DNA of 64,000 bases, from contig OX422200.1 in NCBI GenBank assembly GCA_949130485.1, positions 4,572,274-4,636,273 of the forward strand, in the 5' to 3' direction. Origin of the DNA: Agelas oroides (Eukaryota > Porifera > Demospongiae > Agelasida > Agelasidae). This document shows, one piece after another, positions 1 through 64,000 of the stretch (the stretch's first letter is position 1; every line of letters begins with the position of its first letter). The notes below the pieces were generated by a model. It was not told the origin of the DNA, did no database searches, and was given only the letters and a program-made list of their open reading frames with translations. Both the position numbers and the translations under genes were made by a program.

Positions 1-95
1 AGAATTCTGACAAGTAAATTGAGATCCAATTGTAACTCAAACCTGGGTCCATTGAATCAAGTCAGATACTCCTATTGCTACACCACTGGAGCTTT

Positions 96-161
96 CAGCC
101 TTGTACCCAGGCCCATTTATTCTTCTTGCATGCCACAAGAAGGGGCCTGGGTACAGGACTA
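96..161. mobile_element. Minimal 66-bp foldback MITE, TAGCCTCG-type family
   Basis: Inverted ends (CCTTGTACCCAGGCCC and GGGGCCTGGGTACAGG) enclose about 25 bp. The flanking 9-mers (TGGAGCTTT and AGGAGCTCT) are a plausible decayed target duplication. It lies in an RNPC3 intron. The rest of 1-249 shows no coding signal apart from the polypyrimidine tract before the exon at 250. Confidence 0.55.
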
Positions 162-249
162 AGGAGCTCTGTCATTGAAAGATAGGAGGGATGGGGAACA
201 TCCATAGACACCAGTAATGTTGTAATGATGATTACCATTCTTCCATTAG

Positions 250-3200
250 AGGAACTGTGCATTTGCTGCTTTTGCAACTTTGGAAGATGCTAACAGAGTA
301 AGCAAGCTGAAGTGATGCCGATGGCCTTCATCATATTCATAATATTGTTTTACTCTGCCATGCATGTATGTACATTTGTCGTGTCTCACACTCACATCCA
401 CAATTAATCACCACTTCAGGCAATGAGTAAACTTCACCAGTTGGACTTGTTTGGATCCCGATTGGTTGTGGAGTTTGCCAGTCCAAGACACTCAATCACA
501 TTTGCAGAGGCTCAGACAGACAAGTACATATATTAAAGCCGTATTAATGAGTTCTTTAACAAGAAGTGATTGCAAGATTTGTCGTTCAGCAGTTAGCCCC
601 TCATCTCTGTGAGTGGTTTCTCTGAATGTATGGGTACAATGGATTGCAGTTCCATTCAAACGGAGAGAATATCCATGGGTTTTCATGGAAACTACGTCCC
701 GCAAATGCAAGGATTAAGCAAAGTGCTATATAGTTTCCAAAACCCGGCATAATCCAGGTCGTGTAGTTTGCATAAAGATCCATCAACTGGAAATTGCTAC
801 ACAGGATTTCAATTAGGAGGGAGGCAGTAAGGGGCATTCACCCCCTCCTTGAAAGCCAGTTGCCCTCCCCAGCCTTGGAAGTCTCTTCCATCACTAAAAG
901 CTGTTGGTCATTAAATGTGTCCAATATGGACAGTAAACGCATAATCATTTCTGTAGTCCATGTTAAACAGCAGTTCTTCTACTCCTTCTGTTCCATGCAC
1001 TAAAAATCACCTCAAGATTGTTAGACAGTTCATTGGGCAATTTTATTGTAATTTTCAATAAGCTGAGCTCCCCTACTAAACTACATAGTCAAAAATACCT
1101 TCGGATGCCAGCTAGCCCACCTTATAAAGCCCAAAAGTTTACTGGTGAAGGATGCCCCCAGACGCCCTAGATATTGGTCTTTTTTACAAAACACTATCTT
1201 ACTTCCTTGTCCCCCTTACTTTGGTATACTCTGCTTATGCCCCTCCTTAAAAAATTTGTAAATGAAACCCTACTACACTAAAGGTGTCACGGAATAGGCA
1301 ACAGTCAAACAGATTGCAATCCACTGTCAAGTTACTTACATGACATTGTAGGTTATGGCAATTGTATCTTTTGTAACCAAGAAGTTTGAGGAAACTTATT
1401 ATCAGTACTACATCGTCTATTATGTGTGCATATACATGTAGGTGGGAGTGCAACCTCTCCAGTGTTCCTCCTAATGATGTAAAGGAGCCAGAAGACAAAC
1501 CTTGTCCACCAGTGTCAAGGTTAGTTTGACCCACAGCTGATTGAAATGAATGATGCTTGTAGCCTTTATGTGTTAGCTAACAACCATGATACAAATACTA
1601 ATACTGATGCTTGATTTTGATGTTCAATCAGCTCTAGAGACCTATAATCGAAAATCCACTCTTACCGCAGATCGAAGTTGCTAACCCATTGTTGCTTCAA
1701 CTAGCCATAGGGCATTAATTGTCTCCCTCCAGCCAATCAAACTATTGTGCTCACTTAACAAGCTTAGATTCACCTTCTTTAGAGTCTTGTTGATCTATCA
1801 TCCAATCTTGAGGGATAAGTTTTTTAGCTGCATATATAAGAGTATGGTCAGAGCAGAACCTTATTCCACAGGCCAGCTAGTCAAGATGCCCCATCACCCC
1901 CATCCCTCCACTACCTGTTTCTCCCTCCTACCCCAACCACTCTTGACAACATTGCCAATGCCCTTGCCTGTGTACCAAAGTTCTATGTACAGGTAAACAC
2001 TAAGACCTTATTTACACTTCTAATTTTGTTTTCTTATGAGAGTACATACAAGGGGGCATAAAAGTGCTGACAGAGAAATGCAAAATGCACAGAAGTTTAT
2101 ACTTTGCAACCTTGAGGCATTTCTGGGAGTTGCTGCATGAGTAGAGGAGGTTGGGCACAGTCATGTGACATACTAGTGTAGCACTTTGAATCTTATTGTA
2201 ATGTTTATGAGTATCTCAGGCATTAGTTGAAAGCTCTATGATCCTGTTCAAACCCTGGGTTTATTAGGCGGTAGGGCTGCAGGACAAGTCTTGGCGGCCA
2301 ACTTCTAGGACCACAAGACATATGCCAAGCCATTACTCCTTCCTGCTCAACCAGACCTTTTTACTTGTTCACTTCCTGCTTGTGTTACACTTTCAGTTTC
2401 TTCCTCCCACCCTTCCCCATTACTCTCCCCCATCTCCCTCCCTTAGGTTCTTCACCTCATGAACAAGATGAACCTTCCACCTCCCTTTGGTCCACCCACC
2501 CCCAGACCCCCTCTTGTAAGCAAACCGTTGTACTGTGAGTCTAACAAGCTTGCCTCCTTTCCACTAGTGTGGTATGTAGCAAGAGCAAGCAGCCCATACC
2601 CACATGGACAAATACTCTTAACCTCATTTGCAGGCTTTTAAGAAAATTACTTGGGTATGAAGCTATTGTTTACTGTGCTTCTGTAATTGCCAAGCGCAGC
2701 AAAGCGTAGCGAGGGTTCACAATCGTGACATAAGCATAAAAAGGCTCAGTAGTGACGTTGCATTGCCAGCCCCACATGTAATGTCAAATGTATGTCACGT
2801 TTTTGGCCCCTGGGAACATCCCGCAAGCTACAGGCACATGTGATCTCCATCGCTGCTGAGTAAGTACAGTCAAGGTCACTTGAGGTTACGATCCTGTATA
2901 TATGATATGTATAGTGTACCAAGCAGCAAGCGAGTTCAGCATCAACATCAAGCTCGATTTCCATAGCCCATGATCTTGATCGTAGATACCACTACTGAGC
3001 AACAAGCGAGGTTGGCGTGAGCATAGATAGTAGAGTAGTAGGACACTACTCTCTACTATCTATGGCATGAGCTCCCAGCTCGACTTTCATCAGAACAAGT
3101 GAGCAAGCTCGGCATGTGCTCCCAGCTCGACTTTCATCAGAACAAGTGAGCAAGCTTGGCATGGGCTCCCAGCTCGATCGACTTTCATCAGAACAAGTGA

Positions 3201-6200
3201 GCAAGCTCGGCATGGGCTCCCAGCTCGACTTTCATCAGAACAAGTGAGCAAGCTCAGCATGGGCTCCCAGCTCGACTTTCATCAGAACAAGTGAGCAAGC
3301 TCGGCATGGGCTCCCAGCTCGACTTTCATCAGAACAAGTGAGCAAGCTTGGCATGGGCTCCCAGCTCGATCGACTTTCATCAGAACAAGTGAGCAAGCTT
3401 GGCATGGGCTCCCAGCTCGACTTTCATCAGAACAAGTGAGCAAGCTCGGCATAGGCTCCCAGCTCGACTTTCATCAGAACAAGTGAGCAAGCTCGGCATG
3501 GGCTCCCAGCTCGATCAACTTTCATCAGAACAAGTGAGCAAGCTTGGCATGGGCTACCAGCTCGACTTTCATCAGAACAAGTGAGCAAGCTTGGCATGGG
3601 CTCCCAGCTCGATCGACTTTCATCAGAACAAGTGAGCAAGCTCGGCATGGGCTCCCAGCTCGACTTTCATCAGAACAAGTGAGCAAGCTCGGCATGGGCT
3701 CCCAGCTCGACTTTCATCAGAACAAGTGAGCAAGCTCAGCATGGGCTCCCAGCTCGACTTTCATCAGAACAAGTGAGCAAGCTCGGCATGGGCTCCCAGC
3801 TCGACTTTCATCAGAACAAGTGAGCAAGCTCGGCATGGGATCCCAGCTCGACTTTCATCAGAACAAGTGAGCAAGCTCGGCATGGGCTCCCAGCTCGACT
3901 TTCATCAGAACAAGTGAGCAAGCTCGGCATGGGATCCCAGCTCGACTTTCATCAGAACAAGTGAGCAAGCTGGGCATGAGCTCCCAGCTCGACTTTCATC
4001 AGAACAAGTGAGCAAGCTGGGCATGAGCTCCCAGCTCGACTTTCATCAGAACAAGTGAGCAAGCTGGGCATGAGCTCCCAGTTCGACTTTCATCAGAACA
4101 AGTGAGCAAGCTCGGCATGAGCTCCCAGCTCGACTTTCATCAGAACAAGTGAGCAAGCTCGGCATGAGCATCCAGCTCAATCCCAGCAGTTTTTCCACTC
4201 ATCTTACAAGTATCGCTGTCTGTCAGTTACAGTCTGCCCTAACCAAACTCCCTCGTACAGCAGTTGTGGACTGACTGAAGAAAAGCTAAGCACTGGTTTT
4301 CAACGAAAGCCTTTCAACAGCTACCCTTCAAGGACTGTCAGGTAGCTATTACAGTCTACCAGTGACGTAGTGTCTGTCCCAATCGACAATAGTGACAGGA
4401 TCCAAACAGTTTCCCGGCAGTCCTCCCAAGATCTTCATTGTCCTGTAGACTAGAGGCAGTGTGTACACACATAAATTAGCAGCTTAGAAGCTTGAAGATT
4501 TACTTCAGTAGCATTGTCGTGCATGCAGTTCAGACAAATATCTCAACTGGGATGGAGGGCTGATACTCCCTAGATACAGTACACTACATTGCATGTTTTT
4601 CCTAGAGGTAATTATGTCCTAGTCAACATCGAGCAGCAAGTTGTCTAAACCTGAAAACCACTCTGATTTGTGTAAGTCTGAGAGACTAGGGACATGTAGG
4701 TACAACAACCAATACATTCTCTTTCACAGTTCACTTTAGACAGTAAGCTCAGTTTTGGACTAAGATTCTCGATGTGCCCGAAGGCCATTTCAGAGCAATT
4801 CTGGTAGCTGATGTGGAGTGGAACTTGGAATCCTTCTTCCAATTTCTCCCTGGAAAGCTTCTAGGCAGTCCAACAAGTCTGTCAGAATCCTGTTCTCACT
4901 ACCAAATAGTAGGATTGGAATGACGCATGTCATAGATGGTTGTTCTCAACAGAGGACTCAACTCGCACACACTGGAGGGTTCCTATAGCTCTATAGGTGA
5001 AGAAGGCTCTGGACTTTTTGATAGCTTCATCAGCAGCACCTTGCTTGCTGAGAGGTCCCATGACCAACAATATCTTTTGATTTCTTTTGGGACGAACGGT
5101 TGGTCCTTGAGGGTACAGACTGGCATTGGATCAGTCAATTTGGGAGAGGAGACGGTTACAGCTTCACACCTAAATGGATTCAGTTCTAGAGCGTCCTCTG
5201 TGGCACCATGTAGATTTGTCATTGAAGCAAGGTAGGCTGCTTGTCACAGTGTGTATCTCATCAGAGTGAGCATAGCTGCCAGTGTAGGTTCCAGTGACAG
5301 AAGGCCCAAGGTTGTCACACTCCATACCTCTGATTAATGGGTCCATGACTTGTAGGAAAAGAACAGGTAATAAGATAGATCCCTGGAGAACACCACATTC
5401 AAGAGCGGAGAAAATGGCTTCTGCACCTGACACTTCTTCTGGTGGACAGTTTGGAGATGAGGTACCCCTTTTCCATCATGAAGGCATTCAAGAATCATGG
5501 ATTCAAGTACTTTGGTAAGCATGGAAGTGACAGTGATTTCCCACTAACTATTGGTGTCTACCACCCCCAACTTCAGTAACTTGGACACTATTTCAGTTAA
5601 GATGTACATATGCACAGTGTATTGCTCATGCCAAACACTATTTCAGTTAAGATACTAGATGTACATATGCACAGTGTATTGCTCATGCCAAATTCGTATG
5701 TGTGCATACCTACCGGTAATTGAAATAATCTTTGAACCTTCAAAAACCATTTCCTCACTTCCTAGGGACTCAGGCAGGCGTTCCACAAGTTACTGTTTTG
5801 TGTTCGGCAGGACAGGGAACTGTTCATCACTTGTCACACTGATTTCCCTGAAATCTTATAGCTAGTATGATATCTGAATTCAAGCTTCACCCACAATGCA
5901 GGAGCAAGACATCAGTTTAAGCACGCCTTCACCTGCTTTATGCTTGTGCACATCATTAGCCCAAAGCACCATAGCACATTCAATGCACATAACAATGATT
6001 TTGAATGTAGGGAATCCCATCTCGAATCATTGTGAGGGGTGAGGGTGGGGCAACACCATTTTCCCACACTTGTTGGCGCACAATTTTTTTATTCAGCTGT
6101 TGGGTATACACTTGAATTAGATGTCCATCGCTTTTTCTGGATGTGGGGGTTATTTAAATTATGTTATTTTGAACCCTCTATCTTTCATCTTGGAGTGTAA

Positions 6201-9200
6201 CTAGTAGTCTAAACAGCATCCCAGCTAGATGCTCATAGAACCTAAAATTTAGCACTGCAGATTGCCCTTAGCTAAAACACTTTCGAGTTTAGTGCTATAC
6301 TTAATAATAATATACCAATACGTAATTATGTGCAGTAGAATAGATATACCATAAGTAACATAGAATTCATATTAGTGCTACAAGTTACATATATCTGAAC
6401 ACGCAACAAGGTCATTCAGAAAAATTAATACCAAGCATTGGTTGCCATCTGTATTGTTAAAAGTGAGTGATAATGACATATTAAAATATATGTACATGCA
6501 TAGAGAACCCAGCTTCACTTCCCACTTAGCAATAGATCCAACTGTCATCACCATAAATTTAACTTAACGATTCAACAAACTATATTGTAAATGAACCAAG
6601 AGTATGTGTAACACCCAAGCAGCTACCACAGTGAAGTTGCTATCTATGTACAGCATATTGGTCCAACTACTGATTTCCTGCCAGAAAACCTACCTGTGCC
6701 CCCTATGTACAGTTTCTTACTTCATTACATTATCTACTAGGACAGAAACTATTCACAGCTCTTGCTCCTTGTATTGTACTTCCCAGCCCCCTGATACCAC
6801 TCCTACCCATCTACCCCTGCACCGCCCTTCTTCCCCCTCTTCTGGTGAAGAGGAAGGCTCGGAGATTGAAAGTGATGAAGATGCAAGGAGAAAACTCACA
6901 ACCAGGTACGTTATAGCATAACTAGCAGTACGGTGATTGAGGGATATGATTCATTACTCATATATACATTTATGTCAGACTGTCAGAACCCAGGCGGGTG
7001 GTAAAGCGGCGTGCTGTCACATTTCAACAAGTGAAAGACCTTATACCTGCTACAAAAAGACATCGCGAAACCTCCAAGGCTGAAAAGCACTCCAGTGTAA
7101 GTTTGCTTATACAATCTGTGGGTTAATATACTGATATCTATATCGAGCATTTGCTGTTGCTGTTAAAGTTGGCAAGTTGTTTATTTCTCCTGTAATCGCC
7201 ATCCACATTCCAGTTACCTAAAAGAATTGAGATCCATGTTCCAGCAGAGATAATCCCCTCCTCCATGTTGCAGCCTGCTCATGAAATTACCTTCATTGAA
7301 CAGAAACAGCCAATGTTACTCACAAGCTCAAACCAGAGTAGTATGTATGCACAAGAGTGGAAGTTGCCAACCATGGAAAGTAGTCCACACATGAGCACAC
7401 TCTCTGTAAATGTTGAGATAACACCTAGTACTGCAGCAGACAGTAAACCTAGTTCAGCAAAAGAGATGACTGCTAGTGATCTGAAAGAGCAGGGACACAA
7501 TGCTGGAGTTTTGGAAGGTGGTGAGGATGAGAATGGAGGTGAAAAAAGAGTTTTTATTTCACTGGCTGAGCTAAAAGCTCACAGCCTTACAGAAGAAGGT
7601 ACCAGTATATACATACAGTTTGACTAATTCTAGATACTTGCAAACATGCACATATACCTACATGTAGAAGCAATCAATAATAGGGATTGTTGTTAACAGC
7701 AAAGATTGTCTGATGTATGTGTATCTTTCCAGAGAGACGTGAGGAGCATGTGTTCAGCAATTACTCAATGGGTGAGCCTTCCCTGCGGCTTTATATCAAA
7801 AATCTCTCCAGGCAGGCAACAGAGGACGATCTACACTACATTTTTGGGAGATACATTGACTGGACATCTGAGGATGAGAAGAACATGTGTGTGCTTTACT
7901 GTTTGGCAACAAATCTGTCATCATAGTCTTGTTCCTAGGCTTCTACCTAGCTTTTGTTGCATATTGTATAGTATGTGACGGAAGCTGGGTAGGATCCTGG
8001 TGTACTCATTGTTCTTCAAGGGAGGAGGACTCATGCAAACATATTGTTGTTTCCAAAAGCTCAGCATAATTCATGTCGTATGATATTACATTCCACTTCC
8101 ACCGTCTCTGTGGACACAGTGTGTCAATCTTAGTCCTGAATGCATGCTCATCTAATGTTTATTTGTTTTCTGTACAGGTTTGATATACGACTGATGCAGT
8201 TGGGCCGAATGAAGGGCCAGGCATTTGTGGGCATGCCAAGTGAAACAGCAGCTATTAGAGCTGTGAAGGAGACCAATGGCTATTTACTACATGGAAAGCC
8301 AATGGTTGTGGTAAGCACCCAGTAGTTGTGACTTATGTATGACTAATTAGTCTGAACTCACATGCACTAGCAAAAAGTGGTTGGTCGTGTACATGTATGT
8401 ACCTAATCTTGTATGTGTAATATTGGCAATTTTTGATAGTGTAACTTTGTATCAGAGGTATAGCCAGAACACAACCAATGCCAGAGCACAGCATGGGCAC
8501 ACTTCATTTGCAAAAACTTCTATGCTAAATGCAGAAGCAACTAGGGAGGTTTGGGGGCATGCTCCCCCAGAAAGGTTTGGAGCGTCCTAGGTCGATTCTG
8601 AGGCTACTTTACACTGTGCACAGGTTTGTACCAAAGGCATGGTCAAAGTACTCCTGATTCAAGGCGACGGTATGGCCTAAAGTCACTTACAGCAAACTCA
8701 CATACATTGAGATCAGGGGAGCATACAAGACCTCGTTATTCTGAGGCTACTTTACACTGTGCACAGGTTTGTACCAAAGGCATGGTCGAAGTACTCCTAA
8801 TTCAAGACGACAGTATGGCCTAAAGTCACTTACAGCAAACTCACATACATCGAGATCAGGGGAGCATACAAGACCTCGTTATTCTGAGGATACAGATAGC
8901 TGTACTGCGCAACTCGATTTCAACGCCTTTATGCGTTTTAGTGCCCAATTCGCGATTGACAACGGTACATTAGGCACTGATAATTTTCAGGTGCGCCTGT
9001 ACCAGTGGGGCACAGCCTCTAGTTGCTAGGGCACGTGCCCCAGTGTGCCCCAGCTTGGCTATGCCACTGCTTTGTATGCTACCTTATATGCATCAAGCAG
9101 CGCCATGGAGGTGTCAGTTGCTGCCCTTCCACCCATGGTCTTCTCTTTACGTTACATGACGTTATAACGATCTAAATACAGACCATTATAAAATTGTCTT

Positions 9201-9254
9201 CTCAATTTTCAGCAATTTGCAAGAGCTACCAAACCTAAGGACAAAGATAAGTGA
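250..9254 (+). CDS. RNPC3: RNPC3 (U11/U12-65K), minor spliceosome RNA-binding protein; 5' exons lie before the window
   Basis: RNPC3 bridges the U11 and U12 snRNPs in the minor spliceosome: its first RRM binds the 59K protein and its C-terminal RRM binds U12 snRNA (family knowledge). Ten coding exons are seen: 250-297, 420-523, 1872-1992, 2447-2515, 6787-6905, 6979-7096, 7214-7598, 7733-7886, 8178-8310 and 9213-9254. They total 431 codons and all splice phases agree. Exons 1-2 give the second half of RRM1 (CAFAAFATLEDANR, then LDLFGSRLVVEFA). Exons 3-4 carry the conserved NALACVPKFYVQ and MNKMNLPPPFGPP motifs. Exons 5-7 are a low-complexity acidic/basic linker. Exons 8-10 are RRM2 (LRLYIKNLSRQ, LHYIFGRYID, RMKGQAFVGM, GKPMVVQFAR), ending in a Lys/Asp-rich tail. 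The missing N-terminus must lie upstream of base 1. All nine introns look U2-type. Identification is very secure. Confidence 0.94.
3068..4175. repeat. 47-bp minisatellite, about 23 copies
   Basis: The core motif CGACTTTCATCAGAACAAGT recurs every 47 bp (for example 3081, 3128, 3226, 3273). Some copies are 51 bp because of an extra GATC/ATCG step at the CTCGATCGACTTT variant. Copies differ by only a few substitutions (GGCATGGG, GGCATGAG, GGGATCCC), so the array is young or homogenised. It lies wholly in an RNPC3 intron. Its open frames in several phases are a by-product of the repeat. Confidence 0.95.
4640..5560 (-). mobile_element. Degraded LINE reverse-transcriptase fragment
   Basis: On the minus strand the pieces read, in order, VLTKVLESMIL, an RT block with VLQGSILLPVLFL (compare the usual GVxQGSxLSPxLF), GSYAHSDEIHTVTSS at the catalytic-loop position (usual form AHADDI), then LNPFRCEAVTVSSPKLTDP and a C-terminal WSWDLSASKV block. 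Frames change several times and stops occur, so this is a dead 3' part of a non-LTR retrotransposon. The clade (CR1, L2 or another) is not resolved. The endonuclease and ORF1 are absent. Confidence 0.8.
5585..5690. repeat. Short tandem duplication
   Basis: Two copies of a ~55-60-bp unit lie side by side (CACTATTTCAGTTAAGAT followed by GTACATATGCACAGTGTATT). The second copy carries a few extra bases (ACTA). The location is intronic and no function is evident. Confidence 0.8.
8453..9069. mobile_element. Non-autonomous hAT element with 8-bp TSD
   Basis: The element starts CAGAGGTATAGCCA and ends TGGCTATGCCACTG, which are imperfect inverted ends of the common hAT CAGTGGCATAGCC type. Both sides carry the same 8-bp duplication CTTTGTAT (8445-8452 and 9070-9077), the hAT length. 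Internally a 143-bp unit is tandemly duplicated (8598-8740 and 8741-8883). There is no transposase. It sits in the last RNPC3 intron. A related terminus occurs at about 11161. Confidence 0.88.
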
Positions 9255-9429
9255 GCTGAACTGGCAACTCATCTAATCTCACACACTAATATCTCTAACA
9301 TCTACATATATTCTGTGCATCTGACAATATACAAACAACTCAATGTTATATGTATATACATATGCTGTGTACATATAGCCAAGTGTTGACACATCCAACC
9401 CAGTAGCAGCTTTTCTGTGTATGTATACT

Positions 9430-9905
9430 CTAATCTAGGTTCATAATGAAGGGAGGGGATGGTAAATTGTCACTGTAGATAGGACACTTCTTGAAGGTAC
9501 AAGGATCCGTGCGCCAGCAATAGCGAATCATGGTAGCCTTTTCCATACTAGGGCAGTTGAGAAACTCGACCATGACTGAACTGTCATCTGCCTTCACTGC
9601 TGTACCTTCTATCCACTGAGACATAGTACCATTCACTGTAGCACAGCCAATCTCAAATCCATAGGGATACCGCAGCTCAAGTCCATTTGTTGCTAGTTTA
9701 TCAAAGCTCACTGCAACTTGGACAATTGCTGAGCTACCTATGAAGCTAGTGGATGAGCACGCATTTGTATTGGGGGCAGGGACCCAAGAAAATGTGTATG
9801 TGTGTGTATGTACATTGCATGTACGTGTGTGTGTGTGTGTGTGTGTATGTACATTGCATGTGTGTGTGTGTGTATGTGTACATTGTATGTGCATGTGTGT
9901 GTGTG

Positions 9906-9981
<76 letters not shown>

Positions 9982-12900
9982 AACAGATAGATGTGGTTCA
10001 GTGCATGAAAGTGTGCTTAAGCTGTATGTACAAACATGTATTATTCCCCAGTACACATTGCAACTGCATTGGTATAATACAATTAAGATTGCCAATCTTA
10101 CAACATGTCTTACTGATTTGTCTTACCTTAGTTTGGCTTCTGTAGCAATAGGTCCGGTGTAGTAGACATCAGTATCCCCATAAGCAACAGCTCTCCCTGC
10201 CAGTGTCAGCCTTGCTCCTACATCCTGCTTATCCCTCGGGTGGATGCTTCCATCGGGAGAGGTAGGATCACCCAGGTCCATGGCAACTGCCATGAAAACA
10301 TTCTTCATGCGAGGGTTTGGTACATAACCATAGTCTGCTGTCTGGGCCCAGCGGATAACTGGGAACCCACCTACTGGGATGTTGCTGTTCCCATAGGCAG
10401 CAAGCTGCATATAAAAACCAAGCAAAATGTGTATTTCTGCACCCAATGAGCTCTAGAAACACATAACACCACTGAGTTCAGCAAGAATTTATGGATGGGT
10501 TAATTCTATGTACACATTTTGAGGAAAAACTGTTGGGTTAAGTTGACAACACTTGCTCAGCAAGCAGTGGGAGGCTTGCTCGCACTCACTCCACAATGAC
10601 ATCTCTACTGAGTTTGAAACACTTGTAGACCCTAGTTAAGTAAAGTCATTTCTTATAACATGATACCCCACCATTGATTACTGCAAGAGCGCATAAGAAC
10701 AGGAGGCTTGAGTAAGAGCGTGTAACTCCCGTAGTCCGGTCAAAATTATTGAACCGTACTAAAACAGAACACCCAGTCATGTGCTTAGCAACAATGGGTT
10801 ATGTCTACCCACAGCTGCGCAGTATGTGTTACACTTTTTAGTACTAGTGGTAAATTCCGACCAGTTTCAGGAGTTATACACACTCTTACTCAAACCGCCT
10901 GTTCTTATGCGCTCTTGTTAGTTAGAACCCAAACATCAAAAGTAGAAGCAGGATTCAGCTTCAATATATACATAATACGTCTACGTATGTTGTGTGTGTG
11001 TGTGTGTGTGTGTGTATTGGGGGGGTGGGACTGGTATGAATGTTAGTAAACAATGGTACCATCTTAGCTGGTTCAACAGAAAGAGATCCAACCCGAATAC
11101 ATTCCCTGTTCTGCTATTCATTTACCTTTGTTGCAAAGAAAGAGTAGAACATGTTCTACAGCAGTGGCATAGCCACACCCAGGCATGTACAGGCCATGTG
11201 CCCAAGAGATATGCAGTCGAAAAACCAAGTTTCGACAATCAAGCAGCTAGCTTAAGAGTGAACATGTGTCTACTGATTCCTCAAAGCTCTCCCACCAGCT
11301 CTACCTTTCTGCCATGCATGTGTTTTTTTTTGGAGTTCAGGTTTGAGGAGGCATACATACTAGATATGACATTTCCACATAAACCTAATTAGTTAGCATT
11401 ATAACTCAGGTCGCAATTTAGGAGTTAGCATTTACTCTGTGGAGTAGGGGTGATGTATTCCTTGATTGTCATGATTGTTACCGTGTGCTACATACAAGAA
11501 CAGTAGATCATGGACTAACACAGCAGTTGGCAAAATTTTTATTTGCGATCACACCCTAGTGATCTTGCTGAAGGGATAAGGGATAAGGATAGATCATGGC
11601 ATTCCATAACACTGAATTTTGATGGAGAGGTTGGAGCAACTGGTATGAAACTGCAGAACATTACAAAGTGAGATCAAATTTGCCAACTACCATGATATAT
11701 ATCATTGAACATCTAATCAGCAATAGTACATACCTGCACAAATCCAAATGGGAACAAGGGGTTAGTCTGTCCCCCTGAATACTGGTACCACTTAGCCCTC
11801 CAGTCGTCAATCATGGTAGGGAAGGTACAGTTGTAAGTGTATGGGGCACCTGGAACAACAAGTGATGCCAGATTTATTATGTGATTCACATGCGACACAC
11901 TGGTAACAGTTGCATATACACCAACTAAAAGCTAATTTTTGGTCATGCACACATCCTCTGTGGTTATTCATTTTGTAATACACACCAGCATACCATAGCA
12001 TGCTACAGGAGGATAGAACCTATATTCTTGCATAGTCCCATGGTACAGGTAAAATACAATGTCTCAAGCGAAGCTTAATAAATGAGTAAGAATGTCAGTA
12101 CAACTAGTTCATTGATCGAGTCCATAATTGTTCCATGCTGCAATGTGCATACCTGCATTTGCTTCTCCCTGATACCAAATGGCTCCTTTAATGGTCATAT
12201 TGAGGAAGGGGTAGATCATGCCATTCCACAACACTGAATGTTGATTGGGGTCCGGATCAGCTTGCTTGAAACTACAGAAATATACCATGAAAATTGATAG
12301 TTGCCAGTGGTTTCTTGTAACTTCTAGCCTGTTTCTATCTGTCTACACCTTTGTGTAATGTTGCATTTCGCAAGCGCATCAGGTGAACACCATGCCTCAA
12401 CAGGGGTGCCACCCCAGTCTGTGTCCACCAGGCCAATGGGATACCTCAAGTATTCATTTAGATCTCGGCCAAACATCCAACACACCGCAGAAAAGTAGGT
12501 CCAGGCACTCCCATTCACACTGTCTGTAGCATAATCACAAGAAGAAAGTTTGCTGCATCTCACTAATGTGGGTGGAGTTTGTACAACACACTATTCAAAT
12601 GGATGGTGGAAGAGCATAATAGTATGGTCTTACCTGGTCCAGCAACTGCCCACTGTTGTTCAACTGACGAGAGCTCCTCCTCGGGAGTATCAGAAGATTT
12701 TAGGCCAGCTGTGAAAAGCCGGACCTGGGGGAAGGCGGCTGCCTTTGCTATTTCCTCACTGGCATTGAACACCTGTGAGGAGGGACGGTGAACTTTCAAG
12801 AATTCATTCCACACTGGTAAAATAGCAAGAAATAGTGTCTGCCTTCATTGGTTACCTCCACATCATTTACTGTACTGCCTGCTTTCCTGTTTTTAAGATA

Positions 12901-15900
12901 ACAGCATACACTACAGCATGAATAGGTTGACATACTTCGAGGTTTACTAAAAGACAATACAAACTTCATTCAAATGGAGAGATGAGCTTTTTGTGGAGAT
13001 TATGGTAGTGGTTATACAATAAGACAACGCTTTGGGATAGCCTCATTCCCAGGCCCCCCCTGTTTTTGTTATTTAGTTTTAATATCCGTTATGAAAATTA
13101 GGATAATGGAGAACTATGTCAGACATCAGATTTCGGCACCATTTGTTTCAAGCTGTGTTTGTGCCAACGATCTATCCTTCAAGATGTGTGTGTGTGTGTG
13201 TTTTAGGTGGCCAAGAGTCCACACAGTTGTCAAGACCACTGTTACTGCTCTTGTCTTCATATGAGAATGCTGTGAAAGCCAGGTGTAGCTTGAAGCATTT
13301 GAATATGGTTAGATTCAAGTACCTGTAGCAAAATGAACGCAGGATGCTATCAAGACCTGAGTTGTACCATACTAAATATCCATCTCTGCTTGCTTGCTTG
13401 CTTGCTCGCTCGCTCGCTCCAGGATGATGCATGAATCATCTTACTAGTAATTCAATTACTAACCAACCATGTATGTTAACAACCAGACAGTTTTTGCACA
13501 CTCAAGCATGCTGCTGCTGCTACATGATTTATTATTCATTGTACCACACTAGCAGGACTGCATTGCAAAGATGAATGTGTATGTCTGTCTGTTTGTGGCC
13601 ATATACCGTAAATTTAACAGACAAATATTTCAATCTTTCACAGAGCTTGAATGTCCTCGTGTAGTAGGTGAAGGCTACTGCCATAGACCAGCATCAGCAA
13701 CCCGAAGCAAAGAAAACTGAAGTTGAAGCACACATGGCAATTACTTGTGGCTTGTACAGCTACGGACCTTCAATGGCAGGCTGCTCACAACGGTGTAAAT
13801 TATGGACAGTGGTTGAGGTTGCAGGTAAGGACCATGCATAAAAGGCGCTCATAAACGCCGGAAACTCAGCTCATGATTTGAGTGTGAAGCTTAGTCCATG
13901 CATGTGTAGCCACAGTTGCTGAAGAAATGACTGTAATTTGTTGCCATATGTGATACTTAGCTATCTCTGGTGAGGACTTAGCTACATATAAATTATCAAG
14001 TTTGGCTTATAGTAGATAGTGTTGTTGTGTGCTATGAAAGGTAGCAAATCAGCAGTGATGATCAATCATCTGACTAGTTACAAACCAGCTGTGACTTTAG
14101 TGACAGACTAGTGTTCCCACACACCATCCTTCATGGTTACCTGTGGGACTGTGAACTGCATGTTGTTCTGCCCACTGCACAACCACACATCTCCAAAGAG
14201 TACATCATTGAGGGTTGCGGTGCCATACTTCTGTGAGGTGGCACTAATCATGTGAGCCATGTTGCTCATGGTAGGTGGGAGAGTCACAGACCATCTGCAC
14301 ATGCCATTAATATCTGCAGAAAAGTGTAGAAATAAGTGCAGTGCCCATACTGACTATGTTTGGTAGGGAACTAAAGTTGGGATTCTATATACCAACATCT
14401 CATAATATATTGTGTGTACTCGCAGTAATAAAAATTAAAATACTCTTACAGTCTACAGAATTACCATTTTGTTACACCTTGCTGTCACAGGCTCCAGGTT
14501 TAGACCTAGCTATTAGTAGCTTGTTTCATGTTGCGAAGTCAGTGAATTGTGGCATTAAAAAATAGAGTGTATTCATAGAATACTTACCCCGCGCTGTCGA
14601 GTCTGTGGACTCCACTGTATCCGAGGTATTGATAGACATGTGTCGGATCCGCGTATACCTGGACTCTACCGTATTCAATGTATTGACCGTATTAAAATGG
14701 CGGACTATTCCGACGTTAAATAGGAAAGAGCTGGAAAAGCCGAGGATACAGCGAGCCACTTTGTTGCCTATGAGGTACACATACGTCACTTTTTTCTACA
14801 ATTTCAATGCTACTGTCAGTTTTAGAAATCATTTAACCCTGTCTATATTCAGATTTCAAAATTTTTCACTGGGCTGACAAACTGACAGACAGACTGACTG
14901 ACTGACAGACGGACAAAACCGATTGCCTTCGCCCATACGCACGCGGGGTAACAACACTATACTCATTCATCTTGGTTGAACATTTGTAAGTATTAGTGGC
15001 ATAACAGTATGGAGTACTATGTTCATATATAGCGAGTGCCACACGGCAAATATTGGCACTGCGTGACGTCAAAGCACGAGGGCCGTAGGCCCGAGTGCTT
15101 TGACGTCACGCAGTGCCAATATTTGCCGTGTGGCACGAGCAGCCATACAATAACTAATTTGTGCCATAGTATACGGAAGGAGCACAAGAATGTACGTACG
15201 AGTGCTAACAGTGCACGGTGTAATACGAACGTGAACCAAGTTGCGCCATAATTTCAATCGACCAAGAAAGAGTTGCTGTGCATGTGAAGGAGTTTCTCCG
15301 TTGACTTTTTCATTGAAGGTGACTGGTATGCTGATCTTTGTGTGCTATCCCCCACGTTGATGGAGTGATCTGGGAGTAATGCTGAAAATTTCCGTTAAAT
15401 CTCGAAAGAGCAGATCCGGAAAGAAACAGCAACTTTACTACTACGGCTCGGAGGCGCTGTGAAAACGAGCGTAGCTACACTGCGGCCACTGCGGAAGACA
15501 CGCGGTCTGGCAGTAACAAGAAAGAGTTGGAGTTGAAGGTGTACAGCGAAGGATTCATATTCGTTGCAGAGAATCACCGCTATAGCAAATATATAAATGA
15601 TACTACTATGGCTGTGTGAACCGTCTACGCCACACGGGGGATAGCCACGAGGCTGTGTGAACTTACGGAGCTGTGTGAGGGCTGTGTAAACGTACGGGGC
15701 TGTGTGGAATGTACCGAGTTGCTGAAAGCGAACGATCGCGTCCTGTTGACCCTTGGAACGTTTGTAGATGTTTTTAGTGAACACTCAGTTTTGTGTCTTG
15801 TTTTTTTTCTGTACTTTGACTGTATTTCTTTTCCAACAATGCAGAAAAAAGCTGTTGCTACTAATTGACCATAGGTATACCTAGGGATTCCCAGTGCCAA

Positions 15901-17403
15901 TATCTCATTAAGTGCGTGGGAGATCAAAGACGCCGGTGTGCCACTATTCTCATATTGGCACTGGGAAGCCCTAGCGGGCAGTGCCATATGGCATATATTG
16001 GCACACCGGTGCCTTTGATCTTCCCACGCACTATGGCACAATACTGTTTAAGATTATAATTATATGGTGACCTTAGTCTACATAACTGAAAGCATGTCAC
16101 TGTGGATTAATATCACAACAAAATTTACTTGGAGTGGCTAGTGCACAACTCATCAGAACACACAAACAGTAAACAGTGAGTAAACGGATGAGTACCCTCT
16201 CTCTGCAAAAGCCATCTCATCTTGTAACTGTACAGGTTGGTTTTAGGGTTACTATCTTAGGTGACCTTACTATAGCAGTCCTGAGCTAACAAGTGGTTAG
16301 TTTAAACAATGTGCTCAATGACGTTGTGACATCATAGTTATCAGACCAAGACACGCATGCGCTCACGAGATGAAAGATGCTGAAGAGCGAGTTTTACATA
16401 GGTTCAACCATACCAAACTTTCTCAACTTTTGAGTGTTATGAGCTCCCTAATAATCTGTTCTTGAGAAATTTGAATGGGAAAACCTCTCTGCAAGTGAGC
16501 GGAAAACTTTAGAGACTAGAGGTGCTCAGAAAGGTACTTACCCCCTGCGTGTCTATGCAACAATTGACTTAATGTTGTATTTTGCTATGAAAAGATGTAG
16601 CTGTACGTCAATCTTGTGTACACATTGAATTTGCCCATTTAGCCGTCCACATGATTTGGAGATACATGATCCATGCAAGGTCATACCTGTATTACCTTAA
16701 TTGCTGCATGTATGTGATTGTTACTATGTACTCTAGCAGCAGCACTCTCTGAAATTCACACAAGGTATGCATTCTACAATCATCCCCCCCACATGTAGGT
16801 GCTTGTCCACCACTCAGTCTGTCTAATATCAGAAATCCACCCAAACAGGAAATTTAGAGGAAGTTTACACGTGGCAATGATCCACCCAGTTAGTGCATGT
16901 GCACCTTAAAGTGGCCAAGGTGGTTGATTCTGTTTTGAAGTATGTACACCAGGTGCAGCGGGAAAAAGGTGCAAAGCATAAGTGCTTTACTTTGCACCTC
17001 TAGCTAGTCAAATTGCATGAGAAATCTGTGGATATATCAGGCAATCCCCCATTGGCTAAATTTCAGGTTGATACTCTAGTACCACTCACCAGGATTGAGT
17101 GTGGCAGTGTACATCTTCCCTCCAAACATGACCTCAACACTGTCATCACATGCTGGAAGAAAGCCCCACACATTGGCTGAGTGGGGTGCCCTCTGAAGCA
17201 CCATGTGGTCACCATAGTAGTTTGCAAAGCGTAGGGTGGCTTCAACAACTGCGAATGAGTGAGTTTGAAATCGATTTAATTTTGAAGAACACCACCCACG
17301 GACTTATAACACACCAGGCTGATTCTAAAAACTCACTTGAGTTTGTCATGCCTGTACTAGCCAGGGCTAAAACCAGCAACAGAGAGGTTGAAAATCGATC
17401 CAT
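9430..17403 (-). CDS. SIAE: Sialate O-acetylesterase (SIAE), with Asn at the nucleophile position
   Basis: SIAE removes O-acetyl groups from 9-O-acetylated sialic acids (secreted or lysosomal, SGNH-like esterase). Nine exons in gene order: 17403-17337, 17248-17090, 14313-14141, 12772-12634, 12523-12349, 12271-12153, 11849-11734, 10404-10127 and 9745-9430. They total 514 codons (513 aa; human 523) and phases agree throughout. The ATG at 17403 opens a signal peptide ([18 protein letters not shown]). Conserved blocks follow: [78 protein letters not shown] and GSIHPRDKQ. The motif that in human SIAE is SGQSNMQ reads SGQNNMQ (codon 14165-14167), so residue 125 is Asn where the human nucleophile Ser127 sits. 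All else looks constrained. Either the enzyme is inactive, or this is an allele or sequence error. Confidence 0.94.
9797..9980. repeat. (TG)n microsatellite in last SIAE intron
   Basis: Nearly uninterrupted TG/TGTA repeats, the longest run being about 9911-9980. It lies in the intron between the last two SIAE exons. It produces long Cys/Val and His/Thr reading frames that are not genes. Confidence 0.97.
10684..10917. mobile_element. 234-bp foldback MITE
   Basis: The ends are near-perfect inverted repeats of about 60 bp: CAAGAGCGCATAAGAACAGG at the left, and its complement CCTGTTCTTATGCGCTCTTG at the right. The inverted pairing continues through AGTAAGAGCGTGTAACTCC and its imperfect partner. 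It lies in a SIAE intron and has no coding capacity. The rest of this intron (10405-11733) holds a (TG)n tract at 10990-11020, the exon remnant at about 11590, and otherwise nothing I recognise. Confidence 0.75.
11585..11665 (-). pseudogene. Remnant duplicate of a SIAE exon
   Basis: On the minus strand this stretch keeps an acceptor (TTCTGCAG then TTTCA) and a frame reading [11 protein letters not shown]. That is clearly related to [11 protein letters not shown] in the true exon at 12271-12153, and its Ala matches the human sequence. The copy lacks the second half of the exon (the WYQGEAN block), and its acceptor phase no longer matches the coding frame. It looks like a decayed tandem exon duplication in the next intron. 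Confidence 0.7.
13540..13940. repeat. Interspersed repeat, copy 1 (copy 2 at 32625-33010)
   Basis: About 400 bp aligns collinearly with 32625-33010: shared GGACTGCATTGC, GGCCATATACCGTAAATTT, GGTGAAGG, GGCAGGCTGC, TAAACGCC and ATTCAGCTCATGATTT-type blocks. No protein domain is visible. Classification unknown. It is in the SIAE intron between exons 3 and 4, which also carries a piece (13110-13170) related to 21400-21470. Confidence 0.75.
14584..14951. mobile_element. Candidate 368-bp element with TTACCCCGCG ends
   Basis: Short perfect terminal inverted repeats (TTACCCCGCG and CGCGGGGTAA) flank 350 bp that includes a degenerate (GACT/GACA)n tract. No clear target duplication was found, so this is a weak call based on the ends alone. 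Confidence 0.4.
15036..15136. repeat. Perfect 42-bp-arm hairpin
   Basis: Bases 15036-15077 are the exact reverse complement of 15095-15136. The 17-bp loop itself contains GGGCC-GTA-GGCCC. The arms include GTGCCACACGGCAAATATTG and GCGTGACGTCAAAGCAC. It is intronic to SIAE. It resembles a foldback MITE core related to 15886-16045 through the shared AGTGCCAATAT motif. Confidence 0.95.
15886..16045. repeat. Related foldback repeat with AGTGCCAATAT motifs
   Basis: Nested inverted segments occur: CAGTGCCAATAT with ATATTGGCACTG, and GTGCGTGGGAGATCAAAG with CTTTGATCTTCCCACGCAC. The terminal motif is shared with the hairpin at 15036-15136, so both probably belong to one MITE family. The remaining intron to 17089 shows no recognisable feature. 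Confidence 0.65.
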
Positions 17404-20191
17404 TGCAAATGTTGCAGCCGCCAATTAGCTTTCGAGCACGAACCAAGGTAGGTCAGTCTTGCAGAAAAGACGACTTCCAGCCATTTTCTGTAGTCGCTCC
17501 GTAGCAAGATCAGTTCATCTACTCTGTAATGCTGTAATGCCATCGTCAACAACAGTAGCTGGCTACCACGTGATCAAGTAAGGCACGTAATCGTTACATA
17601 AATATGCTGACTCAGCACATACGGGAAAGTTTGCAAGTGACACCAGGCCCCTTTCCCGATTTTTGGGTGGGGCCTGGGGACGAGGCTACTTCGGTCTTCT
17701 GCGTTAACTGTGATTGAAGGCCTGGGAACGAGGCTAGTATACGAGGAGCTGAGTTTCCATAGTCTCGTGCCCAGACTAGACCCCACCCGCGAGTGGGGTC
17801 TGGGCACGAGACTAGGGTTTCCACGGCCACAGCCACGTGAGATGTCCACGCAAGATCAGTAACTCCGCACAGGATTGTCCAGCTGTCTTCTGATCACGTT
17901 TCTACCTTCAATTCCCACTGGCAGTGTGGACGACTGCAACTACTTCAACTGCAGGTGGCTCCCCGCTCTTGATTTTAAGTAAGCCAAAAGATTTGTGCAG
18001 ACACACAACGGGAAGATTTTTCTTTCCTCGAGGCTAACCGCATCCGAAGTGGAAACATAGATTATAGACCTACGTAGTCTATAAGCTATGGTGGAAATAA
18101 AACGCTGACTTGAATCCAGGTGACTTGAATGCAGGTGGAGAAATCAGCTTCGCCATAAAGAAGTCATTAACTTAAAAAGCTAACCAGTTAGGTACGCATA
18201 GTGTGGAAGCCTAGCTAGAGTGGGGCAGAAGTGAAACAGGGAACATGGAATTTGAGTTCGGCGCACAATCCAGCTCCTAATAATAAGCATAGCCATTGCA
18301 TGTAGAGTGAAGTGATGCTAACTTGGCTTGCTATTGCATATGGTTGGGTTTGTAGGTAGATTTTTGTAACTTTCATAATTTTCAACACACAAACCAAGAG
18401 CAATAAGAGTTTGATCCAAAATAGATTGTGTGCCTAAAGAATTCGAATTGTGAGTTTTGCACAGCGAATGGGCCTTATGTGTCAATGCAAGTATGATAAT
18501 GAGGTTGAACATGTTCACAGCTAGTGATACCTTAGTCTCGTGCCCAGCCGTCCACGCCCCCCGGCGGAGAACGTCTGGTGGTTTGACTTAAATTTCTTGT
18601 TACGATAGATAATAGAAGCATAGTAGGGATTGGAAACATAATGTTTTCATCCACGTTGCTGTAAGTCCGTATACTTCCCTGTGTAATTTAGCGTGGGTAG
18701 TCCGAGTGAACAAGTTTTAGTTCATCAGCACACCAGTATTAAAGCGCAGAGATTGTTGGAAATCTCCTACTTTCTACTGTGGCGCATCTCGTCTTTTTTT
18801 TTTGTTTTTTTTTTTGTTTTTTTTTTGTTTTTCCGAGCATAACCGCACCCCAAGTGGAAAGAAAAGGGTGACTGGGATGCAGGCAGTAACTGCATCCAAA
18901 GTGCAAAGTATCAGGTGTAGGTGGTAGGCCATTTAGTCCTGCGCATAACTGGAGATCAAATAGAGGCACATACTTACAGGTGGTGAACAAGCAGCAAGAG
19001 CACAAACTTTGACTATAAGAGAAAGGCCATAGATGTGAAGGGTGTGGTAAGCAAGGGTGAAAGACAGAGGGTGTAAATGAAGACAGGTCCTACTGACAAC
19101 AAAGGCACTGAGGAACAGGGGGTAAAAATGAGGTGCAGTATCCAGCCGTTAACAGTAAGCATAGCCATGCATGTAGAGCGAAGTGAAGCTATTGTAATGT
19201 ATGTGAAGTGTGTCTGTTGGAGTGGACAAATGGAGGTTGTGGTAGTTGGGTGTTATAGGAAAGTGTGTCTTAAACATTGACAGGTATGTACGGTTTGTTT
19301 TGTGGATGTGGGCTAAACAGGGTGGTTGGTGTACATGTACATGACTGGATGTACGAGTTGTAGTATATCAGTGTGCATGAAGCTCCTTGTTTGCAGGCAC
19401 CAGTATGCTATGTACACTACATGTCACTGTAGGTCTAATATTTTTTTCTCTCGTACATACACTTGCAATGTAGTTAATTAATGGTTGCTTGGATGCACAC
19501 AAGGTAAGTGTTCTACCGATCACCTCTACTTCGCAATACTATTGAGCCAACTTACACCTATGTACCTTCCATGGACTATGGGTCACAACACTTCTTATAA
19601 CCGGGCTACGTGAGACTAGGTGCTTTTAGCCTCAATTTACCTCTACAGTAACTATTAAGGTCTCCCACGAAGCAGTGCCCAGTCTTCATAGCACTTCTGC
19701 AATTCCAGATACTTATTTTGAATGTACCTGTTATTCAATCTGCATTCTTTGTAACTGTAAGCCTCCATTTGTGAACTAATCACTATCTTTTAACCATGCA
19801 TTTATTATGATGCAGGAGGGAACATCCCCTCCTGCATCATAATAAATGCTTTGTTAACTTGTGTTAACCCCTGTTAATTCCTGATATATGGTAATATGCT
19901 GTGCATTCACAGTCTACTCTTGTAATAGTTGTGTACATACGAAAACGTCAAGTACCCCACGTAGTGTAGGCCTAGCTCACTTATTCTTGCAGAGGTAAGA
20001 CTCTTGCTTGTGGTTTCTTACTCACAGTTGCCATAGTACATTTGTGTACATTCCTAAGCTTTACATTATCTATACACCATTTTTTTGTGGATCTTTGATT
20101 GAGAACCTCAAACTGCAATACAGCAGCATAATTATAGTGTAAGACAGTTGTATGTTAGTACTGAATCTACTGAACCATTGATCTCTTTCAG
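17404..20191. other. Head-to-head SIAE / ANGEL intergenic region
   Basis: About 2.8 kb separates the two divergent start codons, so both promoters must lie here. It contains a cluster of TAGCCTCG-family fragments at about 17640-17820, including a compact hairpin with AGTCTCGTGCCCAGA and its complement. A lone terminus (TAGTCTCGTGCCCAGCC) lies at 18534. There is a T-rich tract at 18797-18834 and a perfect hairpin at 19798-19849. A possible 5' untranslated exon could end before GTAAGA at about 19994 and splice to the acceptor at 20191, but this is inference. Confidence 0.6.
19798..19849. repeat. Perfect 23-bp hairpin upstream of ANGEL
   Basis: The 23-bp arm (GCATTTATTATGATGCAGGA plus GGG) pairs exactly with 19827-19849 around the 6-base loop AACATC. 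It lies about 360 bp before the ANGEL coding start. It could be a young MITE core or a small-RNA precursor. The sequence alone does not decide. Confidence 0.9.
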
Positions 20192-20211
20192 AATCTGTAA
20201 GGGTGTCTGTG

Positions 20212-23200
20212 ATGAAAAGACTAACGAGTGGCCATTCTCCGCAGTATGTAGGGTACCCTTCAAAGAGGCACAGGAAATCAGAGCTGAGTGTGCATTCTGA
20301 AATTGTGGGGGCTCACTGTGATCAACTGTCAACTGCTTCCAGATTTGATTCTATCGTGAAGGGTGATTTCCGATCCAATGAAGTGCCAACAGGTTCCAGC
20401 TTCAGTTTTCAACCTGCAAGGTCACAGTCACAACATCCTAGTGGGGAGTCTGGCTCACCGCAGTTGTCATCAAGTGTCCATGGCCAAACTTATAATGAAC
20501 TGCCCACAAGTTCCAACTTAAGCTGTTTTCAACCTGCAAGGTCACAGTCACAACATCCTAGTGGGGAGTCTGGCTCACCGCAGTTGTCATCAAGTGTCCA
20601 TGGCCAAGCTTATAATGAACTTCCCACAAGTTCCAACTTAAGCTGTTTTCAACCTGCAATGTCACAGCCACAGCATCCTAGTGGGGAGTCTGGCTCACCG
20701 CAGTTGTCATCAAGTGTCCATGGCCAAACTTATAATGAAGTGCCAACAGGTTCCAACTTAAGCTGTTTTCAACCTGCAAGGTCACAGTCACAACATCCTA
20801 GTAGGGAGTCTGGCTCACCACAGTTGTCATCAAGTGTCCATGGCCAAGCTTATAATGAACTGCCCACAAGTTCCAACTTAAGCTGTTTTCAATCTGGAAG
20901 GTCACAGTCACAACATCCTAGTGGGGAGTCTGGCTCGCCACAGTTGTCATCAAGTGTCCATGGCCAAGCTTACCATAAAATTCATGTGAATTCTGGACAA
21001 CACCCCAGCTCTCACACCTATTTCCACCCATTTCCCCTACCTGGACACTACCACCGGCCTGCCTTGTTATCACATGGGCCATGGGGACATCATCGTTTCA
21101 GCTACAGCGGGTGAGTTTTAATTAATGCTCTATGGTATACTGATTATAAGCACCCATAAAATTCTGTCACCAGTGCTTAGTATCCCAAGTTTTCAGTAGG
21201 CTCATTCCCACCCTTTTTCATATGCAATTTACTGTGCAGAAAAGATGGAGAGAGCCTTGAAGATTTAATAATGTGCACAATGTAAGTTGAGTGCATAGTT
21301 TACACAGTCATAGTTTAGTTCAACATGGCAGTGTCACCAGACGAGGTAGTGCAAGTATACAGATTTAGTATTAGTGAAAATCTGAGTTATGCGATGGCTG
21401 TGCAACAAAAGACAGCAGATTTCGGCACCGTCTGTTCCACAGTGCGTTTGTGCGAACAAGCTATCCTTCAAGATATGATATATGGGCAGAGTTGCTTCGA
21501 AGACTCAACGTAGATAGCAGTAGCTAACTTTAGCTGTCCCGGGAGTAGCAGCAGCAATACTGGAGCTCGGGCAACAATGGCGAGATACTACTTCACAGAA
21601 GCTGGCTACAATCGGGATGCCGACGATGTTGTGCGATGAGCTGCTTGTAGCAGTTTGGGCGGTTGGCCACGTAGCCGTTTTCGGTCAACAGCGTTGCCGA
21701 AGATTGAGAGCAGATGGCAGTATGTCCGTTTGTAAGCACAGACTAGTAAAGCAGTCTAGTCTAGCGGTAGCTTTGTCATCGCCACGGCTGCATTTGCACT
21801 GCTGTGTATTTACCCTGTGGTATGGTACCTCATGATTATAAGTACCCTACGTGATCGGCACCACAAGGTGCCATCAAGACCGGATCTCTGCCAGATGAAA
21901 GATCAGTCTCTGAAAATGTTTGCATGATGAAATGACAACCCCATCAGATTTGGAGCTATATGGTTTGCTTTACCTGTAACTCGGTTACAACTTGCCACTA
22001 TAGCCTTCAGTTTTGTTCTTTTTAGAAGAGCTGCTGTGCTGGACTACCAGTGTACAAAGTATGGAGCTTCAAACGTTATTTGATCTACTTTATCCAGTAA
22101 ATCAAAGTTGTCAATTGCTGTGTCCTGTGCATTTGTAGTGCTTTGTTGGAGCATGGCGCACCCATAGTTTGGTTTAGTGAGGAGTGGAGATATCCTTCTA
22201 AACCATATACCGTAAACTCTGGTTATTAGGCACACCTTGCTATTAGGCGCATGTTATTTATTAGGCGCATGCTTACTTCCTGGTACGCAGCATCATTTAT
22301 TAAGCGCATGTGCATTAAGTAGAGTACACAACAGCGGCGAGAGATCGAGTGAAAACCATGGCATCAAGAGCGCGCAATGCACTCGGTCACTTTTGGCTAA
22401 CACAAAGTCACAATCCGCATCCCTCGCAGCTTACAAGACTAGTTATCCTGTACCATAAGGCTGTGTGAAGCCCCACACATCTCCTTGAATATAGCTACAA
22501 TGGCTGCAAATCACAGAAGTCTTCTGATTTTACGCATGTACTTATTAACCAGAGTCTACTGTATTGAGGGCAAATGTAAGCACGGTTTAGAAAAATAAGC
22601 GAATTTGTTCCCTGCATTATTCACTGTTCATCCATTGCCCTTGATGAGAATAATTTTGACGCATTCATGTAGACCAGGGTGTTTTTGGGCAACATATCCT
22701 TTCAAGTACTTGAGCAACTTCACTTCAGAAGTAACAGTATTCCCAAATCACTACTCTACAAAGCACTCAAGCTTGCAATTTTTTTTTAGCAGTTAGGCTT
22801 TTTATTTTCTCTCCCGTAGTGAAGCCATTTAACTGTCAAATCGTTCGGTAGAAAGTGTGAGTCTCAGAAATCTCAGTAGGGATTAAACAAATACCACTAT
22901 TGGAGAGACCACTCAATGCACAACGAATCCTGGTCGAAGGCTAAAATGGAATATGGTTGTGATGCCTTACCCCTGTAGCCAGTGGACAACATACTGTTGA
23001 CTCATATAGGCAATAAGAACAGAAATGTACAGCAAGCAACTTCACTTACTGCACTCACATAATGAGAATCCTGATGATCACAATGAAGTCAGTGAAATTT
23101 TATTTGCATAAAATGTTGCCAACTACCGTGAAGTGTCCAAGATCTAAACATCGTATCGTATACGTAATACACAGTAACATGACGCTTAAGAAGTCAGTGA

Positions 23201-26200
23201 ACTTTCACACAAAAATTGACCTCGAATTGTCCTGTGTTTCTCAGTGCTCCCGCAGTGAACTGATTAGATGGCAAGAATTGCAACCTAGTCCATTCGTATG
23301 AAAGAATAGGGTGACAATCTGTGGAAAACTTATGTAGAGTGATCATTGGCTGAAGAAGATGTAGCAAATGAATGTAGTCTATCTCATTCATCTACATGTA
23401 TGAACAAGTTAGTTTAATCCAAGTAGGATTGGAGTTCATCCCAAAAGACATCAAAAGAAGCACTTTGTGCCTTTCCATTCATACTTTGTAAATCAAGTAC
23501 AATCTTGGGATCATTGACTGCGGCAACAGCTTTGGCTACGCACTTGTCCACATCAGCCTCTACACTAGAAGCAATGGGTATTACCATTGACCAATAGTGC
23601 AGTAGATATTTCACAACAAGTATTTGAGAATCTTAGCAAGCCTATTGTACCTTTGCAGATTCGTAATGCAGTGCACTACATGAGCGCCATCGTTATTCTA
23701 ATAGAATAATAATCTGCCGATCCAATCTAATTCAGTTTTGTTTTTAATCTTTGGTAATCCAGAAGTTCAACGATACAGCGCTTTAAACACAGCAAAGTGT
23801 TCGAAATACGTGATGGAATAAACTTCAATTTCTACATACGACTGCCATATGTATGTGTTGCACAGTTTAGTTAGAGGAATCACGGTGTGTGTACGTAGTA
23901 GTAGCCCAAAGCAGACCTTACCACGCTCTATGCAGCCATTTATAGTGTTCACTGAGCTACTGTGGTTACAAAGTAGCCTTGTTCCCAGGCCTTCCCTGCC
24001 TTCAGTTTTTGATCACTCCTAGTACCCTAATCTCTCAAAAATACGCCCATGGATGAACTTAAGTGGCTCTAGCCTCGTTCCCAGGCTCTTGTGCGGGGGA
24101 GGAGGAAAGAGAGCCTGGTACACACTGTTCGCGCATGCGCCAAATTCCCTTGGTAACCTGCATACTACTCCGCTACACTAAAATTACGGTCAATTTGTTT
24201 ACCTTCTGAAAGGCTGCACTGCCTGGTTATACTCCCTGTGGGGCACATACGGGCGGTTTTGAAGTCAAAAACAATATCGCTTTGCCAGTAACGGTCTGCA
24301 TTGCTTCGTTCGAGGCGATCGGTAAACTTCAAAGGGAAAGATTGCATCAGTCACGTGCCACAGCGTTTAGCTGGAATGGACAAACGCGTGGACAATTCCT
24401 GCAAGTAAAGAGCTGAGCACCTTCGTCGCTCCCTTGTCATCGTGTACACAGAGCTGTCAGTGGCAGGCATCTTTTATATGGGAGAAGTCGGTGTGCCTTG
24501 CGGAGGTTAGTGTAACGGAGCAGATTTTACGGAAATTTCCAAATTCCCAGAAATCCTGGTGGAACTGAGCATGCGCAAACAGTGTGTACCAGGCTCTTTT
24601 CTCCCCGCCCACGCACGAGCCTGGGAACGAGGCTAAAGTGGCTCCTAAAAGTGAGGTGGACGTGTATTTTTTGAGAGTTGTGATATTTCTCTTGAAAATA
24701 CGCCCACCTCACACGCAGTTAGTCTAGCCCTTGCTATGTGTGCATGCAGTGATTCTGCAATGCCTCTTTTGTCATGCACTTGCTTACACAATAACAGCAA
24801 ATGGTGTCTGCCTTCATTTGTTAGTCCCTCCTCTTGCACAGTGCTGCTTCTTCAGTGCTTCTTGCCATAGCAGCGTGTACTGTGGCACAAATAGTACCCT
24901 TTGCAGCAACTTCATTAAAAAATGGGGGGTGGGCGTATTTTCGAGGGTGGGCTTATTTTCAGGAGATACGGTATACAAATACAGAGGGAAATGGCCTGGG
25001 GCTTCTTACCACGTTCACGACACAGATGGCGTCACAGGTTCTAGACATACAGGCATATTCACACTTACGTCTTAATCTACAGAGAAGCTAGAGAAATGTG
25101 ACAAGTTCTGTGTCTGAAGCATAACCACTGAAGAATGGTTCTCATGTAAGCATTGTAAGTCTGAAAGTAGCATCTTTTTCACTATGTTAGCAACATTTTG
25201 TCACTGCAGGTACTTCACAAAATTAATGTCTTTGTCAACCCTTCAGAGCTATGTCCTCTAGCTTGGAGATGTTTTTTGCTCTTGATGTGATCCTTCTTTG
25301 GTGATTGTCCCATCTCTGGCTGGTACAGAACGCAAGATTGATCTCTGTAGTATGCCATGGCTAGGCATCAAAGATGTGACAATATGTGATGTGTATGATC
25401 ACATAGTAAGAAACCCCAGGTTTTGTACCTCCGTTTTTGCATACTGCAAGTGATCACAAACTGTGCACAAGCTAGACCACTCATACACAGCAGGGAAATC
25501 CCCTGCTAGCAGTTCGTGCCTGTGTAGCCATAGTAGCTGCTCCAGCTGAATATGTGTGTGGTCAGCTACATGTGTACATGTTGGCCTTTTTATAGCTATA
25601 ATTTATCAACTTCTTACTCAGGCTCGCCCCAGGAAGATGCAGCGTCTCCCTAGTTAGTCTTTATGGTACATACTTCAAATACCATATAGCCGAAGTGTTT
25701 GCAGATACCACTCACTTATATGTCCACATTGAGCACCTAACAGTGAAATGCACCCTAACAGTGAGGCGCTTTTTGTGTGTGCTTGATTTAGAATTACACA
25801 GTGAACGCATATAAACCAGCACCTAGTAGCAAGTATGCGCTTATGAATGAAATGTGCTTAACAAGTGTGAGTATGTTACCACAAACATTTCCAGCTGTAC
25901 AGTATACTGTGAAGACAGTATCAGTCTCACAGTGTTATCTATTATGCTGCTCATGACATCTCTCCACATACAGTGCTCCCATACGTCCCATTGCTTCAGT
26001 GAATAGAAAATTGCAGACTGGACACCCCTCCACAGTCCTCTCTGTTGTGTCCTACAATATTCTGGCTCAAGACCTGCTTCACAAGAACCAGTATCTGTAT
26101 ACCCACTGCCCTCCTGAGCTACTGGACTGGGAATACAGAAAGTGGAATATACTGAATGAACTTGTGGAATCTACTGCAGATGTAAGTGTTCTGTATCTGT

Positions 26201-29200
26201 AACTTCAGGTTGTTACAAGTTTGTTTTAACTTTAAGTCTAAAAGTTAACTTTTCACTCGTGCACAGCTTTGCACACAATGCCCTTGAGCTGCCCAACTGT
26301 CCAGAATGCCCAAAACTTTCTGGTAGCACTAACTGTCTCACCATCTGGGATGTCTGGGCACATCCTGGTAACAAGGTTAAGTAATATGCTACTTTCTAAA
26401 TGTTTGTACATTTTCTAGACATCTTGGTAACACAGGTACTGACTCTTCAAGTGTCTGGACTGTCTCTGCTAATGCAGGTATTGTAACTGCCCAAGTATAG
26501 AGGCTGTATAGACACATCTTGGTAAACAGGAGCACTACTACCTCCTAAGTGTCCGCTCCAATATCACCCACACTCATGCAAGGTTTTCCACTGGCTGCCT
26601 CGTCAAAAAAACGCCATTTGCTAAATCTGGACATACCTTCCACCTTTACTTCCCACCTGACTCCACAAGTGTGATACCTGAGTCCACTGAGCTACAAGAA
26701 ACTTCACTTTGATGCCACAAGCACTTAACAGGTGGTATCTTTCATGTGACCACCCCATTTTCATGTGACCTGGGACCAAAACTACCACCCATCTTAGCCT
26801 GTCTCCAGGCCGTTTGGGTGGAGAGAAATGGCCTGGTATCGACTGCTTGCGCATGTGCGGCCATTTCCGTTATACCGTATAGCAGGAAAATTTGGCGAGC
26901 ATTAAATTTGGCAAATTGGTCTCCAGAAAGAATTGGCGAATTTTTCATTTGCCGACCTACGGATCGCGAGCGAGTGAGGGGTGAATAGGCACGCGTAGAT
27001 GAAGAAGGAAGTACGGGCTTTTCAACCTTGATCCACTTGAGTAGCGACATTATCTCCCTGGAAAAATGACTTTCGCACGTCGATTCTGGTACCATGCGCT
27101 CTGCGTGCGCGAGCAAGTCATTACGTCATCAAAATACTGCATGTTTAAATATTGGTGGGTTTTAAATTTGGCGATTTTCCACACAAATTCGCCAAATTCA
27201 AAACCTCGCCAAAGTTTCCCACTATACAGTATTTCCATAAATTTTTAACAATTACGTAGCTTGTCCACATGGAATAATATACGGACATGATATTCGAAAG
27301 TAGTATACATACAAAGTTGAAAAAAGAGCTACAATAAAACAACGCTCACTCAGACCGATTAGTTTGGCAATCGTAAGTGATATATACCAATGGTGAGACT
27401 AACAAGACAACGGCATAGCTACCCCACCCTATACCCAACTCGCGTTGTTTTACGGTCAAGCACGCAAATGACAGCACCTCGTAGCGTACTGACTTACCGA
27501 AACTAGTTGGTAGCCGCAAGTAAGCATCTTTGCCTTCGTATACACGGCGATTATCTTCTACTTTCATGGTAATTCAACTGGCAAACAGCTGCATCTTTCA
27601 ATGATACTATGTAAGTATCACCATAGTACAAAGCTATAATCACGAGTTTGTTGCCGTCTGTATTGTTACGAGCGCGCAGCACAAGTAACAGTGCCAACGG
27701 CAATAAACGAGTGGTATTTTTTCTGGTATAGCTTGGTACTATGGTGATAATGATTTTATAATACGAACCTTCGATTTCATTGCACATTCAGACGAGCGCA
27801 CGTGACTTGTACCTGATACGGATTCTCGCGTGACTTGTAGTAAAAAATGTGGACTTTGCGCAGCTGCAAGACTTCCCCATTGACTCCCATACATTCACGT
27901 GAGTTAGATGTATGATAAGGAAATATATCGGACGTATATGTATTGGTTTTACCAACATTTTCCAAATCTGAATGGATTCCCAGGTTTTTCTGGGAATACA
28001 TGATCGCGCATGCGCAAACAGTCGATACCAGGCCCATTTCTCTGATCCTCCCACGAGGCTACCCCCATCTGTTAGCCTCATTCCCAGGCCCTGCACATTC
28101 GTCACTTGCAGTACGAAATTCACGCAGGAATCCTGGGCGCATTCATCACGTGATACGTGCTGCAGCATACATCACAAGAATAGGATAGCTAGCGCGGTGT
28201 TTAACATTGAAAGAGGCTCCCAGAGACCACAGTGAAGGTTCATGCGTGAGCTTAGCTAACTGCTATAATCACGCTAGCAAGATACCGTAAACTCGGGAGC
28301 ATAAGTACCGGTACTTATATTTCAAAACTGTGCATTTTAGAGGCACCAATAACGTGGGGTACTTATAATGATGGGGTATCATACCACGGGGTTAAATATA
28401 CAGCAGTGCAAAGGCAGCCGTCGCGATGCCATAGTACCGACAAGGCTACAGCTAGAGTGGGCTGCTTGACTAGTCTGCACTTACGAACTGACCTACTGCT
28501 GCTGATCTTTGGCATTGCTGTTGACTGCAAATGGCCACATGACCAACTGCAGCTCATCGCACAACGTCATTGACAATTGGGGCATTCGTCCAGATTGTAA
28601 TCAGCTGCCATGAAGTAGTATCTCCTCAATGGTACCCAGGCTCCATACTTGATGGGTAATTATACTCCTGGAGAGTTTATAGTAGCAAAAGCTGTCGTAT
28701 TTAGCTGGATATAAATGAACGTTTAGATATTCAGATACCTTGGTCAAATAATTAAACCTGGTCACAGCGTGTTTCTAGGTCGAACTGGAGTTTCAACTTC
28801 TCGTATGCCTCATCTAGAGTTTACGACTATGCCGTATAGCCGGAAAATTTGTCGGAGAATTTAATTTGGCGGTTTGGCGACTTGCATGGGTGCCACCAAA
28901 TTTAATTCCCTCCAAATTTAACATTCGCCAAACGAAGGGAAGTCTGAATGTGTAAAGACAATGGTTTTGTACAGGTACTTCAAGGAGCTTCAAGACACAT
29001 TTCTCGCTGATATCCAGGCAGAAGTGGTGATGAATGAGATTCCACATGAACTTATCATCAACTGGGATCAAACAGCTCTCCAACTGGTGCCCACAGGACA
29101 ATGGACCATGCACCGAGCTGGAGAGAAAGTCGTTCTCATCGCAAGTTCTGATGACAAGCGACAGATCACAGCTGTTTTTGCAGCTTCTTTAACAGGTGCA

Positions 29201-32200
29201 TACCTCCCCCCTCAGCTCATCTACAAAGGAAAAACAGAGCGATGCCATCCGCAAGTGCCTGCTCCAGAGGGATGGGATATTTGGCATAGCAAAAACGAAT
29301 GAGGACACTATGAAGCGGTATGTTGAAAAAGATCGTTGTACCCTTCCTATCGCAACAGAGAGAAGCTCTCGGGCTCCCAAAATCTCACCCAGCCTTAGCA
29401 ATATATGATTGCTTCTGAGAGCTGACCACAGCTGAGTTCAAATCACTACTGGAAGAACACAATATTATCACAATCGAAATTCCAGCGAACTGTACTGATA
29501 AACTGCAGCCGATGGATATCTCGCTCAACAAGCCTATGAAGGATGCGTTGAAAAAGAAGTTTCAAACCTGGTATGCAGCTGAAATTCAAAAACAGCTGAA
29601 AGAAGTTCCAGTTGATGAGGTGAGGGTGGACTTGACAGCTGTAGCCATCAAGCCCAAGAGTGCAAGCTGGATTTTTTCGGCCTGGCATTCTATCAAAGAG
29701 CGACCAGATGTAGCAGTTAATGGGTTCCGGAAGGCTGGGATATTAGATGCTGTCAATGCTGTAACTGAGAACTAAGTTATCTCCTCGCATGCTTGTACAT
29801 ACACATTAGTTATCATGTTGTATGAATGTATCAGCAAATTACTTTGATAGAGGCTGTATATACACTGGTATACTAGTATGTGTACATAAATACTAGTAAC
29901 TGTTCTTTTAACTCATACAATAACTACCATACCAATTCTACTTAATCTTGCTTAGATGGGAATGGAGTTAGTTCAATCTTTTCATAGCACTTAACCAGGT
30001 GACATCTTATTGCAGCTTGATCAAAACTGTAGCTCAATTTGTTGCTGGCCAGGGAAGTGGCTATAGCAGTAGCGAATACACAACAGTCTTTGCCACCCTG
30101 CTGCTTTGGACAATCTACCATTTCGTTTTTGGTATCTGACCCAAACAACTGCAAGATCAGTTTGAGCGTTCTTCATCAGTTGAAGTGTACAGAGAATCAA
30201 AGATTCGTACAGTATCAGGAGAACACCCAATCGTGGATACAACAATCTAGTGGTTTCCTCGGGTGTGGATTATTTGCATGACGTTGGTGGAGCATTGAGA
30301 ATAACCTTGTTGACTGATCAGTAAAGTCAAGTACAGGCCATTCAAATCAAACTATGCCTTGAGAATGGCTTGAGCAACATTAATGTGCTGGTCTGTCAGC
30401 TCCTAAGATCATAGTATCCCTGTCAGCTTCTGTTAATCGGATTTGTCCAAAGGTGAGCCAGGTCTTTGGAAGTTTGGTATTAACTTTGATACCCTCCACG
30501 TCAATTACATCTGGTCTTTTCTTGCTAGGCTGCTGGGTCTCTGTGTTGACGTTGGTGGCTGAAGGTGCCAGTAGTTTCCGAATTTTCGCTACGTCTTTGG
30601 GTTCACCGAGAAGTTCGTATGTACAAGGCACTTCCAGTCCTCCTTGAGGCAGGTCCGCTGAAAAACGCCTAACTCCAATAACCGTACAGCGAGCAAGCTG
30701 CCAATATTTTTCTCAGAACATGCCCAACAACTGTGTTCCTGCGCTGAATTCCCACTGCATAGCGATCCTGGGCATTACCACTTTCTATCTTACAGTGCAG
30801 TACTTCCCCCAACAACGGAGTCCACGTACTCTTGTATATGTGATGGCCTCGAACACAACTCTCTAGTTGAAACTCTTCCATGACTTCGACTTCGGTCTTC
30901 GCACTTCAATCGAACCATGTGCGGACTTCTGAATAAGTAACCAAATACCATCTTCTAACTCCATAATTTGTACTCAGCAACACGGCAAACATTGTTAAAT
31001 GCTGACGTAAAAACGCGTGCTAGGGCACGTATCACGTGGTGAATGAGCCCAGGCCTTCTGCGCGAATTTCGTACTGCAAGTGGCGAATGCGCGAAGGCCT
31101 GGGAACGAGGCTACCCATCTGTACCATGGTGGTTACAGCTGTGACCATGCTTGCAGAGACTCAATCACACTTGGTACCTTTTTTACAATATTGTTCCAGC
31201 CAAACACTCATCAGCAAGGAATCAATTAGTTTTCCAAACAATGTACACCAGTGTGGCAACTGGCGAGAAAGATTTCTGGATAAGCAGTCGTGTGTATGAT
31301 TTTACATGCAATTTGACTGAACACACTAGTAGCAGAAGTGCACAACTGTGAGGTGCTTTTTGACGAAAATGGTCTGAAACACAAAAGAATAAAGAAATAT
31401 AAGAGGTTATAAAATAATCGCCAAGCAGCTTCTAGGAAGCATTCAAATGGGTTAGCACACATTTGCTTGAGGGAGCAGTCATTTCGGGGCCTACACTTGC
31501 AATGAACCGTCAATCTTCCACTTTATCACTGCAGCACTTAGGACAAGTAAGCAAACAGTCCGTGTCATCAGTAGGTGGGAATAGCGGGAACCATTCTGCA
31601 GTGGCTCTTATCTCCCATTCTGAAACTACAAAGCCACAAATTCTGGTACATTTTCTCAAGTGAGTGACGTCACGGGTAGGGCAAATTATGCGAACGTAGG
31701 CGTCATGTAAACCACAAACAACTTCGCCCACACACACGCACTGGAGCGCGACTATTCCGAGTCGAAAGATGGCAGCGCACAAAGGTGATTTTTTGTCGCT
31801 CTTCACGTGACAGTTGGGAACACAGAGAGTTTTACCAAGCCAAGACAGTGATACCTGTTTTTCGCCACTCTTCCGCTTCCGTGTATTATGCAAACCGAGA
31901 AGGGAGGCCTGGGAACGAGGCTACTTGAGTGTGATATCCCTGACTGCCTATTAGCTGTGTCAGTCACTTGGAAACGCTGTGCAGTAGTCTGGTCCTTTTG
32001 TGTACTGGTTGGACGTTGTGCAATATGTACCCTAGACGCTGAGCTGAACATCACACGCTAGCACTCGCTGGCTGCCTTCATGCCAAACGCATCCATGGTG
32101 CTTGCAAAACGCACCCAGTACAGGTAAGTCTGCACAGCCATTTTAGTTAAGAGTACCACCATAGTCCTACATAACCATATTCTCACGTGGTGAGACCTTT

Positions 32201-35200
32201 CACACACAAGAAGTACTCTGGCAGTGAAAAGTGCATGGGTGCATTACATGCCTAACAACATTCTAGTCATGCTCGCCCACGTTCAATTAAAGTCTTTGTA
32301 CCGTCTTTCTACCTGTGACATCACTCACGTGAGAAAATGTACCAGACCCTCTCCCGCTTAACCATACTGCAAGCGACGGGAAGCTAGGCAAGGGCCTGGG
32401 AACGAGTTAGGGCTGTGATATTGGTCCTTGAATCAACACTGATTATTGGGGGTTAAATAATAATTATCCAATTAATTGGTTCAATAAAAAAATTTGACAG
32501 AAATCTGATGTCAGTTCAACATACCCACAGGTATTACACATATATTACTAATTAGTGACTGCTACAAGCTACACAGGAACATTTCACATGTTTATTGGGG
32601 CGAGCCTGAGCGAGCCCCACACTAGCGGGACTGCATTGCGCACGTGCGTGTGTATGTTTGCTTGCTTGCTTGCTTGCGGCCATATACCGTAAATTTTTAA
32701 ATGAGCGCGTTTAAATTTCAATATTACGAAGATCGAGCTCATGCACTCGGTAGGTGAAGGGCTATTGCCAGAGTGCAGCGTCGGTGACCCGGAGCTGAGA
32801 CGACTGAAGTTGAAGTACGCATGGCAACTTACTCCTTGTTTGTATGTGCTGCGTGCTACAGATCATGAACGGCAGGCTGCCCACAGGCAGTACAAATTTC
32901 GATCATGGTCGTTGAGGTTGCTTCCGAGGTAAGGGCCATGCGCACTGAACAGCACTTATAAACGCCAGAAATTCAGCTCATGATTTTAGTGTAAAGCTTA
33001 GTCCATGCATATGTATCTACACTGACTGTAGCTGTCCTACCCCATACACGAGACAAACTCCACTGACATGCATTCCCCTGGATTCTGGAGCCTCTCTAAG
33101 AACACCAGGAGACAGACAACATGTAGACAAACAAGCTTTCCCCTGGCACCCAGTACCAGGGGACAGACTACACAGAGGACAGACAAGCCTTCCCCTGGGC
33201 AGGGGACAGACTACACAAATACATGCATAGAAGCCTTCTCCTGGCACCCATTTCAGTTCAGTGCCAGGAGACAGCCTGTATCAGCTTGCTCAGGCTCGCC
33301 CCCACAATGTTCTACATTTTCTAGTAATCCAGGTGAGGTGATGGTAAGTTGCTATGGAGGAAGACAAGTTTATTAAGGGTCAAGAGCTGCATGTTTCGCA
33401 CTGACAGTATTTCCAGCTACACTGAACAGCCGCTCAGAAGGGACAGATGTAGCAACTATGCCTAGATATCTTCTAGCAATTCCAGACAAGTTTGGGTAAG
33501 TGTCTTTGCGTGCCTTCCACCACCGTAGTATATTTTCAGTAAGTTCAGCTGGCTTTTCTACCTTATAGCAGCTATTTTCGGAAGAGATGATTTCATCATG
33601 CGTTGCCGCAGTAGAGGAACAACTTGAAGAACTAGTATCTTTAAACTTTGTCCCTAACAACTTCTGCAGAGGATGTGGCTTTTTACGTTTTGTAGGAGGA
33701 GGATCAGCTGATTCAACTTCAGCTGAGTTCGATGAACTGCTAGTGATGACTTCTAGATGTTCTAGCATTTCTTCCTTCACTGTTTTCTCCTGGACATCTT
33801 CGGTAAGGTGAGCAACCGTTTTGAATCGTGGATCCAAGAGTGATGAAATGTTAAGCACTTCAGTCACTCTTCTGTCTTGAAACCTGGTGTGCATATCAGT
33901 GGCTAGAACCTTCTTGACTTTACGAACAGTTGGTGTGTCACCTTCAGTGAATTCAACCTTGGCCCGGATCTCTGCAAGAAGAGGCCCTAGAGCTGAGATT
34001 GTTGGATATTTCTCCCCACTTAGATATTCAGTGGCAACCTTGAAAGGCTTGAGAAGTTCAGCAACATCCTCAAGGATCCGCCACTCTGATGGAGAGCATT
34101 CAAGGTGGAGTAAGTCACGCCTTCGGCGAAGGACAGCAGCAATTGCTGGCTGTTGCTCACATAGCCATAGAATCATGTCATGAGTGGAGTGGACACTTCT
34201 TGTATAAGATTGTGCTGCGGTAGCTCCAGCAAAGCTTGCTTAGCAGCAAGTTCCTCTCTGTCTATTCAAGACTTGTTGAAATGTCCCACAATTTGACGGC
34301 ATCGTGCTAGCACTGTTGACAGCTGACTCACTTTCAGTGCTGCCTGGACTGAGAGATTTAAGGTATGGCCAGCACATGGAATGCGGAGCTTATCAAGATC
34401 TTCTTCAACTGACTTTACAATATTACTTCCATTATCGGTTGTGGAAGCGTATACCGTATTCGCTCTAATTTATGGAACGTTCTAATTATTGGAACGCTGA
34501 ATTTTAGTTATTTAATTTGCTCTAATTCATGGAACGAATGAATTTTTGACATTCTAATCGCTCGAACGGGCAAGTTCTACTCAGTTTTATTTTCTCCTGC
34601 TATAAAGTCTCTCGCTCGTACTACCAACTTCTTCCCATGGAGCATTACGTAGCAGAGAATCTTCAATCCGCCTTGAATGAGTGGAGACCGCCGTCGCCTT
34701 CCGCATTCATTTATCCTCCATGAGTCAGAAATGCCAGAGTAAGTGACTGAATTCTCTAGATAGATGGCCAACAGTGGTATTGTAGTTATCAAGAACGGCC
34801 ACGGTGAATCTGTCGGTCGACCAGGGCCACGGTTCACAGCTGGCGACGATCTCTTTGATTGCAGCAAAGGATGTTCACCCCTGGGAGTCTCCACAGCGTA
34901 AGCTATAGGAGAGATTTCTGTGTTATCCGGGATGTTAACAATCGATCCATCTCACTTTTTTCAGTAGCTAGCTGCTTTTGACACGTGCAGAACCACTCTA
35001 CAAACGTGAAGGGAAATGATTTTTAACACATTCTAATTAACACGGAATGGTCGCCAATATTAGGCCGTTCCATAAATTAAAGCAAATGCGGTACCTAATG
35101 CTGCAAGTCAATTCCCCATTCTCTAGTACCTGCTTGCAAAGCTTCACTGATGTGCTCATGGTCATGCACACCAGGTAAGTGTTGTGTCAGCAAGTTCTTG

Positions 35201-38200
35201 TGATACATCTCAAACTCCGATGTTACACAATGGCAAGTAAGTGAAATGTATCCATTTCCAGCATGGGAAGTCCACATGTCACTCATGAGTGTCACATGCT
35301 GTTGTTGCGCAACAACCCTTAACACTTGTAGCCCGACATAGGACAACATATCGTGGCTCTGCCAAATGCATCAGATTCAATCCCACAACTGCGATTGGGC
35401 TAGGTCCTTGGCTATAAATTCAGCAACAGCCTGCATCAGCATCTTAGCACACTCAGAGGTAGCGGCAAATTTTTCTGTGTTGGTTGCTGCGACTCAGCAG
35501 TGACAGAGATCATGTGTGCCTGTAGCATGCTGGTGGCCAAAAACGTGACATGCATTTGACATTTAATTACATACAGAGCCAAGACTGCAATGTGACTACC
35601 AAGCCTTGCTACACTTGGATACACCACTGCTTAGTATCCCAATTTACAATATACTTACCCACGAGGGACAATGTCACACTTGTACCCAGCTCCTATTAAC
35701 AACAAAAGTGATGCGAAAGGGGTGCTGTATGGCACTGTTTACAGCAGTTATTGAAAAGGTGAACCTAGATCCGGACATGCATACATATATGTACATATAA
35801 TGATAGCACGTTTTAACTTTGCATTCCTGAGTATAATTGAACTATTGCCAGATTATTTACAAAACAATTACCGTAGTCTCGCGAAAGAGCACCCACCCCC
35901 TACTTTTGGCTCAATTTCTTGTATAGGGTCAAAGTTTACCTGAATGAGTGCCCACCCTGGAGCGAGCTTCGCATGGAGTTTGAGAAGCATAGCCTCAAGC
36001 GCTATGCATATCTGAGGTAAGAAACTTTGCGCAATACTTCACCGAAGGTTACTTAAAGGCATCTTTGTGTAGATGGGCGTAGCTAATGCAGTGTGCACAG
36101 CGAACTAAGCCATGCTCACAGTGACATGGTGCCATTCAGAGTGTTGTGTGCCGTCAGTACTCAACTTCAAACCCGCTGGCGGTTCTGTTGTACGTCATTA
36201 TTTGTCCAATCATTTGCTTCGAGGGCATCGAGTCGCTGTAAACATGACGTGGACACTCTTTTGTGGTTAAATGCGGAAACACTCTAAAGAGCGGCCACTC
36301 CCCTCTTCGTCAGACTTGTAAGGTGCTCCGCCCATGGGCGCTCTTTCGCGAGACTACAGTAAACACCTTGCACTCCCTGCTGATTTCTATTCCTGCTCTT
36401 TTTACAAAGTTGTTAGACATGCAACTGTTCTTGTAAATGGTTGTTCTTGTAAATGAAGAAACATCCTGTGAAATAGATGGTCAGATTTGGTTCGCTTTGA
36501 GCAGATATTGTGGGTGCATTATCCTTGTGCATTATACTGTGGTGCCAGGGTAATGATCATGTCAGTTTGCAGTTAGGAATGACCAGTGTTTGTGTCGCTA
36601 TCGTGGCGTGCATAAGTGGTTCATAATGGTTAATCATTATAAGTTGTGCTGGTCGATCTGAATGGCAGTAGCAGACTTGTCCATGTATAGTTCATTCCTT
36701 GAAGTCGATAGACACAGGTTGGGCCAGGAGCCATTCACGATTGAATGGTAAGTTGATTCGTGAGTGCCACCACTCAGGCTGTCAGGATGGTCTGGCTTAC
36801 ACAGTAAATTAAATGTTATCCAGATCGATGTATAACAGTTGTTGTGCAAATCTTCACAGAGCTCCACTTCTCTCACATTCCTCTTTTCTCTGCAACTGCC
36901 TGTGACTACCCTTTCTATAATGTGTATGCATTGCTATGCTCCACGCTACAAGTCAGTTATATACCTCATTATACAACCTATCTCCCTCGGTAGTGTACAT
37001 CTTGTAAAGACCTCCACCATGTTGTATAATCTATTTGAACCTTTAGCTCACATCTTTGATTGATAGCCTTACAATACAAAAGTATATAACTACTGGGAAT
37101 AACCTTCAGCCATGAATGATTTCCACTTTCTTGCAGATTCTCTGTCTCCAGGAGGTGGAGGAGGAACATTTTATTTCGTGGTTTTTACCCCAGCTGCATC
37201 ACCACGGTATGTTGACATTTTGTGCATTGTATAAGAGAGGTACACTGTTTGATACTGTGTTTCTGTAATGAGTATGCCTACCTCTCTTGGTGTAGCCATT
37301 GCTAAGATTTGCCTCCCGTTCTATTGTGATTACATTACACTTTTATCAGGCTTCTGAATGCCCTCATAACCTAGCCTCGTTCCCAGGCGTTCCCAGGCCT
37401 GCCCACCGTCCAGTTTTGATCACTTGCAGTATGCAAAAACGGAGGGGGAAGGCGTGGTATGTTTATCATATGAATGACGTCAGTGTCTACTTCTGTCTAC
37501 CTAGGTAGACACTGACATCATTCGTGTGATTAAATGGACCAGCCTTCCCCCCTCTAATTTGCATACTGCAAGCGATTAAAAACTGGACGGTGGGAAGGCC
37601 TGGTAACGAAGCTACTCATAACCAGTTTGCAGTAAAATGGAGGGAACACCTGAAACACAGTGTTCATGTAAGCGCTTAATCTCCCCAAGATGTGGACTAT
37701 TGCATGTTATGTAGCATCAAACTTTGGAGTTGATAGTATACTTATCAGGATAATAACAGCTTATAAGCTCTTTTCATGGCTAAATGAGTTGCAAAAACAT
37801 TTCTGCCAGATTTGGTAGTGAGTTGCAAAAAAGTTTCTCCCAGATTTGGTAGGCTATCGTAGTCTTACTACAGAAACTGGGACATGTGTAAACACATAGG
37901 ATTAAAATTGCACTCCAACACAGCAAGGAGTTGAGACAAAGTTTGTGCAAGAATTGGCTGTGCCTGACAGACAAGACTAGAAGTGATAGGAGAGGTTCAT
38001 TAGACAGATGCTGCTATAGCCTTTGGGCCAGGTTTTATAAGTTATTAGTGAAAGGAAAGCGGTTTTTAGTAGTTGGAGCACTCTCTCTCTCTGGATGCTT
38101 GCTTGCCACATGGTCAGAGGTAGTGTCAATGCCAACACGAAATGTCTCTATTACTAAACCTATGCTCTTCAATGGCACAGTAATCCCCACACATAATGGT

Positions 38201-41200
38201 AATGGAAAATTTATAGTATTCATTGCCTTGAAAGGGATAAAATTTATCACTAGTACTAGTAGCTCACTTGGTTCTTGCTACTCTTGAGTCCCAATTGAAA
38301 CTTTAAACACAATTGAGCTAGCATTTGCTAATCTGAAGGTGTACCGTAAGGCTAACATAATGGTGATTGAAGCTACTGGTGATATCACTGAAAGGTAGCA
38401 TTGGCTACTATCATACAAGAAAACTGTTTAGGGCGGATAGAACACTGTGGTTGTTAAAGTTTGAAATATCAATGTACCGTAAACTCCCGAAAATATGCCC
38501 CCCCCCCCCCCCCCTTTTTGCAAGCTACTTTGAGGCAAAAGTGGGGTGGGAGCGTTTGCTCGAATATTAATTTTGTCTCGTGCATACGCCCCTCCTGCCG
38601 TTCCTCCCACAATCGTGACTACTGCCACGGCTTTCTGGATGAACGGCAGCTTCGATGAACGTGTACTACAGGAATCAGCGGCGCTTGTGTTGAAACTAAG
38701 TCAAGAGGCATCGAAGCAACTTACATTGTCAGTGGTAACAGGGGACAACCCCACGTAAGTTCGCGTTTCCAGTGCAAGCAACAAAAACCTTGGCGGTGGC
38801 CAGCGAACGAGGCTATAGTCTTTTGTGTGTGCATGTTTTACAAACACAATCGACGACGGAGCTAAACCAAAAGCACGCTGAGAAGACACTCGATACGGGG
38901 CGTTTACACGCAAGAAAAATACCTATGTAAGAACTTGGGGGTTAAAGAGAGGGGAGGGCATTTGCTCGAAGGGGGCGTATTTTTGGGAACTTACGGTATA
39001 TAGTATACTGTTTAACCTGGGTACGAGGCTAGTATATTGTTGCCTTGCTCCCAGGTTCCTGCCCGGCCTTTCACTGCTGTCAGTAGCAAGGAGCACAAAG
39101 CTGGACGGGAGCCTGCATGTGTTTAAAGTTACGGGATATTGTTTATTCATGACGTTCAACTGCGCATGCGCACGAAGGACTCTCTATGGACTTTGAACTG
39201 ACTCAATTAGTGCTGCTGAGTATCTTTTTTTTTTGGAACCAAAAATAGTGTTCAGTATTAATGGGACCTAGTTGCCAACGTACTGTACAATGGACAATGC
39301 AGTCCTGACGAAGCCATTTTTTAATATCGTTGGCTATTGTAATTTTACAGAGGCAGAAAGTCATGAGGTGCAGTTTACTGGACAAGGGGCTATTTCTCAA
39401 AAAACCAAACGACACAACAAAACACTCCGTCTGGCCCTCGAGTACATTAAAAACTGTCGGTCTGGAATACCGTTTGTCACTCTCAGTTGCTTGGATGGTC
39501 AGATTTTGGTTCAAAAGTGTATAAAGTTTGACCAACTGCTCGTACAAAGTAACATTTCAGTTCTCGCTGTGAAGAACACGTTGATGAGTGTCTCTCTTTT
39601 CATGTCATGTTTTGCAGCTAGTGCCGTGTAACTGCTTCACAGTTAGTACGTCTGAACCGTTGACCACGCCCCATTACGTATCCTGTAACCTTAAGTATAC
39701 TCCATATATAGACTATTGTATTATAAAATTCAGCAGAGTAAAAAGGTGAATGATAAGTATATTGTATAACACCAGTGTGATACGTATATAAGCAAGCAAA
39801 GTATTAAGTAGTCTTCTCCCCAGACCAAATTTTTCACATGTACCCTGCAGCCTTGTATAAAAATGCAGTCCAAACACTATCACTAGGAAAATTGGGGCCA
39901 TTTGACAACCAGTGGTCACTAAGTGATTGCATTATCAGTTACTAGCAACAGCAACACAAGTTTTGGCCCTCCAAAAACCTGCAAGCTGGCTATCTGTGGT
40001 GACGTCAAAATGTAATTTACTTTCCCGAGCAATCTGATTGGGGCGACAACATGCTGATATATTTTATTATTAGGCCCCAGTTTCTCGACTGAAGGTGCCT
40101 ATTTTTTGACAAATCCGCAGGGTGCACACAAAAAATTGATCTGGGGGTGAGATTAAGTAAAAACCTGGATGGAAGCTAAGGAATGAGACTAAATATACAC
40201 CAGTGTAATATATAATCCAGCCGAGTGTTGTGAGTACTGACTGCAAAGTTATTTCAATGTCTGCAGAATGAGTTGTTTTTCTTGTTTGAACTGGTTCAAG
40301 GCTGCTTCATCTCTTGGTTTCTCGCTGTCTTTAAGCTGAATATATTATTTCCAAAACTTAGCTTCTTTTCCTGGAAGGTTAGCACTGGATTGGACCAATG
40401 TATCACTTGTACTGTGGTCAAGGTGAGCGAAAAATTGCAATGGAGATTCAAGATAAACTTAGCATTAAGTTTACTGGACACCAGTATACACTTGGGCATG
40501 TTTAATTGAAAACGGTCAGTGGAACAATATTGAACAGCTTGGTATAATGCGGCACCCAAACAGTGGCAGAAGTAATTGCCGAGCGCCTTAGCGCGAGGCT
40601 CTGAATCAGGGATCTATTCTCAGGATGTGCGTACGTACGTACGTGTCGGTCACGCTTAGGAATGTCAATTTGCGCTCACGCTCAGGAATCGGGCGTCACT
40701 GAAACGTGCATTACACGAGGACGTCGAGGGAGGACGGAGTTGGGGGGACGTTTCTTGGTGATGGAGGATGGGGAGCACAGCGCGGCTGGCCCTTCGAAAC
40801 GTACAGTGCTCCAAAGCAAGAGAGCAAATTTTTCAATTTTGGAAACTTTTAGCTGTAATGCTTGACACACACATCAAATGTGTTTACAAAGTACATAAAA
40901 GCAATGACCCAGCACTTGTTATGTTTCCCCTAATTTAATTAAGTGTCACGTGATGTCTCCTCGTCAATATGGCTGCCAAAAGTCACCTCATTCAGAAAAA
41001 GTGTTTAGCATAGTATAGCCCTGTTTCTTGAAGTTAAGTGTCCAGATGTGGTGTGAAAGTAGCCTTTACTTGGAAGTTTGGGTAGTCAACAGGCTTCACT
41101 CCCAAGCATTGTCAGGAAAATCCCTAAAAACTGATTTTTGAGAGGCAAAAGTGTTTAGCATGGTATAACTGCAAAACTCCGAGTTAACAGGATTTACTTG

Positions 41201-44200
41201 AAAGATGGCTTTTAGATAGGTTAAAGTTTTGTTTCAAGTACGTTTCTTAGAATAAAAACCTTCCTGGAAGGTATGGGAGTGCTTTTGCGTGGAAATAGTA
41301 ACTTTCAGCCATTTTAGTGACGTATCATGGGTGGGCGTTCTTTCATGATGTCATTAACCACAACACGTGGCTAGGTGAACAGTATGGCTGCTGTCTTCAT
41401 TGATCCGCGTTCACTGGCTCTAGGTGCAGAGTATGAAATCTTACAGTTTCTCGTGGTAGAGCGCACGTTGCTGACATTGCGCAGTACTGTTTGACTCCCA
41501 GGACTCACTTCCTGGTTGCTGGGGTGATCAAGGAAGTTGTGAGTTGGCTCTGAGAAGAACCGGTTGTAGTTGAGCTTGCCACGTTTTCCACGAAGCCTAG
41601 TTAACCAAACTTCTAGCTAATACTCGGTTCGAATATGATAAATTCTAGCTGGCTGATGGTTTGTTGGCATCGTAGTGCACATCTGTGACATCACAAATTG
41701 TCTGTGACGTCACAACGGCTCTTCTTAAGTATGGCAAGTATATAGAGAAGCTAAAACTCGCAGCGCAGGTCGTGCACGTGCAAATAACGTGTAAGTGGTG
41801 AGGACCGTCTTCAAACTGGTACTGAAAGGGGATATAATATTACTTCTCAGAGTCCTTAACAGCAGAGAACCCAGCTATAACATGAACTTCAACTTAGAGA
41901 CATTTATTGTTGCATCATGTAAGAAATGGGATGTTCCAGGGGGGGGGGGGGGGGAATACCATTCCATGTAATTGGAAGGAAATATACAGAGGGTAGAAAC
42001 TCTTGGCCACATGCGTACAACACTCTAAGTGTATATGTACATAGAGGGTGAGGCATGGCAAGAACCCTTACAAGAAATGAACTGTTAAAAATGTACACTA
42101 TACTTATATATAACAATGTGACTGTAAAACAGGGTTCAAAAAGACAACAAGGAAGGGGGTGACCAGCTGGGGGAGTTCCTTGCAAGGAAAATGTGGTAAG
42201 AGCATGAGATGGCTGCTTTGGCACAGCGGTCTAGGAGGTCTTGTGTTGGCTTTTTGGGAAGGTCTAATACTGATGATAAAAGAGGACGCATCTCCCTTTG
42301 GTAGTGTCCTAGGGAGCCTATCTCTAGAGTTTCATAGTTGACTGTCCAGCCTTGGTTGGCCATGTCTGAGAATAGAATCCCATATGCCTCTCTGTTCTGC
42401 TTTCTGGAGCGTGCTGCAGATAAGTTTGATTTTGTGTTTGTTGGGCAGGTCAGTTCAATAACAGTTGCCTGATTGTCACCATTGTGCAGGAGGACCAGAT
42501 CTGGTTTTAGAGGTGTAACCAGAATGGATGGGGGAATTGTGCTGGAGGGGTGTTCTGTAGCTCTTAAATTGGGGAGGTCTGCATATATAGTTGTTTCAGA
42601 GGGGGTGTGACATCTTAGAGCAGAGGTAATGGTGGACAGAACACAGTCATGGCGCCAGGTGTAACGCCCTTGCTCAAGTGCCACTGGGCAGCCATTTAGG
42701 ATATGTGCCACTGTTGGTCGGGAATTTCCACACAGAGAACATTTGGCGCCACACTGAATCTTCCAGCGACGTAGGTTCAAGGGGGTGGGTAGGGTGTCTG
42801 ATGCTGCACATAGAATAAATGATAGCTGGCCCGCAGGTAGGCCATCCCTGATCCTTTTCCAGACTTGACTTTCCTGCTCCAGGTGTATTGCTTCTGTCAG
42901 TTTGCATTGCACTGATAGGGACGACAGGTGGGTATTCCAATGACTGGTTGTGTTGAACTTAATGCTAGCGGATGCCAGTTTGATCAGTTGTTTGGCGTGG
43001 GGAAGGCCAGCAATAGAGGATTGAGCAGAATGGAGAATGTTGACGGCCTCATTTGGGATGTGAAGTGCTTTCACAAAGGACGGTGTGGAAAGATTGAAGT
43101 TTATTTCCTGTATCCTTACGTCACGTGAGGTGGAGATGGTGGCTAGTTGGGAGACTTTTGCCTTCAGCCTCTCAGTTGGAAGATGTGGGCAATTGAGGGC
43201 CTCTGGGTGGAAAAGGATTGCTTGCGTTGCGTTTCTGGGAAGTCTGAGCCACTTCTTAATAAACTTCGTGGCAGTGGTCTGGATGGATCTGATGCCATTG
43301 TCTGAAATAGGGTCTACTGTCAGGAGGAATCTGGACGATGGCACCACATAGTTTCGGAAAATCCAAACTTTATATTCCCCTCGTATTGGTCTGCTATCTA
43401 TGGATTTCAGGGCCAGGGAGATCTTCTCCTCCAGTTGTTTCTTAGCTGTTGAAGCTGTGGACTGATGGGAGGTTGCAATTGTTCCTTTTTATATGCAGTC
43501 GTGTATGCATTCCTGCTTTCCATGTCTACAGGCTATGCTGGGATCTACCAAAAGAGAACTGGGTTTCATAAAGATGGCTGTGCATTGTTCTACTCCAATG
43601 CAAGATTGGAGCTGCTAAATTGGAGTGGAGTAAAATACCAAAATGGGGTTCAAGTCTTGAACAGGGACAATGTTGGACTTGTAACCAAGTTTGCTGTCAG
43701 GCAAGGAGGCAGGTGAGAATCCTTTTTGTAGAAACTATCATGTGACTTTGAATATACTGGGACTTGTATTTTGTTTAGCTAACACTGTATATATCAAGAG
43801 ATTGAGTGGCTGTGTACAAAACTTAGACAGCGATCAAATTTGCCACATTCGTACGTATGTGCTGAGCCCAGTATGAAACAATGAGACCGCTAGTGCTGCT
43901 GCATCACTGCATGGGGACAGATTGCATTCCTAAGCGTGACAGATGTTTGCATTTGTGAATAACTATGTAAGCCACACACCTCCAACTGAGAATAGACACT
44001 GCAAAATTAGTAGTTTCGCACTAAGGTGATCCGCAACTGAACTTTTGCTGGGGAGAGAATGCAGGGATACTAAAACCAATGTCTATCTGGAACAGATTCT
44101 GTGTGCACCATTGTTCCATATCAAATGTTTCCCACTGTAGCATAATACACCTACTGTTCTTTTGATTAGGTTGGCATATGGCATCACTTTCCTTATAGTC

Positions 44201-47123
44201 TCTGTGTTATAATGTAACTGTCTAAAACCTTTGAATGCACATTGCAATTTGTTCCTGCATCACCATACAGTGCCAATAGGAGTACGGCTATCTTTTGTCT
44301 TGCTACTACCCACCTGCTCTTCAACCCCAAAGCAGGTGACGTCAAACTTGCACAGTTGAGCTGCCTCTTAGCAGAACTACATCGAATTGCTTTGGTACCA
44401 CCAGGCAACAGCACACAACTCTACCCATCTATTCTCTGTGGAGATTTGAACTGTCTTCCAAATTGCCTTCTTCTGAAGTTCATTGAGCGTTCCAGGCTGA
44501 ATTATTCCTCACTTTCTGTCTCAGAAATTGCAGGATATTTTAAAAATCAAGGGCCAACAAGAAAGCTTCCTGTACCTCTTCTACCTGCACACCTCCATAT
44601 TGGCCCAAATTGCACCTATAGCAACACTGATATGATTGTAGCTAAAAGTGCTGCTGTTGTCAGAAGTGAAGACACTCTAATGAAATCACCATATGCAAAG
44701 CAAAGATCAAGGGATGGCTATGCATATGAAGGTAATACAGTTTAGAATTTACTGTGCCATCACTTTTCTAAATAGTTATGTTGTGCCCTTATGTATGACT
44801 GGATTTATCATAAGTTGACTTATTGCATAAAGTTATACCAATTGCAAAGCAAAGATCAAGGGATGGCTATGCATATGAAGGTAGTACGGTTTAGAAGTGA
44901 CTGTACCATTACTTCTCTAAATAGTTAGGTTGTGGCCTTACATATGATTAGATTTATCATAATTTGACTTATTGCACAAACTTACATTGCTTTTACTAGC
45001 TAGAAAAGTGTATAGTTTGCTCCAGCCTTACTGTTTCCAAAGTTATGGGCAGCTAAATACAATTGTATGTGCATCAAATATTAATGTGTAAATCTTGGCT
45101 ATCAAGCTAGACCATCTCTCACCCTCCTGGAGTGAGGAGATTATGAACACGTACTTCTGATCTACTGCATGAAATCAAGGGCATGTTAATTCTGTTTGCG
45201 CATTGCAACCTCCTACCTCCACTTGCTATGAGCACTCAACTGAACCATGTGCAATCAGTTGTGTGGAGGTGGCTTTGAACCTTGAATTCTGTAGCATAAA
45301 TTTACTGCGATTGGTTTTTATTTTGATTAGATTACATACAATCATCCAATGGACTATTTGAACCCTTTTGGAATACTGTAATCTCGCGAATGATGGCCCA
45401 CCCTCGAAAGAGCGCCCACCCCCTACTTTTGATTCAATTTCCTTTAAAGGGTCAAAGTTTACTCAAATGTGTGCCCACTCCAGAGTGAGCTTCGCATGAA
45501 TTAATAGAGCGCACTCATTAAGCTTTGAGAAACACAGCCTCAAGTGCTATGCATATTTGAGGTAATAAACTTTGTAACACGCTTCACCGAAAGTTATTAC
45601 AAGGTTGCTTTGCGTAGAGGATGTAGCTAATGCGGTTGCGCTCTGCATCATGCTCACCGTGGGTGATCTGTTGTCATTCTGAGTGTTGTGTGCCATCAGT
45701 ATGTGACTTCAAAGGCTGGCACCTCAGTTCTACGTTATTGTTTGTCCATTTATTTGGATAAAGTCGCTGTAAACATGACATGGGTGCTCTTTCATGGTTA
45801 AATGCGGAAACACTTGAAAAAGTGCCCACCCCCCCTCTTTAGCAGACTTGTAAGGTGCTCCACAAATAGGTGTTCTTTTGCGACACTACAGTACTCACAT
45901 ACGGCTATTCAAGTGTAGTCCACTGGAAAAAAAGGTCATTTCAGGAATAAAACTCAGTATCAAGGTTTGCCCACTAATGCTTTGACATTCTGCTACACTG
46001 GGGGATTTTATAATAGTTATAGCACAGTGCCAGGGATTTATGGCAGTAAACAGACCGAGTCCAAGGGCGTAGCCAGAGGACAAAGTTTGTTTACTGCAGC
46101 CATAAATCCCTGGCCACCTGTGCTCTAACTGTTATATATCCCACCTGATTGGTCCTTTGTTGTTATTACTGTTAACACATCTGTACATGTGCAAGTGTTT
46201 ACAGTAACTTCAACATTATTTACTGTATGTAAAATCTGTACTATAGTATGACAATGTAGTAGACTAAACTAAAAATACATGGAGGGGAATTATGAGCCAG
46301 GATTTCCCTTGTAGCCCTCAGGGAGGGAAATAAGCCCCACCTGTTGTATAGGCAAAACTATACTAGGTGAGATATATGTGTTTTCAACTCCTAGCTGTGT
46401 TATACAGTACAGTGCATTAAAATGCATTTTGTTGGAAACTAGAGCCTTCATGCTAATTAACAGTGAAAAGACAGTTAAGGAAAAGACAAGTGAGCAACAC
46501 TGTTGCAATACTAATGGTAACTTTTACTACAATCCTCGTGATTTTATTTATAGATTTGAGGTTAAATATAACCACACTAGCTAGTTTCAACAATTTATGA
46601 AGCTATGAGTGTGGCTGGTTTTCTATTCACATTAGAGTCTCGCAAGCATGAATGCACTACTGGCAAGCAAGCTTCAACTGAAACTGTTCCTACTGGTTTG
46701 AATACCAAGCAACTATGTGAATGTGAATCTTCCAAGATTCAGTATCAGCCAAGTTCCCCATTGGATATCTGCCATGCAACTGTGGAGTCCAGCATTTCAA
46801 CTAACACTGTCCACAATGCAGCAGCACAACAAACTTCTTCAGGAACAATTACACATCCTTTCAGCTTTGTCTCCGCATATCCTCATTCCACTCATCCTCC
46901 TTCAACAGTGACTACTTATCACCAACATGCCTTTGAAACAGTGGACTATATTTATTTTACGCCATTGAATAATTCTCAAGGCAGTATGGGGAAAGGATTT
47001 CATCTGTTAGGTAGAAAAGTGCTACCTAGTGCCCACACCATGCTAAATATGGGCCCACAGCCCCACCAGTTCTTATCTTCTGACCACTTACTGTTGCATG
47101 CTACTTTTCAGTTCTTCTGGTAG
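20212..47123 (+). CDS. ANGEL2: ANGEL-family endonuclease/exonuclease/phosphatase protein, ANGEL2-like
   Basis: A CCR4/nocturnin-related EEP-fold protein. Human ANGEL2 is an RNA 2',3'-cyclic phosphatase (family knowledge). Exons: 20212-21110, 25974-26181, 37137-37206, 43532-43712, 44271-44731 and 46585-47123. They total 786 codons and all phases agree. The N-terminal exon is low complexity, with five 40-residue repeats, and ends in a His/Pro-rich segment like ANGEL2. EEP motifs in order: SVVSYNILAQDLL, ILCLQEVEEEHF (catalytic Glu), YQKRTGFHKDGCA, LLNRDNVGLV, ATTHLLFNPKAGDVKLAQ, ILCGDLNCLP, ETVDYIYF and LSSDHLLLHATF (catalytic His), so the active site looks complete. The start at 20212 is the first ATG after an acceptor-like CTTTCAG; an upstream exon is possible. 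The last exon could also begin at 46603, in the same phase. Intron 2 is 10.96 kb. ANGEL2 is preferred over ANGEL1 by motif similarity only. Confidence 0.93.
20395..20990 (+). repeat. Five in-frame 120-bp repeats inside ANGEL exon 1
   Basis: The block CAGTTGTCATCAAGTGTCCA recurs at 20461, 20581, 20701, 20821 and 20941, exactly every 120 bp. It encodes a 40-residue Ser/Gln/His-rich unit (QPARSQSQHPSGESGSPQLS then the SSVHGQ and NELPTSSNLS segments). Copies differ at few sites and the frame is kept. The region is predicted to be disordered, upstream of the catalytic fold. Confidence 0.97.
22208..22563. mobile_element. TA-flanked MITE with TACCGTAAACTCTGG ends
   Basis: The left end TACCGTAAACTCTGGTTATT mirrors the right end AATAACCAGAGTCTAC-type sequence finishing in TACTGTA. 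The internal TTATTAGGCGCATG motif is repeated near the left end. No coding capacity. Termini suggest the pogo/mariner (TA target) group. Confidence 0.75.
24070..24635. mobile_element. 566-bp MULE-type MITE with perfect 9-bp TSD
   Basis: The termini are TAGCCTCGTTCCCAGGCTC and its inverse. The inverted repeats extend about 80 bp and include GAGCCTGGTACACACTGTT on both sides. The target duplication AAGTGGCTC is perfect (24061-24069 and 24636-24644). There is no open frame of note. This copy helps define the family's 9-bp target size. Confidence 0.93.
26795..28061. mobile_element. 1.27-kb MULE-type MITE with nested TA-type MITE
   Basis: The left end reads TAGCCTGTCTCCAGGCC and the right end is GGCCC-rich, finishing CGAGGCTA after CATGCGCAAACAGTCGATACC. 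The subterminal GACTGCTTGCGCATG region mirrors it. Flanking 9-mers are CACCCATCT and CCCCCATCT (one mismatch). A second element with TACCGTATAGC ends is nested at 26873-27231. Next to it begins the 28073-31113 element, so the two inserted side by side. Confidence 0.8.
26873..27231. mobile_element. Nested TA-type MITE (TACCGTATAGCAGG ends)
   Basis: The ends TACCGTATAGCAGGAAAATT and GTTTCCCACTATACAGTA are imperfect inverses, and the adjacent TTTGGCGAG and CTCGCCAAA also pair. It lies inside the 26795-28061 element. A second terminus of the same family, with CCGTATAGCCGGAAAATTTG, occurs at about 28832 beside the pogo-type transposase. That suggests a source. Confidence 0.75.
28961..29775 (+). 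pseudogene. Pogo-type (DDE_1) transposase remnant
   Basis: Reads, after an acceptor-like TTGTACAG: a HELIINWDQTALQLVP block (first catalytic Asp), KRQITAVFAASLTGAYLPPQ, LIYKGKTERCHP, then after a frame change NEDTMKRYV and LAIYDCF (second Asp), then LLEEHNIITIEIPANCTD followed by KLQPMDISLNKP (third Asp), and a C-terminal AIKPKSASWIFSAW. This is the DDD core of the pogo/Tigger group. At least one frameshift (about 29290) and a stop break it, and the DNA-binding N-terminus is missing. It lies inside the 28073-31113 element, convergent with the protease ORF. Confidence 0.85.
29942..30881 (-). pseudogene. HIRAN-like + Ulp1-type cysteine protease, broken cargo ORF
   Basis: On the minus strand: a HIRAN-like segment (ESCVRGHHIYKSTWTPLLGE, NAQDRYAVGI, VVGHVLRKI), a linker with YELLGEPKDVAKIRKLL, then IRLTEADRDTMIL, the usual entry to the Ulp1 fold. 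Last come IIHTRGNH (His; the next codon is a stop where Trp is usual), IFDSLY (Asp) and CPKQQGGKDCCVFA (Gln and Cys), ending HLVKCYEKIELTPFP. The catalytic His, Asp, Gln and Cys positions are all recognisable, but several stops and frame changes split the ORF. This C48 type differs from the SENP-like protease at 58.6-60.2 kb. Its start (30881) lies about 230 bp inside the element's right end. Confidence 0.8.
32625..33010. repeat. Interspersed repeat, copy 2
   Basis: Collinear partner of 13540-13940 (see that entry). This copy has a (TTGC)n stretch and ends near GCTTAGTCCATGCATATGTA. No domain is seen. Confidence 0.75.
33373..35480 (-). pseudogene. hAT-superfamily (ZBED-type) transposase, interrupted by a MITE
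   Basis: On the minus strand, first the middle region (LRVVAQQQHVTLMSDMWTSH, then NGYISLTCHC), ending GIDLQH at 35099. It resumes beyond the inserted element with ASTTDNGSNIVK and CAGHTLNLSVQAAL. A 267-codon open stretch follows (34176-33373): LLHLECSPSEWRILEDVAEL, PFKVATEYLSGEKYPTIS, LDPRFK, and the hAT dimerisation block WWKARKDTYPNLS, RRYLGIVATSVPSERLFSVA, ending early at AALDP. Stops lie between 34176 and 34300 and upstream of 35349. No hAT termini were located. A dead transposase in ANGEL intron 2. Confidence 0.88.
34452..35093. mobile_element. 642-bp TA-type MITE inserted in the hAT transposase
   Basis: The ends TACCGTATTCGCTCTAATTT (then ATGGAACG) and CGTTCCATAAATTAAAGC (then AAATGCGGTA) are inverted repeats of about 28 bp. 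The reading frame of the host transposase is continuous across the site if the element and one TA are ignored. The insertion is therefore younger than the hAT copy. Confidence 0.88.
35869..36361. mobile_element. TA-type MITE with TCTCGCGAAAGAGC ends, copy 1
   Basis: The ends TACCGTAGTCTCGCGAAAGA and TCTTTCGCGAGACTACAGTA form near-perfect inverted repeats. Copy 2 is at 45374-45893. Both lie in ANGEL introns. Shared interior: ACCCCCTACTTTTG, GGGTCAAAGTTTAC and GACTTGTAAGGTGCTCC. No coding capacity. Confidence 0.88.
37372..37614. mobile_element. 243-bp MULE-type foldback MITE with perfect 9-bp TSD
   Basis: Starts TAGCCTCGTTCCCAGG and ends CCTGGTAACGAAGCTA. The duplication CTCATAACC is perfect (37363-37371 and 37615-37623). 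The whole element folds back: CACCGTCCAGTTTT pairs with AAAACTGGACGGTG, and GTCAGTGTCTAC with GTAGACACTGAC. Confidence 0.94.
38475..38998. mobile_element. TA-type MITE with TACCGTAAACTCCCG ends
   Basis: The left end TACCGTAAACTCCCGAAAAT (then ATGCCCC and a C run) mirrors the right end ending GGGCGTATTTTTGGGAACTTACGGTA. The poly-C of about 20 bases may be length-variable. An internal stretch at 38600-38760 shows a spliced-exon-like open frame ending in a GTAAG donor (CCCACGTAAGTTCG), possibly a captured or ancestral transposase exon. No domain is recognised. Confidence 0.8.
42130..43470 (-). mobile_element. LINE 3' fragment with CCHC knuckle and restriction-like endonuclease
   Basis: A 403-codon open frame on the minus strand (43347-42136), readable further upstream to about 43460 (KKQLEEKISLALKSIDSRPI, KVWIFRNYVVPSSRFLL). 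It carries TTATKFIKKWLRLPRNAT, a knuckle CSLCGNSRPTVAHILNGCP (C-x2-C-x8-H-x4-C), and a PD-(D/E)XK-like endonuclease block (LKPDLVLLHNG, ATVIELTCPTN, RSRKQNREAY, IGSLGHY). This order is typical of the R2/NeSL/HERO group, whose endonuclease is C-terminal. The reverse transcriptase is absent: the copy is 5'-truncated but its remaining frame is intact, so it is fairly young. It ends just before the ANGEL exon at 43532. Confidence 0.85.
44695..44992 (+). repeat. 149-bp tandem duplication across an ANGEL exon/intron junction
   Basis: GCAAAGCAAAGATCAAGGGA begins at 44695 and again at 44844. The copy repeats the last 37 coding bases of ANGEL exon 5, its splice donor (GGTAATAC at 44731, copied as GGTAGTAC at 44880) and about 110 bp of intron, with some divergence. 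The second donor could in principle be used but would add 149 bases, which breaks the frame. Confidence 0.9.
45374..45893. mobile_element. TA-type MITE with TCTCGCGAA ends, copy 2
   Basis: Starts TACTGTAATCTCGCGAA and ends TTGCGACACTACAGTA. Collinear with 35869-36361 but more diverged (for example AGCGCCCACCCCCTACTTTT shared near the left). It lies in ANGEL intron 5. Confidence 0.85.
46010..46222. repeat. Interspersed repeat, copy 1 (copy 2 at 58719-58922)
   Basis: A foldback (TAGTTATAGCACAGTGCC with GGCCACCTGTGCTCTAACTG) is followed by a shared flank with CCCACCTGATTGGTCCTTTG and ACATGTGCAAGTGTTTACAG. The partner at 58719-58922 lies inside the Ulp1-MULE gene and is about 85-90% similar by eye. 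Confidence 0.85.
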
Positions 47124-48555
47124 TGTGTCATCATTTTTGAGCATTGTATGAAATTGATGATTAAGCTTGCATTATACATTATATGTAGTATCTAAACTTC
47201 AAGTGTCCACATATCAGACTACAAGTTGTATAACACTGTACACTCTTATAGCCTAAGTTCATGTTAAAGTATGTAAATAATGCACTGGTCACATGAATCT
47301 GTGTGTGTATTGGTTGTACCTGTGTACCTATTGCTGAACAAACTTGTCTTTCCCCAACAAGCATGGTGCTAGATGGCAACGACAGTCCACTTAGTATTGA
47401 AACTGAAGTGTAAAGTACCTAGGTGAACTGTTAGCCTTATGCTTGCGTGATCAGAGGCCACTATGTACATTTGGAGCAAATGTTTGTCTAACTCCACAAA
47501 GTAGAAAGAACGTGTATCTACACTAGTCCCTCTAGGCCACTCTGCCCCCATCCAGATCACTGGCAATGACTGACCACTTTGGACCTCCATGGGCAATAGA
47601 CCTTTCCCACTAACATCAAAACAAGACTTAAAAAACATTAAAAATGTAGAAAGATGTAGGGATGGCATGCAAACAAGATAGGGATGATATAATAGTGAAG
47701 GTAAATATACAAAGGCTCATCCCTGCATCATTTTCACACTAGTTTGCAACTGTGATGTAAAAGATGTAGGGATAGGACTTTGTACTATTATATCATCCCA
47801 CCTTGTTTGCATGCTTTTTGGCATGCCATCCCTACATCTTTTTACATTTTTAATGTTTTTTGTACTTTTTTGATGTTAATCTTATTACAGTTAGACCCAA
47901 GCCTAAGAAGAATATTTCTTTCAAGTGTAACCACAACACCATGCAGAACTTGAAACGGCATTGACAATTTAGATCTAGTAGTGGTTCCAAGCATGTAATA
48001 ACATTGCCAGCTAGAATCTGATGAAGGCCAGCCACTCTCCGGAGCTCCGTACCAAACCTTTTGAAACCAATCTCCTGAATTTCGATCGCAATGACATGAC
48101 GACTGACCAGCTGCAGCACAGAAAACTATATTGACAACTGACCATCATAGCATCACAGTTTACTAAAGCTGTGAGTAGCTACTTTATTCAGTGTAGCTAT
48201 AAGTTGGCAGCTGAATGCAGCGCCTTACCTATGTGGTGTTCATAAACCTTGCCCTCTACTACGGGAAGAGACCGTGCCAGCCGTGCGAGTGGTCATAGAT
48301 AATACAGTCGTAACCGGCCGGGATGAGAAACATCTCACGTGATGCGCACGGACACTCTGCTGATCTGCGTTGCAATTTGAACTGAATCGCTCGTCGCGTC
48401 GTTTCCATGAAGACGGGAAATCAGCACTTTCAGACGATCTAGCAGGATAATAAACGAGGTGAGAAGCATGTATAAATTATGTACTTCAATTTTTGCCGTG
48501 CTACTAATTATGGTGATTTATTGCATAGAAATCGATATTGTACAGTTTGGTGAAG
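47124..48555. other. Intergenic region downstream of ANGEL
   Basis: Contains the foldback element at 47604-47885. No AATAAA was noticed within the first 200 bp after the ANGEL stop. An open minus frame at 47850-48119 has no recognisable motif. Nothing else was identified up to the element at 48556. Confidence 0.6.
47604..47885. mobile_element. Foldback MITE, ~280 bp
   Basis: The left arm (ACATTAAAAATGTAGAAAGA, GATGTAGGGATGGCATGC, GGGATGATATAATAGT) pairs with the right arm (ACTATTATATCATCCC, GCATGCCATCCCTACATC, TTTTTAATGTTTTTTGT) around a short spacer. Arms are about 95-120 bp with small gaps. No coding capacity. Confidence 0.85.
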
Positions 48556-49364
48556 CATGGATAATATAATACACGTAGGTGGATAGGAAACGACGTAGTA
48601 TACGGAGCACTTCTGGTTGCCATCCAAGAAACGGTTTTTCCCTGTTAGCTGATCTCAACACCTGAACATCACCAGGTTTTCTTACTATACTACAGCTGAA
48701 GTACAATAATGGGTCTACTGGGATAGCAACCATAGAAAGCAGCAGCTTGTCTGTCCCGGGCGTGGATGCTGGAAAACAACACCCGGTACGGGTATACGGG
48801 CTGAAAATTTCCATTTTGGAAACTTCAGACATCTATTGAACGACATTGCTAATATTGAGCTAATTCTTATATAGCTATCCCAGTAGACCAACTACTGTAC
48901 TCTATGATTCCTGCAGCTTTTTATCGTAGTGCTTTCTGTTGCTGAGATCTGCTAACAGGGGATTTGCTCCTAAATGGGGCAAAATTCGGGGTATTCGGCA
49001 ACTGCAGACGGTATTGCTAGCACTGAGCAAGCGCTCACATATCTATCCCAGTACACTAACTACTATACTTCATGAATCCTGCAACTTTTCGCCGTAGCTT
49101 CTTCTGTTGCCTAGATTGCCTAACACAAAGTTTGCTGTCGCATGCGGCGAATTTGGCCGTTACAATGGTCAATTCGGAAATTCAGATGTTTATTGAACGG
49201 CACTGCCAACACTGAGCGGGTTCTTACATAGCTAACACAAAACTTAGCACAAAAGCGGCATTACCAGGATGGTGAACAATTTTTCCGTGGACTATTCCGT
49301 ATACTACCTGCGTTTCCTATCCACCTGCGTTTCCTATCCACCTACGTGTACTATATTATCCATG
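48556..49364. mobile_element. 809-bp element with ~50-bp TIRs and internal tandem repeats
   Basis: The left end CATGGATAATATAATACACG continues to GTAGGTGGATAGGAAACG. The right end is its inverse, with the GTTTCCTATCCACCTGC step doubled. The 7-bp direct repeat GGTGAAG flanks it (48549-48555 and 49365-49371). The interior holds about three diverged copies of a 175-190-bp unit (marked by CAGACATCTATTGAACG-like and TATCTATCCCAGTA blocks at about 48820, 49000 and 49185). No coding capacity. Confidence 0.8.
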
Positions 49365-49428
49365 GGTGAAGCTACTACAGTCTTCTACGGAGGTGGTGCA
49401 GATATTAGTGTAAAATGAGGTATTGTTC

Positions 49429-50341
49429 TAGCCTCGTACCCAGGCTCCTCCCGGATCCCCATGTAGAACAACGGGGAGAGAGCCGGGAAGATTTGATCAC
49501 GTGCCCCGTGACGTACCGTGCGTGGTTTTGTGCGTGGTTTTGATAATCGAATTATTGCCCACGCACTCTGACTCGAAATATTGCCCAGCATTGTAAAATC
49601 GTTGTTGTTGGAGTTGTGGATGTTGCTGGGACTTACGGATCTGCTGTTTTACCGTTCAAGAGCTAGCTTGTAGGCTACAATAAGTGCAGCTTCTACGGAG
49701 GCTTTTACATAGCCGCGGGTCGTTCGGTTCAACGGGCGCTCGAGACGGTCACCTTGTTGATGGTCACAGCGCTGGTTGCTGCTCACTGTGACAGCAAGGG
49801 GTCCTTCAAAGGCCACTATGAGTAACTGTGAGTTCTAAAAACAAGTTCAATAAAGCTATAAGCTGTGTAGGTTCTACAAAGCTCGTTCCCCAGCCAGCTT
49901 CTTGCATGTTAGTTATGTGACCAAGCCTGGGAACTAGTTTTTAGAACTCACAGTTACTCATAGTGGCCTTCGAAGGACCCCTTGCTGTCACAGTGAGCAG
50001 CAACCAGCGCTGTGACCATCAACAAGGCGACCGTCTCGAGCGCCCGTTGAACCGAACGACCCGCGGCTATGTAAAAGCCTCGGTAGAAGCTGCACTTATT
50101 GTAGCCTACAAGCTAGCTCTTGAACGGTAAAACAGCAGATCCGTAACTCCCAGCAACATCCACAACTCCAACAACAACGATGGTCTAGCATTTTACAATG
50201 CTGGGCAATATTTCGAGTCAGAGTGCGTGGGCAATAATTCGATTATCAAAACCACGCACGGTACGTCACGGGGCACGTGATCAAATCTTCCAGGCTCTCT
50301 CCCCGTTGTTCTACATGGGGAGGAGCCTGGGTACGAGGCTA
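49429..50341. mobile_element. 913-bp near-perfect palindromic MITE nested in the left TIR, 9-bp TSD
   Basis: The termini are TAGCCTCGTACCCAGG and its inverse. The arms (about 49429-49848 and 49932-50341) are nearly perfect inverses over ~410 bp, around a ~85-bp spacer that itself carries GCTCGTTCCCCAGCC and AAGCCTGGGAACT. The duplication GTATTGTTC is perfect (49420-49428 and 50342-50350) and lies within the long-TIR element's left arm. The near-identity of the arms implies a recent insertion. Confidence 0.95.
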
Positions 50342-51215
50342 GTATTGTTCCTAGAGTTACTCTAGGGAAAATTTTACATGAGTTACACCTAGAGTCTCTC
50401 AAGGGGCATTTTACACCACTGCACTTCACGTAAAACACCTCAGTGCAGAACACTGTAGCTGCACTAATATGGGGACATTTTACACCACTTGTGTATTACA
50501 CCTTAATTGAGGAGTTCACTCATGTAAAAGCTTGCCAATAATGATACATTACCTGTATATATGGCAAGATTTTACACCATCTCCATTATCCAGATGCAAG
50601 TGGTGTAAAAATTCCCCATGAATATGCCTATGCACAACTGAGAAACACTTTTACTTCTGAACTTTGACCTCACGTAAAACCTTTCCTGATAGAGAGATCC
50701 ACCCCTGTTCTTATCCAGCAAAAGGTTTACCTGTGAACTTTGACCTCACGTAAAACCTTTCCTGATAGAGATCCACCCCTGTTCTTATCCAGCAAAAGGT
50801 TTACCTGTGAACTTTGACCTCACGTAAAACCTTCCCTGGTAAAACCTAAGTAAGAACGGGTCATCTTTTACCTATTTCCGGCATACCTACCACATACATT
50901 GTAGGCGCGAAGGGGCGACCCCGCTAAACTATCGACTAACGTGAAGGATGTCTTGGGCAACTGCATGAACTGTCCATCCATCTTAGGCTTATACCTGGCC
51001 TTCTCTTGCAATTTCCACCTCCCCACACAGTGAACATGATGTTAGTCGTTCTGTGCAGAGGTAGGTTGCATGCGCGTTTTCCTGCGTGTTATTAATTTGG
51101 GGGAGGGGCTCCAGCCTGTGCTGGCAGAGTTGCGGTTCATGTTCACGTAACCTTTGACCTTTGACCTACACGTGACGATTTTGGCGGTAATGTACGAACG
51201 TTACAGCAGTGAGCC

Positions 51216-53409
51216 ATGCGGTTTGTGAAGTTTCTGGCATTTTTCCTGTTTTTGGCTGGTGATATCAGCTCTAAACCTGCTTCTTTAGAAGCAAACCTAC
51301 CTGCTGTGGGCTGTGATGGCAGAGCAAACATCCTGTTGGCTCCCAAGGTTTTCCTCACTGATCAAGCACTCAGTGGCTGCAGCACTGTGGTGGCAGTTTT
51401 TGGCCTGCTGTCAGCGTTACTTGTTCAAAGATGTGTGTGCTCCATCTCAGGGCATCTGGAGGTAGTGTACAAGAGACTCGCTCTCGAAAGGTAGGCACAT
51501 GCAGGTAGCTAGCTAGGTATACCTGTTTAAAGGAAATATACAGACTACGGTCATTCAGTACAGGCATGTGTTAAAATTACCTCCTTATGAACATCCAAGT
51601 TTGGAGCTAAGAGTACAATCGTTCCGTTTTACACATGATTATATGATCAAAAAAATCTTATTTTATTTTTAGGAGGACTAGAACTTTCTTGTCTCGCATA
51701 CAATGCTTTGCACTTGGGTTATGTCTGACGCTGATACGGAGTCTGGAAACTATCTTTATGAAGCTACCCTTCATAAGGTAATGCAGTAACTGTAACTCAT
51801 GCTAAGAGTATGGAATATTTCATCAGCTTGTAACTCATGCATCTATACATGCTGCAGTGTTTGTTTACATAATCATGTGATGTACTTGTATATTATATGC
51901 ACATATTTCTTCTCCAGAATTTCTAGAATTAGACATAATAGCCCTGAAAAGGTCCGAGGCCAGTTACTGTAAGTGTAGTGTTTTTTTTTTTGGCATGTGA
52001 ATCGCGTAAATACAAGTAATTAACAAAAGTTTTCTAATCTTTCTTATCAAGAATGAAAACTGCATCAGCTACTGAACAAATTCAAACATCAAACCTCTTG
52101 GTAAAGTTACCGTCTGGAAAAACAGAACACCTTGAGATTATGTATGATGAGTCCACACTGTGTAAATTGCTGTTCAATGAAATTGAGAGTCTTACTGGAA
52201 TTCCTACTGGGCTACAGATGATTAGCTGTGGTTCTAGAATGATGCATCCGAGCATCCCAATTCACCAGTTTGGAATAGAAAACGAAAAGTGTCTTATCCT
52301 GTCTGTCAAAGGTATTGGAGGAGGTGGATCAGATTCTGATGAAGGTATAGTATTACACTATAACACTTTAACCAACAGTCATTTAATATTGTTATGTATA
52401 TGATGTAAAGGATGAGTGTGTTTCATGTGGAGAAGAGGCTCACATATACTGTGCTGAGTGTAATGGTTCTCGTTGCAATACCTGCAATGAACAATGGCAC
52501 AAACATCCAAACAGGAGACACCACAGCACTGAGGTATGTGTATGTCATATGTTTTTACATACTATATTTCTTGCGATAGCATCCCAAGTGCAGAAGTTGG
52601 AGAGTGCAATTGATATTGTATCATGCTTTGAAGCACTTTGTGGTGTTCGACCAATCAAGGAATTGATCCAAAAAATCCCTACTGTTTGTTCTTCTGAATA
52701 TGCTAACTTTATTGATAAGCAGTGTGATTGGACAATTGCTAAACATTGGGCACAGTGGTGGACAAGGTCATCACATTTAAAAATGCTATCAAAAGCATTT
52801 TCACCCATGGATAAGAAAACATGGTCAAAATGTCCTTCAACTACCAATGCAGTGGAAAGAAAAAACAAAGACTGTACAACTGAAAATCCACAGGGTATAA
52901 AATTGGCTATGAGTAAAGTTTACAAAATCGACAAAGTGGCATGTTTGAAGCACATTGCTGCACAACATAAAATTAGTCTCTCTTATCGCTCACGAACTGA
53001 GGAGGCTAGGAGAACAGCTGCAACTAAGAAACAAAAACAGAGATACAAGAACATATCTACTGATAAGTCTGCAAACTTTGGTCCTCCAGATCGATCCACA
53101 AACTTTAGCTGTGGCAAAGGATCTACATTAGGAAAAAGAGCAAGGGTTCCTCAAACCAGTGGTAGTCCTACTAAGAAGTCCAAAACAATTGCTATGGATA
53201 GGACTATTCAGTTCATCCCCAATCCTCATCCTGGTGTTCTCGGGAAAACAGTGTGAATGCAATTTGAGGTATCAGGAAAAAATGAATGGTTTGAAGGGAT
53301 CATTGCAACATATGATGGACTCAAGGGAAAATTTGGAATTTATTTCCCCTCAGATGGCGAAACTCATTTTGCATCCCTTGATGATGAAGATTTAGAAATT
53401 CTTGAATGA
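51216..53409 (+). CDS. Element-encoded protein: ubiquitin-like + B-box-like finger + transposase-like C-terminus + Tudor-like tail
   Basis: Exons 51216-51490, 51673-51777, 51918-51968 and 52052-52344 splice in consistent phase. They encode a hydrophobic N-terminus (MRFVKFLAFFLFLAGD), a basic linker, then a ubiquitin-like fold (LLVKLPSGKTEHLEIMYDES, SLTGIPTGLQMISCGSRMM, HQFGIENEKCLILSVKGIGG) ending in Gly-Gly as ubiquitin does. 52411-52533 encodes a Cys/His-rich B-box-like finger (CVSCGEEAHIYCAECNGSRC then NTCNEQWHKHP). From 52580 a long frame has KHWAQWWTRSSHLK and CPSTTNAVERKNKDC, which recalls the post-catalytic region of hAT/MULE-type transposases. After an in-frame TGA (53254-53256) comes NEWFEGIIATYDGLKGKFGI then YFPSDGE, Tudor-like. 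Phases clash at both edges of the finger exon and no catalytic core is seen, so this copy is probably internally deleted. Superfamily unknown. Confidence 0.7.
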
Positions 53410-54371
53410 GTTTTAATCTCTTCCCAACTGTATCACTTATCCATTAATTGTTAACACATACATGTACATTGCTGACTGCGATTCATCCATTATACTGTAA
53501 TCATACTGCACTGTGATTCAAGTTATCGATCAACATATTGCCATCTATGGTTCATCATTATTATTGCTAACTGTGATTCAGCCATTAATTATTGCTATGT
53601 GATTAATCAACATATTGCCATCTGTGGTTCATCATTATTATTGCTAACTGTGATTCAGCGATTAAAATTATCACCATTAATGCTATCAATAATAATGATC
53701 TCTCATTCTATTAGCTGGTGTTAAAATCTCCCTCTTCTAGACAAACGTTATACCAGGGAAGGTTTTACGTGAGGTCAAAGTTCACAGGTAAACCTTTTGC
53801 TGGATAAGAACAGGGGTGGATCTCTCTATCAGGAAAGGTTTTACGTGAGGTCAAAGTTCAGAAGTAAAAGTGTTTCTCAGTTGTGCATAGGCATATTCAT
53901 GGGGAATTTTTACACCACTTGCATCTGGATAATGGAGATGGTGTAAAATCTTGCCATATATACAGGTAATGTATCATTATTGACATGAGTGAACTCCTCA
54001 ATTAAGGTGTAATACACAAGTGGTGTAAAATGTCCCCATATTAGTGCAGCTACAGTGTTCTGCACTGAGGTGTTTTACGTGAAGTGCAGTGGTGTAAAAT
54101 GCCCCCTTGGGAGACTCTAGGTTTATCTAGTGTAAAATTGTCCCATGAGAGACTCTAGGTGTAACTCATGTAAAATCTTCCCTAGAGTAACTCTAGGAAC
54201 AATACCTCATTTTACACCTTTATATGTAGGACCCGTGTAAAGCAGCAGTAAGTGGCGCCACCACCGAGATATAGTACATCACAGTCGCACGAAGAATCTC
54301 GCTCATTTCAGGCGTTCGTTTGGTGACTCAAAACGAGTGGGCGTGGCTAAATTAAAATTAGCGGAAGTTGT

Positions 54372-54762
54372 ATGCTGGCGAAACGGCTGGAGCGTGGGAG
54401 AGCAAGGCTGGATCAGCACAGAACAGGATCGAAGCACAGCTTTAAGATGACGGACTCTCCCAAGCTTGTGCCAGAGACAGTGATTCATCCAGGTGGCTTT
54501 CCACCCTCACTAACTGACAGCGACCCCCCTACGCATGCGCAAAATGGAAAGGTTGAAGATGTGCCACTGGGAAAGAAGGAGGAATCCTCAGAGAGTACGC
54601 TGGAGAACGAACTCCATACTCCGTCTCCTTCTCCCTCACTCAAGGAGTACCACTGTGGGGTGGGTAGGTGTCACCCCAAGTGGATGCAGGTGTTTCGAGA
54701 TGCAAAGTTCTTCACGTTTCTTCTCTCCCTGAACTGCTTCATCGAAGGAGCTCTGGTCTCAG
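54372..54762 (+). CDS. SLCO/OATP organic-anion transporter, first coding exon only
   Basis: OATPs are 12-TM plasma-membrane carriers of organic anions, and are animal-specific. The ATG at 54372 (or an in-frame ATG at 54447) opens a Ser/Pro/Glu-rich cytoplasmic N-terminus. Then comes the family entry motif YHCGVGRCHPKWMQVFRDAK and the start of TM1 (FFTFLLSLNCFIEGALVSG), like SLCO4/5 (CGW..F.P.WLQ.F). The exon ends at 54762 before GTCAGT, in phase 1. No further exon was found to 64000, so intron 1 exceeds 9 kb and contains the Ulp1-MULE gene and the satellite. Identification rests on about 40 residues. Confidence 0.75.
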
Positions 54763-55931
54763 GTCAGTATTAAACTATTCCAATACATTCTCTGTTTACA
54801 ACTAGCTAATTGAGAGCTGAAAATTCCACTTGCAAATTTCAGCAAATTTTCTGTTACTCTCTGTGTACTATTAGCATCTGTAGAAGGTCTATTAGAAGGT
54901 ATATAGCTGTGTTGGACGTATCCTTATTTAATGGAATAGCCCGGCCATTTCACAGTCAAAACTGGACTCAGAAAAATTGATAAAAGCAGACGATATTCTG
55001 TTTTGCACCTGAGGAAGAAAGCTTATTAAGGTGGCAGGGAACCCTGTGTTTTCAAGGTCAACAAACCTGGAATCCAAGCTGATAGAATTCTTTGTCTTTG
55101 TAAACTTTTAGCGCACAGTCCGTTTTGGGAGACTTCATCCGTTCACTGTCCGTAAAATTGGGGATTTTCCCCATTTCCTGTTGGCATTGACATCCAATAA
55201 TCAGTTTATAATTAAGTTAGTTAAGATGTGGCCTGGCGGAACCCCTCATGTGGTGGTCGGAACTTTGAAGATAAGCTTAGATCGAGTTTAGTAGAGTGCT
55301 GTAGTGTCAGTAGCTGTGAGTAGTGTGAAGTGCCTGCTTGTGAAAGCAAGCTTGTGTCTAGAAGCAGCAGAAAGGCCACAGTGGCCAAGACTGTACTCAT
55401 TGGGCAGGCCCAGGTCTTGCGATCGTATGCCAAGCCTAGTAGGTGATCGTGGCCCGGTGCTTCGAGTACTGGGCTGGGCTTTAACTAGAATGCGCAATAT
55501 ATCGTTGGTACTACGTTGCCGTTGACAGGAAAGCTGAACGGTGTTTGTGTGTGGAACAGAACCGTGAGTTGTTTAGCGACATAAGGGGGAGAGGTGGGGC
55601 TAGTAATGCTTGCTTGCACTCGTGAATGAGCCCCTCCCGTAGACAAGCTGTGAATTTTTTGAAATGTGCATTCATTTTGGTGCAGTCAAAGTTGTCCATT
55701 CCAGGAGTAGTGACAAACATGAGTCTAGCCTGACTTTGGGAGTAGCTCTGAACAAAAGCTGGCACAGAATGATTTGAGATACATTGGTGGTTAGGACGCT
55801 ACCTACAGTGAGCATGTAGATGCATCCATCGAGTGGCAATTTTGGTTCATGAATATATTAATAAGCTACTAAAACCCATTTTTAAAATTAGGCAACGCAA
55901 GATTGCCCTAAACCAAACCCTAACCCTGAAA
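54763..55931 (+). other. Start of SLCO intron 1
   Basis: I see no exon, repeat family or domain here. Open frames on both strands at 55220-55520 lack any motif. Confidence 0.5.
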
Positions 55932-58900
55932 CTAGGAGCAACACTGGTCCTGACTGTAACCCAGGTTTATATTTTCGTAACCTCCGCCGAGTGACTTCCC
56001 CCGCCACGTTAAATATAAAGTAAGGTTTCTTATCCTGAGGCTAGCCTCGTTCCCAGGCCTCCCCCGTTTTTTGTTCTTCGGTTTGCATTCAGTATAATAC
56101 GTATAGAACTGCAGTCTCTTTTCTACTTTATCCCCCAGAGCAATATATGCAAGTTTCTGGCGTGCTGCTGGATGCATTGTGGGAATATAATTCAGGGAAG
56201 CCTTCTGGTAGTGAAGTATCCCTGCATGCTGGTGACTGCAAGGAGATCCATCTCTTCCAGCTGGGCAGCTGCAAGTTCCAAGAGACATGTCTACCAAGTA
56301 TTCTGTGTCAACTTCTCGTTTACTGTGTACCAGGAAGAGATCATTTTGTAGTGGAGTGATGGCATCCTTGGTTATTTTCATAGCATTTTTGCCTAGAAAT
56401 TTCAAGGACACATAATGATCAACTCTATTGTGAGCTACACTAAGGAGCTTTCGTTGATAGTATAACTCCAGTGCTTCTGTGGCAAAGTGAAAAATCTGCA
56501 CCAAATTGAATGCTTTTACACGACTGAATATCAATTCTTTAAGGATTTTTATTCCAGCCTTGGAAACATTGTTGGTGTGGTTTCCTCTTATTGGAATACT
56601 GTGTCGGTATCAAAGTGCCCATTCTTTTCGATGTGGCCACAGTGCCTCGATATGTGCCAGAAAGTTGGGATATTTTGAAGCAATTTTGTGCTTTTTCAGT
56701 CCCCCATGACAGTCTGTCAGTTTTTCATCAGTGTCGGAATACACCATAGTTTTGACAAGTTCAATTAGAGGACGCCGATCATTGTTGTGGATCTTGTTTT
56801 TTGCCTCCCATAACCATGTCCATCTTCTCTGCAAGAAATGGAACACACACAAAGTAGTTGTGTGGCATGAGGCCACACAGATTTTAATGCATTCTTTTCT
56901 GTGGAGCTGTCATCAGTCATCACTATTGCTGGGCCTTTTTCTGCACCATTTCCAAAAAATGCTTTCTCTGGAAGAACAGTCTTCCAGAGATTCATTTCAG
57001 CCTGGATTGTTTCCTCCTTTTCATTGGAGGTTATAATCACCCCGACTGGAACTCCTCCTGAAGCCTGGCTTGTAGACAGTATGAAGACAGGTGTGTTGAA
57101 ACGATCAAGAGATGCTGTTGAATCGCAATAAAGAACCTCTGCAGATTGTACCACATTCTGATGAACTCTTGCCATTAAGGGAGTGCAGATCGCAATCACC
57201 AGAGACTGACAAGCTCTCTTTTACCTTTTACTTTTAGGTGGAGTTGGCTCATCTGTGTCACTCTCACTGTCAGAGTCGGGAAGATCAGCTTCTACTAATT
57301 TCAGTGCTGCTCTACCACCCTCTTTCCCCCATTTCTCATTGTAAGCCTCAAATTCACATTGCAATCTTTCAAGCAGTTGTTTGCCATCGTCTTCTCCCAT
57401 TTGTTCCTGTCTCCACTTCTTGTATAGCCGATTGACATCCCCTACATTTGGATTGACTGACCTGTCTGCAAGCTTTTGCTGCATTTCACTCTCGTCTTCC
57501 TCAAAGAAAAGTGTTTCAAAGAAATGGCGAGCAGTGGCTGCAGAGTGACCCATCGAAAACATTGAAACATTTTTTTCCTTGGTTCCTGCTGATATTGGGC
57601 GAAAGCTCAGGACATGGGCTGATTCCAAAGGATGATTGTGATTGAAGGTGAGTTGGACATACCCTTTGTGGTCATGTAAAACCCTGGCTGCAGGACCATT
57701 CTTTGATTGAGCCTTTGAGGGAATCTGTATTGTAATACACAGCTTGGATGGGCACTGTGTCTTCTTTTTTCGTAAATCTAACACAAACGTCTTTTCTTTT
57801 TGTTTTGTACACTTTGCTACTTGCTTGTCAGTTAGCTTTTTCTTGAAGTGCTGACAGTGCAAGTCAAGCTTGTAGCGAACCCTTTTCATCTTGGGATGAT
57901 AGGAGCGTGTCACACGATATGTACACTTGCTCTGCTCCATGAGTGTACTCACCCACTCTTTTGTGTCTTCTTCATTCTCTAGGTTCACACGAAGTTTTAC
58001 TTCAAAGGAGGACTCTGGAGCACCACAAAAGGTTTCCTTTGGGAGCTGTTGAAAGGCCTCAAGTAGGTATGAGTACTTGTCTGTTGGGGGTAACACGTCT
58101 TGTAACTCTTGGCATAGGTCATTCCACTTTTGAGGTTGCAAACCAGTTGGCTTCTCTGTTTCTGAAGTAGTTTCGACTTTGTGAGCAGAACCATCACCTT
58201 TTGTCACAGATTTGGGTGGTTCTTCTCTGGATCGTTTTCTTCCTTTTCTATACTTCAATGAAGTTGTTTGAAAATCATCCATATCATCGTTTAAGGTCTC
58301 AAAGGGTTTTGACTTTAAAGTGGAATGGTCTTTCTCTCTTGTCTTCTTGCATTCTGAGGCTTGAATAGAAGCTGTAGTAGAAGAACCATCCTGAATATTG
58401 AGGCAAGATTTTCTGAGCTCGTCTGCTATGCGTAGCCGGATCATTTGCATTGATTCTTGGCTAAAATCCATCTTCATGTCATAGAGTAGGCAGCACATGT
58501 ACTAAATGGTGAAAAGAAATGTTAAGAAATATGTGAGGAAGCATGAATTTGGTGGTTCCCTAGCACACATCTTCCCAATATACTCACCTCCAGCATGAAA
58601 ACTCCACAGTCACGTCCATTCTCTTGTTTAGGAAGATCCTACATACCGAAGTAACAATGTATAAAACCTGTACAGAGAAGTTTCTCCCTTTACACGACCT
58701 TTACCCATACTACGAAGTTATGTTATAGTTATAGCACGGTACCAGGGTTTTATGGCAGTAAACAGACCGAGTACAAGGGTGTAGCCCGAGGACGAGGTAG
58801 CCATAAATTCCCTGGCCACCTGTGCTATAACTATTATATATCCCACCTGATTGGTCCTTTGTTGTTATTACTATAAACACGTCTGTACATGTGCAAGTGT

Positions 58901-60180
58901 TTACAGTAACTTCAACATTTACACACAACTTTATATAGAAACTCTATGGCAGTGTAGTGTAATACATGGAGAGTGAATTATGTTCCCTTGTAGCACTCAT
59001 GCAGTTTAGCCTGAAGGTTCACTTGATAGTGTGGGTGAAGGGAAAATCCCTTTGTTGTACATTGTGGTTAATCAATGGTTGCAATTTTACCCATGTAGCT
59101 TGTGAATTCAATGCAGCTGTTTACATAACAACCACACTTACATCTTTGGTAGCAAATTTCCACCCAGTCCAATCAATTGCCATTCTTTGGCGTGATACTC
59201 TTTCTTTCTCCAGATAGAGCCTAGGTATAACAAAAGCTAGGTTTAATCAGGGTTTTTGGTGGAAGACTGTGTCTGTACATGCATGTGTACATAAGTATAT
59301 ATAGACCTAACACCATACCAATGGACCTAAGTCTTTGTCCCTCTTTGATTTCCTCCACCTTCCAATATTGACATAATTCACCTCCTCTGTTACAAATATT
59401 ACTGAGATCGTCATTTACCTCAATGCCTGGAAGTATTGGTGACCTGAGCCAGTGAGTCATAGTATAGCATCTCCTTCTTCCAGTTATTGATCACCTACAT
59501 AAAGGCCGGCGCATGTTTGTGCATGTGAACTTGGATGTATCCCTAACACAATCAACACTATTAAAATGTATAATAATTGTTATTGTATAATGTACCATTG
59601 CTGTCCAGTGAATGCGGGAGTCATTGATGATACAAATGATCAGTTCTGCTCCAAACAGATCTGCCTGTGAGAAGCCGAGAAGAAAGCAGAATGTGCTTAT
59701 GGAGACTATGTGATTGTTAGAATGAACATTTATACCTTTCGATTACAGTTCTCCGTGTTTTGTATTCCATTTTCAATCAGCTTCTTCATGAAAAGGCTAT
59801 CGAGGACCACCACATTCTGCAAACATGGACATCAAATTACCACACTACAACACTATTTAGAGGTCAAGTAATCGCAGATTTTCCTGACAGAATGTGTAGC
59901 TATTCAAATGTGTACCTTCATTTTCCCAGATGATATTAAGAGTTTCATGTATACTCTGATGTAATAAAACTACCGATAAATTTTTATTATGCAGGTCAGA
60001 ACTTATCTTCAGTTTTTTCTTGACAGTGCTGTTGATATTTACCTTGTCATTCAACAGGCGATTGTTTGTCAGTCGTGCAATATCATCATCACTGATACCC
60101 CATCCACCATCACATTCTTCTTCACACACAATGCTATCGTCACCGTCTTCAATAATGATTGGGTCACTTACACTTGCCAT
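55932..60180 (-). CDS. Ulp1/SENP-like protease fused by splicing to a MULE transposase with SWIM finger
   Basis: Minus-strand exons in order: 60180-60043 (MASVSDP, then ISDDDIARLTNNRLLNDK), 59816-59736 (VVVLDSLFMKKLIENG), 59664-59596 (ADLFGAELIICIINDSRIHW, catalytic His), 59494-59444 (WKKEMLYYDSLAQ, catalytic Asp), 58638-58588 (LPKQENGRDCGVFMLE, Gln and Cys) and 58501 onward (YMCCLLYDMKMDF). All are phase 0. About 30-40 residues between Asp and Gln, and about 15 after LLNDK, are not placed. The last exon continues into a MULE N-terminal domain (TYRVTRSYHPKMKRVRYKLD, FNHNHPLESAHV), the catalytic region (LYCDSTASLDRF, VMTDDSSTEKNALKS) and a SWIM finger (CSCPAGRDGSPCSHQH). An in-frame TAA (57223-57221), a frameshift near 56840 and a break near 56610-56534 disable the transposase. 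Its C-terminus (KKRGRPGNEAS) is encoded by the TAGCCTCG-type terminus at 56042. Confidence 0.82.
56042..56066. repeat. TAGCCTCG-type terminus of the Ulp1-MULE element
   Basis: TAGCCTCGTTCCCAGGCC begins at 56042 and points inward to the MULE gene, whose last codons read through it. It matches the ends of the 24070, 28073, 37372 and 49429 elements. The opposite end was not found with certainty; GGCCTGTGAACAGGCTTG at about 60267, just upstream of the gene's start, could be a decayed inverse. The 9-mer before the terminus (TCCTGAGGC) was not seen again. Confidence 0.8.
58719..58922. repeat. Interspersed repeat, copy 2
   Basis: Collinear partner of 46010-46222, with TATAGTTATAGCAC and GTGCTATAACTATTATAT forming the foldback. 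It lies in the intron between the Asp and Gln/Cys exons of the Ulp1-MULE gene. Confidence 0.85.
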
Positions 60181-60467
60181 GCCAGTCTGAAATTTTCATG
60201 TGAAGGTCATTAGGTATGAGTAAACAGTAGGTATACCTCGTACAAGGAGATAAATAACCTACAGTCGGCCTGTGAACAGGCTTGTCTTCAATACAAATTC
60301 CCAGCTGTCGACTTCAAGTTTCGCGCCAAGTTCGAGGGAGAAACACGCGGTATAAAACGGGTTAATGATAATACTGTTGCCTAGCAACAAAGTCTGCGCA
60401 TGCCCAACTTTCACCCTGAAAAGAGTCTAAGTTTTGAAACCTTGTCCAAAAAAAAAATTCGCCCTCC

Positions 60468-63388
60468 TCGGAGGATTTATCAGGACTTCCCGCACATAAA
60501 CAGTCTTGCATCAACCTCACAGGGCGTCCACAGCGGTGGAAACTGCTTTCTCGATCTCCTCTGGCACTTAAAGATGCCTGCACCTGCTTCACGGCACCTC
60601 CTAGGAGGTTAAAACGGCTTTGTCAGGTCTTTCCCGCACATAAACAGGCTTGCACGAGCCTCACAGTATCTCCACAGTGGTGAAAACAGCTTTCTCGATC
60701 TTCCCTGGCAATTAAACAGGCCTGCACGTGCTTCACAGTACCTCCTCGGAAGTTAAAACGGAGTTATCAGGTCTTTCCCGCACATAAACAGGGTTACACC
60801 AACCTCACAGGGACTCCACAGTGGTGAAAACTGCTTTCCCGATCTTCTCTGTAACTTAAACCGGCCTCCATGTGCTTCACAGCACCTCCTCGGAGGTTAA
60901 AACGGCATTATAGTCATATCTTTCCCCCACATAAACAGGCTTGCACGAGCCTCACAGTATCTCCACAGTGGTGAAAACTGCTTTCTCGATCTTCCCTGGC
61001 ACTTAAACAGGACTCCACGTGCTTCACAGAAGCTACTCGGAGGTTAAAACGGCTTTGTCAGGTATTTCCCACACAAACAGGCTTGCACCCACCTCACATT
61101 ACCTCCAAAGTGGTGAAAACTGCTTTCTCGATCTGCCCTGGCACTTAAACCGGCCTGCACGTGCTTCAAAACACCTGCTCGGAGGTTTTATCAGGACTTC
61201 CCGCACATAAACAGGCATGCATCAACCTCACAGGGCGTCCACAGCGGTGGAAACTGCTTTCACGATCTTCTCTGGCACTTAAACAAGCCTGCACCTGCTT
61301 CACAGCACCTACTTGGAGGTTAAAACGGTGTTATCAGGCCTTTCCCTCACATAAACAGGCTTGCACCAACCTCACAGCGCCTCCACAGCGGTGGAAACTG
61401 CTTTCTCGATCTTCTCTGGCACTTACACTGGCCTCCACGTGCTTCACAGCACTTCCTCGGAGGTTAAAACGGGTCTTTCCCTCACATAAAAACGCTTGCA
61501 CGAGACTCACAGTCCCTCCACAGTGGTGAAAACTGCTTTCTCGATACTCCCTGGCTCTTAAACAGGCCTCCATGTGCTTCACAATACCTGATCGGATGTT
61601 AAAACGGCTTTGTCAGGTCTTTCCCGCATATAAACAGGCTTGCCTCACAAGACCTCCACAGTGGAGAAAACTGCTTTCTCGATCTTCCCTGGCACATTAA
61701 CAGGCCTGCACGTGCTTCACAGCACCTCCTCGGAGGTTTTATCAGTACTTCCTGCACATAAACAGGCTTGCATCAACATCACAGGGCGTCCACAGCGGTG
61801 GAAACTGCTTTCTCGATCTCCTCTGGCACTTGAACAGGACTACACGTGCTTAAAAGCACCTCCTCGGAGGTTAAAACGGCGTTATCAGGTCTTTCCGGCA
61901 CATAAACAGGCTTGGACCAACCTCACAGTATCTCCACAGCGGTGAAAACTGCTTTCTCGATCTTCTCTGATACTTAAACAGGACTGCACGTGCTTCACAG
62001 CACCTCCTCGGAGGTTTTATCAGGACTTCCCGCACATAAACAGGCTTGCATCAACCTCACAGGGCGTCCACAGCGGTGGAAACTGCTTTCTCGATCTTCT
62101 CTGGCACTTAAACAGGCCTGCACGTACTTCACAGTACCTCCTCGGAAGTTAAAACGGCGTTATCAGGTCTTTCCCGCACATAAACAGGCTTGTACCAACC
62201 TCACAGGGCCTCCACAGGGGTGAAAACTGCTTTCTCGATCTTCTCTAGTACTTAAACAGGACTGCACGTGCTTCAAATCACCTCCTCGGAGGTTAAAACG
62301 GCGTTATCAGATCTTTCCCGCACATAAGCAGGCTTGCACCAACCTCACAGGGCCTCCACAGCGGTGAAAACTGCTTTCTGGATATGCTCAATACTTACAC
62401 AGGCATCCACGTGCTTCACAGCACCTCCTCGGTGGTTAAAACTGCATCATGTCCTTACCGCACATAGACAGGCTTGCACGAGACTCACAGGACCACCTCA
62501 GTTGTGAAAACTTCTTTGTCGATCTTCCCTGGCACTTAAACAGGCCTGCACGTGCTTCACAGCACCTCCTGGGAGGTGAAAACTGCTTTGTCAGGTCTTT
62601 CCCGCACATAAACAGGCTTGCACGAGCCTCACAGGACCTCAACAGTGGTGAAAACTGCTTTCTCAATCTTCCCTAGCTCTTAAACAGTCCTGCACGTGCT
62701 TCACAGTACCTCCTGGGAGGTTAAAACAGTTTTATCAGGTTTTCCCGTACATAAACAGGCGTTCACGAGCCTCACAAGACCTACACAGTGGAGAAAACTG
62801 CTTTCTCGCTCTTCCCTGGGGCTTAAACAGGCCTGCGCGTGCTACAACGTACCTCCTCGGAGGTGAAAACTGCTTTATCAGGACTTCCCGCACATAAACA
62901 GGCTTGCATCAACCTCACAGGGCCACCACAGCGGTGAAAACTGCTTTGTCGATATGCTCTGGCACTTACACTGGCCTCCACGTGCTTCACAGCACTTCCT
63001 CGGAGGTTAAAACGGCGTTATCAAGTCTTTCCCTCACATAAACAGGCTTACACCAACCACACAGGGCTTCCACAGTGGTGAAAACTGCTTTCCCGATCTT
63101 CTCTGGCACTTAAACAAGCCTCCATGTGCTTCAAAGCACCTCCTCGGAGGTTAAAACGGCGTTATCAGGTCTTCGCCGCACATAAACAGGCTTGCACCAA
63201 CCTCACAGGGCCACCACAGCGGTGAAAACTGCTTTGTCGATATGCTCTGGCACTTACACTGGCCTCCACGTGCTTCACAGCACTTCCTCGGAGGTTAAAA
63301 CGGGTCTTTCCCTCACATAAACAGGCTTGCACGAGACTCACAGTGCGTCCACAGTGGTGAAAACTGCTTTCTCGATATTCCCTGGCTC
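60468..63388. repeat. Satellite array, ~20 copies of a 144-bp dimer of 72-bp monomers
   Basis: The 144-bp period is seen from TTCCCGCACA at 60631 and 60775. Each unit has two related halves: A (CTCACAG..CCTCCACAG.GGTGAAAACTGCTTTCTCGATC) and B (CTTCACAG.ACCTCCTCGGAGGTTAAAACGG.GTTATCAGG). Both begin with a CTTGCAC/CCTGCAC step and end in TAAACAGG. A and B alternate through the array. Scattered open frames on both strands are repeat noise. Confidence 0.95.
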
Positions 63389-64000
63389 TTAATGGGAGAA
63401 CAAAAGAGTCCTAAAAACAGCCATTTAATGATATTCATGAGAGCTCTGCTGACAGATGGAATCAGAGTGTGTCAAGTAAAAGCTTACCACACAGAATTGA
63501 CCACTGCTTGTCCTTGGATGGCTCTTATAGAGATTTACGACTCCGAAACACACTGGACCTCAACCTTAGACATTGCTAATAACATTCACGACCCTATAAT
63601 GATACTCATGATCTACCTAACCAGGGTTGTGTCCCACAAGGGGTTAGACGAATTCTAAGGGCTTGATTCAATTTTAGCTTGCCTGCTACTTCTGAACTTC
63701 TGGCCTCATATTCTAGCCCCTTTACCCACCATTAGCCCTTTAAATGCTAAATTAATTCCCCTAAAGGTCTTGTGTAGACTAGTCCCACCTTCTTTCACCT
63801 GCATTTCCACTTCTGCCAGGAGTTAGCCCGAGAAACTTGATCCACAGCTTGCTTCAGAAGTTTTTTGCAGGTTCATGACCCTGACCACACCCACTCATTA
63901 CCGAGCGTTCAATAGTCTGGGCCCTCCGACCAGGGAACGCTCCTCCAAACTGAAAGCTGCCTAAAATAAACAGAAATGGAGTCCCTACAAGGTGAAAGGA
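63389..64000. other. Window end, nothing identified
   Basis: An 88-codon plus-strand frame starts ATGGGAGAACAAAAG at 63392, directly after the satellite, but it shows no recognisable domain and no SLCO similarity. No other feature is seen. Confidence 0.5.

What the first reader, a model, noticed from the sequence alone, without database searches (positions are those of the whole stretch)
55932..60180. Ulp1/SENP-like protease spliced in frame to a MULE transposase
The six placed exons upstream of and including the fusion junction are all phase 0. They show His (HW), Asp (YYDS), Gln (PKQ) and Cys (DCG) of a C48 protease, and the last exon runs straight from the end of the protease fold into a MULE N-terminal domain, catalytic region and SWIM finger. 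Plant Kaonashi/CUMULE elements carry Ulp1-like genes (established), but a single spliced protease-transposase polypeptide in an animal MULE is unusual to my knowledge. A deSUMOylating activity joined to a transposase could shield it from SUMO-based silencing (inference).
Basis: partly seen in the sequence, partly recalled or inferred. Interest (0 to 1): 0.88.

Follow-up and report, generated by a model that had tools for sequence, protein, structure and literature searches.

The report
SUMO-protease-like domain fused to jumping-gene transposase
A broken jumping gene in this animal genome once encoded one protein with a SUMO-protease-like domain joined to its transposase, and better-preserved copies and relatives show that the joining is real, old and shared by several families of such elements.

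Summary
The fusion is real; the window copy is dead. The joined window exons match Peptidase_C48 (E 1.4e-22; nearest solved protein SENP1) and lead in frame into a Mutator-like (MULE) transposase. The copy has two stops, a frameshift, Lys in place of the catalytic Glu, and no 3' end. In that family 7 of 7 fetched copies carry all nine exons in order, some damaged. L014 has both TIRs, a 9-bp target duplication and one spliced frame of 889 codons with the C48 His/Asp/Cys and MULE Asp/Asp/Glu. An upstream C48-type domain was found in 18 of 26 own-genome MULE loci examined, not a random sample. It comes in two types: spliced SENP-like, and a divergent single-ORF type whose modelled fold matches SENP/Ulp1 structures. 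Ulp1 domains in animal MULEs (hydra, lancelet) were noted in 2010, so I call this a new variant of a known kind: N-terminal, SENP-type, in one chain with the transposase. Local deSUMOylation by the transposase is the likeliest function, but inferred. No RNA was available.

The parts
60463..60471 (+). CCTCCTCGG, the 9-bp site next to the 5' end; the same 9-mer flanks copy L014 on both sides
   Evidence: the second copy of the duplication is lost in the window
60416..60462 (-). 5' terminal inverted repeat (GCGAATTTTTTTTTTGG...), about 47 nt alignable to the L014 end
   Evidence: one search finds this one exact core match in the window
60043..60180 (-). exon 1, start ATG to LLNDK, phase 0
   Evidence: same border in L013/L014
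   Evidence: inference from comparison
59736..59816 (-). exon 2, phase 0
59596..59664 (-). exon 3, holds the C48 His (IHWTAM), phase 0
59444..59494 (-). exon 4, holds the C48 Asp (YYDS); a longer form to 59419 fits the sister family better but meets a stop in this copy
58588..58638 (-). exon 6, holds the C48 Gln and Cys (DLPKQENGRDCGVFMLE)
57221..58501 (-). last exon up to the first stop: end of the C48 fold, linker, MULE N-terminal region with conserved Cys/His
56846..57220 (-). MULE catalytic region with the two Asp (CDST, TDDS)
   Evidence: Pfam MULE 31.7 bits, cut-off 27.6
56610..56861 (-). next stretch, in another frame, ending in a stop (56612-56610)
56559..56561 (-). codon of the third catalytic residue: Lys, where 14 of 14 aligned relatives have Glu
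56232..56300 (-). SWIM-like finger, below Pfam's cut-off
56085..56609 (-). last recognisable part of the transposase; a dispersed repeat (56042-56100, 94.9% to L009 862-919) overlaps its end

Best explanation
It is a decayed copy of a Mutator-like (MULE) cut-and-paste transposon. In better copies one spliced gene is predicted to encode, in a single chain, an N-terminal SENP/Ulp1-type C48 cysteine protease, a linker, a Cys/His-rich N-terminal region, a DDE transposase and a SWIM-like finger. Shown by sequence: the architecture, its place inside TIR-bounded elements with 9-bp target duplications, and its conservation across families. Inferred: the transposase part holds the protease at the element's ends. 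There it removes SUMO (or another ubiquitin-like protein) from the transposase or from host chromatin and repair factors, so that the element escapes SUMO-dependent repression or has its breaks repaired. My odds: about 0.95 for the architecture, 0.35 for the local deSUMOylation role; the figure below is for the whole statement, with the marked inference taken as an inference.
For: Window exons: C48 E 1.4e-22, SENP1 E 2.7e-19. Sister family: L013 protease matches SENP5 over residues 21-215 of 217 (E 7.4e-24) and C48 (E 1.3e-23); all nine exons in order in 7 of 7 fetched copies. L014: one spliced frame of 889 codons with HW at 107, YYDS at 122, DCG at 173, CDST at 637, DDS at 708, NNYAE at 822. 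L014 and L015 have both TIRs and 9-bp duplications. Protease and transposase diverged alike between window and L013: 38% (78 of 203) and 37%. 21 of 129 relatives carry the last C48 helix motif in their first 70 residues, against 6 matches in 81,000 other residues. P0045 carries PF02902 and PF10551. L031 of the same genome has one 1233-aa open frame with both parts; a model of its N-terminal 357 residues (pLDDT 80) matches SENP5 at E 6.2e-08, and the first 32 PDB matches are all SENP, Ulp1-type or NEDP1 chains. Pooled pN/pS of the protease exons over 21 pairs of seven copies is 0.46.
Against: No RNA or activity data. No copy with the whole chain intact was seen: L014 breaks after the catalytic Glu, L013 has two stops in the last exon, and the end of L031 differs from its relatives (my reading). 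The pN/pS rests on few changes and includes decay after insertion. A search for fused proteins by the protease part alone found none (172 candidates). In 8 of 26 examined MULE loci no upstream protease was seen. Pfam does not recognise the divergent domain in L031. Nothing here shows that the protease acts on SUMO.
Confidence: 0.6

Rival explanations
1. One gene, two products: the protease and the transposase are made separately, by alternative promoters, splicing or an internal start, so no fused protein acts in the cell.
For: In 18 of the 21 motif-bearing relatives the predicted protein starts a few residues before the last C48 helix (motif at position 4 or 5), so a Met lies there; the better copies have up to nine exons that could be spliced otherwise.
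Against: Such a Met is also found in SENP1 at that place (QHMPYF). A separate transposase would not need to keep the C48 helix motif. The divergent branch joins both parts in one uninterrupted frame without an intron between.
Confidence: 0.2
2. The fused protease serves another end: it cuts the fusion chain itself, or acts on ubiquitin, NEDD8 or another modifier.
For: The fold search also lists NEDP1 and, lower down, deubiquitinating CE-clan proteases and viral maturation proteases. CE-clan enzymes differ in substrate (established knowledge).
Against: The spliced type is closest to SENP1 and SENP5, SUMO proteases. No cleavage motif was sought.
Confidence: 0.13
3. Passenger: the protease exons were captured from a host gene and are carried without function.
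For: MULEs capture host gene pieces, and in grapevine the authors treat ULP as repeatedly transduplicated (PMC2528002, section read).
Against: Active-site residues and exon borders are kept in families whose proteases are 38% identical; several families share it.
Confidence: 0.05
4. Chance juxtaposition or assembly artefact in the window.
For: Judged from the window alone it could be a MULE beside a SENP pseudogene.
Against: The same order lies inside TIR-bounded copies elsewhere.
Confidence: 0.01

Closest known systems
Ulp1-bearing Mutator (MuDR) elements of hydra and lancelet (Repbase reports cited in PMC2836005)
   Same: Animal MULEs with a Ulp1 domain; the 2010 paper aligns Ulp1 and PHD of Ginger1 and Mutator transposases (legend and Discussion).
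   Different: The text does not say where the domain lies; I did not see the Repbase entries. Here it is N-terminal, split by introns in the spliced type, and no PHD was seen. Locus L024 of this genome (MULE, then C48 at 21.5 bits against a cut-off of 20.7, then a PHD-like match below cut-off) looks more like that type.
Ginger1 transposons
   Same: Animal DNA transposons whose transposase chain carries Ulp1 or OTU (PMC2836005).
   Different: Gypsy-integrase-type transposase and a C-terminal protease; here a MULE with an N-terminal one.
Plant ULP-bearing MULEs (Kaonashi; melon, rice, grapevine)
   Same: MULE plus Ulp1-like coding sequence (PMC2528002, passages and section; PMC13317346, passages).
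   Different: In Kaonashi the ULP lies in reverse orientation to the transposase, in grapevine downstream of it in either orientation; here it is upstream, same strand, same frame.
CACTA-ULP elements of plants
   Same: Rice proteins with both Tnp2 and ULP1 domains are reported (PMC2528002, section).
   Different: Another transposase superfamily.
SENP1/SENP2/SENP5 (Peptidase C48)
   Same: Catalytic residues and whole-domain match.
   Different: The host enzymes carry no transposase (recalled).
ZSWIM1/ZSWIM3-type host proteins
   Same: RNase H-like region matches PF21056.
   Different: No C48 domain is known to me there (recalled); this is a TIR-ended element.

Membership tests
Peptidase C48 (Ulp1/SENP) | Pfam PF02902 above the curated cut-off | tested here: met
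   Window joined exons 81.1 bits, L013 84.4 bits, cut-off 20.7. For the divergent type not met: P0058 18.4 bits, P0063, P0067 and L031 no listed match.
Peptidase C48 (Ulp1/SENP) | His-Asp-Gln-Cys | tested here: met
   HW, YYDS, PKQ, DCG in the window; HW, YYDS, PCQ, DCG in L013/L014; HW, GDS, Q, CG in P0063, P0067, L031.
Peptidase C48 (Ulp1/SENP) | CE-clan fold | tested here: met
   Only for the divergent type: L031 N-terminal model against PDB. The spliced proteases were not modelled.
Peptidase C48 (Ulp1/SENP) | cleaves SUMO | not testable with these tools
   Needs an assay.
Mutator-like elements (MULE) | MULE transposase domain above the cut-off | tested here: met
   Window 31.7 bits, cut-off 27.6; L014 31.4; L031 20.1, below.
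Mutator-like elements (MULE) | DDE triad | tested here: not met
   Not met in the window copy (Glu to Lys); met in 14 of 14 aligned relatives and in L014.
Mutator-like elements (MULE) | TIRs and a target duplication of about 9 bp | tested here: inconclusive
   Window: 5' TIR only. L014 and L015: both TIRs, 9-bp duplications. L013: 5' TIR found, 3' TIR not found by exact 9-mer in L013 or L029.
Kaonashi-type plant MULE | ULP in reverse orientation to the transposase gene (PMC2528002) | tested here: not met
   Same strand, upstream, in frame.
Ginger1 | Gypsy-integrase-like transposase with a C-terminal Ulp1 or OTU (PMC2836005) | tested here: not met
   MULE domain, N-terminal protease.
Rehavkus | PHD finger; minisatellite before the 3' TIR (PMC6446971 passage) | tested here: not met
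   No PHD in scans of the window, of nine relatives or of the L014 ORF; in L014 the satellite lies outside the TIRs and duplication. The window's own 3' end is lost.

The most novel reading that the evidence does not exclude
A long-lived lineage of animal MULEs has an obligate SUMO-protease transposase: its active members carry an N-terminal SENP-like domain in the same chain, and transposition or escape from SUMO-dependent silencing needs its activity at the element's ends.
Probability: 0.3. Interest if true: 0.75.

Novelty: new variant of a known kind. Interest (0 to 1): 0.52.

Why it matters
Ulp1-like domains turn up in plant MULEs and CACTA elements and in animal Ginger1 and Mutator elements, and a 2026 review still calls the function of the plant case unknown (PMC13317346, passages). 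Here the protease is predicted to be part of the transposase chain, in several families, in a spliced and a single-ORF form. One construct with and without the catalytic Cys could therefore test whether deSUMOylation drives transposition, repair or anti-silencing. It also looks like a case of host SENP-type exons, introns included, becoming part of a mobile element (origin from a host SENP is inferred, not tested).

Tried and rejected
Rejected: chance or assembly artefact (other copies). The TAA at 57223-57221 lying in an intron (relatives run on in frame across that place). Host domestication of the window copy (broken). The small ORF at 63299-63658 with an HW motif as a second protease (no Pfam match).

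Led nowhere: scans of viral contigs and genome contigs for relatives (214 and 93 stretches matched a pattern, no relative by tblastn); plasmids (no match); a search for fused proteins by the protease part alone (172 candidates, none at E 0.001); a structure of full-length P0063 (pLDDT 42, not used further); the genome-wide PF02902 search (20 matches), which sees mostly unspliced C48 and says little about spliced ones. Seven paper searches listed no paper whose title or shown abstract describes an N-terminal SENP-MULE fusion in an animal; they cover one open library only, and the Repbase reports were not seen.

Sampling: the 26 loci are not random. L009-L028 are 20 of the 119 MULE hits, picked mostly for long frames and weak domain scores; L031-L036 are 6 places among the 57 matches. 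L009 and L010 are identical over 7.5 kb. The window copy and the short loci L001-L008 are outside the 26. One search scanned 12 of the 20. For L032 only the active-site exon was found (score 57).
Full report
What was checked. The window is G000:C18:4572274-4636273 of an unnamed 259-Mb assembly in 141 contigs. It is an animal, probably a sponge: inferred because one relative is an Amphimedon queenslandica protein (P0121), not tested further. The joined exons, with exon 5 added, match Peptidase_C48 at E 1.4e-22; the best solved relatives are SENP1 chains (E 2.7e-19). The SENP1 alignment shows a gap of about ten residues after YYDS. A further short exon (59954-59916) lies between exons 1 and 2. 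Neither joins cleanly in frame in this copy.

The window copy is dead. Relatives (40, 113) run on in frame where the window has TAA at 57223-57221 (14 aligned). tblastn of the 40 relatives shows the frame switch near 56.85 kb and matches that stop near 56079-56106 in most rows, one row going on to 55947; none reaches the conserved C-terminal tail. A second stop lies at 56612-56610. The Glu of the DDE triad, invariant in 14 of 14 aligned relatives, is Lys. The 5' TIR is kept at 60462 and abuts a satellite of about 144 bp. No 3' TIR was found: a scan with up to 2 mismatches gives the 5' end and one other match, no more than chance.

The fusion in other copies. Of 119 PF10551 hits in the genome I fetched 20 with about 7 kb upstream. 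The window's active-site exon scores 59-66 upstream on the MULE strand in 11 of 20 and 24-30 in the other 9; the opposite strand gives at most 31 in 20 of 20. With a SENP1 peptide the limits are 45-67, at most 33, and at most 35. One of the nine, L022, carries a divergent protease in a 524-aa ORF, recognised by the N-termini of P0063 and P0067 (best E 2.5e-44). Six more loci all carried one: L032 (active-site exon only), L031, and L033-L036 with all nine exons each. That makes 18 of 26, not randomly chosen. None was seen upstream of L016-L020, L023, L024 and L028; L024 has a C48 plus PHD-like ORF downstream.

The sister family. Seven copies (L013, L014, L015, L033-L036) hold nine exons in the same order. 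Splice borders were read in L013 and L014 and by eye in L015. Exon ends fall where the window's do (after LNDK, RK, HWTxM, LE), and the exon 4/5 junction is phase 2. Some copies are damaged: an insertion in exon 2 of L015, one stop each in L035 and L036, unaligned codons in L033, L034 and L036. The joined L013 protease matches SENP5 over nearly its whole length (E 7.4e-24). In L014 the spliced frame runs 889 codons from the ATG to a stop at L014 7706 and holds HW at 107, YYDS at 122, DCG at 173, CDST at 637, DDS at 708 and NNYAE at 822; what follows the Glu, SWIM included, is damaged. L013 has two stops in its last exon. L014 and L015 end in GCGAATTTT...AAAATTCGC and are flanked by CCTCCTCGG and CCGCGCCGT, 9 bp each; for L013 the 3' TIR was not found by exact match. 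The exact TIR pattern finds 9 sites in the genome and 0 for the reversed control. Over 21 pairs of the seven copies the pooled pN/pS of the protease exons is 0.46; with few changes and decay after insertion included, that is only a hint of constraint.

Beyond this family. 21 of 129 relatives have the motif of the last C48 helix in their first 70 residues, against 6 matches in 81,000 other residues. P0045 has both PF02902 and PF10551. P0058, P0063 and P0067 join a divergent H-D-Q-C domain to the MULE in one frame. Own-genome L031 does the same in one open frame of 1233 aa. Pfam does not recognise that domain in L031, but a model of 357 N-terminal residues from an 11-row alignment (pLDDT 80) matches SENP5, SENP2, Ulp1 and NEDP1; the first 32 PDB matches are SENP, Ulp1-type or NEDP1 chains, best E 6.2e-08, 14% identity, TM-score 0.71 by the target's length and 0.40 by the query's. 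A viral library lists Ulp1-like proteases of large DNA viruses first. A tree of 29 transposase cores (194 columns; L016, L019 and L024 dropped as too short) puts the window, L013-L015, L021, L012, L022 and the fused P proteins in one group (97/81). The L009 and L026 families sit on a long branch outside it, so one or two origins are possible; such long branches make that part doubtful.

Target site. In L014 the satellite lies on both sides, outside the TIRs. The window copy abuts the same 9-mer of the same satellite, with the gene in the opposite orientation. This suggests a preference for that site; two cases only.

Function. That the protease works on SUMO, and at the element, is inference from family membership. 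The 2010 proposal that such domains help repair during transposition (PMC2836005, Discussion read) fits equally well.

Known or new. Ulp1 in animal Mutator elements is on record (hydra, lancelet), as are ULP-bearing plant MULEs with the ULP downstream or reversed, and rice CACTA proteins with Tnp2 and ULP1 (section read). The arthropod MULE survey (PMC13359780) and the eukaryote-wide MULE study (PMC6446971) hold no 'ulp', 'protease' or 'peptidase' in their main texts (term counts); I saw passages of both. I therefore call this a new variant of a known kind.

Noticed in passing
window 60463-63392 and L014 1-4032, 8542-9901: A satellite of about 144 bp; the window MULE and L014 both sit at the same 9-mer (CCTCCTCGG) of it, in opposite gene orientation, which suggests target preference.
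   Followed up: partly
window 52038-53256 (+): Two overlapping ORFs: a ubiquitin-like domain (polyubiquitin E 3e-06) followed by a B-box-like match below Pfam's cut-off. A ubiquitin-like gene next to a SUMO-protease MULE may be coincidence.
   Followed up: partly
L024 1072-1809 (-): C48 (21.5 bits, just above cut-off) plus a PHD-like match downstream of a MULE ORF, the other order; possibly the hydra/lancelet type.
   Followed up: no
L031 1076-4777 (-): One open frame of 1233 aa joining a divergent SENP-fold domain to a MULE transposase without an intron.
   Followed up: partly
L009, L011, L025, L026, L027 last exons: Tandem repeats within or next to the long last-exon frames (many offset self-matches between copies): the linker between protease and transposase may vary by repeat number.
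   Followed up: no
window 58719-58840: Inverted repeat with 19-nt arms inside the intron before exon 6, like a small inserted MITE.
   Followed up: no
G000 C1:27936041, C9:5119678, C13:9005155, C22:6679912: Four equal-scoring C48 matches in 540-aa open frames, perhaps another repeat family with a C48 protease.
   Followed up: no
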